Shown here: positions 1 to 51,570 of the stretch, in pieces
How the letters are laid out: every line of letters begins with the position of its first letter
Numbering within the stretch: position 1 is the first letter of the stretch
NCBI RefSeq assembly: GCF_000337915.1
Contig: NZ_AOJE01000057.1
Location: forward strand, 178,645 to 230,214
DNA from: Halorubrum saccharovorum DSM 1137
GTDB taxonomy: Archaea; Halobacteriota; Halobacteria; Halobacteriales; Haloferacaceae
Length of the DNA stretch: 51,570 bases
Direction of reading: 5' to 3'
The notes under the pieces: model-generated
Databases searched by the model: none
Told to the model about the DNA's origin: nothing
What the model saw: only the letters and a program-made list of their open reading frames with translations
Translations under genes and position numbers: made by a program

Positions 1-363
1 GCGAACGGGAGCCCGGCGGCCGGGCTGTTCGCCGCGATGGGCGAGAACGCGCTGTTCGTCGACTTCGTGAACGTCGCGGTGCCGTGGGGTGAGGTCTTCA
101 TCGGGCTCGGCGTGATCGTCGGCCTGCTCACGCGGCTCGCCGCCTTCTGGGGCGCGTTCATGATGCTCCTCTTTTACCTCGGCAACTGGGACATCTCGCA
201 CGGCTACATCAACGGCGACTTCGCGTACATGCTCGTGTTCCTCTCGGTCGCCGCCTTCGGCGCCGGTCGGATCCTCGGGCTGGACTCGATCGTCGAGCAG
301 TACGTGGTCGGCGGGCAGCCCCTCGTCGAGCGGTACCCGTGGACCCGATACCTCCTCGGGTGA
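1..363 (+). CDS. DoxX-family membrane protein (3' part only)
   Basis: The frame is open from the first base, so the gene begins before the window; at least 120 residues are present. There are three clear hydrophobic stretches, with the GEVFIGLGVIVGLLTR segment followed by an aromatic-rich loop (YLGNWDISHGYINGDF) typical of haloarchaeal DoxX/DoxD-like quinone-associated membrane proteins. It ends in a short charged tail. An in-frame ATG at 37 is internal and unlikely to be the start because family homology-like sequence precedes it. The family is linked to terminal quinol oxidation or redox membrane complexes; no partner is visible here. The family call is by resemblance only. Confidence 0.6.
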   Translation, partial: ANGSPAAGLFAAMGENALFVDFVNVAVPWGEVFIGLGVIVGLLTRLAAFWGAFMMLLFYLGNWDISHGYINGDFAYMLVFLSVAAFGAGRILGLDSIVEQYVVGGQPLVERYPWTRYLLG

Positions 364-472
364 AGGCCATCGGGTGAGAGACCGCCGGGGCTCGATGAGA
401 GACCCTCCGATCCCCCGCTAACGACGGGCTCGGAGGCGGGCTGAGTTATCACTCGTAATATTCGGGTGGCAG

Positions 473-479
473 TTATTAT
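473..479 (+). promoter_or_regulatory. TATA-like box of the htrII-sop2 operon
   Basis: TTATTAT lies in a locally AT-rich stretch (445-480), with its centre about 34 nt before the ATG at 510. This would place the transcript start a few bases upstream of the start codon. Confidence 0.4.
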
Positions 480-509
480 GCCGACACGATCCCTGCCAAC
501 CAGTACACT

Positions 510-2234
510 ATGCACGAGGGATCGTCCTCCGGCGTCCGGTCGAGTTACGGCGCGAAGCTCGCGCTGTCTTTGATCGGGGTCATGGGGGTCTCAGTTTCTT
601 ACGGGGTCATCGTTTACCTCCGCGCGGAGGGGGCCGGAGGCGCGGGCGCAGAGGTGCGCTCCGGGCTCGTCGGGATGACGCTGTTGACGGTGATCGGGCT
701 CGCGCTCATCGGCGTCACCGTTGGATCGAACACGGTCATCTCCCTGCGACAGCTCACGGCCAAGGCCGAGCGGATGGCCGAGGGGGACCTCGACGTGCGG
801 TTGGAGACGGGACGAACCGACGAGATCGGGCGGCTGTTCCGGGCGTTCGACTCCATGCGCGGCTCGCTCCGGTCCGAGATCGACGACGCCGAGACGGCCC
901 GCGAGGAGGCCGAGCGGGCGCGACGCGAGGCGACAGAGCGCGCCGAGACGGTCGAGCGAAAGGCGACCGAGTACGAGTCGGCGATGCGCGCGCTCGCCGA
1001 CGGAGACCTGACTCGGCGGGTCGACCCCGACAGCGACAACGAGGCGATGGCGCGGGTCGGCACCGCGTTCAACGAGATGGCGGACGAGCTGGAGGGGACG
1101 GTCGCCTCCGTCGCGACCGTCGCCGAGGACACCGCCGACGTGGCCGGCACCGTCGACGACCGCACGGAGGACCTGCGGGCGACGACCGGGACCGTGAGCG
1201 AGGCGGTCGAGGAGATCGCCGAGGGGGCGCGCACCCAGCGCGACGACCTGCAGGCGGCGACCGACGAGGCCGAGAACCTCGCGTCGTCGGCCGAGGAGGT
1301 CGCCTCCACCGTCACCGACGTGGCGGAGACCGCGGAGCACGCCGCCGCGGTCGGCGAGGAGGGCCGCGAGGCCGCCGAGGAGGCGCTCGCGGAGATGGAC
1401 GCGGTCGAGGAGACGACCGCGGAGACCGCCGCGGAGGTCGAGGCGCTCGCCGAGGAGGTCGAGGAGATCGGCGAGGTCGTCGACGCCATCTCGGAGATCG
1501 CGGAGCAGACGAACCTGCTCGCGCTCAACGCCTCGATCGAGGCGGCCCGGTCCGGCGCCGACGGCGCCGGCTTCGCGGTCGTCGCCGAGGAAGTGAAAGC
1601 GCTGGCCGAGGAGACGCAGGAGTCGGCGAGCGAGATCGAGGCCCGGATCCACTCCGTCCAGGAACGCGCGGAGACGGGCGTCGACGCGATGGCGCGCACC
1701 GAGCAGCGGATCTCCGCCGGCGTCGACACGGTCGAGACGTCGATCGACGCCTTGGAACGCCTCGCGGAGGCCTCCGAGCGGACCGACACGAGCATGACCG
1801 AGATCACCCGAGCGACCGAGACGCAGGCCGACTCCGTCGACGCGGTGGTCGGTCACGTCGAGGACGTCTCCGCGATCAGCGCACAGACCGCGAGCGCGGC
1901 CGGCGACGTGACCGGCGCGGTCGACGAACAGGAACGGACCCTCGGCGCGGTCGAGACCGCGGCCGGGTCGCTCTCGGACCGCGCGCTCGCGCTGCGCGAT
2001 GCGGTCGAGGACTTCGAGTTCGAGGCTCACGACGGCCTCGGCGCCGCGTCCGACGCCGCGGTCGGCGGTGACGGCGACGCCACCGGTGCCGACGGCGACG
2101 CTACCCCCACCGCGGTCTCCGACGGCGGAACGGACGGGGAGCTCGACGACGGGACCGCGGGGGGCTCCTTCGACTTCCCACACGGTGACGGAGCGGGTGA
2201 CCCCGCCGACGCCGACGGGGAGGGGGTGAACTGA
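510..2234 (+). CDS. htrII: Phototaxis transducer, HtrII-type methyl-accepting protein
   Basis: 574 residues. Two membrane helices (about 16-37 and 51-73) are separated by only about 13 residues, so there is no extracellular ligand domain. A HAMP domain follows (about 75-125, with MAEGDLDVRLE), then a second HAMP-like unit (about 160-200, ALADGDLTRRVD) and a long coiled coil. The signalling tip EQTNLLALNASIEAARSG sits at 332-349. The tail from about 505 is acidic, Gly/Asp-rich and probably disordered. The double HAMP and tiny outer loop match the Natronomonas HtrII type, which binds its rhodopsin through the two helices. The opsin gene starts 1 nt after its stop, which supports the pairing. 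Output is expected to be CheA/CheW and the archaellum. Confidence 0.88.
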   Translation: MHEGSSSGVRSSYGAKLALSLIGVMGVSVSYGVIVYLRAEGAGGAGAEVRSGLVGMTLLTVIGLALIGVTVGSNTVISLRQLTAKAERMAEGDLDVRLETGRTDEIGRLFRAFDSMRGSLRSEIDDAETAREEAERARREATERAETVERKATEYESAMRALADGDLTRRVDPDSDNEAMARVGTAFNEMADELEGTVASVATVAEDTADVAGTVDDRTEDLRATTGTVSEAVEEIAEGARTQRDDLQAATDEAENLASSAEEVASTVTDVAETAEHAAAVGEEGREAAEEALAEMDAVEETTAETAAEVEALAEEVEEIGEVVDAISEIAEQTNLLALNASIEAARSGADGAGFAVVAEEVKALAEETQESASEIEARIHSVQERAETGVDAMARTEQRISAGVDTVETSIDALERLAEASERTDTSMTEITRATETQADSVDAVVGHVEDVSAISAQTASAAGDVTGAVDEQERTLGAVETAAGSLSDRALALRDAVEDFEFEAHDGLGAASDAAVGGDGDATGADGDATPTAVSDGGTDGELDDGTAGGSFDFPHGDGAGDPADADGEGVN

Positions 2235-2235
2235 G

Positions 2236-3006
2236 ATGCTCGTCGACACCGCCGTCTGGGCCTGGATCGGCGTGCTCGCGATGGGCGCCGGCACGATTCC
2301 CCCGCTGTGGGCGTGGTACTCCCGCTCGTCGGAAACGGGCGAGTCGCACGCCGTCTACTACGCCACCCTCGCCGGCGTCACCGGCGTCGCGGCGCTCGCG
2401 TACCTCGCGATGGCGCTCGGCGTCGGCACGGTGTCGACGTCGGCCGGGGAGCTCGAAGTCGTCAGGTACGTCGACTGGCTCGTGACCACGCCGCTTCTGC
2501 TCCTCTATCTCGGACTGCTCGCTCGGCCGTCCCGGCGCGTGCTCGCCGGCCTGATCGGGATCGACGTGGTGATAATCGCCGGCGGCATCGCCGCCGCCGC
2601 GACCAGCGGGCCGGTCTCGTGGGTCGCCTTCGGCGTCGCCGGGGTCGCGTACCTCGGGCTCGTCTACGGGCTCCTCGTCGCGCTCCCGCGGTCGGCCTCG
2701 GCGGAGGGCGACCGGGTCCGCGCCGTCTTCGGCACGCTCCGGAACATCACGGTGGTGCTGTGGACGCTGTACCCGGTGGTGTGGCTGCTCGCCCCCACCG
2801 GATTCGGTCTGCTGACGCCGGCGACGGAGATGCTCGTGTTCGTCTACCTCGACATCGTCTCGAAGGTCGGCTTCGTCGTCGTCGCGGTCGCGGGCGCCGA
2901 CGCGCTCGACCGCCTCGGCGCCGAACGCGGGCTCGACGCCGAACGCGAGTTCGTCGCGGCCGACCCCGACGCCGCCGATCAGACGACCGTCCTCGGCGAC
3001 GACTGA
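2236..3006 (+). CDS. sop2: Sensory rhodopsin II-like opsin
   Basis: 256 residues with seven hydrophobic helices. The Schiff-base lysine is K210 (YLDIVSKVGF). The counterion aspartates are D80 (RYVDWLVTTP) and D206, with R77. The residue at the proton-donor position of bacteriorhodopsin (Asp96) is Tyr91, so this is not a classic pump. Tyr179 matches the conserved Tyr174 of Natronomonas SRII, and Thr194/Tyr204 match the transducer-contact residues Thr189/Tyr199. Unusually, Ser209 occupies the place of Thr204. A ribosome-binding sequence (GAGGGGGTGA) ends 7 nt before the ATG, inside the end of htrII, so the two genes are translationally coupled. Expected role: blue/green light avoidance. Confidence 0.88.
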   Translation: MLVDTAVWAWIGVLAMGAGTIPPLWAWYSRSSETGESHAVYYATLAGVTGVAALAYLAMALGVGTVSTSAGELEVVRYVDWLVTTPLLLLYLGLLARPSRRVLAGLIGIDVVIIAGGIAAAATSGPVSWVAFGVAGVAYLGLVYGLLVALPRSASAEGDRVRAVFGTLRNITVVLWTLYPVVWLLAPTGFGLLTPATEMLVFVYLDIVSKVGFVVVAVAGADALDRLGAERGLDAEREFVAADPDAADQTTVLGDD

Positions 3007-3033
3007 GCCGCGGTTCCTCCCTCGGTTTCTTCC

Positions 3034-4113
3034 TCACTCCCCGTCCGCGACGAGGTCCTCGTACCGCGCGCCCGTCTGTTTCAGCGTCTCCGTCGAGTAG
3101 AGCCGCTCGTGGGTGAAGGGGAGGTGGTCGGCCGCCAGCTCGTCGATCTTCTCATCGACCGCCTCGGCCTCGCGGCCGTGGATCATGGTGAACAGGTTGT
3201 ACTCCCAGTCCTGCTCCGTTCGGCGCGGGCGGTGGTAACACAGCGTGACGTACGGGAGGCTCCCGACCGCCTCGCCGCGCTCGTCGAGCTCGTCGTCGGG
3301 CACGTCCCAGACTACCATGCAGTTGTTCGTGAACCCGGTGACGACGTGGTTGACGACGCAGCCGATCCGCTTGATGCAGCCGCCGGCGAGCAGGCGATCG
3401 ACCGCCGAGAGCACGTCGTCGACGGTCGGATCGACGCCGGAGCCGGTCGCGCCGATCTCGTCCGCCACGTCGGCGTAGGGGGTCGCCGACAGCGGGAAGC
3501 CGTCCTGGATCGCCAAGAGGAGGTCGGCGTCGAGCGGGGTGAGGTCGCCGCGGGCGTCCTCGGAGATGCGAGTGGCGGAGACCTCGGTCTGATCCAGCGA
3601 TTCCCGCGCGAACCGGTCCCCGTTCACGACGGGGAACTCCAGGTCGATGTAGTAGTCCGTGAGCATCGGGAGCGCCAGCACCTCGCAGCCGGTCCGCTCC
3701 TCGATCTCCGCGAGGATCGCGTCGCGCGTCTCCCGCGAGCCTGCGGTGACGACGAACCACTGGTTCCACTCGTGATCCCGGCGGTAGTTGTGGTTCACCT
3801 GCCGGTAGCCGTTGATCACCTCGGCGATCTCGTCGAACCGGCCCTCGGGCGCGCGCACCGCCGCCAGCGTCGAGGAACCGATCACCGGGGGGTTGAGGAC
3901 CGCCCCGAACCGCCGGAAGACGCCGTGCTCCCGGAGGTCGCGAACGCGTTCGAGGATCGCGTCGGCGTCGACGTCGGCTCCCGTCTCGGCCGCGATCTCG
4001 CGCGCGACCCGCTCGAACGGGCGCGACTCGACGGGGAAGCCGCTCTGGTACTCGTCGATGAGGGCCGCGTCGACGGCGTCGACGTCGGCCCGCCAGTCGG
4101 CGTCCAGACTCAT
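3034..4113 (-). CDS. ahbB: Siroheme decarboxylase, AhbA-AhbB-type fusion
   Basis: 359 residues built as two similar halves, each a Lrp/AsnC-like winged helix followed by an AsnC-like ligand fold. The first half carries EHGVFRRFGAVLNP and then YRRDHEWNQWFVV; the second carries LAGGCIKRIGCVVNH and then CYHRPRRTEQDWEYNLF. These RRFGA / HNYRR and CYHRP...WEYN signatures belong to the siroheme decarboxylases, which convert siroheme to didecarboxysiroheme in the alternative archaeal heme pathway; they are not DNA-binding regulators. AhbA and AhbB are separate subunits in methanogens, but one polypeptide of this size is the form I associate with haloarchaea. It is convergent with sop2. The numbering of the two halves as A and B is uncertain. 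Confidence 0.75.
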   Translation of the reverse strand: MSLDADWRADVDAVDAALIDEYQSGFPVESRPFERVAREIAAETGADVDADAILERVRDLREHGVFRRFGAVLNPPVIGSSTLAAVRAPEGRFDEIAEVINGYRQVNHNYRRDHEWNQWFVVTAGSRETRDAILAEIEERTGCEVLALPMLTDYYIDLEFPVVNGDRFARESLDQTEVSATRISEDARGDLTPLDADLLLAIQDGFPLSATPYADVADEIGATGSGVDPTVDDVLSAVDRLLAGGCIKRIGCVVNHVVTGFTNNCMVVWDVPDDELDERGEAVGSLPYVTLCYHRPRRTEQDWEYNLFTMIHGREAEAVDEKIDELAADHLPFTHERLYSTETLKQTGARYEDLVADGE

Positions 4114-4226
4114 TACGCCGGATTGGGGTCGCGAGTACGTACGGGTTTCGGAGAACGCGGGAGCGGCCGCCCGATACGGCGCTCGGTCGTCAGCGGGAAC
4201 GCGAGGGTCGATCGTCGATGTCGGCG

Positions 4227-4385
4227 TCAGTCGTCAGCGGAGGCCTCGCCCGGCGTCGGCGCGAACGCCCGGGCGCTCTCTTCGAGTTGGATCGTCGAGC
4301 AGCCGCCGACGGTCGCGGCCTGTTCGAGCGTCAGTGTGCGGGCGCGATACAGCGTGAGTGCGGTGGCCACGGATTTGGACGTCAT
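4227..4385 (-). CDS. Short HTH-like haloarchaeal protein
   Basis: 52 residues starting MTSKSVATALTLYRARTLTL and continuing EQAATVGGCS, a pattern (helix, then LTLEQAA..GG.S) resembling one half of a small helix-turn-helix motif seen in many short haloarchaeal proteins. The tail is Ala/Pro/acidic. The ATG sits about 27 nt downstream of a TATA-like box, as in a leaderless transcript, and codon use is GC-rich in the third position. I do not recognise a specific function; a small DNA-binding or partner protein is possible. Confidence 0.6.
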   Translation of the reverse strand: MTSKSVATALTLYRARTLTLEQAATVGGCSTIQLEESARAFAPTPGEASADD

Positions 4386-4704
4386 CGGGTACGATACTCA
4401 ACTAGATGGACGTACATATAACTCTAACGCCTTTTGCAGTGTGTTACAGAACACAAGCGCTACAGAATTATCTTTTTGTATCTTTTTGTGCTCCTGAAGG
4501 CAACGTACGTTCTTTTCTAATGTGTGAACGTGTACCACAGAACGGCCGCGAACGGTCTCAGCGACCGGAGTCGGCGCTCGCGCGCGCCGCGACCGAGCGA
4601 GACGGCAGCTCGGATCGGTGCCCCGCTGACGCGCCGGTTCGCCCCCTTCTCAGCGTTCGGGAGCCGAGCGAGGGACTTTTCGCCCGAGGTCCCGAACGAG
4701 GCGT
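4386..4704. promoter_or_regulatory. Divergent promoter region, AT-rich
   Basis: A 319-nt stretch without a gene. On the minus strand, TTATATG (about 4408-4416) serves the small HTH-like gene ending at 4385. Positions 4430-4530 are strikingly AT-rich for this genome, with a repeated CTTTTTGTAT/CTTTTTGTGC motif. TTTT at 4677-4680 lies about 27 nt before the ATG at 4705 and is the likely TATA-like element of that gene. Confidence 0.45.
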
Positions 4705-5823
4705 ATGGCTCAGGCGACCCAGGAGTTCGGCGACTGGCCCCTCAAACGGCTGATGACCGAGGTGTGCGGCTCCGGCCACAAGTCGGCCGACGACCTCACG
4801 CGCGCGCAGGCGACCGAGGCGTTCGAGCGCATCCTCGCGGACGAGCCCGACCCGACCACGCTCGGTGCGTTCTGGCTCGCGAACCGCTGGAAGCGGAACA
4901 CGCCCGAGGAGCTGGGCGCGTACGTCGACGTGATGTGCGAGCGCGTCGAGTACGCCGAACCGGACGCCGACCCCGTCGACTGCGGCGCCAACTACGACGG
5001 GAAGGGGCGCTCCGCGATCCTCGGCGTCGCGGCGGGCGTCGTCGCGGCCGCAGCGGGCACCCCCGTCGTCGTCCACTCGGGCGATCGCGTCCCCACGCAG
5101 AAGCAGGACGCGTACAAGCACGTCTTAGAGGAGCTGGGCGTCCACACGGAGCTGACGCCCTCCGACTCCGCCGACATGGTCGACGAGACCGGCTTCGGCT
5201 TCTACTACCAGCCGGCGTTCAACCCCGCGGTCGACGACCTGTTCGAGCGCCGCGACCAGATGGGGGTCCGGACGTTCGTCAACACGATCGAGACCCTGGC
5301 GAACCCCGCCGGGGCGTCGGTCCACCTCGGCTCCTTCTACCACCTCGCGTTCGCGAAGAAGGTGGTCGACACGTTCGTGGAAAGCGAGTTCCACGACCTC
5401 GACCGCGTCCTGATGTTCCAGGGGATGGAGGGGTACGACGACGTGCGCCCCGGCTACACGAAGGTCGCCGAGTGGGACGCCGCGGGCGACGAGGAAGGCG
5501 GAACCGACGGCGACGCCGAGGCGGCCGGCAGCGAGGGCGCCTCCTTCACCGACTTCGAGATCGAGACCGCGGAGTACGGGATGGACCTCGAAGAGGCGGA
5601 CCTCGCGGTCGACGACGTCGCCGTCGAGTCGGCCGAGATCACCGAGGATGTGCTCACCGGCGAGCGCGACGGCCCCTTCGCCGACGCGGTCGCGGTCAAC
5701 GCCGCGCTCCGGATCTACGCCCGCGAGGACGTCGACTCGATCGAGGCTGGCCTCGACGCGGCCCGCGAGGTCATCGACGACGGCTCCGCACACGACGTCC
5801 TCGAAGCGCTCCGCGAGTTCTGA
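4705..5823 (+). CDS. TrpD-like phosphoribosyltransferase paralogue
   Basis: 372 residues with the overall layout of anthranilate phosphoribosyltransferase: an N-terminal helical domain (about 1-75, LTRAQATEAFERILADEPDPTTLGAFW split over two helices) and then a nucleoside phosphorylase-type domain. The usual GTGGDG phosphate motif is replaced by CGANYDGKG (about 93-101), and the usual HGNR segment by VHSGDRVPTQKQ. This is typical of the divergent TrpD2-like paralogues whose substrate is not anthranilate or is unknown. An acidic linker (about 255-280) precedes the C-terminal part. It has its own promoter and no trp neighbours. It is annotated as a TrpD-family protein rather than as a tryptophan gene. 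Confidence 0.75.
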   Translation: MAQATQEFGDWPLKRLMTEVCGSGHKSADDLTRAQATEAFERILADEPDPTTLGAFWLANRWKRNTPEELGAYVDVMCERVEYAEPDADPVDCGANYDGKGRSAILGVAAGVVAAAAGTPVVVHSGDRVPTQKQDAYKHVLEELGVHTELTPSDSADMVDETGFGFYYQPAFNPAVDDLFERRDQMGVRTFVNTIETLANPAGASVHLGSFYHLAFAKKVVDTFVESEFHDLDRVLMFQGMEGYDDVRPGYTKVAEWDAAGDEEGGTDGDAEAAGSEGASFTDFEIETAEYGMDLEEADLAVDDVAVESAEITEDVLTGERDGPFADAVAVNAALRIYAREDVDSIEAGLDAAREVIDDGSAHDVLEALREF

Positions 5824-6017
5824 CCGGACCGACGCGTCTCGTCTCTCACAGTTTCTCGTTCTCCGTTCGGTCGCCTCCTGTGGCTACTTCTCCCCACGAT
5901 CACCCTCCAAAACAGACCGATCTGGGTCGAATTTGGGACAGAATTCGGAAAGGCGTCTTGAGGCCGTAGCCCCAAGTGGAAGCGTACCGAACATGATCCA
6001 CGATACCGCTTCCCACT

Positions 6018-6167
6018 ATGCCGACGTGTGAACACTGCGAGGCACACGTCTCCGACCGGTTCGCCCGGGTGTTTGCGGACGCCCGCGGCCGGATACACGC
6101 GTGCCCGAACTGCTCGGCGAACGCCGGAATCGCGGAGGTCGCGAAAGAACGAGCGCAGAACGCCTGA
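6018..6167 (+). CDS. Small CxxC zinc-finger protein
   Basis: 49 residues: MPTCEHCEAHVSDRFARVF, then a short linker and HACPNC. Two CxxC pairs about 25 residues apart suggest one zinc site. The spacing and the VSDRFARVFAD segment match a family of very small haloarchaeal zinc-finger proteins (I believe DUF7563). The ATG is the first codon of the conserved MPxC start. Several such microproteins are known to affect swarming or biofilm traits in Haloferax, but the role of this one is not evident. Confidence 0.75.
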   Translation: MPTCEHCEAHVSDRFARVFADARGRIHACPNCSANAGIAEVAKERAQNA

Positions 6168-6233
6168 CTCCCCCCCTGACCGACACTTTTCGGCCCTTTC
6201 GCCCTGCTTCTCCGTTTCACCGCCCGTCGACGC

Positions 6234-7067
6234 CTAGCGCTCGGGCGCGGGCGGCATCGAGCGCTTGTGAGCGCTGCGCTCGACGAGCTCGACGACGCGG
6301 TCGACGGCCTCCTCCGGCACGTCGAGTTCGCGGACCGTCGCCGCCCGCGAGAGCCCGCCGTCGACGTGGACCGCCAAGATCGCGTCGACGGTGTCGTAGT
6401 CCAGCCCCATCTCCGCGGCGTCGGTCTGGCCCTCCCACATGCCCGCGGTCGGCTCCTGCATCACGAGGTCGTGCGGGACGCCGACGTGCGCGGCCAGCTG
6501 GCGCACCTGCTGTTTGTACAGGTTCCCGATGGGGTTGCAGTCGACCGCCTGGTCGCCGTACTTCGTGAAATAGCCCGTCATCGCCTCCGCGCGGTTCCCG
6601 GTCCCCAGCACGATCCGGTTCTCCGCGTTGGCGACGAAGTAGTTCAACACCGCGCGCGTCCGGACGTAGACGTTGCCCGCCGCCATGCGGTCGTCGGCGG
6701 CCTCGGGGACGGCGTCGAAGACGGACTCCGCGATCGGCTGGATCTCGATCACGTCGTACTCGATCCCGAGCTCGTGGGCGACGCGCTCGGCGTCGCTCAT
6801 CACGTCCGGGTCGTTCACCTCGGCGGGCATCGTGATCCCGTGCAGTCCGTCCTCGCCGAGCGCCTCGACGGCGAGGTAGGCGGTCAGCGTCGAGTCGATC
6901 CCGCCCGAGAGGCCGAGAACGGCGCCGTCGGCGCCGGCGTCGTCGACGAGATCGGCGATGAACGAGACGATGCGCTCGCGGGCGTTCTCCAGCTCCTCCT
7001 CCGAGAGGCGGAGGTCGAGCGGGGGGTCGTCCGACAGCAACACCGACTGGTCCGAGGTCCGGCTCAT
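6234..7067 (-). CDS. nadE: NH3-dependent NAD+ synthetase
   Basis: 277 residues. The ATP pyrophosphatase loop LGLSGGIDSTLTAYL is at about 52-66, followed by the family motifs GTGNRAEAMTGYFTKYGD and NPIGNLYKQQVR, and the late segment LVMQEPTAGMWEGQTDAAEMG. This is the short ammonia-dependent form, without the glutaminase domain. It makes NAD+ from nicotinate adenine dinucleotide, ATP and ammonia. The length is normal for the archaeal enzyme. It is transcribed from the minus strand, with the repeat tract of the Nudix gene region just upstream. Confidence 0.93.
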   Translation of the reverse strand: MSRTSDQSVLLSDDPPLDLRLSEEELENARERIVSFIADLVDDAGADGAVLGLSGGIDSTLTAYLAVEALGEDGLHGITMPAEVNDPDVMSDAERVAHELGIEYDVIEIQPIAESVFDAVPEAADDRMAAGNVYVRTRAVLNYFVANAENRIVLGTGNRAEAMTGYFTKYGDQAVDCNPIGNLYKQQVRQLAAHVGVPHDLVMQEPTAGMWEGQTDAAEMGLDYDTVDAILAVHVDGGLSRAATVRELDVPEEAVDRVVELVERSAHKRSMPPAPER

Positions 7068-7142
7068 GGGGTGAGTCTGGGACCGCGGCGACTAATACCT
7101 CCCCGTCGGCGCGGGGAACTGGACGCGCGTCGGGTTCTACGG

Positions 7143-7308
7143 GAGCCCCTCCTCTTCGGCCAACAGCAACTCCTCCTCTTCGACCAACAGCAACTCCTCC
7201 TCTTCGACCAACAGCAACTCCTCCTCTTCGGCCAACAGCAACTCCTCCTCTTCGGCCTACAGGAGCCCTCTCTTCGGCCTACAGGAGCCCCTCCTCTTCG
7301 GCCAACAG
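7143..7308. repeat. 24-bp tandem repeat, seven units, at the 3' end of the Nudix gene
   Basis: Units of CAACTCCTCCTCTTCGGCCA plus ACAG recur seven times with small changes (GGCC/GACC, CAACAG/TACAG); one unit (about 7263-7284) has lost 2 bp. The unit nearest the gene encodes the LLAEEEGL end of the Nudix protein on the minus strand. The protein stop (7279-7281) is created by a single change in one unit, with about five further copies lying beyond it. Confidence 0.9.
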
Positions 7309-7869
7309 CAACCCCTCCAGCGTCGCGTCGTTCGTCGGCGGCTCCCGGGCGACCGCCAGCGCCTCGTCGATCGGGACCGTCCGCGGGACGAGGAACTCGT
7401 TGCTGTCGTGGTCGACGTCGACGGGCTCTAACCCCTCGGCGAACACGTAGCCGCGCGTGTGGCGCAACACGCCCGTCGAACACCACACCTCCTGGAGCAA
7501 CGAGGTGGAGTCCGGCTCGAAGCCGGTCTCCTCGGCGAGCTCGCGCGCCCCGGCGGCGGTGTACGACTCACCGGGCTCGACGATCCCCGCGGGGAGCTCC
7601 AGTTGGGTGTTCCGCACGGTTGGGCGGTACTGCTCGACGAACAGCACGTGGTCGTCGGCGACCGCGACGATCACCGTCGCGGGCGACAGCTCCGCCCAGT
7701 AGTACTTCTTCTCCGTCCCGTCGGGCTGCTCGACGCGGTCGTAGCCGCCGACGAACCACCCCTCGTCGTACTCGACGACGACCTCTCGGACCGGCCACTC
7801 CGGTTCGCCGGGGAGCGAGTGGTTCCGTCCGTCGTCGAACGCCGGCAGGTCGCCGAGGCCGTCGCTCAC
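7279..7869 (-). CDS. Nudix hydrolase, ADP-ribose pyrophosphatase-like
   Basis: 196 residues. The complete Nudix box GIVEPGESYTAAGARELAEE...TGF is visible (G-x5-E-x7-REL-x-EE-x-G-F), preceded by QLELPA as in ADP-sugar pyrophosphatases. The conserved post-box segment VWCSTGVLRHTRGYVFAEG fits this subgroup. Likely substrates are ADP-ribose or related nucleoside diphosphate sugars. The last residues LLAEEEGLL lie in a 24-bp tandem repeat, so the C-terminus could change length by repeat slippage. Its start overlaps the stop of the upstream membrane protein gene by 4 nt (ATGA). Confidence 0.85.
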   Translation of the reverse strand: MSDGLGDLPAFDDGRNHSLPGEPEWPVREVVVEYDEGWFVGGYDRVEQPDGTEKKYYWAELSPATVIVAVADDHVLFVEQYRPTVRNTQLELPAGIVEPGESYTAAGARELAEETGFEPDSTSLLQEVWCSTGVLRHTRGYVFAEGLEPVDVDHDSNEFLVPRTVPIDEALAVAREPPTNDATLEGLLLAEEEGLL

Positions 7870-8249
7870 GGCTGTACCACCTCCACGTAATACGCCTGTC
7901 CGCCGCGTCGGACGCGAACGCCGTCGCCGCTCGCCGCCCCCGGCACCTGTTGGGTGAGGGCGTCAACCTCGTCGAACGGCGTGTGGGTGAACCATTCTTT
8001 CACCCCGTACGGACCGGTCTGGTACCCCTCGGAGCGCCCGTCGTCGCTCGCGATCGCGCTCGTGAGGAACGGGTACCGCCGGTCCGAGACGTTGTTCACG
8101 TCGGCCGCGGTCTCGTTCGTCTCGATCGGCTCGGCGGTGAGGTAGTAGGGGTCGCCGCTCCCGAGGTAGCTCGGAAGCGCCCCCAGCGCGAGCAGGGCGA
8201 CGACGACCAGGGCGATGGCGATGAGGAGGTTCCGGGTGACCCGGCGCAT
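7866..8249 (-). CDS. Membrane-anchored hypothetical protein
   Basis: 127 residues. A basic start (MRRVTRN) is followed by one hydrophobic segment (about 8-27), then a soluble outer domain with YYLTAEPIETNETAADVNNVSDRRYPF and a C-terminal RGGQAYYVEVVQP. It overlaps the Nudix gene by 4 nt, so the two are probably cotranslated. I do not recognise the family. The topology suggests a signal anchor with an exported domain of about 100 residues. Confidence 0.7.
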   Translation of the reverse strand: MRRVTRNLLIAIALVVVALLALGALPSYLGSGDPYYLTAEPIETNETAADVNNVSDRRYPFLTSAIASDDGRSEGYQTGPYGVKEWFTHTPFDEVDALTQQVPGAASGDGVRVRRGGQAYYVEVVQP

Positions 8250-8409
8250 GGATCACCGTTGGCGTCGGCCGGGAATACCGGTTTCGACCGCGGTGAAACG
8301 CCGCCGATTCGCGAGCCGCATCCGTCGACGCCGCACTCGACGGCGCCGTACCCGACTGTGCCCGCCCCGCCGCCGACGCGCTTTACTCGCCCGCGCCCCT
8401 CCCTCCCCC

Positions 8410-9366
8410 ATGGAGTTCCGGTTCGAGCTGGCGCTGTGTGCCGCGCTCGAATCCCCTGACCGCGTCGTCGCTCGCCAGCTCGGCGCCGGGATCGAGAACC
8501 CCGGCGGCCGGATCGTCGACGTCTGCGTGCTGACGCCCGGTCCGGAGTTCGATCGGCGCGCGGCGATCGCGCCCGACCGGATCCCGGACCCCGCGATCGA
8601 AGCGGCGGTCGGTCCCGGCGAGGCAGTCCCCCTCACCGAGGCGTTCGACCTCCGGCCGGACCGCGCCGAGGCCGTCGCCGAGCGCGCGGCCGAGATCGGC
8701 TACCTCGAACGCGAGCGCCGCGACGGGCGGCCGGTCGTGCGCTCGACCGCCCGGTACCCCGACGACTGGGTCGGTTCGCTGACCGCAATCGAGAACAAGC
8801 CGGACCTGGGTACGCCCGGCAATCTGGCGGCCCAACTGCGGTACGACGCCGCGCTCGAACTGTTCGACGAGGTCGTGCTCGCGACCGCCTCCTACGTCAC
8901 CCGCGCGCACCTCAACCGGATCCCCGAGGCGGTCGGCGTCTGGCGGTTCGACCCGGACACGGGCGAGCGCGAGGTCGTCCGGGAGCCGACGCCGCTCGAT
9001 CCCGACGCGCCCGGCGTCGAGATCCGCGAGGAGCGCGGGCTCCGGACCGACGTGGCGCTCGTCGACCCCGCCGCGAAGGCGCGGAAGCGCCGACGGGTCG
9101 CCGAGCGCGCCTACGGGAAGGGGTGGCGCCCCGATCCCCCGGCCTGCGCGCACGCGACCACGACCCCCGACGGGCACCCGTACTGCGAGCGGTTCGACCG
9201 GCCCGTCGACCCCGGGCGTGACTGCGGCGCGGCCTGTGACGCGCACGACCCCGCGGATCCGCCCGATCCCCGCCGTGACCGTCTCCGCGACGAGCGGACC
9301 GCGTGGGTGGCCGACCCCGCTAGCGACGGTCCGCGCCGCCAGTCCGGGCTCTCGCGGTTCCTGTGA
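8410..9366 (+). CDS. DUF5787-like haloarchaeal protein
   Basis: 318 residues from the ATG at 8410 (MEFRFELALCAALE). The frame is open further upstream to 8215, but that part is Arg-rich and looks non-coding. Features are RQLGAGIENPGGRIVDVCVL, then PGPEFDRRAAI, a central IENKPDLGTPGNLAAQLRYD resembling a nuclease-like core (E-x-K), and a C-terminal cysteine set (CAHATT...YCERF...CGAACDAHD). I recall this as DUF5787, widespread in haloarchaea. The IENKPDL segment and the Cys cluster could mean a restriction-endonuclease-like fold, but that is inference. Confidence 0.7.
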   Translation: MEFRFELALCAALESPDRVVARQLGAGIENPGGRIVDVCVLTPGPEFDRRAAIAPDRIPDPAIEAAVGPGEAVPLTEAFDLRPDRAEAVAERAAEIGYLERERRDGRPVVRSTARYPDDWVGSLTAIENKPDLGTPGNLAAQLRYDAALELFDEVVLATASYVTRAHLNRIPEAVGVWRFDPDTGEREVVREPTPLDPDAPGVEIREERGLRTDVALVDPAAKARKRRRVAERAYGKGWRPDPPACAHATTTPDGHPYCERFDRPVDPGRDCGAACDAHDPADPPDPRRDRLRDERTAWVADPASDGPRRQSGLSRFL

Positions 9367-9426
9367 CGCCCCCGGATCTCCGCCTCCGCTCCCCGCGACT
9401 CGCCGCTACTCCGTCGCTCGTGAGAA

Positions 9427-9433
9427 CGCTTAT
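9427..9433 (+). promoter_or_regulatory. TATA-like box of the CBS gene
   Basis: GCTTATACT around 9427-9435 lies about 27 nt before the ATG at 9458, the spacing expected of a leaderless haloarchaeal transcript. It supports 9458 as the start. Confidence 0.55.
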
Positions 9434-9457
9434 ACTCCGAGGGACGGACTCTCACGT

Positions 9458-9865
9458 ATGGACGACATCGAAGACGTGTTCGTCGCGCGGTTGATGACCA
9501 GCGACCTCCACACGGTGACGCCGGACACGCTGGTCGAGGACGCGGCGGCCGTGCTGCTCGACAACGACATCAGCTCGACGCTGGTCGTCGACGACGAGGG
9601 CGCCTTGATCGGTATCCTCACCACGACCGACTTCGTCGACATCGTCGCGAAGAGCCAGCCGAAGGCCGAAACGACCGTCGAGCGGTACCTGACACGCGAT
9701 CCGATCACGGCGAGCGCACAGGACTCCGTCTCGGCGGTGGCCAAGATGATGGTCGAGCACGGGATCCACCACGTTCCGGTCGTCGACGGCGACAAGCCGA
9801 TCGGCATCATCACCACGTCCGACTTCGCGGCGTACGTCTCCTCGCCGGAGACGGTGTCGCCGTAG
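9458..9865 (+). CDS. CBS-pair domain protein
   Basis: 135 residues made of two CBS motifs: residues about 8-65 (VARLMTSDLHTVTPDTLVED, then VVDDEGALIGILTTTDF) and about 70-130 (RDPITASAQDSVSAVAKMM, then VVDGDKPIGIITTSDF). Together they form one Bateman module that probably binds an adenine nucleotide and controls a partner protein. There is no catalytic or DNA-binding domain. The start is fixed by the promoter spacing. The next gene starts about 100 nt downstream and is functionally unrelated, so the partner is not shown by context. Confidence 0.88.
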   Translation: MDDIEDVFVARLMTSDLHTVTPDTLVEDAAAVLLDNDISSTLVVDDEGALIGILTTTDFVDIVAKSQPKAETTVERYLTRDPITASAQDSVSAVAKMMVEHGIHHVPVVDGDKPIGIITTSDFAAYVSSPETVSP

Positions 9866-9963
9866 CCCGACTCTTCTTCTCGCCTCTCGATACCGCGTCC
9901 CCGACGCCGACAAGTCCCGCCTCTTTCTGTGGGGTATTACCCGCGGATCGCCTACCGCGGTCT

Positions 9964-11340
9964 ATGTCCGACCACCTGCATCTCAACCTCTTCACCATGG
10001 CCTCCGTCGAGCACGTCTCGCCCGGGTCGTGGACCTACCCCGGCGACCGGTCGCCGGAGTACACCGACCGCGAGTACTGGACCGAGGTCGCGCGCACCGC
10101 CGAGCGCGGCGGCTTCGACGCGGTGTTCTTCGCCGACGTGCGCGGGATCTACGACGTGTACGGGGACGACCGCGAGACGGCCGTCGAGAAGGCGGTCCAG
10201 ACGCCCGCGAGCGACCCGCAGCTCGTCGTGCCCGCGATGGCGGAGGTCACCGACGACCTCGGCTTCGCCGTGACGCGCTCGACGACCTACACGCACCCCT
10301 ACCAGCTCGCGCGGGAGTTCTCCACGCTCGACCACCTCACCGACGGGCGAGTCGCGCTCAACGTCGTCACCTCGTACCTCCAGTCCGCCGCCGAGAACCT
10401 CGGGCTCGACGAGCGGATGGACAAGGAGACGCGCTACGACCGCGCCGACGAGTTCCTCGACGTCTGTTACGAGCTCTGGGAGGAGTCGTGGGACGACGAC
10501 GCCGTCGAGATCGACCGCGAGGCGGGCCGGTACACCGACCCGGAGAAGGTCTCGGCGATCGACCACGAGGGTGAGCACTTCTCGGTGCCCGGCCCCCACG
10601 GCTGCGAGCCCTCGCCGCAGCGTACGCCCGTGATCTATCAGGCGGGCTCGTCGGACCGCGGGCGGGAGTTCGCGGCCGCGAACGCGGAGGGCGTCTTCGC
10701 CAGCCAGCCGACCGAGGAGGGCGTCCGCGAGTACATGACGGACGTGAAGTCGCGCGCGGCGGACCACGGGCGCGACCCCGAGAGCCTCAACTTCTTCATC
10801 GGCGTCGTGCCGATCGTCGGCGAGACGGAGGCCGCCGCCGAGGCGAAACACGAGGCGTACAAAGCGCACGTCGACGTCGAGGCGACGCTCGCGCTCCTCT
10901 CGGGGTTCCTCGACATGGACCTCTCCGAGCTCGACCCCGACCAGAAGGTCGAACACATCGAGACCGACGCGATCCAGGGGACGATGAACGCGTTCACCAA
11001 GGCCCAGCCCGACCGCGAGTGGACCGTCCGCGAGGTCGCCGAGTTCTGCGGGCTCGGTACCACCTCTCCGAAGATCGTCGGCACCCCGGAACAGGTCGTC
11101 GACGAGCTGGAGTACTGGCACGAGGAGGTCGGCGTCCACGGGTTCAACGTGAAGGAGGTCGTCCGCCCCGACTCGCTGACCGACTTCGTCGACCTCGTCG
11201 TCCCCGAACTGCGCGAGCGGGGGCTGGTCCCCGACCCGGACGACGCCGGGGACGCGCCGCGCGGCGACGGGACCCTCCGCGAGCGACTCCTCGGTCCGGG
11301 CCAGTCGGGGCTCCGCGAGGACCACCCGGCGAAGCAGTGA
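9964..11340 (+). CDS. LLM-class flavin-dependent monooxygenase (NtaA/SnaA/DszA-like)
   Basis: 458 residues. It starts HLHLNLFTM and carries the luciferase-like barrel features of the NtaA/SnaA/DszA branch: EYWTEVARTAERGGFDAVFFAD, STTYTHPYQLAREFSTLDHLT, GRVALNVVTS, and RTPVIYQAGSSDRGREFAA. The last element contacts FMN in this branch. Relatives use reduced FMN from a separate reductase to oxidise chelators, organosulfur compounds or antibiotics; the substrate here cannot be told. The length matches the family. The C-terminal approximately 40 residues are acidic and variable. No flavin reductase gene is adjacent. Confidence 0.87.
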   Translation: MSDHLHLNLFTMASVEHVSPGSWTYPGDRSPEYTDREYWTEVARTAERGGFDAVFFADVRGIYDVYGDDRETAVEKAVQTPASDPQLVVPAMAEVTDDLGFAVTRSTTYTHPYQLAREFSTLDHLTDGRVALNVVTSYLQSAAENLGLDERMDKETRYDRADEFLDVCYELWEESWDDDAVEIDREAGRYTDPEKVSAIDHEGEHFSVPGPHGCEPSPQRTPVIYQAGSSDRGREFAAANAEGVFASQPTEEGVREYMTDVKSRAADHGRDPESLNFFIGVVPIVGETEAAAEAKHEAYKAHVDVEATLALLSGFLDMDLSELDPDQKVEHIETDAIQGTMNAFTKAQPDREWTVREVAEFCGLGTTSPKIVGTPEQVVDELEYWHEEVGVHGFNVKEVVRPDSLTDFVDLVVPELRERGLVPDPDDAGDAPRGDGTLRERLLGPGQSGLREDHPAKQ

Positions 11341-11713
11341 CGGCGCGCGCCCCCGCCCGGCGTCGCGACGCTCTCGGCGATCGCTAATACGACAACTCTG
11401 CCGCCCCCGGCACGCTTAAGTGGATTCCACCGCTTGTTTCAGGTGACGCTTCGCTTGGAGGGCCGAAGCGTCAGCGGGGACCTACTGAACGGCACGCCCG
11501 TGCCACTTTTTCCTGGCACGGGCGTGCCGTTCGTTCCTTTGACTATCCGAGAGCGACCGGTACCCGGCGGCACGGCTCGACTGACGCGGCTTCGTTCCAT
11601 GCGCGCCCGTCTCGCCGACGCGTCCAGGAGCCTCGGCGCTGACGGCGGTCGTCGTGATCCCACGGAGCCGCGGATCTCGGCAGGAACTGCCGCGATCGCG
11701 GTCGCCGAGCCGA
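11341..11713. other. Intergenic region with two strong hairpins
   Basis: 373 nt without a gene. It has a TATA-like CTTAAG at about 11415. A perfect 10-bp hairpin follows (TGACGCTTCG at 11444-11453 with its complement at 11464-11473, 10-nt loop). A perfect 19-bp inverted repeat is next (11487-11505 with 11514-11532), with an 8-nt pyrimidine loop CTTTTTCC. It lies between genes that converge on it, so it may hold terminators or a small RNA. Confidence 0.75.
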
Positions 11714-12187
11714 TCAGAGTCGCTCGCCCTGATACGACCCCTCGTAGGTCCCGTCGTGATCGGCGGTCGCGAGCACCAACTGGGCGATCCGCGCGCCGGG
11801 CTCGATCTCGATCGCGTGGCCCACGTCGAGGCGACCCTCACCGACGCCCTCGTAGCCCGCGTCCCAGACCGCGGTGTCGAGGGTACAGGAGTTGCGCAGC
11901 AGCGTCGACCGCGGGAGCACGAACCCGATCCGATCGTCGGGAATCCGCACCGGCTCGCCGTATCGGACGACGTACGTGCCGGCCTCCAGCCGGTACGTCC
12001 CGTCCTCCGGCTCCAGTTCCTCGCGCTCGCCGACCCGCTTGCCGTCGCGCCGGATCGCGCCCGTCTCGGTCTGCTCGAAGACGGCACCGACCGTGAGGTC
12101 GACGCCGTTCGGCTGTCGCTGCTCGTCGTCGAGGTCGGCGCCGCCCGCGTCGAGCGCCGCCGCGACCGTCGCTCCCGAGTCGAACAT
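11714..12187 (-). CDS. dUTPase / dCTP deaminase family nucleotidohydrolase
   Basis: 157 residues from the ATG at 12187 (MFDSGATVAAALD); a TTG two codons upstream is less likely. Trimeric dUTPase/dCTP deaminase features are QPNGVDLTVGAVFEQ, FVLPRSTLLRNSC (phosphate-binding RS motif), and AVWDAGYEGVGEG (the substrate loop equivalent of GVIDxxYxG). It removes or prevents dUTP in the nucleotide pool. The sequence does not let me choose firmly between dUTP hydrolysis and dCTP deamination; the haloarchaeal form of this length is usually called dUTPase. It is divergent from aconitase. Confidence 0.75.
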   Translation of the reverse strand: MFDSGATVAAALDAGGADLDDEQRQPNGVDLTVGAVFEQTETGAIRRDGKRVGEREELEPEDGTYRLEAGTYVVRYGEPVRIPDDRIGFVLPRSTLLRNSCTLDTAVWDAGYEGVGEGRLDVGHAIEIEPGARIAQLVLATADHDGTYEGSYQGERL

Positions 12188-12418
12188 GTCCAACCGAATC
12201 CGCGGGCGAGACTAAACGGTGTCGTCCGCTATCGCGGCGCCGATCGCTCCGATCGGACGAGTCGCTCAAACCCCCGATTTCGGAGGGTATAGCCCTTTAT
12301 CGGCCTTATACACTCGTTACGCCTATTCCTTACATGGGTAGTGGTACCACACTTGGTCTCCCGCAATATTCAGTACCAGAACCGATCTAACACGGTCGAT
12401 CTTGCAAAAAACTCGCGG

Positions 12419-12427
12419 GTTTTATAT
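12419..12427 (+). promoter_or_regulatory. TATA-like box of aconitase gene
   Basis: TTTTATATC lies 27-35 nt before the ATG at 12454, matching the usual haloarchaeal TATA-to-start spacing. Another TATA-like stretch (TTTATCGGCCTTATACAC) lies at about 12294-12311 in the 266-nt divergent region. Confidence 0.6.
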
Positions 12428-12453
12428 CCACGGGAGGGCCAACTTCGGATGAT

Positions 12454-14439
12454 ATGGGACAGACGATTACGGAGAAAATCCTCGATGACCATCTCGTCGA
12501 GGGCGAGCTGACGCCCGGCGAGGAGATCGGCATCGAGATCGACCAGGTGCTGACCCAGGACACCACTGGGACGATGGTGTGGCTCCAGTTCGAGGCGCTG
12601 GATCTGGACGAGGTCCAGACGGAGCTCGCCGCGCAGTACTGCGACCACCAGACGTACCAGTTCGACTTCAAGAACACCGACGACCACCGCTTCCTCCGCT
12701 CCGCGGCCGGCACGTTCGGCGCGTACTTCTCCCGGCCCGGTAACGGGATCTGCCACCAGGTCCACAAGGAGAACTTCGCGGCGCCCGGCAAGACGCTGCT
12801 CGGCTCCGACTCGCACACGCCGACCCCCGGCGGGCTCGGCCAGCTCGCGATCGGCGCCGGCGGCCTCGACATCGCCGTCGCGATGGGCGGCGGCCCCTAC
12901 TACGTCGAGATGCCGGAGGTCGTCAACGTCCACCTCGAAGGCGAGCTCCCCGAGTGGGCGACCGCCAAGGACGTGGCGCTCCACCTGCTCGGCGAGCTGA
13001 CCGTCAAGGGCGGCGTCGGCAAGATCTTCGAGTACACCGGCCCCGGCGCCGAGAAGCTCACGATCCCCGAGCGCACCACGATCACGAACCTCGGCACCGA
13101 GCTCGGCGCCACCTCCTCGATCTTCGCGACCGACGAGAAGACGAAAGACTGGCTCGCGCGCCAGGACCGCGAGGAGGAGTACGTCGACCTCCAGCCCGAC
13201 GACGACGCCGAATACGCGGAGACGATCGAGGTCGATCTCGACGAGCTCGAACCGCTCGTGGCCGCGCCGTCGATGCCCGACAACGTCGCCCCCGTCAGCG
13301 AGTACGAGGGCACCGACGTCGAGCAGGTCATCGTCGGCTCCTGTACCAACGGCGCCTACGAGGACATCCTCCCCAGCGCGAAGATGCTGGAGGGCCGCGA
13401 GGTCGCCAAGCAGACCGAGATGATCGTCGCGCCCGGCTCGAAGCAGGCCTCCGAGATGCTGGCCCGCGAGGGCTGGACCGCGGAGATGATGGCGGCCGGC
13501 GTCAACTTCTCCGAGGCGACGTGTGGCGCGTGTATCGGTATCGGTCACGTGCCCGCCTCCGACTCCGTCTCGCTGCGCACCTTCAACCGCAACTTCGAGG
13601 GTCGCTCCGGCATCGAAGACGACTCCGTCTTCCTCTGTTCGCCCGAGGTCGCCACCGCGGCGGCCATCACCGGCAAAATCGTCGACCCCCGCGACCTCGC
13701 CGACGACCTCGGCGATCTCGAGGCGCCCGGCCTGGAGATGGGGACGAAGTACGGCCCCGGCATGGGACAGGACGACTCCGACATCATCTCGCCCGACGAG
13801 GCGATCGACGACGGCCTCGTCAAGGGCCCGAACATCGGCGACGTGCCGCTCAAAGACGGGATCGACGTGGACGGCGGCGAGGCCCTCCTCAAGATGGAGG
13901 ACAACATCACCACCGACCACATCATCCCGGCGACGGCAGATATCCTGAAGTTCCGCTCGAACATCGAGAAGCTCTCCGAGTTCACGCTCTCGCGCGTCGA
14001 CGACACCTTCGCGCAGCGCGCCCTCGACGCCGACGGCGGCGTCCTCGTGGCCGGCGAGAACTACGGACAGGGCTCCTCGCGTGAGCACGCGGCCCTCTGT
14101 CCGATGTACCTCGGCATCGAGGCTGTCTTCGCCCAGAGCTTCGCCCGCATCCACAAGGCGAACCTGTTCAACTTCGGTATCGTCCCGCTGGCGATCGACG
14201 CGGAGACGTACGAGAAGATCGACCAGGGCGACGACCTCGAAATCGTCGACGACGTGCCCGCGGGCGTCTCCTCCGGACAGGAGGAGTTCACCGTGAGCGT
14301 CAACGGCGAGTGGGAGTTCACCGCCGACCTGGACGCCTCCGAACGCGAGCGCGACATCCTCGCGGCCGGCGGCAAGCTCTCGTGGGTCAAACAGCAGCAC
14401 GCCGACGACGGCTCCGGTGCGGCGCCGGCCGACGACTGA
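12454..14439 (+). CDS. acnA: Aconitate hydratase
   Basis: 661 residues. The three [4Fe-4S] cysteines are C297 (GSCTNGAYEDI), C357 and C360 (TCGACIGIGH). Substrate-binding motifs include GSDSHTPTPGGLGQLAIG and, in the swivelling C-terminal domain, ENYGQGSSREHAAL. It interconverts citrate and isocitrate in the TCA cycle. The size is that of the short archaeal/mitochondrial-like aconitase, not the roughly 890-residue AcnA/IRP form. It has its own promoter; the gene downstream, a dicarboxylate symporter, converges on it from the other strand with a 50-nt gap. Confidence 0.95.
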   Translation: MGQTITEKILDDHLVEGELTPGEEIGIEIDQVLTQDTTGTMVWLQFEALDLDEVQTELAAQYCDHQTYQFDFKNTDDHRFLRSAAGTFGAYFSRPGNGICHQVHKENFAAPGKTLLGSDSHTPTPGGLGQLAIGAGGLDIAVAMGGGPYYVEMPEVVNVHLEGELPEWATAKDVALHLLGELTVKGGVGKIFEYTGPGAEKLTIPERTTITNLGTELGATSSIFATDEKTKDWLARQDREEEYVDLQPDDDAEYAETIEVDLDELEPLVAAPSMPDNVAPVSEYEGTDVEQVIVGSCTNGAYEDILPSAKMLEGREVAKQTEMIVAPGSKQASEMLAREGWTAEMMAAGVNFSEATCGACIGIGHVPASDSVSLRTFNRNFEGRSGIEDDSVFLCSPEVATAAAITGKIVDPRDLADDLGDLEAPGLEMGTKYGPGMGQDDSDIISPDEAIDDGLVKGPNIGDVPLKDGIDVDGGEALLKMEDNITTDHIIPATADILKFRSNIEKLSEFTLSRVDDTFAQRALDADGGVLVAGENYGQGSSREHAALCPMYLGIEAVFAQSFARIHKANLFNFGIVPLAIDAETYEKIDQGDDLEIVDDVPAGVSSGQEEFTVSVNGEWEFTADLDASERERDILAAGGKLSWVKQQHADDGSGAAPADD

Positions 14440-14489
14440 GGCGGCCGCCGACGCCGACCGCTCGGTCCGACCCCGATTCCTCCGTTTTT

Positions 14490-15797
14490 TCAGTCGTCGC
14501 CAGCGGCGACGCCGGTGTCCCCGCTTTCCCCGACCCACGCGCCCCGCGTGAAGTCGATCGCGTCGTTCCACTTCGCGACGACGGTGGTGACCGCGAGGTC
14601 GCCGCTGATGTTGGTCATCGTCCGCAACCGGTCTAAGATCGGATCGACGCCCGCGACGAACCCGACGACCTCCAACGGAAGCCCGAGCTGCGTCAACACG
14701 AGCGTCAACATGATGAGGCCGGTCCCCGGCACGCCCGCCGCGCCGACGCTCGCCAGCACCGCCACGAGCACGACGGTCACCTGTTCGGCGATGGACAGTT
14801 GGACGCCGACGAGGTTCGCGGCGAAGATCGCGGCCACCCCCTGGTACAGGGCGGTCCCGTCCATGTTGATCGTCGCGCCCAGCGGCAGCGAGAAGCTGTA
14901 GACCCCTTCGTCGATGTGGAAGTTGTCGTCGGCGTTCGCCATCGTCACCGGGAGCGTCCCGCTCGACGAGCGGATCGACAGCGCAGTGATCAGCGCGTCC
15001 CGCCCGCCGGTGAGGAACCCGATCGGCGACTGGCCGGCGAGCAGCCGCACGAAGATCCCGAGGTGGACGACCGCGATGTGTGCGAGGACGGCGATCAGCA
15101 GAGTCGCGATAAGCAGCGCGAACGGCACGATCGCGTCCACGCCGGCCTCGCCGAACACCGCCGCCATCAGCGCGAACACGCCGATCACGCCGTACTCCAT
15201 CACCCCCCAGACGACCTTGAACATCGCCTCCGCGCCCGCCTCGGCCAAGTTGTAGAACGACTCGACTCCGTCCCGGATGTCCGGCGAGTCGGCCGACTGT
15301 TCGACGAGCGCTAACGCGAGTCCGAACACGATGACGAAGAAGATGGTCGGGAGGATGTCTCCGGACGCCATCGCCCCGATCGGATTTTGGGGCACGATCC
15401 CCAGTATCACCTCGACGATGTCGGGCGCTTCGGCGGTCTGCGGCTCCGCGTCCCCCAGTTCGAGGTTGGCCCCCGGATCGATGAGGTTCGCGACCAGCAG
15501 TCCGAAGCCGACCGCCGCGGCCGAGGTGAGGGCGTACAACGCGACAACCTGCCCGCCGATCTTGCCGAGATTGCTCGGCGAGAGCCGACGCGCCCCCATC
15601 AGCAGCGTGAACACGACAATCGGGACGATCAGCATGCTCAGCAGGTTCACGAAAATGTCCCCGAGCGGCTGGAGCGCCGTCGCCGGCTGACCGACGACGA
15701 GTCCGAACACCGAACCGAGCACGAACGCCACCCCGATTCGATAGACGATCGGTACTGACCGATACCGCTGCCACGATCGCATGGTTGTGCTTGCCAT
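14490..15797 (-). CDS. Dicarboxylate/amino acid:cation symporter (GltP/DctA family)
   Basis: 435 residues from the ATG at 15797; an ATG at 15782 and a TTG at 15818 are alternatives. Hairpin HP1 has the serine-rich SIRSSSGTLPVT; TM7 carries the cation motif INMDGTALYQG (the NMDGT signature); HP2 carries GVPGTGLIM; and TM8 ends in the GVDPILDRLRTMTNISGDL transport motif. This is the glutamate/aspartate/C4-dicarboxylate symporter fold coupled to Na+ or H+. The substrate is not resolved. It occupies the position immediately after rpsG, where EF-2 is often found in archaea. Confidence 0.88.
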   Translation of the reverse strand: MASTTMRSWQRYRSVPIVYRIGVAFVLGSVFGLVVGQPATALQPLGDIFVNLLSMLIVPIVVFTLLMGARRLSPSNLGKIGGQVVALYALTSAAAVGFGLLVANLIDPGANLELGDAEPQTAEAPDIVEVILGIVPQNPIGAMASGDILPTIFFVIVFGLALALVEQSADSPDIRDGVESFYNLAEAGAEAMFKVVWGVMEYGVIGVFALMAAVFGEAGVDAIVPFALLIATLLIAVLAHIAVVHLGIFVRLLAGQSPIGFLTGGRDALITALSIRSSSGTLPVTMANADDNFHIDEGVYSFSLPLGATINMDGTALYQGVAAIFAANLVGVQLSIAEQVTVVLVAVLASVGAAGVPGTGLIMLTLVLTQLGLPLEVVGFVAGVDPILDRLRTMTNISGDLAVTTVVAKWNDAIDFTRGAWVGESGDTGVAAGDD

Positions 15798-15947
15798 CCA
15801 CTCGATGTGGTTAGGCAATCGTCAAGTAGGTACCGGCGCTACCGTGCATTCGCTGCGATCGGTGACGTTCGGATTTTGATTCGAACAGATCTGCCGGTCA
15901 CGACACGGAACGAAGGAAAACCGAGCGGTAGCGGCGGCGGCGCGACG

Positions 15948-16601
15948 TTAGCGGGCCGCGGCGGCGACGCGCTCGCGCTCCTCCTTCTGCGAGATGGAGT
16001 AGGAGCGCTCGGGGTCGTAGTCCGCGGCCGTGACGAGCTCGTTGGCGAGCGCCTCGGCGGCGGAGGTCGTCGACTTGTACGTCGCGTTGGCGACGCCGTC
16101 GGAGATGAACAGCAGCGCTTGGTCGACGCGGCGCTGGGGCGCGACGTCGACCGCCTTCGGGACGGAGATCCCGCCGTACTTCAGGCGGACGGTCTCCTCG
16201 CGGGGCGCGGCGTTCTCGACGGCCGTCACGAGGATCTGGACCGGGTTCTCCTCGGTCCGCTCGTGGATGATGTCGAAGGCGTCGCGGACGATCCGCGTCG
16301 CCTGCTGCTTCTTGCCCGTGTTCTCGTCGGTCTGCATCAGCCGGTTGATCATCCGCTCGACCAGCGAGATCTCGGACTTCTTGAACTGCTTGGACGCGTG
16401 GCGGCCCATCGTGTGCGCGATGGGCGTCACGGTCATGTAGCGCTTCGTCGAGGGGTCCTCGTAGGCGATCTCGGTCACGTCCCAGACGCCGAACAGCTTG
16501 GCGTTCTCGTTGGCGGCCTCGCTGGACGCGGGCGCGTCCGGATCCGGCTCGTCGGCGGCGACGTCCTCGTCGGACGGCGCCTCGGTCTCCTCACCGCTCA
16601 T
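15948..16601 (-). CDS. rpsG: Small-subunit ribosomal protein S7
   Basis: 217 residues: an acidic N-terminal extension (about 1-35), then the archaeal/eukaryotic S7 (uS7) core, with [36 protein letters not shown], and [18 protein letters not shown]. It binds the 3' major domain of 16S rRNA and shapes the exit side of the decoding region. It overlaps the stop of rpsL by 4 nt, so the pair is translationally coupled. Confidence 0.96.
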
Positions 16602-17026
16602 CTGACGGGCTTCTCCGCGTTTCCGCGAACCAGTTCGATCATGGAGACGCCGTTGACCTTCTCGACTTTGTAGTTGACGCCGGAGAGGTCGCCCATCGCG
16701 CGACCCTTCGCGCCGCCGATCCCGGCGATCGTGACCTCGTCGTGCTCGTCGATGAACGAGATTGCGCCGTCACCGGGACAGAACGCGGTGACCTGCTTCC
16801 CGTTCTTGATGAGCTGAACGCGGACGCACTTTCGGATCGCCGAGTTCGGCTGCTTTGCCTCGATCCCGACCTTCTCCAGCACGATCCCGCGGGCCTGCGG
16901 GGCGCCCTCGAGGGGGTCGGACTTCTTCTTGAGCCCGCGCTCTCGCCGAGCGTACTCGGAGTCGGACCAGCGTCGCTTCTGCCGGTCCTGTTTGAGCTTA
17001 CGGGCCGCGTATTTGCCGTTCGCCAT
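16598..17026 (-). CDS. rpsL: Small-subunit ribosomal protein S12
   Basis: 142 residues of uS12. The decoding-centre segment [15 protein letters not shown] and the loop [15 protein letters not shown] are typical of the archaeal S12. It monitors codon-anticodon pairing in the A site. The ATG follows a CTTAAG TATA-like box by about 27 nt, so the rpsL-rpsG pair can be transcribed on its own, apart from the RNA polymerase genes upstream. Confidence 0.96.
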
Positions 17027-17051
17027 CGTACATCCACTTCCGAACGGAGCT

Positions 17052-17058
17052 ACTTAAG
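17052..17058 (-). promoter_or_regulatory. TATA-like box of rpsL-rpsG
   Basis: On the minus strand GCTTAAGTA (about 17051-17059) lies about 27 nt before the rpsL ATG. The 224-nt gap 17027-17250 holds no other feature I can support. Confidence 0.6.
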
Positions 17059-17250
17059 CGTCGTCTTTCGCCTCGAAGAAACGCCCTCAGATCGCTCGAA
17101 CGGTACCTCTCGTCCGTTCTGAGAGTGTTTTGCGCCTTCGAGCGGTCGGAAACGACGGGTGCTCGCTCCCGTTGAGACGGTAAGCCGTCGAGAGCGCCCG
17201 TCGTTTCGTCTGGAACCGATCCGGGAACGCGCCCGAAACGCGTCCGAGCG

Positions 17251-18060
17251 TCAGGCGCTCGTCTCCTCGCGCGCCGCCGCGACCCACTCCGGTTCCGACA
17301 CCGTCGCGCCGAGGTCGCGGTAGTCGATGTCGACGTCGACGGTCGCCTCCTGCCCGTCGTGGTCGCCCGCCCACGACTGCTCGAGCCGCGGCACCACGCC
17401 GGACTCGTACACGTGAACCGTCGCCGCCGCCGTCTCGACGGTCTCCGGGACGTTCCGGTCGCCCTCGAAGGAGTCGGCGGTGAACCGCGCCGTCGGCTCG
17501 CCGCGCACCTCGCCCTCGCCGTCGCTCGTCGGGTTCCACAGATTCAGCCCCTCATACTCCGTCTCGCCGCCCGCGGTCTCCCCCTCGACGCGGATCCCCG
17601 TCACGACCTCCGAGCGCATCGCCGATTCGAGGTCGTCGCCCGACCGGTCGACCGGCTGCCGGCCGTACTGCGTCTCGTCCCCGCTCTGCTGGCGAATCAG
17701 CGCCACGTCGTCGGCGACGTACAGCTCCGACACGTCGGTTTCCTCGCTTTCGGTCACCGTCTGCCGCACGTACTGACGCCCGTTCTCTAGGTCGTACGCG
17801 GACTCGTACTCCTGTGAGGGGAGCCACGGGCTCGGCTCCGTCTCCCCGTCGTGGGTCGTCTCCGCCGTCGAGAACAGCGTCGCGCCTCCGGCGTCGACGA
17901 GCGCCTCGACGTGGCGCTCCGAGAGGGCGGCCACGTCGAGGCCGTCCTTGTTCCGCCACTCCGCGTCGGGGAATGGGCGGTCCGATCCGCCGCCGAGACA
18001 GCCCGCGGTCCCGATAGCGACTCCGGTCCCGACGCCGACGAGGAAGCGTCTCCGGTCCAT
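17251..18060 (-). CDS. Tat-exported lipoprotein, unknown function
   Basis: 269 residues from the ATG at 18060; a GTG at 18072 would add four residues. The N-terminus MDRRRFLVGVGTGVAIG has a twin-arginine motif and ends in the lipobox TAGC, so it is a Tat-type lipoprotein anchored outside the membrane. The mature part is acidic and β-rich with no motif I can place; SWLPSQEYESAYDLENGRQY-like and RSGDDLESAMRSEV segments recall haloarchaeal lipoproteins of the outer-membrane-LolA-like type, but this is weak. It interrupts the otherwise usual run from nusA to rpsL. Confidence 0.75.
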   Translation of the reverse strand: MDRRRFLVGVGTGVAIGTAGCLGGGSDRPFPDAEWRNKDGLDVAALSERHVEALVDAGGATLFSTAETTHDGETEPSPWLPSQEYESAYDLENGRQYVRQTVTESEETDVSELYVADDVALIRQQSGDETQYGRQPVDRSGDDLESAMRSEVVTGIRVEGETAGGETEYEGLNLWNPTSDGEGEVRGEPTARFTADSFEGDRNVPETVETAAATVHVYESGVVPRLEQSWAGDHDGQEATVDVDIDYRDLGATVSEPEWVAAAREETSA

Positions 18061-18105
18061 GCCGCGAGACACGAGCGCGTCGACAAAAGGGCGTGGGTTC
18101 CGTCC

Positions 18106-18525
18106 TCAGGTGAGTTGGATGTCGTCGATGTCGTAGTGCCGCTTCGCCAGCGTCCGCGCCGTCTCGATGTTGGCGCCGTCGGCGCCGATGGCCACGCCGC
18201 GGTCCGGCTCCGGCACTTCGACGTACGCGACTCGATCGTTCTGCTCGGAGATCGTCACGGCGTTGACCGCCGCGGGCGAGAGCGCGCTCGCGACGAACGC
18301 CTCCGCCGTGTCCGCGTCCTCGACCAGTTCGACGGACTTGCCGAGCCGCCGCTCCGCCTCCTCGACGGTCTCGCCAGCCTGTCCGATCGCGGCGGCCATC
18401 TCGCCGGCCGGCACGAGGAACACGAGCCGGTCGCTCTCCACGAGGCAGTCCTTCGGCGCGACCCCGGTCAGCTCGTCGAAGCGACCGATGTATCGCCGGG
18501 CCTCGTCGGAGAGCTCGACGCGCAT
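18106..18525 (-). CDS. nusA: NusA-like transcription elongation factor
   Basis: 139 residues, made essentially of two KH RNA-binding modules without the bacterial N-terminal and acidic domains: FLVPAGEMAAAIGQAGETV carries the first GxxG-like loop, and PEPDRGVAIGADGANIETAR the second. Archaeal NusA is about this size. It follows rpoA'' with a 1-nt overlap, the conserved archaeal order, and probably acts in elongation or termination. Confidence 0.9.
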   Translation of the reverse strand: MRVELSDEARRYIGRFDELTGVAPKDCLVESDRLVFLVPAGEMAAAIGQAGETVEEAERRLGKSVELVEDADTAEAFVASALSPAAVNAVTISEQNDRVAYVEVPEPDRGVAIGADGANIETARTLAKRHYDIDDIQLT

Positions 18526-19739
18526 TAGTCGTCGCCCACGACGCGCGACCCCATCCGGAGGTCGACGTCGCCGGTGCCGAGCGAGATCGGCTTACCGGCG
18601 ATGACGTTCTCGATGACGCCGTCGAGCTCGTCGTACTCGCCGTGGATCGCGGCGTCGAGCAGGTGGTTGACCGTCACCTCGAACGCCGCGCGTGCGAGCA
18701 CGGAGTCCTTCGAGCCCGAGATGCCGTGGCGGCCGATCGACTCGATCTCGCCGTTGTTCGTCATGATGTCCGCGACGAGCATGAGGTGGCGGACGTTCAC
18801 GTCGTCGAGCCCCTGCTCTTCGAGCGTGTTCTTCGTCTCGTCGATGATCGTCTCGCGGGCCGCCTCGACCCCGAGGTTGCGGTAGATCTCGTGGATGTTG
18901 TTACACGTCGTTCGCGAGGCGTCGACGCCCTCGATGTCGAGGGCGTCGCCGAACGCCGACCCCTCGGTGTAGAGGACGAACTCCTCGTCGCCGTCGATCT
19001 CCTCTTTCCGGATGACGACGCGTTCGATCTCCTCGATCCCCTTGAACACGATCTCCCGAAGCCGCTCGACGAGCTGGAGCAGCTCGCGGTAGCTCGGCTC
19101 GTTCGGCCCGAACTCCACGACGGTCCCCGACTGTCGGGTGTCGACGCCGAGCGAGTCCTCGATCGTCTCGGCGATGATCGCGGCGACCTCGGACGGGTCC
19201 GAATGCGTCGGCCACCGTTCGAGGAGGGTGTCGTCGTTCAGGTCGATCCGCACCAGCATGTCCGCGACGTTCGTCGACACGTCGCCGAGCGCGAGGATGC
19301 GCGTCGCCTCGATGGACCAGACGACCTCGTGGGCCTTCTCGCGGTCCGTGGCGTGCTCGCCTTCGAGGTGGACCGTCATCATCGGCGTGTCCGGCGTCTT
19401 CCGGGCGTCTACCAGCTCGATGAGCCGGGGGAGCCCCTGCGTGACGTCGATCTCCGCGACGCCGGCGTAGTGGAACGTGTTCATCGTCATCTGCGTCCCG
19501 GGCTCGCCGATCGATTGCGCGGAGACGGTACCGACCGGGTCGAGCGGGTCGACCCGCGTCTCGATGTAGCGGTTCTCGACGCCGGTCGCGATGTCGGTGG
19601 CCTGCTCGACGGTGACCTCGCCGGTCTCCTCGGCCTTCCGGTCGATCGCCTCGTACACCTCGTCTTTGAGGCGGGAGGGAAGCTCAGTGGCCTCCACGAC
19701 CGCCTCGATGTCGTCGGTGACGTGGTCGTACTCAGTCAT
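18525..19739 (-). CDS. rpoA2: RNA polymerase subunit A''
   Basis: 404 residues, the C-terminal part of the split largest subunit. The bridge/trigger-loop region reads [26 protein letters not shown], interrupted by no gap, and is followed by [21 protein letters not shown] and, near the end, the cleft/jaw segment [19 protein letters not shown]. Its start overlaps the end of rpoA1 by 8 nt. Together with A' it forms the catalytic core. Confidence 0.95.
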
Positions 19740-22659
19740 CCGACTCCACCCCCGAGGCCTTGTTGAGGCCCGGTCCGGAGTGTTCCGAGAGGTTCGTCGG
19801 CGGCGCGCGCTCGCCGAGGAACCGCTCCTTCTCGTCGTCGGAGTCGAACTCCGAGTCGACGACGCGGTCGACGATGTCGTCGACGTCGATGCCGTCTCCC
19901 TCGCCCGAGGACACCTTCACCGGCGAGGTGCCGTCCTCGCCGAACTCGAACTGGACGATCCGGCCCGAGGTGTCCCGGACCGTCCCGTCGTACTGCGCCT
20001 CCAGTTCGGAGAGCGCGTTGATGAGCCGGCGCTGGAGGTAGCCGGACTTGGAGGTCCGGACCGCCGTGTCGACCAGCCCCTCGCGGCCGCCCATCGCGTG
20101 GAAGAAGAACTCCTGAGGCGTGAGCCCGCCGCGGTAGGAGTTCTCCACGAAGCCGTGCGCCTCCGACGAGAGGTCGTTCTCCTTGTAGTGGGAGAGCGTC
20201 CGGTCTTCGTAGCCGCGGTTGATCCGCTCGCCGCGGACCGCCTGCTGACCGACGGATCCGGCCATCTGCGTGAGGTTCAGCATCGACCCACGCGCGCCGG
20301 AGCGGGCCATCACGACCGCCGGGTTGTCGTCGCCGAAGTGCTGGTCGGCGATCTCACCGGCCGAGTCGCGCGCCTTCCCGAGCGTCTGCATGATCTTCAT
20401 CTCCAGCGTCTCGTCGACGCCGCGGCCCGGGAGCGACTCAAGCTCGCCGGCCTCGTACGTTGCGATTAGCTCCTGCACGCGGTCGTAGGCGCTCTGGATC
20501 GCGTCGTCGACCTGCTCTTCGGCCTCCGGCGGGATCGACTCGTCGTCGATCCCGATCGAGAACCCGAAGTGCATGATCGCGCGCATCGCCAGCGACGCGA
20601 TCTCGTTGATGAACACGCGCGAGCGCGTCTCGCCGTACTCCTTGGTGAGGGTGTCGACGACCTCGCCGCCGAACGCGCCGACGGCGTCCTCGTCGATCGT
20701 CCCCTCGACCAGCTGGCCGTTCTCGATGAGCACCCTGTCGCCCGTCGAGGAGGTGAAGTCCAGCGAGAGGTCGTCGGGGAGCAGCTCCGAGAACAGCGTC
20801 CGACCGGTCCAGTACTCGCGTCCCTCGTCGTCGACGCCGTCCGCCTCGGGCAGCTCGTCGACGCGGGTCGCGCGCAGCAGGTCCAGCGCCTGCGTCTCCG
20901 TGAACTCGGGGTTCGAGTGGGTGAGCAGGTACGTCCCCGAGATGTGGTCCTGAATGGCGCCGATGATGTTCCCGCCGAACCGGGGCGAGAGGATCTGCTC
21001 TTGGACGCGCATGAGGACGCGCGCCTCGGCGCGGGCCTCCTCGTTTTGAAGCGCGTGCATGTTCATCTCGTCGCCGTCGAAGTCGGCGTTGTACGGCGGA
21101 CAGACGACGGTGTTGAGCCGGAACGTCTTGTACGGCATCACCACGACCTCGTGGGCCATGATGGACATCCGGTGCAGCGAGGGCTGCCGGTTGAAGATCA
21201 CGATGTCGCCGTCGACGAGGTGCCGATTGACTTCCCAGTCGGCCTCGACCTTCTCGGCGAGCTCCTCGCAGTTCTTCTCGGTCACCTTCAGCCGGCGACC
21301 GTCGGGGCGGCGCACGTAGTTGGCGCCGGGGTGGGCCTCCGGCCCGTTCCGGACGTACTGCCGCGCCTCGTCGACGTTGCGTTCGGTGACGTTGAGCGTC
21401 TGGGTCATCTCCTTGGCGACCCGGTCCGGGACGCCGACCTCGTTCAGCGAGAGCGTCGGGTCCGGCGAGATGACGGTCCGGGCGGAGAAGTTGACGCGCT
21501 TCCCGGACAGCGAGCCGCGGAAGCGGCCCTCCTTCCCTTTCAGTCGCTGGCTGAGGGTCTTGAGGGGGCGGCCGGAGCGGTGTCGCGCCGGCGGCGTCCC
21601 GCTGATCTCGTTGTCGACGAACGTGGTGACGTGGTACTGGAGCAGCTCCCAGAGGTCCTCGATGATCAGCTGCGGGGCGCCCGCCTCGCGGTTCTCCATG
21701 AACCGCTGGTTGATCCGGATGATGTCGACCAGCTTGTGCGTGAGGTCGTCCTCGGAGCGCTGGCCGTTATCCAGCGTGATCGAGGGACGCGTGGTGACCG
21801 GCGGCACCGGCAGCACCGTCAGGATCATCCACTCCGGCCGAGAGTGCTCGGAGTCGATGCCGAGGACCTCCAGGTCCTCGTCCGGGATGTCCTCGAACCA
21901 GTCGCGGATGTCCGAGGGCATCAGCTTGTTCATGTCCTCTTCGGTGAGATCGATGTCGAGCGCCTTCTCGATGGCGCGGCGGTCCTCCTTGCGCGGCCGG
22001 AACTCGCCGGCCATGATCTCGTTGATCCGGTCTAAGGCGATGTCGGTCTTCTCGGCGAGCTCCTGCGGCGAGGTGCCCGGGTCGTCCTCCTCCTCGTCGG
22101 GCTGCATCGCGGCCGCGATCCGCTCGGAGTAGTCGCCCGAGAGCACGTCCTGGACCTCGTAGTAGGTGGTCGGCTTCTCGTGTTTGATGTCCGCCTGCGG
22201 CTCGCCGCAGAACGGGCAGGTGGACGCCTTCCGGGCCTGCCGGACGGCGGCCTTCAGCACGTCGTGCTCGTCGTCGCCGAGCTCCTGCGCCCGCTCATAG
22301 CGGTCGCGGAACTCGTCGCGCTGCGCCTCGTCTAAGGCCAGCCGGCCGCACTCCCGGCACGTCGAGCGGAGCAGCCGCCGGATGAGCTTCGTGAAGCCGA
22401 CGTGAATGACCGGGGCCGCGAGCTCGATGTGGCCGAAGTGGCCGTTACAGGAGCCGGAGTGGGAGCCGCAGGTCCGACACTCCAGGCCGGGGTCGATGAC
22501 GCCCAGCCGCGGGTCCATCAGCCCCATGTCGATCGGGTAGCCGTCGTCGTCGTACGTGTCGGCCGTGATAACCTTCGTCGCCGACATGTCCCGGTACGTC
22601 TCCGGGTCCATGAGGCCGAAGTCGATGCCGCCGAGCACTTTCGGTGTTTGCATTGACAT
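19732..22659 (-). CDS. rpoA1: RNA polymerase subunit A'
   Basis: 975 residues. The absolutely conserved magnesium-binding loop [12 protein letters not shown] lies near residue 525. Zinc sites are [17 protein letters not shown] (clamp) and the pairs CRECGR and CPFCGE. The switch/lid segment [17 protein letters not shown] and the funnel region [17 protein letters not shown] are intact. At 975 residues it carries an inserted acidic segment (about 175-260) compared with other archaeal A' subunits; such insertions are common in haloarchaea. An 8-nt overlap with rpoA2 couples translation. Confidence 0.96.
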
Positions 22660-24489
22660 TTAAATTGCGTCCTCCAGTTCGAGTTTCGGTCGGATGCCTA
22701 AGGCGATCATCTCGTCGAGCAGGAGCTTGAACGCGTAGCTCACCTCGAGCTCGTGGATGTCGTCCTCGTCGCCCGTGACCGGATCGTACACCCGGCGCTG
22801 TTCGCGGTCCTCGACGGCGACGAGCCCGGTCTCCGCAGAGACGTGTACCGTCTCGGCGTCCGACGACTCCAGCAGCCGCTCGTTGAGCACCATCGACGCG
22901 CCGTGGCCGATGATCGTGTCGCGCTCCATCTCCCCGACGCGCAGGCCGCCCTCGCGGGCGCGCCCCTCGGTCGGCTGGCGCGTGAGCACCTGCACCGGGC
23001 CGCGCGAGCGGGCGTGGAGCTTGTTCGACACCATGTGGTACAGCTTGTGGTAGAAGATCGTCCCGACGAAGATCTCCGCCTCGATCTTCTCGCCGGTGAC
23101 GCCGGAGTACATGACCTCCTTGCCGGAGGACTTGAAACCGTGGTCCTCCAGCCCGCCGCGGAGCTCCTCCTCGTCTTCGCCCTGGAACGGCGTGCCGTCG
23201 ACCCGCGAGCCGCGCAGCGAGCCGACCTTTCCGCCGAGCATCTCCAGCACGTGGCCCACCGTCATCCGGGACGGCAGCGCGTGCGGGTTCATCACGAGGT
23301 CGGGGACGACCCCCTCCTCGGTGAACGGCATGTCCTCCTGGGGTGCGAGGTGGCCCACGACGCCCTTCTGACCGTGTCGGGACGCGAACTTGTCGCCCAG
23401 CTCGGGGACGCGCTGGTCGCGCACCTTCACCTTCGAGAGCTTGGAGCCGTCCTCGCCCTCCATCAGCGTCACCGTGTCGACGACGCCCGATTCGCCCGAG
23501 CGCATCGTCACGCTCGTCTCCCGGCGCTTCTGCGGGGAGAGCCCGCCCATGTCGTCGGGCTCCTCTAAGAAGCGCGGCGGGCTGGTCTTGCCGAGCAGGA
23601 CCGAGGACTCGTCCACCTTCGTCTCCGGGTTGACGAGGCCGTCCTCGTCGAGGTGGGTGTACGCGTCCTCACCGCGCGCGCCGCGGACGTCCTGATCGGG
23701 GATCTCGAAGCGGTCCTCCTGACCGCCGGGGTACCGGCGCTCCTCGCCCTCGTAGGTCCGGAAGAAGTGCGAGCGGGTGAGCGCGCGGTCGACGGAGCCC
23801 TGGTTCATCACCAGCGCGTCCTCGATGTTGAAGCCCTCGTAGGACATCACGGCGACGACGAAGTTCTGCGCCGCCGGCCGCTTGTCGAAGCTGATCTGGT
23901 CGGACGTCTGCGTCTTCACCATCGCCAGCTGCGGGTAGTGCAGCAGGTGCTGACGCGTGTCCGGCCGGATGCGGTAGTTAGCCGAGGGGAGTCCGAGCGA
24001 CTGCTTCATCATCCCCGCGCCCATCGTAATCCGGGGGCTCGCGTTGTGCTCGGGGTACGGGATCATCCCCGCGCCGATACCGAACACGAGCTGCGGGTCG
24101 ATCTCGAGGTGCGTGTGGTCCTCGGTCACGTCCTCCTCGTCGACGGCGACCAGGATGTCCTCCTCCTCCTCGGCGTCGATGAACTCGACGTATCCGCGCT
24201 CGATGAGGTCCTCGAACTCGACCTCGCCGCGTTCGAGCGCCTCGACCTCCTCGTCGCCCAGCAGGGGCTCGCCGTTCTCGACGACGATCAGCGGGCGGCG
24301 GGCGCGCCCCGCGTCCGCGTTGACGATCACTTCCTGGGTCCGGTCCTTGACCGAGACGTTCACCATATCCGAGACGTCGCCGCGTCGGCGGGCCTCGCGG
24401 ATCTGTTCGGCGAGGGCCTCGGGGTCCGGATGGGTCCCGACGAGGCTCCCGTTGACGTACACCTTCGCTTCGCGTTCTGCCTGAGCCAT
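22660..24489 (-). CDS. rpoB1: RNA polymerase subunit B'
   Basis: 609 residues from the ATG at 24489 ([18 protein letters not shown]). It is the C-terminal half of the second-largest subunit: [53 protein letters not shown], and [19 protein letters not shown] are the nucleotide-binding and hybrid-binding signatures. In the C-terminal clamp, where many archaeal B subunits have a four-cysteine zinc ribbon, this protein has [18 protein letters not shown] with no cysteines, so that zinc site is absent. The rpoB2 stop lies 1 nt before this ATG. Confidence 0.95.
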
Positions 24490-24490
24490 A

Positions 24491-26056
24491 TTAGTCGTCC
24501 GCCGTCTGTCGTTCGACGCCTTCGATGCCGGGGATCCCCTCGACACCCATCGACGCCAGTTCTCGTTTCAGCCCCTGTTCGTCCTCGACGGTCTGTGAGA
24601 GCTCCATCGACTGCGCGAAGTTCTTCACGAGTCCGCAGTTCGGCCCCTCCGGCGTCTCGGAGGGACAGATGCGACCCCACTGAGTCGCGTGGAGGTCCCG
24701 CGCCTTGAAGTGCGGCTGCGAGCGCGACAGCGGCGAGCGCAGGCGCCGGAGGTGCGAGAGCACGCCCATGTAGTCGGTCCGATCGACGAGCTGGGAGACG
24801 CCGGAGCGTCCGCCCACCCAGTTGCCCGTCGCGATCGGGTGTTCGAGCCGCTCGGTCAGCACGTCGGAGCGGACGACCGTGTTGACGGTGAGATCGCGGT
24901 TGCGCATGTTCGCGCGCTCGAGCTGGTACTTCACGTCGCGAGCCAGCTTGTTCAGCGCGGTCCGGAACAGGTCGCGCATCAGGTCGCCGGAGACCTTCAG
25001 GCGCTTGTTCGCGTAGTGGTCCTTGTCGTCGGCCTCGCGGCGGTCCAAGGCGAGCTCGAAGCACGCCTCGGCCATCCGGCAGAGGTAGTACGCCTTGTTG
25101 ATCCGCACGTCCTCCTCCTCGACGCCCTCCTCGTGGAGGTGCGGGAGCAGGTAGCGGTCGATGACGTAGTTCGCCCGCTTGAGCTGGTAGTTCTTCCCCT
25201 GGCCGGAGGCGACGCGCTCGCCGAGGGTCTCGATGGCCTCCTCGGTCGTCTGCACGTCGGCCTCCTCCAGATTCTCCAGCATGAACTTCACGATCTCGGG
25301 GTCGTCCGAGACGCGGTGGACGATCTCCTCGTCGGATTCGAGCCCGAGTGCGCGGACGAGGGTGACGAAGTCGATCGAGCCCGAGACGGACGGGAACGAC
25401 ACTTCGAGGAGCCCCTCGCGGTTGCGCTCGCACAGCACCAGGGCGCGGTACCCGCGGCGCTGGGAGAACGTCTTCGCGACTTGGATCTCGTCGCCGTACT
25501 TCGAGTCGTACTCGGCGAGAATCTTGTTCGGTGCGAGGTCCTCCGAGGTCATCAGCACGCGCTCGGAGCCGTTGACGATGAAGTAGCCGCCGGGGTCGAC
25601 GGGGTCCTCACCGATGTCGATGAGCTCCTCGTCGGAGAAACCGGCCATGTTACACTTGTCCGAGCCGACCATGATCGGCATCCGGCCGACCTTGGTCTCG
25701 GTCGTGTCGACGACCTGCTCGGGCTCGTCCTCGCCGCCGCGCACGATGGACATCTCCATGAACACGGGCGCCGAGTAGGTGATGTTTCGGAGGCGGGCCT
25801 CCTGGGGGTACAGCAGTTCCTCGGAACCGTCTGCCTCGCGGACGCGCGGAGTGACCATCCGAACGTCGCCGAGTTCGACGTAGACGGGCTCTTGGCCCTC
25901 CTTGTCGCCGATGTCGGTCTCGATGGTCTCCTTCTCGTCGACGACCTCCTGCATGCCGCGGTCCAGGAAATTGTTGAACGATCGGAAGTGGTGTTCGGCG
26001 AGCCGTTCGTCCGAGAAATACTCGCGTGACACCACGCGTCGGTCTTGCCTGTTCAT
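24491..26056 (-). CDS. rpoB2: RNA polymerase subunit B''
   Basis: 521 residues, the N-terminal half of the second-largest subunit. It starts with [18 protein letters not shown]; the lobe/protrusion motifs [22 protein letters not shown] and, near the end, [20 protein letters not shown] (fork region) are clear. The split from B' at this point is characteristic of haloarchaea and some methanogens. It overlaps the end of rpoH by 4 nt. Confidence 0.95.
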
Positions 26057-26280
26057 GAGACGACTAATCGGTACACGACCGCTTCCTCGGTCGTGCGGGA
26101 GTTTCGAACGATCTTCACCACGTCGCCGACCTCAGCCTCGTCGGGGAGCGCGGGATCAGTGCGTTTGATCTTCGGTAGGTTCGTCCGTTTCACGTCGTAC
26201 TCCGCCAGAACCTCGTCGACCTCTTCGGGTTCGAGGAGGACGTGGTCCGGGACGAGTTCGTGTTGGCTTACGTCTACCAT
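26053..26280 (-). CDS. rpoH: RNA polymerase subunit H
   Basis: 75 residues, all of the archaeal Rpo5/RpoH C-terminal domain: [42 protein letters not shown], and [21 protein letters not shown] (shown in parts). It contributes to the lower jaw and to start-site melting. It is the first gene of the polymerase operon. Confidence 0.96.
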
Positions 26281-26647
26281 GGGTGGTGGTTATTGAAAGA
26301 AGCTATCACGAGATACTACAGATCGCTATATGGGCCAGCGGCATAAGACTTGCCAACCGCTTCCGCCATGCACGGCTCACGGCGACGGGGGCGTGCGATA
26401 CTCCTACTCATGCGGGTATCACACAAAAGGGTACCGCCGCGGTCGATCGCGTCGCCGATTCCGTCGGTCGGCCTTGCCGATTCACCTCCCCGATCGACTG
26501 CGTACGTCCGGAACCGCGGCGTCGTCCCGGTTCGCCGGGAACCGTGGTCCCTCCGCGTCGACGCCGGCTCTCCCTGTCACCGGTCACCACCGTCGCCGGG
26601 GATGACAAGCCTTATTTGCCAGACAGGGGTACGAATGGATGCGACAA
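26281..26647. promoter_or_regulatory. Divergent region between rpoH and tRNA-Asp
   Basis: 367 nt. On the minus strand CATATAG (about 26326-26333) is a candidate TATA box about 48 nt before the rpoH ATG, implying a leader of about 20 nt. On the plus strand GCCTTATTTGCC (about 26609-26620) is the likely promoter of the tRNA-Asp gene starting at 26648. No coding sequence is supported. Confidence 0.4.
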
Positions 26648-26720
26648 GCCCGGATGGTGTAGTGGCCCATCATACGACCCTGTCACGGTCGTGACGCGGG
26701 TTCAAATCCCGCTCCGGGCG
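26648..26720 (+). tRNA. tRNA-Asp (GTC)
   Basis: 73 nt. The acceptor stem GCCCGGA pairs with TCCGGGC, with discriminator G. The anticodon loop CTGTCAC gives anticodon GTC, and the T-arm is GCGGG-TTCAAAT-CCCGC. No intron and no encoded CCA. Confidence 0.97.
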
Positions 26721-26749
26721 TCCCCACGCTTCGGGGTCTGTCGCTGTTT

Positions 26750-26822
26750 GCCCGGATGGTGTAGTGGCCCATCATACGACCCTGTCACGGTCGTGACGCG
26801 GGTTCAAATCCCGCTCCGGGCG
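26750..26822 (+). tRNA. tRNA-Asp (GTC), second identical copy
   Basis: All 73 nt are identical to the copy at 26648-26720, separated by a 29-nt spacer. It is followed directly by TTTT, a likely terminator. Confidence 0.97.
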
Positions 26823-26939
26823 TTTTCAACGACCAACACGGCGAGCGTAGCGAGCCGTTCGTCGAAAACGGTCGCAAGAGGGTTTGAATCAAGGAGTGAA
26901 GCGAGCGGAACGACTGAGGTTCAAATCCCGCTCCGGGCG
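26823..26939 (+). repeat. tRNA-Asp 3'-end remnant with hairpin
   Basis: Downstream of the second tRNA-Asp, 22 nt of the tRNA 3' end (GGTTCAAATCCCGCTCCGGG plus CG) recur at 26918-26939 with no tRNA body. The segment between contains a hairpin ACGGC/GCCGT with an 11-nt loop (26838-26858). This has the form of an attachment-site remnant. Confidence 0.8.
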
Positions 26940-27047
26940 TATTCTGCCGACGGAAACTACGAGTGAGGAGCGGTGCGAGCCTTCTGGACGCTGACGGGCT
27001 CTCGGAAAAGGCAGCTCCGAAAAACGATCGAACGCGACCGTCCGCCT

Positions 27048-28052
27048 TTATAGGTCGATCAGCGACCGCAGATCGGCCACCAGTGTCTCCGTCTTCCCAT
27101 CGGGCTCGTCGTCGTCACTGACGGGCGTCCGCCCGTCGAACGTCTCGTGGACCATCGAGACGCCTTCGGCCAGCGTGTCGAGGCCGTAGCCGCCTTCGAG
27201 GACGTAGGCGTTCGCGGCCCCGATCTCATCGGTGACCGAGCGAATCCGGTCGGTCATCAGCGCGTACCCCTCCGAGGAGACGCGCATCCGGGAGATGGGG
27301 TCGTGCCGGTGGGCGTCGAACCCGGCCGAGACGATCACGAGGTCCGGGTCGAAGCGTTCGAGCGCCGGGGCGACCGCCTCGTCGATGGCGTAGAGGTAGT
27401 CGGCGTCGCCCGCGCCGGCCGCGAGCGGGAGGTTCACCGTCGTCCCCTCGCCCTCGTCGCGACCGGTCTCGTCGAGCGCGCCGGTGTCCGGGTAGAGCCC
27501 CTCCTCGTGGATCGACGCGTAGAACACGTCTCCGCGATCGTAGAACACATCTTGAGTACCGTTCCCGTGGTGCACGTCCCAGTCGAAGATCGCGACCCGA
27601 TCGGCGGCCCCGTCGTCGAGGACGGTCTGCGCCGCGACGGCGGCGTTGTTGAAGAAGCAGAATCCCATTGCGTCGTCGGGCACCGCGTGGTGACCCGGCG
27701 GGCGTCCGAGCGCGAACGGGGTGTCCCGGCCGTCGTCGCCGTCGAGCGCCGACCGGGCCGCCCACTGGGAGAGGCCGGCCGAGGTGAGCGCGGCGTCCCA
27801 CGTCCCCTCGCTCGCGACGGTGTCGGGGTCCCAGCTCCCGCCGCCGTCGGCGACGAACGCCTCAAGCTCGTCGACGTACTCCGCGTCGTGGACCGCGACG
27901 ACCTCTTCGCGCGTCGCCGGGTCCGCTTCCGCGTATTCGACGCCGTGCCGCTTCGCCAGCCCGCGGCGGATCGCGCGCAGCCGGTCCGGGTTTTCCGGAT
28001 GCCGTTCGCCGGTGTCGTGTTCGAGACACCGCTCGCTGTAGCCGAAGCGCAT
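27048..28052 (-). CDS. Histone deacetylase family (AcuC-like) deacetylase
   Basis: 334 residues of the class I/II HDAC fold. Catalytic features are GRPPGHHAVPDDAMGFCFFN (tandem histidines), FDWDVHHGNGTQDVFY (zinc-binding Asp/His), SAGFDAHRHDP (second zinc Asp), and YVLEGGYGLDTLAEG (transition-state Tyr). It should remove acetyl groups from lysine or polyamines. Its ATG directly abuts the stop codon of the histone gene upstream, so the two are an operon. I recall the same neighbourhood (RPA, histone, deacetylase) in Haloferax volcanii, where the deacetylase is called HdaI. Confidence 0.93.
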   Translation of the reverse strand: MRFGYSERCLEHDTGERHPENPDRLRAIRRGLAKRHGVEYAEADPATREEVVAVHDAEYVDELEAFVADGGGSWDPDTVASEGTWDAALTSAGLSQWAARSALDGDDGRDTPFALGRPPGHHAVPDDAMGFCFFNNAAVAAQTVLDDGAADRVAIFDWDVHHGNGTQDVFYDRGDVFYASIHEEGLYPDTGALDETGRDEGEGTTVNLPLAAGAGDADYLYAIDEAVAPALERFDPDLVIVSAGFDAHRHDPISRMRVSSEGYALMTDRIRSVTDEIGAANAYVLEGGYGLDTLAEGVSMVHETFDGRTPVSDDDEPDGKTETLVADLRSLIDL

Positions 28053-28484
28053 CTACTCGAACAACGCGAAGTACGTCTCGATATCCTCGGCCTGTACGGT
28101 CCGTCTGTCGGCGTGCCGCGCGAGCGTCGCGGCCGCGCTCGCGACGTTGTCGGCGTAGTCCTCCAGGATGTCGGCCAACGCGATCCGCGCGTCGACGCCC
28201 ACTCGGTATCGGTCGTCGATCCGGAGCCGCGCGATGCGGTCGATGGGGGCGACGGGAAGAGTGAGATCCTCTCGGCTGATCACCTGTTCGACGCCGAAAT
28301 CCGACGCCATCAGCGTCTTCCGCCCGTCCTCGGTTGCCCGTTCGGCCGCGTCGATCGCCAGCTCCGAGCCGTGCGCTTGGATCCGGCGAGCCAACTCCTC
28401 GGCGGCGTCCGCGCTCACGCGGAGGTCCCCGGCGTTCCGCCGGATGATCCCGTCGACCGGCGCGAACGGCAACTCGACACTCAT
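28053..28484 (-). CDS. hstA: Archaeal histone, two fused histone folds
   Basis: 143 residues from the ATG at 28484; a GTG at 28490 is less likely. There are two histone folds in tandem: LPFAPVDGIIRRNAGDLRVS and LPVAPIDRIARLRIDDRYRV each begin a fold, and HADRRTVQAEDIETYFALF closes the second. Doublet histones of this kind are typical of haloarchaea, and the protein is acidic as expected in a high-salt cytoplasm. A TATA-like GTTATAC on the minus strand (28508-28515) lies about 27 nt upstream of the ATG. In Haloferax and Halobacterium the histone acts more as a regulator than as bulk packaging. Confidence 0.95.
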   Translation of the reverse strand: MSVELPFAPVDGIIRRNAGDLRVSADAAEELARRIQAHGSELAIDAAERATEDGRKTLMASDFGVEQVISREDLTLPVAPIDRIARLRIDDRYRVGVDARIALADILEDYADNVASAAATLARHADRRTVQAEDIETYFALFE

Positions 28485-28507
28485 ACACACAGTCGCGTCC
28501 GTGGTCC

Positions 28508-28515
28508 GTATAACG
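28508..28515 (-). promoter_or_regulatory. TATA-like box of the histone-deacetylase operon
   Basis: GCGTTATACGG on the minus strand is spaced for a leaderless start at 28484 and supports that start codon. Confidence 0.55.
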
Positions 28516-28639
28516 CTTTCCGTTACCGCCGTCTCCGAGGCTGAGCGCTGGCGTCGCGGCTACTCGACGCTTCGCTGTAGCGCTCGCCGTCTCGTAACGT
28601 CACGGCGTCTCCTCCTCGGCCGAAACGAACTCGGGGCGG

Positions 28640-30130
28640 CTAGAACACGTCGACGGCGTCGATCGTGCCGTCGCGCTCCGTCCCGCGTACCGTGACCTCC
28701 TCGCCGAGCCGCAGGCTCGCGTCGGTCTCGACGCTCTTCGTTCGCTGGCCGTCGTCCAACACGACGGGATCGCCGGTCTGAACGACCGTTCCGGTGAACT
28801 CGACCTCCGCTTCCGACCGCTCCGCCGTCGCGGCCGCGGCGCTCCCGGCACCGCCGCCCCCGCCGCCGGCCTCGCCGCTGTCGTCGTCGGTGGCCTCGCC
28901 CGCGACGGCCTCGGCGGCCGCCTTCTGTCCGTCCTCGGCGAAGGCGCCGAGTCCGGTGTCGTTCGCGTCGCGGTCGCTCTCGGCGTCTGCGCTGGCACCT
29001 GCCGCCCCGCTCGACGCGTCGCTCCCCGCTTCGAGGACGGTGACCGTCGAACGCCAGTTCGCGGAGGCCTCGAGGTCGTCCTGCCAGCCGTCCTGAATCT
29101 CCACGTCGGTGAAGACGACGCGGTCCGCAAGGTCGATCTCGCGGTCCGCCTTGTCGCCCCACAGCGCGACGCGGATCTCGCCGGTGTCGTCCTTGATGCG
29201 GACGTTCCGGACCTGCCCCTCCGAGCCGTCGTCGCGGTCGAACGTGCGCTTCGGATCGGTCTCGATGACGCCGCCGCCGATGTCGACGACTTCGCCGATC
29301 TCCACGTCGGCGACGTCTGTCGTCTCCGGGACGTACTCCACGTCCTCGTCGACGCGTTCGACTGTGCCGCGGTCGCCCACGTGGAGCTCCAAGTCGCCGT
29401 CGCGCTCGCGCACGTAGCCGTCGCCGACCTCGACGACCTCGCCCGGCCCGAACTCGTCGGCGAGACCGGCCTTGTCGTCCCACAGCGTGACGCGCACGCG
29501 GCCCGTCTCGTCGCCGACGGTGAGGTTGGCGACCCGACCTTCGGAGCCGTCGTCGCGGTCGAACGTCCGGACCGAGTCGGTGTCGAGCACCTGTCCGACG
29601 AGGTCCACGTCGGAGGCACCGAGCGAGAGGTCGGCCACTTGGTAGGTGTCGAGCACCTGCACGTCGACCTCGGCGTCCTCGTCCGGTTCGACCTTGTCCG
29701 CGCTCACTTCGAGCCCGCTGTATCCCTCCTTCGGACGGCCCATGACGCGAAGGACCTGTCCGACCTCCAACTGCTCCTCGGCGGCGGCGGCCATCTCGTC
29801 CCACAGCGCGACCCGCACGGAGCCGGAGGCGTCCGCCACGTCGACGTTGCAGACGCGGCCCTCCTCCGCCTCGTCGTCGTCGCGCTCGAACGTGCGGACG
29901 TCGCCGATGGAGGTCACCTTCCCCAGGAACTTCACGTCGTTCATGCCCGGTTCGATGTCGGCGATCGTGTCGGCCTCCTCGTCGCGCAGCTCGTGGGCGA
30001 TGAGCATCGCCGCGGTCTCCTCGTCGGCGAGTCCGCCCATCTGCTCGACCTTGTCCTCGACGGCCGCCTCGAACTCCTCGAACTCGACGTCGGTGTCGAG
30101 ATCATCGTAGACGTCCTCTATCACTCCCAT
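28640..30130 (-). CDS. rpa2: Replication protein A, multi-OB-fold ssDNA-binding protein
   Basis: 496 residues from the ATG at 30130, which has a strong ribosome-binding site (GAGGAGGT at 30137-30144); the open frame extends upstream but is not coding-like. There are four OB folds. The first three (about 65-155, 165-260, 270-370) share the pattern V..I..VRTFERDD/DRDDGSEGRV...D.TG.VRV.LWDDKA. A disordered acidic/Ser/Gly linker follows (about 385-430), then a final OB fold (EVEFTGTVVQTGDPVVLDDG). It lacks the zinc finger of Rpa1/Rpa3-type proteins. It coats single-stranded DNA in replication and repair. It is upstream of the histone gene on the same strand with a 155-nt gap. Confidence 0.87.
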   Translation of the reverse strand: MGVIEDVYDDLDTDVEFEEFEAAVEDKVEQMGGLADEETAAMLIAHELRDEEADTIADIEPGMNDVKFLGKVTSIGDVRTFERDDDEAEEGRVCNVDVADASGSVRVALWDEMAAAAEEQLEVGQVLRVMGRPKEGYSGLEVSADKVEPDEDAEVDVQVLDTYQVADLSLGASDVDLVGQVLDTDSVRTFDRDDGSEGRVANLTVGDETGRVRVTLWDDKAGLADEFGPGEVVEVGDGYVRERDGDLELHVGDRGTVERVDEDVEYVPETTDVADVEIGEVVDIGGGVIETDPKRTFDRDDGSEGQVRNVRIKDDTGEIRVALWGDKADREIDLADRVVFTDVEIQDGWQDDLEASANWRSTVTVLEAGSDASSGAAGASADAESDRDANDTGLGAFAEDGQKAAAEAVAGEATDDDSGEAGGGGGGAGSAAAATAERSEAEVEFTGTVVQTGDPVVLDDGQRTKSVETDASLRLGEEVTVRGTERDGTIDAVDVF

Positions 30131-30573
30131 ACGCGTACCTCCTCGGTTGTCGAGTCCGCGGATAAGCGTTGTCCTTGCGGGGGTCTCGCGGTCGAATCGG
30201 GGCGATCGTTCCGGGGTCGCCGCGGGGTCGCCCTCGCGGGTCGGTGCTTCGTCATACCCGTCCATCGGTCCCGTCGATACAAAAGGTGTGCAATCGGGGC
30301 CGGCCCGGACGGGCCGCCCCGCCCGCTCCCAGCTACGTCCGGCCCGCCCGTCGGTCGCGATCGTCTCGCGACCCCGTGCGCCGTCGCGGACCACCGCCGC
30401 GGCCTCGGGGCCTCACCGTCGAACCCCGCTTCCGGCTCGTGGCCGACCGTGGTCACCGACTGGTGCACACAGCCGGTCCGGTTCGGAGCGGTCGACCGCG
30501 CCGTGTGCGACCGTTCGCCACGCGCTCTGCGGACCGTAACCGTCTTAAGTAACAGCGCGGTACGTTCATTTGA
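30131..30573. promoter_or_regulatory. Divergent region between rpa2 and tRNA-Arg
   Basis: 443 nt. On the minus side there is a Shine-Dalgarno sequence at 30137-30144 and a TATA-like CTTATCC around 30153-30160. On the plus side CTTAAGTA (30544-30551) is 23-30 nt before the tRNA-Arg start. The middle (30270-30530) is GC-rich with open frames that have no coding character; I see nothing else there. Confidence 0.5.
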
Positions 30574-30646
30574 GTCCTGGTAGGGTAGTGGACTATCCTC
30601 TTGGCTTGCGGAGCCAGGGACCGGAGTTCAAATCTCCGTCAGGACG
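30574..30646 (+). tRNA. tRNA-Arg (GCG)
   Basis: 73 nt. The acceptor stem GTCCTGG pairs with TCAGGAC (one G-T), with discriminator G. The D-arm is GGGTAGTGGACTATCC, and the anticodon stem TTGGC/GCCAG encloses the loop TTGCGGA, giving anticodon GCG. The T-arm is CGGAG-TTCAAAT-CTCCG. It reads CGC/CGU arginine codons. No intron. Confidence 0.93.
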
Positions 30647-31020
30647 CTCACTTTGCGGCTGCCTCACTTCGTTCGGCAGCCGCTGCGTTCGGTCCTGACG
30701 TGCCTCGCGCTCACTTCGTTCGCGCGAGACTCCGTCAGGACGTTTTTGGACCCACCAAACGGCAAGCATCGCGAGCCGTGCGTGAGTCCGAAAAACTCCG
30801 CGGAGATTTGAGCAGGAAAGTCGCAGCGGCCGAGCGAAGCGAGGCCGACCGTCTTTCCGAGTTCAAATCTCCGTCAGGACGCTCACTTTGCGGCTGCCGA
30901 ACGAAGTGAGGCAGCCGCTGCGTTCGGTCCTGACGTGCCCCACGCTCGTTTCACCCGCGTGGGACTCCGTCAGGACGTTTTCGGACGCACCAAACGGCGA
31001 GCACCGCGAGCCGTGCATGC
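30647..31020 (+). repeat. Tandem tRNA-Arg-associated repeat with 11-nt-loop hairpins
   Basis: A 235-bp period. Unit 1 is 30647-30881; unit 2 starts at 30882 and fades before 31030. Each begins CTCACTTTGCGGCTGCC. A 23-nt copy of the tRNA-Arg 3' end sits at 30859-30881, and shorter copies (GACTCCGTCAGGACG) at 30728-30742 and 30963-30977. Both 96-bp subunits (30647-30742 and 30882-30977) contain two hairpins with 7-bp stems and 11-nt loops. Other hairpins with the same loop length lie at 30759-30779, 30827-30847 and 30994-31014. Confidence 0.85.
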
Positions 31021-31086
31021 GTTCGAAACCCGTCGCTCGGTCGTCACGACCCAACTTTGAAGAAACCGGACGAGGTGCAACGCGAC

Positions 31087-31521
31087 ATGGAGCGCACGCG
31101 GCGAGCGATTCTCGGGACGCTCGGAACGGGTGCGATCGGGGCACTCGGCGGCTGTTCTCTCAGAGAGAGGTTCGGAGACCCACAGACGGTGACCATCGAG
31201 GTCGGCGGCGACTTCGACACCGAACAACCGATCGAACTCGAAGTGCTCCCGGCCACGGTGGAGTCGGGACTCTCGGAGAACGTGGTGTTCCAGCAGACCA
31301 TCACCGTCGGCCCGTCCGGTCTGGAGAAGGCCCTGTCGGAGATCGGAGGCGCTTTCGAGTCCGAACGGGCGCTGATTCGCGTGCACGTCTTGGGACTCGG
31401 CCTCATCGGTGAGTACACGTTTGTCCCGGACTGTCCGACGGGCGCCACCTACGACGAGGTGCTCTACGTCACTCTGCAGTCGGTCTTCGACGTGACGTTC
31501 CGGCAGAACCGGTGTCAGTGA
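31087..31521 (+). CDS. Lipoprotein, unknown function
   Basis: 144 residues from the ATG at 31087; a TTG at 31057 is also in frame. The N-terminus MERTRRAILGTLGTGAIG has two arginines and a hydrophobic stretch ending in the lipobox GALGGC, so it is a lipoprotein, possibly Tat-exported. The mature domain of about 115 residues is β-rich (TVTIEVGGDFDTEQPIELEV, RALIRVHVLGLG) and holds two later cysteines (PDCPTG and the penultimate residue). No family is recognised. It starts just after the tRNA-Arg repeat array. Confidence 0.72.
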   Translation: MERTRRAILGTLGTGAIGALGGCSLRERFGDPQTVTIEVGGDFDTEQPIELEVLPATVESGLSENVVFQQTITVGPSGLEKALSEIGGAFESERALIRVHVLGLGLIGEYTFVPDCPTGATYDEVLYVTLQSVFDVTFRQNRCQ

Positions 31522-31571
31522 ACCGAGAGGCTGCGCACGCGATCGAGTCGAACGGGGTCCCGTGCCGCTGA

Positions 31572-33425
31572 TTAGTCGTGCGGATGGAACCGCTCCATCG
31601 CGCGCTTGACGGCGCCCGTGTCGCCGATGAAGGTGACGTGGTCGCCGTACTCCAGCACGCTGTCCGCCGACGGCACGTGATTCTCGCCGTCGCGGCTGAC
31701 GACGGCGACGAAGGCCCCGTCGGGGATCTGCGCGTTGAGGTCGCGAATCGTCTTCCCGGCGAGGTTCTCCGCGGTCACCTCCACCTCCTGAACGTCGTGG
31801 CTGTCGCCCAGTTCGTTCATCCAGTGGGTGATCGCCGGGCGCTCGATCTCGTCGTCGATGGCGACCGCGGTGGCCGTCGGCGAGTCGATCGCCTCCACGC
31901 CGATGCTCTCGAAGGCGTCGATGTTGTCCGACTGGTTCACCCGGGAGTACACCGATTCGACGTCGAACTTCGTGAGCGCGAGCTGGCACGCGAGGAGGTT
32001 GATGTCGTCGTCGCCGGTCACCGTGATCACGCGCTTCGCGTCCCCGATGCCCGCGCCGCGCAGCGCTTCCGTGTCGCTGCCGTCGCCCTCGTAGACGGTG
32101 AACCCCTTCGAGCGCGCTCGTTCGATCTCTTCGTCGTCGATCTCGACGATGACGACGTACTCACCCCGTCGCTCCAGTCGTGTGGCGAGCGCCCGGCCGA
32201 CTCGGCCGCCGCCGATGATTATCGTGCGCATTGGTGACACTCCGAGAACGTCGCCGATCTGCCGGGCTAATCCGGCCTCGATCGCGACCGTCGCGAAGAT
32301 GACGGCGAACACCGTCCCGACCAGCAGTTCGCCCGCCTCCACGCTCCCCGCCAGCTCCAGTTCGATCGCGAACAAGGTGGCCACGCTCGCCGGGATGATC
32401 CCGCGGGGGCCGACGCCAGCGATGAACAGCCGCTCCGGCCACGTGAACCGCTCGACGCCGGCGGTGGCGATGATCGCCCCCAGCGGCCGGAGCACGAGCA
32501 TGATCACCAACACGAGCCCGACGGCGCCGACGCCGAGCGCCGCGATCGCCTGGACGTCGATCAGCGCGGCCAGCGAGATGAACACGAACGAGAGGACGAC
32601 GAGCGTCGTGTTCTCCGCGAACCGCTCGATCTCCTCTCTGTGGTCGATATCGAGGTTACCGAGGAGGATCCCGCTCGTCGCCGCCGCCGCGATACCCGCC
32701 TCGGCGGCGACGGCCTCCGCGGCCGCGAACGCTCCGACCGCCGCCGCCAACACGAGGAACTGGGACGCCTGCACGTCGCGCTCGGGGACGAACTCGCTGT
32801 CCAAGAGGTAGTAGATGATCACCGTCGCGAGCACGCCGGCGGCGACGCCGACGCCGAGCCGCCGGAGGAACGACAGGAGGGTCGCGGGGACTCCGAGGTC
32901 GTCGAGCAGCAGCGTCTCGAAGATCACCACGGCGACGATCGCGGCCGTCACGTCGTTGACGATCCCCTCGGTCTCCAGCGCGGTCGCGACGTGGTCCCTG
33001 ACGCGGACGACGTTGAGTATCGGCGTGATCACGGTCGGCCCCGTCGCCACGAGCAGCGCCCCGATGAGCAGCGCGATCTCCCAGTCGGCTCCCTCGAAGA
33101 ACCGGACCGCGACCGCCGTCCCGAGGAACATCACGAGGGCGCTGACCGTCACCAGCCGAAGGGAGACGGTCGACGCGCTCCGGATCCGTTCGATCCGCAG
33201 GGCGAACGCCCCCTCGAAGACGATGATCGCGACGCTGAGTCCGACGATGATCTCGAGCCCGTCTCCGAACGTCTCGAGGGTCACGAGGCCCAGCACCTCC
33301 GGTCCCAACACGACGCCGATCAGGAGGTAGAAGATGACGCTCGGCACCTTCAGGCGGTGCGCGACCAGTTGGACGACGAGTCCCGACACGAGGATCGCCG
33401 CGATGACCGGCAACAGGCTGGACAC
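31572..33425 (-). CDS. Cation:proton antiporter (CPA1) with RCK/TrkA domains
   Basis: 617 residues. Residues about 1-395 are 12-13 membrane helices of an NhaP-like antiporter. Helix 4 region GALLVATGPTVITP and the ion-site ND in LETEGIVNDVTAAIV are the transport signatures, and WPERLFIAGVGPRGIIPASV is the later arginine-containing helix. A TrkA-N/RCK nucleotide-binding domain follows (about 398-515, IIGGGRVGRALATRL, glycine-rich GxGxxG), then a TrkA-C domain (about 535-617). It probably exchanges Na+ or K+ for H+, gated by a nucleotide, and serves salt balance. Convergent with the upstream lipoprotein gene. Confidence 0.9.
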   Translation of the reverse strand: MSSLLPVIAAILVSGLVVQLVAHRLKVPSVIFYLLIGVVLGPEVLGLVTLETFGDGLEIIVGLSVAIIVFEGAFALRIERIRSASTVSLRLVTVSALVMFLGTAVAVRFFEGADWEIALLIGALLVATGPTVITPILNVVRVRDHVATALETEGIVNDVTAAIVAVVIFETLLLDDLGVPATLLSFLRRLGVGVAAGVLATVIIYYLLDSEFVPERDVQASQFLVLAAAVGAFAAAEAVAAEAGIAAAATSGILLGNLDIDHREEIERFAENTTLVVLSFVFISLAALIDVQAIAALGVGAVGLVLVIMLVLRPLGAIIATAGVERFTWPERLFIAGVGPRGIIPASVATLFAIELELAGSVEAGELLVGTVFAVIFATVAIEAGLARQIGDVLGVSPMRTIIIGGGRVGRALATRLERRGEYVVIVEIDDEEIERARSKGFTVYEGDGSDTEALRGAGIGDAKRVITVTGDDDINLLACQLALTKFDVESVYSRVNQSDNIDAFESIGVEAIDSPTATAVAIDDEIERPAITHWMNELGDSHDVQEVEVTAENLAGKTIRDLNAQIPDGAFVAVVSRDGENHVPSADSVLEYGDHVTFIGDTGAVKRAMERFHPHD

Positions 33426-33814
33426 GTCTACGGGTCGTACAACCGCCGCCCTTCTTAGTGTACTGGTAGCCGGGGTCGGAGTCGCCCCCCGCGACGCCCT
33501 GCGCGGAATAACTGAAAGGAATACCGACGCGGGGACAAATCACGCTATTGATTCGCACACACGAGCAACTATTAACTCGGTTCCTCCTGTCAACGAGAAT
33601 ACGCCCGGACGGACTCCCCCGCTGGGCGACCTCACCATGACCGTTCGCAACTCCATCCCGATGTTCGCCCCCCTCCGGAGCGTCGGGAAGCCGGGTTGCG
33701 GAACGGTCGTCACTCGCTTCGACACCGTCGCCGCGTAACCCCCACGCGGGGCGGTCGGCTTCGCCCGTCGGAGCGAGCGCCACCTTCTGCCCCTTCCCGT
33801 CTTTCCGACACTTA
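33426..33814. other. Intergenic region, AT-rich promoter-like stretch
   Basis: 389 nt. Positions 33505-33600 are AT-rich (ACTGAAAGGAATACC, CTATTAACTCGG) and promoter-like for the plus strand. A 33-codon frame follows (listed separately). I see no other feature. Confidence 0.35.
33637..33738 (+). CDS. Possible 33-residue microprotein
   Basis: A short frame MTVRNSIPMFAPLRSVGKPG... ends in VTRFDTVAA. It lies about 75 nt downstream of an AT-rich promoter-like stretch, but there is no ribosome-binding site, no recognised motif, and the codon bias is weaker than in neighbouring genes. It is kept as a low-confidence candidate only. Confidence 0.2.
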   Translation: MTVRNSIPMFAPLRSVGKPGCGTVVTRFDTVAA

Positions 33815-33872
33815 GACCCGGTAGCTCAAGCGGCAGAGCCTCGGGGTGAGGAATCGACTCCCTCCCGGGTCC
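33815..33872 (+). pseudogene. tRNA-like remnant lacking an anticodon arm
   Basis: 58 nt. GACCCGG pairs perfectly with CCGGGTC as an acceptor stem. TA and a perfect D-arm (GCTC-AAGCGGCA-GAGC) follow. The T-arm (GAGGA-ATCGACT-CCCTC) has an A-C mismatch in place of the conserved G53-C61 pair. Only 7-8 nt (CTCGGGGT) lie where the anticodon arm should be. It is best read as a deleted tRNA or a tRNA-like structure; the following gene starts 3 nt later. Confidence 0.5.
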
Positions 33873-33874
33873 GT

Positions 33875-34141
33875 ATGGCAGTCCAACCCTGCCACCGCGC
33901 GACCGACGTCGCGCTCCGACTGGCGGTCCCCCGCGACGCCGCGGGCGACCTCCACGCCGGGGTTCGCGACAGGCTCGCCGGGCGCGACGGCGTCGAAGTC
34001 GCCGACCTCGACGTCGTCGCCCTCCGGCCGCGTCTCAACGACCTCACGGTCGAGGTCGACGCCTCGCTCCGGCTCGCGCCGGACACCGAGGTCGACGACC
34101 TCACCGACATCGTCGGGGTCCACGAGGCGCGTCCCCGGTGA
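33875..34141 (+). CDS. Small acidic hypothetical protein
   Basis: 88 residues (MAVQPCHRATDVALRLAVP...). Codon use is strongly GC-biased in the third position and the composition is acidic, as in real genes here. The sequence alternates short β-like segments (GVEVADLDVVALRPRLNDLT, VEVDASLRLAPDTEVDDLT). No family is recognised. The ATG is 3 nt after the tRNA-like remnant, so the remnant would lie in its leader. Confidence 0.55.
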   Translation: MAVQPCHRATDVALRLAVPRDAAGDLHAGVRDRLAGRDGVEVADLDVVALRPRLNDLTVEVDASLRLAPDTEVDDLTDIVGVHEARPR

Positions 34142-34245
34142 CGGACACCGCCGGGCGCTCCCGGTCCACGCGGTCCCCGACCGACGCACCGACTCCGACC
34201 GCGGCGCGAGGCCTCGCGCCACCCACTCCACGACACGACACCACG

Positions 34246-34536
34246 ATGAAACGAGATTCCCCCTCCAGACGCACGAGACACCCCGACCTCCACACCGGCC
34301 TGGTGCCCGCCGACCGCGTGCCCTCGTGGCGCGCGACGGCGGCGCTCGCCGCGCTGCCGGTCCTGGTGCTGGCGATCGCGGCGTTCCCGACCGCGGCCGC
34401 GTTCGTCGCGGCCGCCCTCGCCGGTGCGGTCGCCGGTGCGGCCCTCCAGCGCCGGTTCCCGGACGCGCTCGATCGGATCGTCGACCGCGCTCGTCCGGCG
34501 CCCGGCGACGACCAGGCCGGCGCCGCCGACGGCTGA
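34246..34536 (+). CDS. Small two-helix membrane protein
   Basis: 96 residues from the ATG at 34246; the frame is open from a GTG at 34138 that overlaps the previous stop, but those extra residues are Thr/Pro/Arg-rich and unlikely to be coding. A basic N-terminus is followed by two adjacent hydrophobic segments (TAALAALPVLVLAIAAFPTA and AAFVAAALAGAVAGAAL), then a charged tail ending acidic. It looks like a membrane hairpin. No family is recognised. Confidence 0.55.
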   Translation: MKRDSPSRRTRHPDLHTGLVPADRVPSWRATAALAALPVLVLAIAAFPTAAAFVAAALAGAVAGAALQRRFPDALDRIVDRARPAPGDDQAGAADG

Positions 34537-34558
34537 TCGCGTCGGGTCATCGACCCCT

Positions 34559-34651
34559 CGCTGACGCTTGCCCCTCCCCTTTCGCTCCCCGCTGACGCTT
34601 GCCCCTCCCCTTTCGCTCCCCGCTGACGCTTGCCCCTCCCCTTTCGCTCCC
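34559..34651. repeat. 31-bp tandem repeat, three perfect copies
   Basis: The 31-bp unit CGCTGACGCTTGCCCCTCCC followed by CTTTCGCTCCC occurs three times without a mismatch (34559-34589, 34590-34620, 34621-34651), between the small membrane protein gene and the DUF309 gene. Confidence 0.95.
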
Positions 34652-34707
34652 GGCGGTCACCGCGGGCGTCCTCACCGCTTATCCCTCGGGGCCCCCGACG
34701 GTCCGGT

Positions 34708-35385
34708 ATGACGGACTGCGATCGCGGCTCTGCCCCCGACAGCGCCGCCGAAGGCACCTCCGACGCCGCTCCACCCGTTTCGTCCGCGCTCCGCGCCGGC
34801 GCCGCCCTCTTCAACGAGGGGCACGTCCTCGCGGCGCACGACCCGTGGGAGGCGGCGTGGCTCCCCCTCGCGGAGGGACCGGACGAGCGCCTGCTCCACG
34901 GGCTGATCGCGACCGCGGCGGCGACCCATCACGCCGACGCCCGCAACTGGTCCGGAGCGGTCGGCTGCGCGAGCAACGCGGTCGAGTACCTCGACGGGAC
35001 CGGGTCGGCGCCGCGGGGGGTCGACGTCAACCCCGTCCGCGACTGGTGTCGCCGGCTCGCGGCCGATCCGGAGACGATCGAGCGCGCGCCCTCGCCGACG
35101 CTCCGGATCGAGGGTGCGGCGCCCCGCTTCGGCGACCTCGACCTGCAGGCGGCGCTGCTCGCGGCGCCCGGGCTGGCCGGCGCGGTCGCTCCCGGCGACG
35201 AGGAGACCTTCGAGACCGCGGCGGCGCTCGCGCGCGAGGAGCGCGGCACCGGCCGGACGACCTTCGCGGAACTGCTGTTCGCGTTCCTCCGCACGCCCGA
35301 CGCCCGCCCGCAGGTGGCCGCGCGGCTCGCGGACCACGTGGAACTGGCGGAGCGGAGGCGACGGGACGTCGACGACCTGTTTTAA
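34708..35385 (+). CDS. DUF309 family protein
   Basis: 225 residues from the ATG at 34708. The N-terminal half has the DUF309 core: ALRAGAALFNEGHVLAAHDP, WEAAWLPLAEGPDERLLHGL, IATAAATHHADARNWSGAVG. This is a helical fold with conserved histidine and E/W positions; the biochemical role is unknown in the literature I recall. The C-terminal half is an acidic helical extension. A TATA-like CTTATCC lies about 28 nt upstream of the ATG, consistent with leaderless transcription. Confidence 0.8.
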   Translation: MTDCDRGSAPDSAAEGTSDAAPPVSSALRAGAALFNEGHVLAAHDPWEAAWLPLAEGPDERLLHGLIATAAATHHADARNWSGAVGCASNAVEYLDGTGSAPRGVDVNPVRDWCRRLAADPETIERAPSPTLRIEGAAPRFGDLDLQAALLAAPGLAGAVAPGDEETFETAAALAREERGTGRTTFAELLFAFLRTPDARPQVAARLADHVELAERRRRDVDDLF

Positions 35386-35396
35386 CCCCCTCTCGG

Positions 35397-36263
35397 TCAG
35401 GCGCCGTCGGTGGGCGTGTCCGGGTCCGTCGGGAAGTTGGGATCGGCCGGGGGACCGCCGTCGCCGTCGCCTCCGTTCTGCTCCTCTTTCGGCTCCCCCT
35501 CGAACGTGTAGTCGCCGGAGTTGTCGGCGGGGTCGTAGCCGAGGGCCTCGCGGGCGCGCTCGATCGAGTAATAGCGTCGATCGTTGTTCGAGATGCCGTA
35601 GACGATCTCGTAGCCGTAGTTGGCCTGCAGACACCGGTCGAACAGGTGCGCGCAGTCGCGGTGTGAGAGCCACATCGCCTGCCCGCGCTCGTACTCCCGC
35701 GGCGGGTGGTCCTTCGTGAGGTTCCCGATGCGGACGCAGACGACGCTCATTCCGTGTTCGTCGTGGAAGAACCGTCCGAGCGACTCCCCGGCCGCCTTCG
35801 AGACGCCGTAGAGGTTCCCCGGCCGCGGGAGTTCGGTGCCGTCGAGTCGATATTCGTCGCCGGGGCGATACAGGTCCGGCGTGCGCTCCTCGGTCTCGTA
35901 GCCGCCGACGGCGTGGTTCGAGGAGGCGAACACGAACTTCTCGACGCCGGCGTCGGCGGCGGCGCGCATCACGGTCTGCGTTCCGTCGATGTTGTTCCGG
36001 AGCACGGAGTCCCACGGCGCCGTCTTCCGCGGGTCGCCCGCGAGGTGGATCACCGCGTTGACGCCGTCCATCGCCCCACGAACCGCCCGATCGTCGGTGA
36101 TGTCGGCGACGTACCGGTCGGCGTCGGTTACTCTGTCGGGCACCTTCGTCGCCGGCAGCGGCTCCCTGTCGAGGAGTCGCCACTCGTAGTCGTCGCCGAT
36201 GCCGCGGAGGATGGCCTGCCCCACCCGTCCGCCGGCGCCCGTCAGCAGGACCGGCTCGTCCAT
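35397..36263 (-). CDS. azf: NAD+-dependent glucose-6-phosphate dehydrogenase (Azf type)
   Basis: 288 residues from the ATG at 36263 (MDEPVLLTGAGGRVGQAILR). It is an extended short-chain dehydrogenase: NAD loop TGAGGRVGQ, VIHLAGDP, SSNHAVGGY, catalytic Y-x3-K in NLYGVSKAAGESLGR, and VRIGNLTKDHPP. It closely resembles the Haloferax volcanii archaeal zwischenferment, which starts the oxidative pentose phosphate pathway with NAD+. The C-terminal approximately 30 residues (EEQNGGDGDGGPP...TDGA) are an acidic, Pro-rich extension that I do not recall in the Haloferax enzyme. Convergent with the DUF309 gene. Confidence 0.88.
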   Translation of the reverse strand: MDEPVLLTGAGGRVGQAILRGIGDDYEWRLLDREPLPATKVPDRVTDADRYVADITDDRAVRGAMDGVNAVIHLAGDPRKTAPWDSVLRNNIDGTQTVMRAAADAGVEKFVFASSNHAVGGYETEERTPDLYRPGDEYRLDGTELPRPGNLYGVSKAAGESLGRFFHDEHGMSVVCVRIGNLTKDHPPREYERGQAMWLSHRDCAHLFDRCLQANYGYEIVYGISNNDRRYYSIERAREALGYDPADNSGDYTFEGEPKEEQNGGDGDGGPPADPNFPTDPDTPTDGA

Positions 36264-36340
36264 TCGGTCGTACGTGGGCGCGAGACGGGCATATATGATA
36301 CGGTTCGGCCGCGACGTGCGGATCGGTGGTCGTCCGGGTC

Positions 36341-36691
36341 CTACAGCTTCTCGCGCGAGATGCTCACGCCGGTCGGAGTGACGACGATCTGATCGTCGCC
36401 CTTCTGGACGATGTCGCCGTCGACCTCCTGCGCGACCTGACGCAGTTCGTCGATGATGTGTTCGATCGTCCGGTCCGACGTGGAGTGGCGAGTGATGTCC
36501 GCGATGACGAAGTCGCCGTCGTAGACGGCGTCTTTGATCGGGATCACGTCGCCCTGGTCGCCGATCTCCGCGATGTGTACCTGCATGCCCGTGTCCGCGT
36601 GCGCCTCGGCGAAGTCGTCGAGGTCGAGCTCGACGTAGTCGTCGACGGAGCGGTTTCCGCCGCCGCCGAGGATCTTGCTCATAATACCCAT
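36341..36691 (-). CDS. sepF: Cell division protein SepF
   Basis: 116 residues from the ATG at 36691 (MGIMSKILGGGG); an internal ATG at 36682 is also possible. The short N-terminal segment MGIMSKIL acts as the membrane-binding amphipathic helix in archaeal SepF, followed by the globular domain (YVELDLDDFAEAH, VHIAEIGDQGDVIPIKDAVY, DGDFVIADITRHS, DDQIVVTPTGVSIS). SepF anchors FtsZ2/FtsZ1 rings at the division site in haloarchaea. It lies 62 nt downstream of mutS on the same strand. Confidence 0.92.
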   Translation of the reverse strand: MGIMSKILGGGGNRSVDDYVELDLDDFAEAHADTGMQVHIAEIGDQGDVIPIKDAVYDGDFVIADITRHSTSDRTIEHIIDELRQVAQEVDGDIVQKGDDQIVVTPTGVSISREKL

Positions 36692-36753
36692 ACACACCAC
36701 ACGTCGAGGTCGGACATTAGTTCTTACGTCAGACGCTCTCGTCGCGTCGCCCG

Positions 36754-39561
36754 TCAGCTCTCGTCGAGTCGCTCCTGCCACTCCTGAACCCGCGACAGCA
36801 GCTCAACCGGCGCGGTCTCGGCGATGTCGATGTCGCTCAGCTCCTCGATCACGGCGCGAGTCTCGGGATCGAGTCGGTCGGTCTCCGGGGTCTCCGCAGT
36901 CTCCGGGGTCTCCGCGGTCTCCGCGCTCCCGCTGGCACCGTCCGATGCCGACCTCGGAGCGGTCCCGTTCCGACCCGCGCCGGAGTTGGGGGCGCCGGAC
37001 GCTGTCGCTCCGGCGTCGCCGCTTTCCGAGAACGACCCGGACGAGAGGTCGAAGACGACCTGTTTCGTGTCGCCGTCGAGGTCTTCTCCTCCGGTGCCTC
37101 CGCCTCGACCCCCGCCCTTCGCCTCGATCGCCTTCTCCTCGCGGAGGCGGTCGAGAACCGTGTCGGCGCGGGAGACGACCGGCTCCGGCACGCCGGCGAG
37201 GTCGGCGACGTGGACCCCGTACGACCGGTTCGTCGGCCCGTCGCGGACGGTCCGGAGGAACGTCACCTCCCCGTCGCGCTCGTCGACCGCGACGTGGACG
37301 TTCTCGACGCGCGGGAGGTGATCCGCCAGCGTCGTCAGTTCGTGGTAGTGCGTGGCGAAGAGGGTGCGCGCGCGCACCTCGTTGTGGAGGTACTCGGTCG
37401 CGGCCCACGCGATCGAGATCCCGTCGTAGGTGGCGGTGCCCCGGCCCACCTCGTCGAGGATGACGAGCGAGTCCGCGGTCGCCGAGTGGAGGATGTTCGA
37501 CAGCTCCTGCATCTCCACCATGAACGTCGACCGGCCCTGCGCGAGTTCGTCGAGCGCGCCCACGCGGGTGTAGATCCCGTCGACGAGCCCGACGGTGGCC
37601 GCCCGCGCGGGGACGAACGACCCCGCCTGCGCGAGCAGCTGAATGAGGGCTGCCTGCCGCATGTACGTCGACTTCCCGCTCATGTTCGGGCCGGTGACGA
37701 TGAGGAACCCGCGCTCCCCGTCGAGCCGGAGGTCGTTCGGCACGAAGTCGGTCGTCCGCTCGACGACCGGGTGCCGTCCGGCCTCCACGTCGAGCCGGCG
37801 CTCGTCGGAGAGCTCGGGCCGCGTCCAGTCGTTGCCGGCGGCGTGGGTCGAAAGCGACGCGAGCGCGTCGATCTCGGCGACCGCGCGCCCCGCGTCCTGC
37901 AGCAGTTCGGCGTCGGCGGCGACCCGCTCGCGGAGCTCCTCGAACAGCTCGTACTCCAGGTCGCCGCGAGCCTCCTCCAAGCGGAGCACCTCGCGCTCCC
38001 GCTCCTCTAGCTCGTCGGTGACGAACCGCTTCGAGTTCTTCAGCGTCTTGATCTCGCGGTAGTGCTCGGGGACCCCGTCGGCCGCGGACTTCCCGACCTG
38101 GATGTAGTAGCCGTCGGTCTTGTTGCGGTCGACGGTGACGTGGCTCAGCCCGTACTGGCGCTTCTCGCGCTCCGCGAGCGTGTCGAGCCACTCGTTGACC
38201 TCCTCGTGGCGCGCGATCAGCTCGTCGAGCTCGTCGTCGTACCCCTCCCGGAGCAGCCCGCCCTGCGTCTTCGTCTTCGGCGGGTCCTCCGCGAGCGCGT
38301 CCGCGAGCTCGTCGTGGAGGCTCGCGGCCCGCTCGCGGTCGATCCGCTCCAGCACCCCGGCGAGCGGGGAGTCGGCGAGCGCGGTCCCGGACACGGCGTC
38401 GGCGAGCGCGGGCACCAGCGCCAGCGAGTCGCGCACCGAGAGGAGCTCTCTCGCGCCCGCGCTCCCGCTCGTCGCCCGCGCTGCGAGCCGTTCGAGGTCG
38501 TACGCGTCGCCGAGCGTCTCGCGCAGGCGGTCGCGCGCGAGCGCCGCCGACGCGAGCGCCTCGACCGCGTCGAGCCGGCGGTCCAGCTCCGCGCGGTCCC
38601 GCCGCGGTCGGGTGATCCACTCTCGGAGGAGGCGACCCCCGGCGGCGGTGACGGTGTGGTCGATCGTCTCGAACAGCGAGCCCTCGCCGTCTCCCCGCAT
38701 CGTCTCGGTGAGTTCGAGGTTGCGCTGGGTCGTGGCGTCGACGGCGACGTGGTCGTCGTCGCCGTAGGCGGTGAGCCGGGTGATCGACGCCAGCACGCCC
38801 GCGCCGGTCTCCTCGACGTAGCCGAGGACCGCGCCCGCCGCGCGCAGCGCCAGATCGGAGTCGATCCCGACGCTGTCGGCGGTCTCCCGGCCGAACTGAT
38901 CGCGGACCGCGTGGTTCGCGCGACCCGGCGCGAACGCCTCCGCGTCGAAGACCGAGACGGACCCCGACAGGTCCTCCCGGACCGCCCCGAGCAGCTCGTC
39001 GTCGTTGCGGACGCGCGGCCCGGGGAGCACCTCAGCGGGGTCGAACCGGTACAGCTCCGCGCGGAGGTCCCCCGCGCTCTCGACCTCGGTGACGAGGAAC
39101 CGCCCGGTGGTCACGTCGGCGAGCGCGAGCCCGTAGGGCCCCTCCGCGTCGTCGCTCGTCTCCGCGGAGCCCGACGCCCTCCCGCCGTCGTCCTCGCGGA
39201 CGACCGCCGCGAGGTACCGCGCGTCGTCGTCCGCGGTCTCGAGGAGGGTACCGGGCGTGACGACGCGGGTGATCTCGCGGGCGTGGCCGTCGTCCGTCTC
39301 GTACTGGTCGGCGACGGCGACGCGGTAGCCCCGCTCGACGAGCGCCTTCACGTAGGGGGTCAGCTCGGAGAGCGGCACGCCCGCCATCGGGTACGACGAG
39401 CCGTGCGAGGACTTCTGCGAGACGGTGAGATCCAGTTCGTCGGCGACGAGCTCGGCGTCGTCCGCGAAGAACTCGTAGAAGTCGCCGCACTGCATGGCGA
39501 GAACGTCAGCGTCGGTCTCCGCCTTGAGATCGAGGAACTCCCCGACGATCCCCGTTGGCAT
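36754..39561 (-). CDS. mutS: DNA mismatch repair protein MutS
   Basis: 935 residues of the MutS1 type. The mismatch-recognition motif GDFYEFF (Phe-x-Glu) is near residues 26-32. The lever/clamp region, Walker A GPNMSGKST, signature ARAATVGLVDGIYTRVGALD, Walker B VILDEVGRGTATYDG and THYHEL complete the ATPase. A disordered acidic linker with an AETPET repeat (about 855-905) precedes a C-terminal helical dimerisation segment. It detects base mismatches. No mutL is adjacent in this window. Confidence 0.96.
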   Translation of the reverse strand: MPTGIVGEFLDLKAETDADVLAMQCGDFYEFFADDAELVADELDLTVSQKSSHGSSYPMAGVPLSELTPYVKALVERGYRVAVADQYETDDGHAREITRVVTPGTLLETADDDARYLAAVVREDDGGRASGSAETSDDAEGPYGLALADVTTGRFLVTEVESAGDLRAELYRFDPAEVLPGPRVRNDDELLGAVREDLSGSVSVFDAEAFAPGRANHAVRDQFGRETADSVGIDSDLALRAAGAVLGYVEETGAGVLASITRLTAYGDDDHVAVDATTQRNLELTETMRGDGEGSLFETIDHTVTAAGGRLLREWITRPRRDRAELDRRLDAVEALASAALARDRLRETLGDAYDLERLAARATSGSAGARELLSVRDSLALVPALADAVSGTALADSPLAGVLERIDRERAASLHDELADALAEDPPKTKTQGGLLREGYDDELDELIARHEEVNEWLDTLAEREKRQYGLSHVTVDRNKTDGYYIQVGKSAADGVPEHYREIKTLKNSKRFVTDELEEREREVLRLEEARGDLEYELFEELRERVAADAELLQDAGRAVAEIDALASLSTHAAGNDWTRPELSDERRLDVEAGRHPVVERTTDFVPNDLRLDGERGFLIVTGPNMSGKSTYMRQAALIQLLAQAGSFVPARAATVGLVDGIYTRVGALDELAQGRSTFMVEMQELSNILHSATADSLVILDEVGRGTATYDGISIAWAATEYLHNEVRARTLFATHYHELTTLADHLPRVENVHVAVDERDGEVTFLRTVRDGPTNRSYGVHVADLAGVPEPVVSRADTVLDRLREEKAIEAKGGGRGGGTGGEDLDGDTKQVVFDLSSGSFSESGDAGATASGAPNSGAGRNGTAPRSASDGASGSAETAETPETAETPETDRLDPETRAVIEELSDIDIAETAPVELLSRVQEWQERLDES

Positions 39562-39644
39562 ATACCCGTACTCCCGCCGTCGGCGGGTAAAACCCTACGG
39601 GTGTGCGGCGGCCGGCTACGTCCCGGTCGCCCGCGGCGCCCGCG

Positions 39645-40196
39645 TCACCCCAACCGGTTCCGCCGCGTCGACATCCGATGTACGATCCCGGAGACGCCGA
39701 AAAGCGCCGCGAACAGGACCGCGTAGGCGTATCCGGACACCGACGCGAACGGGACCGTTCCCACCCACGCTGCGCTACCGAGCAGTCCACAGACGACGGC
39801 GAGGCCGACGTAGTACTCCCCCCAGAGGATCTCGTTTTCGGAGACGACTTCGAGGTATATCTCGAGTTGCCGGCTCTGTTCGGTCAGCGAGACGATCCCG
39901 CGGTCCGGCTCGTAGTCGATGAATCCCCCGTCGGCCAACTTCGGCAGGTGCGACTGGTGGAGCGCGGTGTACACCCGCTTGCGCTGTTTGTACGTCACCT
40001 CGGGGATATCGAGGTCGTTCTCCCACGCCGCCAGCTGTTCGGCGATGTCCCTGACGCGCGCGCCGTCGCCGTGCTGTTTCAGATAGGTGATCACGTTCCG
40101 CCGCCGCCGGTTGCTGAGCGCCGTGAACACCTCGTCTCGCGAGGGCTCGTCGTCGCCGGTCGTCGATTTTCCCTCCCCTATGAGTTGCGGTGTCAT
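39645..40196 (-). CDS. Membrane-anchored HTH protein (DUF7344-like)
   Basis: 183 residues. The N-terminal winged helix (RDEVFTALSNRRRRNVITYL, DIAEQLAAWEND, VYTALHQSHLPKLADGGFID) resembles the haloarchaeal DUF7344 HTH; two membrane helices follow (about 128-170) with a basic tail. The HTH faces the cytoplasm. A paralogue lies at 42156-42716. Such proteins probably regulate neighbouring genes; the target is unknown. The upstream region (40197-40330) is AT-rich. Confidence 0.8.
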   Translation of the reverse strand: MTPQLIGEGKSTTGDDEPSRDEVFTALSNRRRRNVITYLKQHGDGARVRDIAEQLAAWENDLDIPEVTYKQRKRVYTALHQSHLPKLADGGFIDYEPDRGIVSLTEQSRQLEIYLEVVSENEILWGEYYVGLAVVCGLLGSAAWVGTVPFASVSGYAYAVLFAALFGVSGIVHRMSTRRNRLG

Positions 40197-40532
40197 GGAA
40201 AAATCATGCCATCAATTACTGTACCTACCGTTACCGCCCTACATATCACTAACTGTTATCATTTCACGGCGAGATCATGGAAACTATATCGGTTGAAAAA
40301 TGTCGTATCAGGTCGTATGGCGTGCGGATGTGAACTGATCGCCTCGCGAGCCGCTAAGAACCATCACAGGGTTGAATTTTCACCCTCCGCGATTCCGTCT
40401 TGGGCCCGCGCCGATCCGCCGTCCGCCGTTTCCGTCCGATCCGGCCCGTCGTCTGGTTTTCCGCCCTCCCTCGAGCCCGGTCCTCGGCGGTAGGCCGCGC
40501 ATACATACGCCCTCTCCCCCCCAACGACGGGC
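40197..40532. promoter_or_regulatory. Divergent AT-rich promoter region
   Basis: 336 nt between two divergent genes. Positions 40197-40320 are AT-rich for this genome (AAAAATCATGCCATCAATTA, CTATATCGGTTGAAAAATG). This fits a promoter region, most likely of the minus-strand HTH gene; an 18-codon frame at 40276 is not supported as a gene. Confidence 0.4.
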
Positions 40533-41471
40533 ATGACGGCATCACATGACACCCGTCTCGATCGGCTTCGGCGCCCGGAGCACACCGGCGAGAACCGCTG
40601 TTTACCGTGTACGGTCGTTAACGTCGCGATCGCCGCGGTCGGCGCGGTCGCCGTCGGCGCGCTGGTCGCCGTCGAACTCGGCGCGGCGGTCCTGGTCGCC
40701 GCGCTCGCGGCGATCTGGCTGCGCGGCTACCTCGTGCCCGGCACGCCCGCGCTCACGAAGCGGTACCTCCCCGAGCGCGTGCTGGGGTGGTTCGGAAAGG
40801 GTCGCGACCCCGGACCGCCGGCGGAGTTCGACGCGGAGTCGTACCTCCTGTCGGCCGGCGCGTTGGTCGAGACGCCGGACGGGAGCGACCTCGGGTTCGC
40901 GCCGTGGTTCGAGTCGGCGTGGCGGACGCACCTCGCCGCGCTGCGCGACGCCGCCGACACCGAGTTCGGCGAGCCGTCGTCGACGGACGAGACGGTTGGC
41001 GCGTCGATCGCGACCGCCGAGACCGTCGAAACCGCCGAGCTCGCCCCCGACGGCACGCGCCCCGCCGCGCCGGCCGACGTCGCCGCCCTCGCGGGCCTCA
41101 CCGGCGTCGACGAGGACGGGCTCTCCCTCCGGTGGCGCGGCGACGCGGCGTTCGCGCACGCCGGCGACGAGCGCATCGGTCACTGGGAGTCGCGCTCGGC
41201 CTTCCTCGCCGACGTCGCCGCCGACCGCGCGCTGACGGCGCGGCTCGACGACTGGGAGTCGCTCCCCCTCGCCTCGCGAAGCGGCGCACTCGGCGCGCTC
41301 CGGCTGTTCGTCGAGCGCTGCCCGACCTGCGAGGGGCCGGTGCAGCTGGAAGAGCGGGTCGTCGAGTCCTGCTGTTCGAGCTACGAGGTCGTCGCCGGCC
41401 GCTGTACCGCCTGTAACGCGCGGCTGTTCGAGATCGACCTCCCGGCGTCGCTGGCGGACGCGCGGTCGTAA
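40533..41471 (+). CDS. Membrane protein with C-terminal zinc-finger-like cysteines
   Basis: 312 residues. The N-terminal cysteines (RCLPCTVVN) precede two hydrophobic segments (about 30-65) and a long acidic soluble domain (about 85-250). The C-terminus carries CPTCEGPVQ, then ESCCSSYEVVAGRCTACNAR, a plausible zinc-ribbon. This matches an uncharacterised haloarchaeal family I cannot name. The ATG at 40533 follows a Gly/Ala-poor leader. It is bracketed by the two membrane HTH genes. Confidence 0.68.
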   Translation: MTASHDTRLDRLRRPEHTGENRCLPCTVVNVAIAAVGAVAVGALVAVELGAAVLVAALAAIWLRGYLVPGTPALTKRYLPERVLGWFGKGRDPGPPAEFDAESYLLSAGALVETPDGSDLGFAPWFESAWRTHLAALRDAADTEFGEPSSTDETVGASIATAETVETAELAPDGTRPAAPADVAALAGLTGVDEDGLSLRWRGDAAFAHAGDERIGHWESRSAFLADVAADRALTARLDDWESLPLASRSGALGALRLFVERCPTCEGPVQLEERVVESCCSSYEVVAGRCTACNARLFEIDLPASLADARS

Positions 41472-41567
41472 ATCCCTGGGAGGGCGGAGTTTTTCGGTCG
41501 CCGATCGGTCGCTGCCGCTGGCAAGTGTTCACCAGATGCCTGCGGCGTCGCCGTCTGTTTCTGATCG

Positions 41568-41774
41568 TCTGGTGGTTCTGGTGACTCTGGTGGTTCTGGT
41601 GGCTCTGGTGGGTCTGGTGGCTCTGGTGACTCTGGTGGGTCTGGTGACTCTGGTGGCTCTGGTGACTCTGGTGGGTCTGGTGACTCTGGTGGCTCTGGTG
41701 ACTCTGGTGGCTCTGGTGACTCTGGTGGCTCTGGTGACTCTGGTGACTCTGGTGGCTCTGGTGACTCTGGTGGC
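41568..41774. repeat. 9-bp minisatellite, 23 units
   Basis: TCTGGTGRN in 23 head-to-tail units, with variants ending GAC, GGC, GGT or GTG, plus a degenerate 24th unit. Because the unit is a multiple of 3 it leaves all frames open, giving (TLVALV) on the plus strand and PES/PEP or QSH repeats on the minus strand. Confidence 0.95.
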
Positions 41775-41961
41775 TCCGGCGACGCCCTCCAAGGCCCCAG
41801 TCGGGAGGTGGGCGCACACTCGTTGCGCGCTTCGGTCGCTCGCGTTGCTCGGCCCCCGGAGTGCTTTCGTCGTCTGCGCCCACCTCTCGACTGCCTCTTT
41901 GAGTCCCGCCACAAACGCACAGCGACCGCACAGCGACCGCGCCTCACGCCTCCCCAGCCTC

Positions 41962-41991
41962 GTCGAACCGGCGCGGTCGCGCCGGTTCGAC
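41962..41991. repeat. Perfect 14-bp palindrome
   Basis: GTCGAACCGGCGCG and its exact complement are separated by GT. It could form a strong hairpin (bidirectional terminator between the convergent genes) or bind a dimeric protein. Confidence 0.85.
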
Positions 41992-42155
41992 TCCCTCGCG
42001 CACGCTGCTCGCGCCCGGCGGGCGCTCGCAGGCGCGCGCCACCGTAACCACGATCTCTCCGATCTCTCTGTCAGTGTCGAACTCCGGTTTCCCTGTCAGC
42101 ACCAGACCCGGGTTTCTCTGTCAGCGGCGGCGGTCGCGAAAAACCGTAGTTTGCC

Positions 42156-42716
42156 TCACCGCCGTCGCAGACCGGCGATCCCGCTTCGACCGCCTCGGAG
42201 CTGCCGGAGCACGGAGAAACGGTTGATCCACAGCTGGTAGGCGCTCGCGGCGGCGAACAGCGCGAGCCCGAGGCTCGTAAGGAGGACGGGATCGACCGCG
42301 GAGACGAGGGGGACGCCGAGCAGCGCCGCGAGCAGGACCGTCAGCGAGGCGACGCCGAGCGCGCGGTACAGCTCCGACCAGGTGACGCCGACGCTCGCGA
42401 CGACCTCGGTGTACAGCGCCACGTCTCGCGCGTGGCGGGACATCTCGATCGTCTGGCTCTCCCGGTCGTATTCGATCACGCCGAGCTCCTCCAGCTTCGG
42501 GAGGTGCGTCTGCACGAGCGAGGTGTACACGCTCTCGCGACAGCGCTTCGGCGGCGGGCTCTCGCCGGTCTCGCGGCCCGCGACCAGCGCCGACAGCTCG
42601 TGGACCGTCACGACGCCGCCGACGCTCCCGAGATGTTCGAGGGCGTGCCGACGGCGCTCGTTCGCGAGGATCGTGTACACCTGTTCGGCCGGAAGGACGT
42701 CTGTTCGGAGCTTCAT
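42156..42716 (-). CDS. Membrane-anchored HTH protein (DUF7344-like), second copy
   Basis: 186 residues. The HTH region (AEQVYTILANERRRHALEHL, VYTSLVQTHLPKLEELGVIE) is clearly related to that of 39645-40196, and two membrane helices (about 118-160) and a basic tail follow. It lies upstream of the SipW/TasA-like cluster on the other strand, sharing a 453-nt divergent region, so it is a candidate regulator of that cluster. That link is inference from position only. Confidence 0.8.
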   Translation of the reverse strand: MKLRTDVLPAEQVYTILANERRRHALEHLGSVGGVVTVHELSALVAGRETGESPPPKRCRESVYTSLVQTHLPKLEELGVIEYDRESQTIEMSRHARDVALYTEVVASVGVTWSELYRALGVASLTVLLAALLGVPLVSAVDPVLLTSLGLALFAAASAYQLWINRFSVLRQLRGGRSGIAGLRRR

Positions 42717-43169
42717 GGATGGGAGTCCGACGCTCCGCGCGACGCGGAGAATCGTTCGTTGACCCTACATCTTCTCTCGGGGGCATATGTATGCGCTCGC
42801 TACCTCCGCTCGGTCCGTGTTTCATGGTACCGCGAGTCTGGATCCGCTCCCGCGAAACCGCTAGCCTGCACCCCGGTAGGCGGCGCCGTCCCCTGCTTAC
42901 CGGCGCCGAGGCCGCTGCCGGCGTGGCACGGAGTCCGTACCGCCCGCCGCCTTCGAAGTATGGGGTTCGTGCCGGTATTTCGGGCCCGGGTAGGCCCTCC
43001 GGACCGCCGATCGAACGCGGGGTTCGACGGCGCGAACCGTCCGTTCCACCGGATCGAAGCGTCCGTTCGACGGTGACGTGGCAGCGCGTAACTACGTGGG
43101 TATCCCTCGGAGGGGAGAGTAACCGATTCGGCTAACCGGCGCGGACGGGGGCGAGTCGGGGGAGCAACC
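42717..43169. promoter_or_regulatory. Divergent region upstream of the SipW/TasA-like cluster
   Basis: 453 nt. It contains a direct repeat of GCGTCCGTTC/CCGTCCGTTCC (about 43036-43071), a TATA-like GTAACTAC (about 43088), a short hairpin CCCT-CGG-AGGG (43104-43114), and a purine-rich Shine-Dalgarno-like GGGGGAG (43155-43161). The promoter of the first cluster gene must lie here. Confidence 0.45.
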
Positions 43170-44729
43170 ATGAGCAAAGACACAAACGACACAATCGGAC
43201 TCTCGCGGCGCAAGCTGCTCGCCGGCCTCGGCGCCGTCGGCGTGGCCTCCGCGGGTGCGGGACTAGGAACCACGGCGTACTTCAACGACACGGAGGCGTT
43301 CGAGGGCAACACGCTCACCGCGGGCGAACTCGACCTCAAGCTCGACTACCGCGCAACGTACGCGGGCGGCCTCGGCCGCGTCGACGAGATCAACGGCTGG
43401 TACAGCGACGAGGGTCCCGGAGAGCCCTTCAATGTCGTCGAGGAGGAGGACGGCGTCTACCTCATCGGCGAGGTCCCGAACATCGACGAGGGCGAGTGGC
43501 CCGACGTCGTGCAGGAACGCGACTTCTGTGCGCCCGACGTGGGCCTGATCAACGGCGACCAGATCCCGGTCTTCGCGCTCGATGACGTGAAGCCCGGCGA
43601 CTGCGGCGAGGTGACGATCAGCCTCCACATCTGTGACAACCCCTCGTGGGTGTGGATGAACGGCGAGGTGACCGCGGACGACGAGAACACCGTCTCCGAG
43701 CCCGAGGCGGGCGCGGACGGCGAGGGCAACGCGCTCGGCGACGACGCCGACGGCCCCATCTCCGGCGAGGGCGAGCTCGCCGATGCCATCGACGTGACGA
43801 TGTGGTACGACGAGGACTGCGACAACGTCTACGAGCCCGGAAGCGAGAGCGGCGGCCCGCTCTGCGTCCAGATCGTGCTCGACGCCTCGGGGTCGATGAC
43901 GAATGGCGGACGCAACCAACAGGCCATCGACGGCGCGAAGACGCTCGCGGAGAGCATCCTGAACGACGGTCCCGCCGGCAGCAGAGTCGGTGTGACGTTC
44001 TTCAGCGCCGACGGCTACGACGAGAGCGCGCAGGTCATCCAGACGCTGACCGACGACCTCTCCCTCGTCGTCGGTGCGATCGACACGCTCCCCGCCGACG
44101 GCGATTCGACCGCCATCGGTGAGGGCATCTTGGCCGCCCAGGGTGACCTCGAAGACTGCGAGGAAGGGGAATCGCCCACGATGGTCGTGTTGACCGACGG
44201 TGGGAACAACGCGGGGACGGACCCCACCACGGCCGCCACCACGGCCAAGGGCGAGGGGACCACCATCTACGCGCTCGGTGTGGGTGGTGCGCAGGTCTCG
44301 ACGCTCAACGCCATCTCCAGCAACCCCGACGAGGACTACGTCTTCTTCGCCAGCGACGACGGCGCGCTCGAACAGGCGTTCGGCCTGATCGGCGAGACGC
44401 TCCTCGGCGAGACCATCATCTTCGAGGGATCCCTCGCGGGCGCGATGGCTGAGCTTGAGGGCGGCCTCCTGCTCGACGGCAACCGCGCCACGGAGATGAC
44501 GGATCCCTTCGAGGGCGGCCTGACCCAGTGTATCGGCTTCGAGTGGTGCCTGCCGGCAGAGGTCGGTAACGAGGTCCAGACGGACTCCGTCGCCTTCGAC
44601 CTCGGCTTCTACGCCGAGCAGTTCCGGCACAACGAGCAGGTCGGCGCGCCGAACGGGACCGCACCTAACGGCACGGCGCCCAACGGCACGGCTCCCAACG
44701 GCACGGCGCCCAGCGAGCCTGGGCAGTAA
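43170..44729 (+). CDS. Exported TasA-like protein with inserted VWA domain
   Basis: 519 residues. The N-terminus has a twin arginine (GLSRRKLLAGLGAVG, 11-25) and a SipW/TasA-like hydrophobic end AYFNDTEAFEGNTLTAGELD (37-54). The TasA-like domain continues to about 220, with LDDVKPGDCGEVTISLHI. A von Willebrand A domain (about 231-410) follows, with MIDAS residues D238, S240, S242, T314 and D343. The TasA-like domain then resumes (ETIIFEGSLAGAMAELEGGL) and ends at FYAEQFRHNE. The C-terminus is four NGTAP repeats (44652-44711). Eight cysteines include C120, C145, C155, C454 and C460. Likely secreted; a tip or fibre subunit is inferred. Confidence 0.82.
   Translation: MSKDTNDTIGLSRRKLLAGLGAVGVASAGAGLGTTAYFNDTEAFEGNTLTAGELDLKLDYRATYAGGLGRVDEINGWYSDEGPGEPFNVVEEEDGVYLIGEVPNIDEGEWPDVVQERDFCAPDVGLINGDQIPVFALDDVKPGDCGEVTISLHICDNPSWVWMNGEVTADDENTVSEPEAGADGEGNALGDDADGPISGEGELADAIDVTMWYDEDCDNVYEPGSESGGPLCVQIVLDASGSMTNGGRNQQAIDGAKTLAESILNDGPAGSRVGVTFFSADGYDESAQVIQTLTDDLSLVVGAIDTLPADGDSTAIGEGILAAQGDLEDCEEGESPTMVVLTDGGNNAGTDPTTAATTAKGEGTTIYALGVGGAQVSTLNAISSNPDEDYVFFASDDGALEQAFGLIGETLLGETIIFEGSLAGAMAELEGGLLLDGNRATEMTDPFEGGLTQCIGFEWCLPAEVGNEVQTDSVAFDLGFYAEQFRHNEQVGAPNGTAPNGTAPNGTAPNGTAPSEPGQ
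44652..44711 (+). repeat. 15-bp coding repeat, NGTAP four times
   Basis: Four 15-bp units at the end of the first cluster gene each encode Asn-Gly-Thr-Ala-Pro, four N-glycosylation sequons in a row. Confidence 0.95.
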
Positions 44730-44866
44730 TCGACGTCTGACGGTCTCGGAAGCCACGCGCTTCCCCCGGGCGAGTCTCGCCCGGTTCCCGGTTCGGCGCC
44801 CATCGCGGGCGGCCGACGCGGCGGTTCGCGACCGCCGCCGGGAGTTCCCTTCGGGGATGACACACA
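44730..44866. promoter_or_regulatory. Intergenic leader with two hairpins
   Basis: 137 nt. GCGGCGGT/ACCGCCGC hairpin (44818-44838, 5-nt loop) and CCC-TTCG-GGG (44847-44856) end about 10 nt before the next ATG. A similar pair precedes the third cluster gene. Confidence 0.6.
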
Positions 44867-46225
44867 ATGAACGACGACACAATCGGACTATCGCGGCGCA
44901 AGATGCTGGTCGGACTCGGGGCCGTCGGCGTGGCCTCCGCGGGCGCGGGACTCGGAACCACGGCGTACTTCAACGACACCGAGTCGTTCGACGACAACAC
45001 CCTGACAGCCGGCGAGCTGGACCTGTTTGTCCACGTCGACTACTCGGAGGACCAGGGCAGCTACGCGCAGTGGTCGACTCCCGACGGCACCTTCATCGAC
45101 GGTAACGTCGTGGGCGGCGACCAAGAGGAGGGCGAACCCCTCAGTATCGAGGTCTCCGACCTCAAGCCCGGCGACTCGGGCGAGGGCGAGTTCTGTTTCT
45201 CGATCGTCAACAACCCGGCGTATCTGTGGATGTGCGGCGCGCTGACGGAGAACAACGAGAACGGGCAGAACGAGCCCGAGGCGGCCGTCGACACAACCGG
45301 CGGCGATCCCGGCGAGGGCATGGGCGAGCTCGCCGACGCGATGCAGGTGTCGGTCTCGTACTGTACCGACGACGGTGAGGGAGAAAACATCGTCGGCGAG
45401 GAGATCGTCTCCGGTTCGCTCGCGGACGTGATGGTCGCGCTTCGCGCGGGCGTGCCCCTGTACGGCGACGGGATGCCCGACGCGCCGATCGAGAACCGCG
45501 TCCCCTTCGAGGGCGTCGACGCGCCCTTCGATGACGACGAACCGGTCATCGCCGAGCAGTGCGTCTGCTTCGAGTGGTGGCTCCCGACGAGCGTCGAAAA
45601 CGAGGTTCAGACCGACTCCGTCGCCTTCGACTTCGAGTTCTACGCGGAACAGGCCCGCCACAACGACGGGACGACCAACCCCTGCGTCGACGAGGAGTAC
45701 GCGGCCGACTACGTCAACCCCGACGGGATCGACCAGCCCATCCCCGACGGCGTCGCCCGCGTGGGCGTCTCCTACGGCGATGACGACGTCGTCTACGCGG
45801 TCACGTTCGACGAGCCCGCCGGCAGCCAGTACAGCCTCGCCGACCCGTCCTTCGCGAGCACGAACTTCTCGCTGCCGTTCGACGCTGACAACGACGGGAC
45901 CTACGACTTCCAGGTCGCCTGGAACGCGCAGGGCAACGACGAGTTCCTGTACTCCGGGGTCGAGACCGGTCCGAACTGGGAGAAGGACACGTCGACCGGA
46001 TGGTCGGCGCTCCCGGCGGGCATCACCGCGGTCAAGTCCGGCTCGCAGGCGCTCATCAGCGTCCCGCGCTCGACGCTCGAGGCCAACGACGACAACTACG
46101 TCTTCGGCTTCAACGCCGGCGCCGGCGGCGAACAGCCGTCCGTGAGCGTCCCGACCGGCGGGCCCTACTCCCCCGTTAACAACTTCACGTCCAGCCAGAA
46201 CGGCCAGTCGACGACGCTCCAGTAG
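44867..46225 (+). CDS. Exported TasA-like protein with extra C-terminal domain
   Basis: 452 residues. The N-terminus has GLSRRKMLVGLGAVG, then AYFNDTESFDDNTLTAGELD, the same twin-arginine plus SipW-type signal as the preceding protein. The TasA-like domain (about 35-270) contains DLKPGDSGEGEFCFSIVNNP and GSLADVMVALRAGVPLYG and ends FYAEQARHND. It has no VWA domain: the two halves that flank VWA in its neighbours are here joined by about 15 residues. A β-rich domain of about 180 residues (271-452, RVGVSYGDDDVVYAVTFDEP, FDADNDGTYDFQVAWN) follows; I do not recognise it. Six cysteines. Likely the main or a structural subunit. Confidence 0.8.
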   Translation: MNDDTIGLSRRKMLVGLGAVGVASAGAGLGTTAYFNDTESFDDNTLTAGELDLFVHVDYSEDQGSYAQWSTPDGTFIDGNVVGGDQEEGEPLSIEVSDLKPGDSGEGEFCFSIVNNPAYLWMCGALTENNENGQNEPEAAVDTTGGDPGEGMGELADAMQVSVSYCTDDGEGENIVGEEIVSGSLADVMVALRAGVPLYGDGMPDAPIENRVPFEGVDAPFDDDEPVIAEQCVCFEWWLPTSVENEVQTDSVAFDFEFYAEQARHNDGTTNPCVDEEYAADYVNPDGIDQPIPDGVARVGVSYGDDDVVYAVTFDEPAGSQYSLADPSFASTNFSLPFDADNDGTYDFQVAWNAQGNDEFLYSGVETGPNWEKDTSTGWSALPAGITAVKSGSQALISVPRSTLEANDDNYVFGFNAGAGGEQPSVSVPTGGPYSPVNNFTSSQNGQSTTLQ

Positions 46226-46416
46226 GACGCGAAATCGGCGCGACACCGAGCAGACACGGTCACCGGGACCGACCGCGGCTCCGTCGGCCTTCGGGCCGCG
46301 AGGTCGCGGGTTCCCACAGCGGCTGACGGCGGTTCGACTCCGCCGGTGGGCCTCCCCTCGGGGAACGACCGACTAACGAATTCGGGGTTCGTCCCCGTAC
46401 ACTCATACACACACCA
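46226..46416. promoter_or_regulatory. Intergenic leader with hairpins
   Basis: 191 nt. CGGCGG-TTCGACT-CCGCCG (46327-46345) and CCC-CTCG-GGG (46354-46363) correspond in order and spacing to the pair at 44818-44856. A GGCC-TTCG-GGCC hairpin is at 46286-46297. The first stem-loop imitates a tRNA T-arm, but no tRNA can be folded around it. Confidence 0.55.
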
Positions 46417-48099
46417 ATGACAGACGACAAACTCACCGCACTCACCCGACGCAAGCTGCTCTCGGGCCTCGGAGCTGTCGGCGTCGCGAGCGCCGGCGCG
46501 GGCCTCGGCACCACCGCGTTCTTCAACGACCGGGAGGGGTTCGAGGGCAACACGCTGAGCGCCGGCGCCTTCGAGCTCCGGATGGACTGGCAGCAGAGCT
46601 ACTACACCGGCCTCCCCGGACAGGACCCCGACGACCACACGACGTGGGCGCCGGTGAACGCGTACCCGGACCTGGACGGCGACGACCGACAGGACCCGAT
46701 CTACGCGCGCTATCAGCTGACTGAGGATCCGACGCTCCTCGGGCTCCCGGCGAACGCCGACCCCGAGGCGATCGAGGCGGCCTACCGCGGGCAGTTCGCG
46801 AGCTTCGAGGGCACCGACGGCAGCGGGAACCACGAGTTCGTCGGCCCCGTCATCGACCTCGACGACGTCAAGCCGGGTGACCGCGGCGAGATCACGATCA
46901 GCAAACACGTCTTCGACAACCCGGGCTACCTCTGGCTCAACGCCGGCGGCGTCGAGGCTCAGATCGGCGCGCTCAACGATCCCAAACGCGAGGCGCTCAA
47001 AGAGATCCACGGGGATCTCCCCGACGCGGACCTCGTCGCCGCGGCGGAGGCGGAAGAGCAGCTCGCGAAGGAGATCGAGGCGACGCTGTGGTACGACGAC
47101 GACTGCGACAACTTCCTCGACGAGGGAAGCGACACCTGCATCCAGTTCGTCGTGGACAACACCGACTCGATGGGGAGCACGGCGCCGTTCTCCGGCGATC
47201 TGAAGGACGACCTTCTGATCGACGCGATCGAAACGTACATCGGTCGGTTAGACACCGCTGACGGCGCGGAGTCCGCCGACGGCGACACTGCTCCCTTCAG
47301 CGTCGGACTGACGAACTGGACGACGGTCGCGGACACCGTCCTTCTGCCGACGAGCGACGTGTCGGACATCGTCGGCGTCGACGGCGGGAACTACGCGGAT
47401 TCGACGGGACTGCAGACGATCGATTACCAGTCGCTCGACGCTGGGACCGACATCCCGGTGGCGATCGAAGCCGGCGCGGACGCGCTCGCCGAGTGCCCCG
47501 AAGCGGACAGCCGGATAATGGTCCTGATCACGAACGGGATCAACGTTGAGACGAGTGATTTCCTCGCGGCGGCCAGCGATAACCTTCGACAGAACGGCGG
47601 CGAAATCGATCGGTTCCTCATCGTCGGCTTCGGTCCCGAGGAGGATGACGCCGACACGCTCGCTCAGATCGCCACCCTCCCGGGCGATCACAAGTTCATG
47701 CACGTGACCGACGCCGATATCGATCAGGCGATCAACGGCCCCGCGGATCCGAGTACCGATCCCGTCACGAGCGTCGCCGAGGAGATCGGTTTCACCGCGG
47801 ACGGCGAACAGGTGATATTCGAGGGGTCGCTGTACGACCTGCTCGGCCCCCAAGACGGGATCGCCGGCGGCTACCCGCTCGACGCGGACCGCAACCGCGA
47901 GGGGCGGCAGTGCTACCCCAACTCGGACACGCGCTGTATCGCGCTGGAGTGGCACCTCCCCTACGAGGTCGGCAACGAGATCCAGGGGGACTCGATCGTC
48001 TTCGACCTGGAGTTCTACGCCGAGCAGTGCCGCCACAACGACGGGTCGGACAACCCGTTCGAGCTCGACGGCGACGCCGATCCCCAGACGCCCGCGTAG
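46417..48099 (+). CDS. Exported TasA-like protein with inserted, degenerate VWA domain
   Basis: 560 residues. The signal region is TRRKLLSGLGAVGVA, then AFFNDREGFEGNTLSAGAFE. The TasA-like domain includes DLDDVKPGDRGEITISKHVF. A VWA-like domain (about 240-455) begins CIQFVVDNTDSMGS, so the MIDAS reads D247-x-T249-x-S251; the later acidic residue is replaced by Asn (ITNGIN, N373). Metal binding may therefore be altered. The TasA-like part resumes at EQVIFEGSLYDLL and ends FYAEQCRHND, with CIALEWHLPYEVGNEIQGDS before it. An acidic tail follows. Same architecture as the first cluster gene. Confidence 0.82.
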   Translation: MTDDKLTALTRRKLLSGLGAVGVASAGAGLGTTAFFNDREGFEGNTLSAGAFELRMDWQQSYYTGLPGQDPDDHTTWAPVNAYPDLDGDDRQDPIYARYQLTEDPTLLGLPANADPEAIEAAYRGQFASFEGTDGSGNHEFVGPVIDLDDVKPGDRGEITISKHVFDNPGYLWLNAGGVEAQIGALNDPKREALKEIHGDLPDADLVAAAEAEEQLAKEIEATLWYDDDCDNFLDEGSDTCIQFVVDNTDSMGSTAPFSGDLKDDLLIDAIETYIGRLDTADGAESADGDTAPFSVGLTNWTTVADTVLLPTSDVSDIVGVDGGNYADSTGLQTIDYQSLDAGTDIPVAIEAGADALAECPEADSRIMVLITNGINVETSDFLAAASDNLRQNGGEIDRFLIVGFGPEEDDADTLAQIATLPGDHKFMHVTDADIDQAINGPADPSTDPVTSVAEEIGFTADGEQVIFEGSLYDLLGPQDGIAGGYPLDADRNREGRQCYPNSDTRCIALEWHLPYEVGNEIQGDSIVFDLEFYAEQCRHNDGSDNPFELDGDADPQTPA

Positions 48100-48289
48100 T
48101 CCCGCGCCCGCTGCGGGTGACCGCGCGACGCTCGGCGCGGCGTCCCCGACGGGCCGCTACCTCACCGGTAGGGGATTCCTGTCGCGGGGTTCGACCGACC
48201 GATCGCTCGGGTAGGTGACCCATACATACGTGCACGGGCAGCGAGGAGAGATACCGACGACCGGCCGTTCGGAGCCGCAACGACACACA
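48100..48289. promoter_or_regulatory. Intergenic region before the fourth cluster gene
   Basis: 190 nt. A GC-rich stretch (48100-48160) is followed by CATACATACG and GAGGAGAG (48243-48250). A promoter or ribosome-binding site is possible, but the GAGGAGAG lies about 40 nt before the chosen ATG. Confidence 0.3.
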
Positions 48290-49054
48290 ATGACACAGAA
48301 AGAATCAGGACTCACGCGGCGGGAGGCGCTCGCGGGCGCCGGAGCCATCGGCTTCGCGACCCTCGGGGCCGCCTCCGGACGGTCGACGGGAACGGACCGC
48401 TGGGACGAGTACTCGGCGTACACGTACGCCCAGTCGGACACGTCCCCGAATCTGCTCGTCGGGTGGCGGCGCACGGAGAACGGGACGCTCGTCGATTCGA
48501 GCCCGGTCGGCGCGGTCGACGACGTCGAAACGGCCGGGATCCGGCTCTTCGACGTCGACAACGCGCTGCCGCACGATCACGGCACGGCCAGCGTCGGCCT
48601 CCGGCTCGAGGACCCCGAGGACACCGCCCGCGTGTGGCTGCGGATCGACCCGCACCTCGACGGTGTCGACGCCGCGGGCGCCGCGCTCGCGGAGCGTCTC
48701 AGGCTCACGGTCCGACACGACACCGGGATATTCGGGATCGGCAGCTGCGGCGGCGCCGAGGGCGAGTTCGCGGCCGCCGGGGGGATGATCGCCGACGAGA
48801 CGACGCTTGCGGACATCGACGGGTCCGCGCTCGCAGACGGGGTCGAACTGCGTCCGGGGATCCTCGGTGACGGCTGCCTCGGTCCCGGCGAGCAGCGCTG
48901 CCTGACCTTCGCGTGGGAGTTCGACGGCGAGGGCGGCAACGCCGGGCAGGGCGGTGCGGTCGATTTCCTCGTGGAGTTCGCCGTGGTCGACTGCGACGAC
49001 GATGGGAACCCCTTCCCGCGGAGCGACTCGACCGACACCGAGGTGTCCGAATGA
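48290..49054 (+). CDS. Exported SipW-type protein, small
   Basis: 254 residues from the ATG at 48290; the frame is open upstream to 48215 but the conserved start is MTQKESGLTRREALAGAGAIG, with a twin arginine. The region after the hydrophobic segment (SAYTYAQSDTSPN) is a diverged form of the AYFND signal end. A β-rich acidic domain follows with ASVGLRLEDPEDTARVWLRI, then GIGSCGGAEGEF, GCLGPGEQRCLTFAWEF and VDFLVEFAVVDCDD. The ordering QRCLTFAWEF...VDFLVEF parallels CIGFEWCLP...VAFDLGF in the larger members, so it is probably a reduced relative. It overlaps the next gene by 4 nt. Confidence 0.75.
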   Translation: MTQKESGLTRREALAGAGAIGFATLGAASGRSTGTDRWDEYSAYTYAQSDTSPNLLVGWRRTENGTLVDSSPVGAVDDVETAGIRLFDVDNALPHDHGTASVGLRLEDPEDTARVWLRIDPHLDGVDAAGAALAERLRLTVRHDTGIFGIGSCGGAEGEFAAAGGMIADETTLADIDGSALADGVELRPGILGDGCLGPGEQRCLTFAWEFDGEGGNAGQGGAVDFLVEFAVVDCDDDGNPFPRSDSTDTEVSE

Positions 49055-50136
49055 CCCGCGGAGGGGACGGAGCGGGGCGTCCGAGCGGCCTGAGCCGGCG
49101 CCAACTGCTCGCCGGGATCGGCGGCGTCGGCGCCGTCGGGATGGCGAGCGGGCTCGGCACGGGGGCGTACCTCTCGGACCGCGAGACGTTCCCGGACAAC
49201 GTCTTCGGCGCCGGCGAGGTCGGGCTGACGGTTGACGGCGACCTCACGACCGGGACCGTCACCGTCGGTCCGTTCGCGGTCGATCGGACGACGTTCGACG
49301 ATCGCCCCGACCCCGAGACGTTCGAGGTGGGCGCGTCGGCGAACCCCGTCCGGGTGTGGCTCGCGACGGAGTGCCCGGACGGCGACCGGCTGGGGAACGC
49401 CCTCGAAGTCGAGGTCGTCGTCGACGGCGAGTCGCTGACGGACGGCTACCTCCCCCTGGCCCAGGCCGAGCGCCGCCTCGCGACCGGGCGGCGGATCGAC
49501 GCCGACTGTCTCGAGGCCGGCCCCGACGGCGACCCGATCGTCGTCGAGGTCTCCCCGTACCTCCCGGCCGACTCGCCCGACGTGGGCGGGGAGACGACCG
49601 ACCTGACGTTCCGGCTGTACGCCGAGCAGTGTCGGCACGTCTCGGAGGCGGAGGCGGACGCGCCGGGGGCGAATCCCTTCGCGGAGGTCGCCTGCGAGCA
49701 GACGTGCGTCCCCTGCGAGGACGAGAACGACGTCAGGGTCGGATCGCTCACGCTCCGGTACCTCGGCGACGACCCGGCGACCGTGGTCGTCGTCGCCACC
49801 GGCGGCGGTGCCGGCGGAAAGGGCACCGGCGGTACCGTCGTCTTCGACGACGAGGTGGCCCCCGACGGGACCTTCGTGGTCGACGGAGCCGCGTCGCCAA
49901 CCGGCGATCCGGAGTGGATCGGTCCGAACATCTACGTCGACGACGGATCCGGGGGAGCCGGAGGCAACGGAAACGGAAATAACGGGAACGGAAACGCCGG
50001 AAACAGTCCCGCGGGCGTCAACATCCACACGAGCTGTTCGGTGTCGCTCGCGCCCGGCGACATCTACGGTGACTTCGAGATCGTCTCGATGGCGACTACG
50101 GACGGCGACCCGATCTGCGGCTCGGAGGAACTCTGA
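49051..50136 (+). CDS. Exported TasA-like protein with C-terminal β domain
   Basis: 361 residues from the ATG at 49051, which overlaps the previous stop (ATGA). The signal is GLSRRQLLAGIGGVG, then AYLSDRETFPDNVFGAGEVG. The TasA-like domain runs to about 200, ending FRLYAEQCRHVSEA. Two Cys pairs follow (VACEQTCVPCED), then a separate domain (226-361: SLTLRYLGDDPATVVVVATG, Gly/Asn-rich loop, VNIHTSCSVSLAPGDIYGDF). I recall the IHTSCS..L..GD.YGDF motif from C-terminal domains of secreted bacterial and archaeal proteins (DUF7467-like). The stop overlaps the signal peptidase start by 1 nt. Confidence 0.8.
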   Translation: MTRGGDGAGRPSGLSRRQLLAGIGGVGAVGMASGLGTGAYLSDRETFPDNVFGAGEVGLTVDGDLTTGTVTVGPFAVDRTTFDDRPDPETFEVGASANPVRVWLATECPDGDRLGNALEVEVVVDGESLTDGYLPLAQAERRLATGRRIDADCLEAGPDGDPIVVEVSPYLPADSPDVGGETTDLTFRLYAEQCRHVSEAEADAPGANPFAEVACEQTCVPCEDENDVRVGSLTLRYLGDDPATVVVVATGGGAGGKGTGGTVVFDDEVAPDGTFVVDGAASPTGDPEWIGPNIYVDDGSGGAGGNGNGNNGNGNAGNSPAGVNIHTSCSVSLAPGDIYGDFEIVSMATTDGDPICGSEEL

Positions 50137-51254
50137 TGAACAACCCACTCACATCACCACGGACCAGGAAGGCGGCGAACGTACTCGGGATCGTCCTGCT
50201 GATCGCCGTCGTCGCCCCGTTCGCGGTGTACGCGGCACCGGAGATCGTCGGCGCGGACGAGAGCTTCGTCGTGCTCACGCCGAGCATGACGCCGGCCATC
50301 GCGCCGGGGGACGTGGTTGTCGTCGCCGAGCGCGATCCGGCGGCAGTCGCCGAGGGAGACGTGATCACGTTCGCTCGCGGCACGGGCGACGTACCGGTGA
50401 CGCACCGCGTGATCGACGTCGTCGACGAGGGCGGGACCCTCGCGTTCGAGACGATGGGCGACGCCAACGAGGGGCCGGACCCCGGGCTCGTCCCCGCGGG
50501 GAACCTCGTCGGCGTGGTGACGCTCACGATCCCGTACATCGGGTACGTGATCCAGTTCGCGGGCACGCAGGTCGGGTTCGTCGCGCTGGTGTTGCTCCCC
50601 TTCGGCCTGCTCGCGGTCACGGAGGTCTGGTCGATCGTCCGGGGCCGCGACGACTCGGAGTCGCCGGCCTCGCCGACCGCGGAGGCGGCGGCCGCGGGCG
50701 AACCGGACGCGACGCCCGGCGCGGCCGCCGCGGTCAGCGCGTCCAACGCGTCCGATGCGTCCGACGCGTCCACTGCGACCGGATCCGGGGGCGTCTCCGT
50801 CGACGCGGTCGGCGGGGCGGCCGCGGTGCTCGCGGCGTTCGCCCCCTACGCCGTCTACGTCGCGTTCGAGGTTCGCACCGCCGTCGCGATCGCGATCGCG
50901 GTGGGCGCGTCGACGCTCCTGCTCGGCGCGCTCGCGGTGTGGGTCCCGGCCAGCGGCGTCCTCGACCGCGGGGGATCGGCCGCCGACCGGCCCGGGGACG
51001 GGGACGCCCCCAGTCCGGACCGGGGCGCGACCGCCACCGAGGAACCCGCGTCCGGGGCCGACTGGGAGTCGCCCGACGTGGTCGAGGGGCCCGAGGGTGC
51101 TCGGGAGGGCACCGACGACCAGCCGGCCATCGCCGACGGAGCGTCCGAGACGGGCGACGCTCCCGCCCCGGCCGCGGCGGTCGACGCGCCGGCACCGGCT
51201 CCGCCGACCGCGCCGCCGCCGACGCGGCCGGACGGCGCCGGGGAGGGAGACTGA
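50136..51254 (+). CDS. Signal peptidase I, SipW/ER type, with C-terminal membrane extension
   Basis: 372 residues. Membrane helix about 17-34; catalytic Ser50 in LTPSMTPAIAPGDVVVV; His90 in VPVTHRVIDVV takes the role of the bacterial lysine, as in SipW and ER-type enzymes; the later Asp-containing TMGDANEGPDP box is present. A second membrane helix is at about 144-164. Unlike simple SipW there is an Ala/Ser linker, two more hydrophobic helices (about 230-275) and an acidic Pro-rich tail. TGATG overlaps with both neighbours suggest tight co-expression with its probable substrates. Confidence 0.9.
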   Translation: MNNPLTSPRTRKAANVLGIVLLIAVVAPFAVYAAPEIVGADESFVVLTPSMTPAIAPGDVVVVAERDPAAVAEGDVITFARGTGDVPVTHRVIDVVDEGGTLAFETMGDANEGPDPGLVPAGNLVGVVTLTIPYIGYVIQFAGTQVGFVALVLLPFGLLAVTEVWSIVRGRDDSESPASPTAEAAAAGEPDATPGAAAAVSASNASDASDASTATGSGGVSVDAVGGAAAVLAAFAPYAVYVAFEVRTAVAIAIAVGASTLLLGALAVWVPASGVLDRGGSAADRPGDGDAPSPDRGATATEEPASGADWESPDVVEGPEGAREGTDDQPAIADGASETGDAPAPAAAVDAPAPAPPTAPPPTRPDGAGEGD

Positions 51255-51570
51255 TGCCCGTGAACCGCGGGCTCGTCGGCGTCCTCGCCCTCGCCGTGTT
51301 GGTGTGGGGCGTCGCCTTCGGCGGGGGGCTCACCGTCGCCGTCCTCACGTCGAGCGCTAACGTGACGACGACGTTCGAGACGGTCGACGAACTCGCCTCG
51401 ATCGACCAGCCGAGCGGCGACGATCTCACCGCCGCGACCGGCTCCGACGGAAACGGGACGAACGGTACCGCGCCGTCCGGGAACGGTACCGCACCGTCCG
51501 GGAACGGTACCGCACCGTCCGGGAACGGTACCGCACCGTCCGGGAACGGTACCGCACCGTCCGGGAACGG
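51254..51570 (+). CDS. Membrane-anchored NGTAPSG-repeat protein (5' part)
   Basis: At least 105 residues, running off the window. A signal-anchor/SipW-like helix (GLVGVLALAVLVWGVAFGGG) is followed by VLTSSANVTTTFETVDELAS, then an acidic segment and tandem N-G-T-A-P-S-G heptapeptides. The start overlaps the signal peptidase stop by 1 nt. The repeat is Thr/Ser-rich with one N-glycosylation sequon per unit. It is probably a glycosylated stalk; the C-terminal domain lies outside the window. Confidence 0.7.
   Translation, partial: MPVNRGLVGVLALAVLVWGVAFGGGLTVAVLTSSANVTTTFETVDELASIDQPSGDDLTAATGSDGNGTNGTAPSGNGTAPSGNGTAPSGNGTAPSGNGTAPSGN
51461..51570 (+). repeat. 21-bp coding tandem repeat, running off the window
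   Basis: Units AACGGTACCGCACCGTCCGG plus G, encoding Asn-Gly-Thr-Ala-Pro-Ser-Gly. Five full copies (51461-51565) and the start of a sixth; almost perfect at DNA level, so copy number is likely variable. Confidence 0.95.

Follow-up and report, generated by a model that had tools for sequence, protein, structure and literature searches.

Integron attC sites are imperfect palindromes with inverted core sites (core GTTRRRY) that stand in arrays of units. In DNA, triloops of the form C-GNA-G have an unusual stability, and GA steps that face each other after a pyrimidine form sheared pairs; the d(GCGNAGC) DNA mini-hairpins were reportedly described by Hirao and others. A d(GCGNAGC) mini-hairpin has been used as a stability tag (PMC4686876). 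Template-switch mutations at hairpins were described by Monttinen and Loytynoja for rRNA and yeast genes; in other genomes, both compensatory changes and inverted loops result from template switching (PMC8794818, PMC8604942). Haloarchaeal proviruses, in turn, integrate at tRNA tails of about 22 nt (PMC3119063). A limited literature search for prior descriptions of tRNA-linked hairpin arrays in haloarchaea found none, which is a weak negative.

The window is the whole stretch of DNA that was analysed, 51,570 nt from Halorubrum saccharovorum DSM 1137 (GCF_000337915.1, NZ_AOJE01000057.1:178,645-230,214, forward strand). Behind its tRNA-Arg(GCG) gene, a 170-nt sequence is present twice, at 30624-30793 and 30859-31028; the copies are 86% identical and are spaced 235 apart. 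The original prediction had placed a tandem unit of two homologous 96-bp subunits after this tRNA (30647-30742 and 30882-30977). Both subunits exist, but they are only part of the 170-nt repeat and were started slightly late: the true start is inside the tRNA, in the 3' part of the T arm, so that the second copy has the whole 24-nt tail GAGTTCAAATCTCCGTCAGGACGC. The features of this locus, and of a second array in the window, are the following.

30574-30647, + strand: tRNA-Arg(GCG) gene (ARAGORN; Rfam RF00005, 47.7 bits)
30624-30647, + strand: first direct tail copy, which is the tRNA-Arg(GCG) gene's own 3' tail (from tail matches)
30655-30683, unstranded: hairpin H1, stem GCGGCTGCC/GGCAGCCGC, with the GA-cap GAACGAAGTGA on the - strand
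30692-30700, - strand: inverted tail fragment GTCCTGACG (from tail matches)
30704-30728, unstranded: hairpin H2, CTCGCGC-TCACTTCGTTC-GCGCGAG, a perfect stem
30730-30747, + strand: short direct tail fragment CTCCGTCAGGACG (30730-30742), then a terminator-like TTTTT (T-stretch as terminator: PMC7237163)
30743-30795, unstranded: hairpin H3, TTTTTGGAC..GTCCGAAAAA
30801-30873, + strand: hairpin H4 (type B), with inverted tail at 30801-30811 (- strand) and direct tail as its 3' arm; core AGTCGCAGC-[GGCC GAGCGAAGCGA GGCC]-GACCGTCT
30859-30882, + strand: the 24-nt tRNA 3' tail a second time, complete and identical
30890-30918, unstranded: H1', exact reverse complement of H1 (inverted match, 100%)
30927-30935, - strand: second occurrence of the inverted tail fragment GTCCTGACG (from tail matches)
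30939-30963, unstranded: H2', CCCACGC-TCGTTTCACCC-GCGTGGG, a perfect stem
30965-30981, + strand: short direct tail fragment (30965-30977) and TTTT
30978-31028, unstranded: H3' and the end of the repeat
26648-26939, + strand: second array, with tandem tRNA-Asp(GTC) genes (26648-26720 and 26749-26823), a GA-capped hairpin (cap at 26843-26853), a type-B hairpin and a tail copy (26918-26939)

Along the tRNA-Arg locus the tail pieces strictly alternate in direction (+ - + - + - +), and each gap between them holds a hairpin. The 381-nt region folds far better than its dinucleotide shuffles on either strand, with z = -12.6 on the + strand and z = -11.5 on the - strand. The identity between H1 and the inverse of H1' extends over all 29 nt, and hence the loop is flipped; the other 24 H1 units are unflipped, and this single exact flip is known from one draft assembly. 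The flipped H1' had been overlooked in the original prediction, as had the tail in the second copy and, within the 11-nt loop of H2, two base pairs inside a GA/GA internal loop. The draft assembly contains apparent adapter sequence and N at other tRNA-linked arrays. Behind tRNA-Val(TAC) (L056, contig C21), CTGTCTCTTATACACATCT and its inverse resemble transposase-adapter sequence left in the assembly, and behind tRNA-Gly(GCC) (L055, contig C20) about 70 nt are repeated around N, probably an assembly join within hairpins.

The second hairpins were predicted to have different stems that each pair perfectly, with 11-nt loops; this was checked at 30704-30728 and 30939-30963 and is correct, and the two pairs said to be compensated between H2 and H2' are both fully so. 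Covariation in a larger sample had been proposed as the test of the idea. Among 13 distinct H2 sequences, 117/117 pair cells are standard (100%), both sides have changed at 5/9 pairs, and the covariation score is 0.62, a value reached in 0/500 shuffles, which score 0.23. Covariation, the lack of which was to count against the prediction, is therefore present.

The stems change in blocks, and whole blocks distinguish even sister species. The numbers of species pairs that differ at 0, 1, 2, 3 and 4 of the seven stem pairs are 75, 42, 87, 94 and 2, the species pairs not being independent of each other. Loci L021 and L023, for instance, have flanks that are 3.4% different and stems that differ at 3/7 pairs, with no mispair. 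Such multi-pair changes without intermediates are what is expected of a template-switch hairpin. Structured RNA should also leave a wobble bias, since G.U, unlike A.C, would be tolerated in an RNA transcribed from the tRNA-sense strand. Stems downstream of tRNAs contain 29 G.T and 20 A.C mispairs in about 5,400 pairs, small counts from a stem finder whose bias towards perfect stems affects G.T and A.C alike, and in capped hairpins G.T is about as frequent as A.C. No clear excess of G.T, and thus no strand-specific tolerance of G.U over A.C, was found in these stems, which favours DNA copying.

The 11-nt loop itself is structured. Its one-strand consensus, C-GA-N-C-GNA-G-N'-GA-G, comprises a closing C-G pair, two GA steps opposite each other, two Watson-Crick pairs and, as triloop, GNA. 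Among 77 distinct sense-strand caps, the closing pair is C-G in 67, and the second inner pair is C-G in 61/61 of those that pair, while the first inner pair is G-C, A-T or C-G. Loops of 11 nt were observed 266 times against 98 expected, with at most a small excess at other lengths. The DNA downstream of tRNAs (47.9 kb) holds 99 capped hairpins (apical loop 3-7), the DNA upstream of them (47.2 kb) holds 1, and 603 kb of other DNA hold 49; the 99 downstream caps lie on the tRNA-sense strand in 76 cases and on the opposite strand in 23. In the window there are five capped hairpins with stems of at least 4 bp, each of them closely behind a tRNA; a Markov model expects about 0.03 on each strand. 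The DNA energies that the folding program assigns to the caps are only modest. A kink-turn or kink-loop was considered for this structure and rejected, as a 3-nt bulge is missing from the GA/GA loop and the inner pairs show the covariation of genuine pairs.

The original prediction covered one locus; the class-wide pattern and the tRNA-tail repeats came with the present analysis. Hairpin arrays linked to tRNAs form a class that extends across the Halobacteria, and this locus belongs to it; in the class, the layout (tRNA 3' tail) - hairpin - (inverted tail) - GA-capped hairpin - (tail copy) occurs one to three times. In the window's genome, about 16/48 tRNA genes are followed, at a distance of 76-210 nt, by a repeat of 12 nt or more (mostly 19-24 nt) of their own 3' tail, and in a genome of another family (G056) this is so for about 11/32 sampled tRNAs. 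Upstream of the tRNAs of these two genomes there are no own-tail copies, except where tRNA genes are in tandem (tRNA-Asp). Different families have their arrays behind different tRNAs. Written with its sequences, the general layout is tail - hairpin A - inverted T-loop sequence GGATTTGAAYC - core - GGTTCAAATCC and acceptor tail. That the inverted piece is specific to the local tRNA holds only weakly as a general rule, since matches extend past the shared T-loop complement by a mean of 3.0 nt for own tails and 2.3 nt for other tails.

When the pattern GGATTTGAAYC-N26-56-GGTTCAAATCC was scanned in 84,980 species, at least 80 stretches were obtained, and 76/80 of the matches listed are from Halobacteria. 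The remaining four of those listed are a Verrucomicrobia tRNA itself, two Bifidobacterium sites of the prophage-att type and one Woesearchaeote. At least 65 loci, non-Halobacteria L136 and L151 included, have an upstream tRNA and a copy of 15 nt or more of that tRNA's tail. The hairpin pattern is found in 127/194 Halobacteria genomes and its reversed control in 0, and the distance between tRNA and tail copy is 22-214 nt. Exact matches to the pattern number 0 in the window's own genome because its hairpins are variants; the pattern misses some types. A plasmid search with the whole locus returned no match, and among the Rfam covariance models run on the locus only the tRNA itself scored above cut-off.

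Several related arrangements were seen along the way. At L151, a Woesearchaeota tRNA-Ser(CGA) is followed by inverted and direct tail copies around a hairpin, in the same layout as in Halobacteria. Bifidobacterium prophage and genome contigs (L240-L244, L137 and L140) hold palindromic tRNA-Met-like tail sites, both inverted and direct. At tRNA-Phe(GAA) (L063/L004), a downstream tail copy is accompanied by a repeated piece of the anticodon region, CTGAAGATCGAGCTGTCCCCC. Dispersed over several contigs of the window's genome (L069-L073 and L075) is an element with several hairpins and a length of about 300 nt, GGCGCGTGCC..GACGAGGCTGGGGAGG..GGAAGTCGCAGC-hairpin-GACCGTCTTCC..CGGCTGGGGCTTTGGAGG, which shares the type-B core and has no adjoining tRNA tail; an Rfam search of this element gave no family, only a tRNA.

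The number of units is variable. Across 30 genomes the orthologous tRNA-Arg locus carries 1, 2 or 3 tails, which amounts to at least nine changes on a weakly supported tree with few well supported forks. In G087, three tandem [hairpin-hairpin-tail] units stand behind tRNA-Asp. In G098, a hairpin with the tRNA-Asp tail stands behind tRNA-Thr and is followed by another hairpin and a decayed Thr-like tail.

The original prediction took the compensated pairs to imply selection for, or copying through, the folded form. Pairing is indeed maintained, but the evidence leans to copying, and RNA selection is the less likely half of that statement. On balance, we think it probable, with considerable reservation, that the compensated stems come from template switching at the DNA level together with recombination at the tail repeats. 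A strand would fold at its cap during replication or repair, provided that the cap, with its GNA mini-hairpin of a kind very stable in DNA, folds in the DNA of the cell. A template switch would then copy one arm onto the other, whereby several pairs could change at once and the loop could flip, and the tail repeats, by putative recombination at the T-loop sequence, would let units be gained, lost and moved between tRNA loci. DNA copying is favoured because the stems change in blocks, wobble bias is lacking, folding is strand-symmetric and one loop is flipped, although this flip was seen only once, in a draft assembly. Against a pure DNA process stands the sense-strand bias of the caps (76:23), which a purely symmetric one does not predict. 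The type-B core AGTCGC...CGTCT keeps its mismatches across loci and families, and this suggests a factor that recognises the core. The strand bias, the conserved mismatches and the strong folding of the 381-nt region could be explained by an RNA-level element, in which the hairpins are transcribed behind the tRNA as a multi-hairpin terminator, a trailer-processing signal or a small RNA, and pairing is under RNA selection. T stretches terminate transcripts in Haloferax (PMC7237163), and T-rich tracts follow the tRNA end by no more than 14 nt in 63/156 cases and come after the tail copy in 27/91, compared with 118/2808 background windows (4%); a tail copy therefore resembles a tRNA end that was copied together with its terminator region. 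However, the T tract often precedes the hairpins, which may thus lie beyond the terminator, and the antisense strand folds equally well. As there is also no clear excess of G.T over A.C and no Rfam family, and the block changes and flipped loop do not fit, we regard the RNA-level element as possible but rather unlikely.

Two further explanations concern mobile DNA, and we hold both to be improbable. The tail copies could be scars, that is, old attR sites that remained after the loss of viruses or plasmids integrated in the tRNA. Haloquadratum prophages in tRNA genes leave tRNA duplications of 22 and 43 nt (PMC3119063), the size of most tail copies, and the tRNA tail is duplicated at both ends. 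Yet the 22-214 nt between copies leave no room for a gene, and neither a mobile element with an integrase nor remains of one were found between them. The hairpin pattern is absent from halovirus contigs, phage records gave no match, and the sole good plasmid match lies on a haloarchaeal megaplasmid, not a virus. A viral att site was rejected as an identity for the hairpin, with no haloviral match to it, and so were hairpins at distant attR sites, as far copies of the tRNA-Asp tail are nearly absent in 59 genomes. If tRNA tails were the target of a small mobile element of the non-autonomous kind (MITE-, PATE- or SMR-like), this would account for the related cores at six non-tRNA places in the window's genome, for the Asp tail at the Thr locus of G098 and for the differences between families in which tRNAs bear arrays. 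But the arrays end in the tail of the local tRNA, not in constant termini, and nearly all copies are behind tRNAs; dispersed copies with constant ends were not found, only the core recurring elsewhere, and no link to a transposase was found. Quite unlikely, in our view, is an integron-like system of Halobacteria at tRNA genes, in which [hairpin - GA-capped hairpin - tRNA tail] units fold as single-stranded DNA, a recombinase excises, multiplies and inserts them at T-loop sequences, and spare 3' ends absorb integrating elements. That spare tRNA 3' ends serve as landing sites, so that integration spares the tRNA, is only a guess.

If DNA-level template switching is the cause, the arrays warn that even perfect covariation, which usually counts as proof that an RNA fold is functional, can arise through copying of DNA. 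The arrays offer a large natural test set, as they are found in most Halobacteria and at many tRNA genes per genome, and the strand test of G.T against A.C can separate RNA from DNA causes. They also show that tRNA 3' ends, where archaeal viruses land by preference, have dynamic arrays of their own copies beside them.

In comparison with the described systems, the Bifidobacterium prophage tRNA-Met att sites (L240-L244) also have inverted and direct T-loop sequence around a hairpin, but they are parts of bacterial prophages, with neither a GA-cap nor an array behind the tRNA. The tail duplications of haloarchaeal proviruses (PMC3119063) likewise repeat about 22 nt from the tRNA 3' end, but they enclose a mobile element of 5-48 kb with an integrase, whereas here a stretch of about 20-215 nt with hairpins and no gene is enclosed. 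The PATE, MITE and SMR elements of Haloquadratum are likewise short, palindromic, haloarchaeal and devoid of a transposase gene, yet they have constant ends and scattered targets, while the arrays end in the neighbouring tRNA's tail (PMC3119063). Like integron attC sites, the arrays consist of units with imperfect palindromes and inverted core sites, but the core sequence differs, being GGTTCAAATCC here. The d(GCGNAGC) mini-hairpin has the same C-GNA-G triloop as the cap; it is known as an isolated stable oligonucleotide, whereas here the triloop is embedded in a GA/GA-capped stem. The published template-switch hairpins are without repeated tRNA tails and are not haloarchaeal tRNA-linked arrays, but they resemble the present hairpins in that several compensating changes occur at once and the arms are homogenised; their inverted spacers or loops would have a counterpart in the one flipped loop of the draft assembly.

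Follow-up and report, generated by a model that had tools for sequence, protein, structure and literature searches.

Seven consecutive plus-strand genes of Halorubrum saccharovorum DSM 1137 are likely to encode a haloarchaeal TasA-type surface fibre with SipW-type processing and with subunit cistrons separated by RNA processing. We read this locus as a variant of the TasA/SipW system whose subunit cistrons would be RNA-processed, and we report it as new. A sequence-only reading of the same DNA had proposed a haloarchaeal surface fibre or adhesin system containing several subunit types; our structure models and the linkage of SipW tags to the peptidase largely support this proposal, within which fibre formation is inferred.

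Organization of the locus

The window, i.e., the whole stretch of DNA that was analysed, comprises 51,570 nucleotides of contig NZ_AOJE01000057.1. A check of its open reading frames and sequence placed the seven genes between position 43170 and a point beyond the window end. The features of the locus are as follows.

42156..42716, minus strand: divergent gene for a DUF7344 winged-helix-type protein, 186 aa (PF24035, E=9.3e-27), the probable cluster regulator
43170..44729, plus strand: gene A, 519 aa, Tat (RR) and SipW signal, predicted TasA-like core, inserted vWA domain, NGTAP tail
44803..44843, plus strand: degenerate tRNA-like element in the A-B leader (model R1, 21.3 bits)
44867..46225, plus strand: gene B, 452 aa, Tat and SipW signal, plain predicted TasA-like core and C-terminal domain
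46312..46351, plus strand: tRNA-like element in the B-C leader, acceptor-type stem CCCAC/GTGGG, T-arm loop TTCGACT
46354..46363, plus strand: second small hairpin, CCCCTCGGGG, 3′ of the B-C element
46417..48099, plus strand: gene C, 560 aa, Tat and SipW signal, predicted TasA-like core with a degenerate vWA-type insert
48290..49054, plus strand: gene D, 254 aa, RR signal lacking a SipW box, complete predicted TasA-like core, one per locus
49051..50136, plus strand: gene E, 361 aa, Tat and SipW signal, predicted TasA-like core with the core end LYAEQCRH, C-terminal DUF7467
50136..51254, plus strand: SipW/archaeal type I signal peptidase, 372 aa, Ser50/His90, C-terminal membrane/cytosolic extension
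51254..51570, plus strand: 5′ part of gene G, hydrophobic Sec-type signal, SipW-like box, disordered tail of NGTAPSG repeats

The gene order DUF7344 regulator, subunits, D, E, peptidase and G is kept across approximately 25 genera, and a short form of the locus is carried by Haloferax mucosum, H. larsenii and H. profundi. The DUF7344 gene lies immediately upstream and divergent at 42 of 54 related loci, compared with 14 of 306 background genes. The overlaps of 1-4 nt described in the sequence-only reading hold for D-E-peptidase-G only, where they amount to 4 nt for D/E (49051-49054) and to 1 nt each for E/peptidase (50136) and peptidase/G (51254). Genes A, B, C and D do not overlap and are separated by 137 nt (A-B), 191 nt (B-C) and 190 nt (C-D). 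In related loci, whose genes were called with our own codon-usage script so that single start sites may be off, overlaps were found for 31 of 41 D-E, 39 of 52 E-peptidase and 42 of 45 peptidase-G pairs; the gaps between subunit genes had a median of 118 nt and none of 100 pairs overlapped.

Signals and inserted domains of the exported proteins

With a TIGR04088 cut-off of 19 bits, a SipW-type signal box was identified in A (29.2 bits), B (32.9), C (21.2) and E (21.0). No TIGR04088 match was obtained for D, so that the five AYFND-type signals counted earlier are reduced to four. An HMM built from the subunits alone likewise detected the SipW box in none of 53 D relatives, and because the box is missing from D and from these relatives, D was rejected as a fifth tagged subunit. 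The KPGD segment was located in exactly the three proteins A, B and C, as the sequence-only reading had stated. Its claim of a FYAEQ.RH end in four proteins stands for three with exact FYAEQxRH; E deviates in its first residue. Across related loci, an RR motif is present in 247 of 267 subunits versus 5 of 42 G proteins.

The vWA domain of A (PF00092, E=1.4e-22) has an intact MIDAS motif, DASGS, and in the AlphaFold2 model (pLDDT 79.3) it occupies residues 231-412, flanked by the core strands at 208-213 and 416-421. A Foldseek search with this model matched vWA structures, which swamped the result and made it uninformative on the core of A. The insert of C reads DNTDS where DxSxS is expected, and its VWA match (E=0.0054) is under the Pfam cut-off. 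A cobaltochelatase match of the vWA proteins spans the vWA domain only, and a metal-chelatase type of system was therefore rejected. The DUF7467 domain of E was assigned by PF24269 (E=1e-8).

A predicted TasA-like core

The gene B model (AlphaFold2, pLDDT 68.4) was compared with 350,542 PDB chains, and the only match at E<0.001 was the TasA fibre 8aur (E=7.9e-6, probability 1.00). The alignment has a high rmsd of 10.6 and a TM-score of 0.43 by target, values that are expected if the strands are differently arranged but do not prove such an arrangement. The D and E cores aligned to the B-type profile with hhalign at 99.9% (E=1.8e-36 and E=3.5e-34, respectively). The jelly-roll fold of TasA is thus assigned to B by the 8aur match and to D and E by profile-profile comparison with B, and according to these models A to E most likely all share one TasA-like core. 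Structure prediction and the fold search hence recovered for B the TasA-type fold that had been suggested from the letters, and not an unrelated one. Because the signal/donor segment has a pLDDT below 50 in both AlphaFold2 models, donor-strand exchange is not readable from these models.

No sequence-level match to TasA was obtained beyond the signal region. Peptidase_M73 was over its cut-off for B alone and covered residues 20-56 only, and the TasA equivalog NF046066 scored 16.2 bits against a cut-off of 450. A PDB sequence search with B alone returned nothing, and a search with the B-type profile returned no TasA chain; a sialoadhesin match of this profile was judged spurious, and PDB 9p0a aligned in the signal region only. 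The subunits are relatives of TasA at the level of the fold and are not members of the Bacillus equivalog.

The signal peptidase and its link to SipW tags

The peptidase matched TIGR02228 (E=2.5e-29, 102 bits, cut-off 51.85) and NF046067 (E=2.8e-29), the Bacillus SipW equivalog, for which its 102.1 bits are below the cut-off of 190. Residues S50, H90, D109 and D115 are invariant in 22 peptidase sequences. The protein is a type I signal peptidase with Ser/His and no Lys, and the invariant Ser50 and His90 agree with the Ser/His signal peptidase recognized earlier.

Among 60 related genomes of the family, 35 have both SipW tags and a SipW-class peptidase and 25 have neither (Fisher p=2e-17), with the classes split at 80 bits, a value chosen after the bimodal scores had been seen. 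An order-level replicate with a preset threshold of E<=1e-20 yielded 49 genomes with both, 3 with tags only, 5 with the peptidase only and 88 with neither (145 genomes, p=4e-29). This near-perfect co-occurrence by genome agrees with the earlier proposal that the system has its own processing enzyme. Nor are the tags widespread apart from a linked peptidase: 127 of the 150 tags listed in the family, and 77 of the 83 listed in other families, have a SipW-class peptidase within 20 kb, leaving 23 unlinked among the 150. In the control genome of Haloferax volcanii, a tag was over the cut-off and no TIGR02228 match was obtained at E<=1e-6. Judged by these sequence relationships, the peptidase is dedicated to the tagged proteins of the cluster.

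Gene G

Gene G continues past the window end, and because an assembly N lies in its repeat just beyond that point, we attribute the apparent frame break in G to an assembly gap. Its description as repeat-rich was correct, given the NGTAPSG repeats, and the tail is disordered, glycosylatable and rich in D, G, T, S and E. Its designation as an anchor protein was rejected because a second TM segment is absent from 43 of 44 G relatives. The subunit-only HMM detected in 28 of these 44 a SipW box that, as in TapA, could act as a donor strand, and no family match indicated a TapA-type Ig-like domain in G. We conclude that G is probably a donor-only TapA-like protein and not an anchor.

tRNA-like elements between subunit genes

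The B-C element scored 47.1 bits with model R1 (E=1.4e-8 over the window) and is the second best match in the whole genome; the A-B element reached E=0.012 over the window and E=0.82 over the genome. We classify these structures as t-elements on the basis of an acceptor-type stem that stacks on a T-arm, the 7-nt loop of which is conserved. They occur at 101 of 136 junctions between subunit genes, in leaders of approximately 118 nt, but at 1 of 41 D-E and at 1 of 43 peptidase-G junctions. Over 12 bp, 99.8% of cells are paired and 8 of the 12 pairs show double changes, with 46 double-change cells observed versus 8.5 after shuffling and 2-4 after sliding; since acceptor pairing was a criterion for choosing the set, the acceptor count is biased towards the structure. 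In the single-sequence MFE fold of the B-C leader, the T-arm forms and the acceptor stem does not (z=-0.51). No Rfam family reached its gathering score anywhere in the locus, and the B-C leader weakly resembled tRNA-Sec (21 bits, E=2.1).

Of 82 R1 matches in 60 genomes, 52 have a SipW-class peptidase no more than 20 kb away, compared with 0.9 expected. Built from the leaders, R1 also matched, unprompted, an element ending 2-3 nt before 5S rRNA on five contigs (L150-L154), by which the two elements are the same. In Haloferax, tRNase Z cuts the element upstream of 5S rRNA (PMC4326828). By analogy, the long transcript is probably divided at the tRNA-like elements.

A different function, as attenuators, mRNA-stability hairpins or ribosome-access switches whose T-arm likeness would be incidental, appears rather improbable to us. 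The position of the elements, approximately 42 nt before the start codon, would suit it, as would the second CCCC..GGGG hairpin that follows (CCC..GGG within 34 nt downstream of 88 of 115 elements). Acceptor pairing within 16 nt was mildly above the shuffled control (0.735 versus 0.607), which we ascribe to GC-rich DNA; this test was replaced by one on unusual 3′ strands together with the covariation counts. The matching 5′ strand is present in elements whose 3′ acceptor strand is unusual (combined p=1.5e-9), 101 of 115 elements retain the loop TTCGA[CT]T above a covarying T-stem, and R1 selects elements just upstream of 5S rRNA, all of which argues against this alternative.

Proposed fibre model

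Subunits A, B, C and E would fold in the cytoplasm and then be exported by Tat while the signal helix still holds the N-terminal strand. Cutting of the tag by the linked SipW-type peptidase would free this strand, which, as the TasA fold suggests, could act by donor-strand exchange, completing the jelly roll of the subunit that follows. Through their predicted insertions, A and C may expose vWA-type heads at the surface of the fibre, where they could mediate adhesion. D, an acceptor domain lacking the SipW box, would suit a fibre end as base or terminal acceptor, and G, a SipW box and donor segment lacking an acceptor domain, would suit the other end as a TapA-like initiator or cap. Cutting of the elements by tRNase Z and/or RNase P would release single subunit messages, and translation of D, E, the peptidase and G would remain coupled, at a ratio that is fixed and lower. 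We give even chances to the broader proposal that haloarchaea set the subunit ratio of TasA-type and Tat-fimbria systems via cut tRNA-like elements, with D and G on the uncut peptidase block.

Polymerization of A to E is deduced, and the same proteins could instead be SipW-processed secreted or surface adhesins that never polymerize, with the core serving only to present vWA, choice-of-anchor L and other heads. The VWA matches of 30 of 47 gene C homologues, the choice-of-anchor L domain in a paralogous locus (NF038133, E=3.2e-61), DUF7467 in E and the large variable inserts and C-terminal domains would fit such adhesins. We nevertheless regard them as unlikely because the sole significant fold match of the core is a fibre subunit, several core-only subunits of 237-295 aa exist that lack any head, and a donor-only G with an acceptor-only D would fit mainly a polymer. 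It is highly improbable that the enzyme of the fibre model is a general archaeal signal peptidase placed beside the cluster by chance. TIGR02228 is indeed a broad family, with other haloarchaeal members at 48-75 bits, but its scores form two classes, of which the high one is present only where tags are. Moreover, this 3.4 Mb genome has nine SipW tags over the cut-off, all confined to the present locus and a single paralogous one, and both loci include a high-class peptidase of their own.

Comparison with known systems

A fibre of this kind would extend the TasA biofilm-fibre system to a large archaeal group, with folded Tat export, vWA heads in the subunit and separate donor-only and acceptor-only proteins as differences from the Bacillus model. 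If the elements are cut, archaea would divide structural-protein operons with tRNA-processing enzymes, as for 5S rRNA, and would possess a simple handle on subunit stoichiometry. Among the carriers of the locus, Haloferax, with its short form, is a genus with good genetics.

The tapA-sipW-tasA operon of Bacillus subtilis (TasA/camelysin fibres), whose counterpart in Bacillus cereus is sipW-calY, shares with the locus the SipW-type box, the TasA-type fold of 8aur and the linked SipW-type peptidase. A minor SipW-tagged partner overlaps the peptidase gene in both, TapA in B. subtilis and G here (PMC10151520). TapA is SipW-processed, its N terminus AFHDI mimics the AFNDI of TasA, its residues 44-57 suffice for biofilm, and tapA and sipW overlap by stop and start (PMC10151520). 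Unlike in B. subtilis, the subunits here have Tat signals and several paralogues per locus, vWA and other domains are inserted in the core, D is tagless, G lacks the Ig domain, tRNA-like elements lie between the cistrons, and beyond the signal there is no significant sequence identity with the B. subtilis system.

We know of no vWA inserts in the AbpA bundling pili of Pyrobaculum calidifontis, and no bundling-pilus chain was among the 50 best fold matches listed for B. AbpA is cited as an archaeal TasA-related fibre in two sources (PMC9674648, PMC10151520).

The haloarchaeal Tat fimbriae (TafA/TafC/TafE; PDB 9p0a 'Pilin') are also built from surface fibre subunits with Tat signals, and their gene clusters, too, have a tRNA-like element between genes. 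Taf models were not among the matches of A to E at E<=0.1; Taf-like proteins of other loci matched TafE at 1e-17 to 8e-18. The Taf loci have GTGAFTSV signals, unlike A to E, and the peptidases seen in the vicinity of two such loci belong to the lower-scoring class (61.3 bits). The Haloferax t-element before 5S rRNA, found by R1, has the same minihelix of acceptor-type stem and T-arm, but whereas it is located in the rRNA operon, the elements described here lie in mRNA leaders between genes for the predicted fibre subunits and recur within a single operon.

Organization of the locus

The window lies at C57:178645-230214 (C57, contig NZ_AOJE01000057.1) in a genome of 3.4 Mb. All seven genes of the cluster, A to G, have the same orientation and are preceded by a divergent gene:

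42156-42716, minus strand: DUF7344 protein gene, upstream of gene A
43170-44729, plus strand: gene A, tagged subunit
44867-46225, plus strand: gene B, tagged subunit
46312-46351, plus strand: tRNA-like element in the B-C leader
46417-48099, plus strand: gene C, tagged subunit
48290-49054, plus strand: gene D
49051-50136, plus strand: gene E
50136-51254, plus strand: signal peptidase gene
from 51254 (51254-51570 inside the window), plus strand: gene G, with a repeat-rich tail

This order is conserved in relatives from about 25 genera as DUF7344 (minus strand), between two and six tagged subunits, a single D, then E, the peptidase and G. In related loci, subunit genes are separated by a median of 118 nt and never overlap (0/100), and overlaps are found at 31/41 D-E, 39/52 E-peptidase and 42/45 peptidase-G junctions. 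Because D accompanies the long peptidase (≥250 aa) in 49/59 loci and the short form in 1/14, we distinguish complex and simple haloarchaeal versions of the system; clusters of a simpler kind, combining tagged proteins with a SipW-type peptidase, are also found among methanogens and in many bacteria.

A single N interrupts the G repeat in the assembly, at the next base past the window end (51570; about 8617 in L003, a fetched genome stretch). Because this N, which is likely a collapsed repeat, breaks the frame, G is not traceable further. The next gene in L003 encodes what we take, by the look of its sequence, to be a ZupT-like transporter. Upstream, a short tandem repeat at 41536-41800, which translates as ALVTLVG from one strand and as SPEPPE from another, is probably non-coding intergenic repeat DNA. 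At 26648-26960, two tRNA-Asp genes are followed, near 26918, by an extra copy of the tRNA-Asp 3' half (GGTTCAAATCCCGCTCCGGGCG), a pattern consistent with past integration of an element at a tRNA gene.

Core fold and inserted domains

The relation to TasA proposed in the sequence-only reading was supported by structure prediction. The AlphaFold2 model of B (30 sequences, pLDDT 68.4) contains a beta sandwich at residues 52-262. Searching 350,542 PDB chains with it gave a single hit below E 0.001, the TasA fibre 8aur (E 7.9e-6, probability 1.00). By profile comparison, D and E fall into this core family as well (99.9% each; E 1.8e-36 and 3.5e-34), and relatives include core-only subunits of 237-295 aa. 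In the model of A (47 sequences, pLDDT 79.3), a vWA domain (231-412), its fold confirmed by Foldseek, interrupts the core, with core strands 208-213 and 416-421 flanking it. The MIDAS is intact in 24/24 A-type relatives and degenerate in gene C.

A second complete, paralogous cluster is present in the same genome (L004, C12:164000-183900). It has a separate D, E, peptidase and G, and a DUF7344-like gene lies downstream of it. Inserted in one of its subunits is a domain of the choice-of-anchor L type (NF038133, E 3.2e-61).

Export signals and the linked signal peptidase

Five exported proteins had been read as sharing AYFND-type signals; this holds for A, B, C and E, which exceed the TIGR04088 (SipW-dependent signal) cut-off and each carry a twin-arginine (RR) motif, and fails for D, which has an RR motif but no SipW box found with TIGR04088. 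Across related haloarchaeal loci, the RR motif occurs in 247/267 tagged subunits, 49/53 D proteins and 5/42 tagged G proteins. A SipW-box HMM trained on subunits alone matches 28/44 G proteins and 0/53 D proteins. From this distribution, subunits appear to be exported by Tat and G by Sec, with a cut site of the same type, and D appears to lack the site. N-glycosylation sequons number 2.68 per 100 aa in G relatives vs 0.70 in subunits. The NGTAP repeats at the 3' end of A (43170-44729) closely resemble the NGTAPSG repeats of G (51254-51570).

Each of the two loci has a peptidase of its own, and together they contain all nine tags over the cut-off in this genome. The co-occurrence search upheld the suggestion of a dedicated signal peptidase: among 60 family genomes, tags are found in 35 and a high-scoring peptidase in exactly the same 35. 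Among 145 genomes of the order, a sample partly shared with the former, 49 have both, 3 the tag only, 5 the peptidase only and 88 neither; positive genomes of other families comprise 32 with both, 3 with the tag only and 5 with the peptidase only, and 77/83 tags listed there lie ≤20 kb from a SipW-class peptidase. Co-occurrence p values overstate independence, the genomes being related, and the pattern holds without them. The control genome of Haloferax volcanii is an exception, with a SipW tag over the cut-off and no TIGR02228 match at E≤1e-6.

A tRNA-like element in the leaders

Inter-subunit gaps fold better (median z -1.38) than control gaps do (-0.25). The element they share combines an acceptor-like stem (ACCCAC/GTGGGT or variants of it) with a T-stem bearing the tRNA T-loop TTCGA[CT]T, across a spacer in which GG is frequent; a small CCCC/GGGG hairpin comes next, and the start codon lies about 42 nt past the T-loop. 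The element occurs at 101/136 subunit-subunit and 22/52 subunit-D junctions, but at just 1/41 D-E and 1/43 peptidase-G junctions.

In 36 sequences, double changes affect 8/12 pairs, with 46 double-change cells; shuffles give 8.5 and slid structures 2-4. Because this set was selected for acceptor pairing, the T-stem and a separate test on elements with unusual acceptor strands (combined p 1.5e-9) are the safer evidence. Searching the whole genome with a covariance model of the element gave no more than four matches below E 0.01; each lies in one of the two TasA-type loci, and one is that in the B-C leader. Across 60 genomes, 52/82 matches lie ≤20 kb from a SipW-class peptidase, with 0.9 expected.

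The model built from fibre-gene leaders also gives matches that end 2-3 nt before 5S rRNA in five contigs, which is the position of the Haloferax t-element, a known tRNase Z cleavage site (PMC4326828). A tRNA-like element lies between genes of Taf-type multi-gene clusters too (fetched stretches L155, L157, L158, L160 and L164), which carry a GTGAFTSV signal and are relatives of PDB 9p0a; L157 and L160 have a signal peptidase of the lower-scoring class nearby. It is also present in operons of proviral or plasmid-borne look, with tail or packaging-like genes and methyltransferases.

Elements outside the fibre loci (coordinates within fetched stretches)
L150 186-226: before 5S rRNA
L151 1599-1640: before 5S rRNA
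L152 243-283: before 5S rRNA
L153 1626-1666: before 5S rRNA
L154 3023-3064: before 5S rRNA
L163 5508-6751: proviral/plasmid-looking operon
L165 5321-5361: proviral/plasmid-looking operon
L168 5455-5495: proviral/plasmid-looking operon
L169 5490-5531: proviral/plasmid-looking operon

Proposed mechanism and comparison with known systems

Alongside the demonstrated signals, shared core, linkage, co-occurrence, conserved order and RNA element, we envisage that leaders would be cut by tRNase Z/RNase P, that folded subunits would be exported via Tat and cut by the linked peptidase, and that they may then polymerise by a donor-strand mechanism, displaying the vWA heads, with D and G as putative end proteins. 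G has a box and tail comparable to those of TapA, but lacks a globular domain.

Our limited literature search, mostly of openly accessible papers, found no description of a haloarchaeal TasA-type operon or its tRNA-like elements; NCBIfam includes models for haloarchaeal Tat fimbriae (Taf). Because archaeal TasA homologues are already known (Pyrobaculum bundling pili, cited in PMC10151520 and PMC9674648) and the operon is undescribed in the literature searched, we regard the operon and its tRNA-like elements, within that scope, as a new version of the known TasA-type system.
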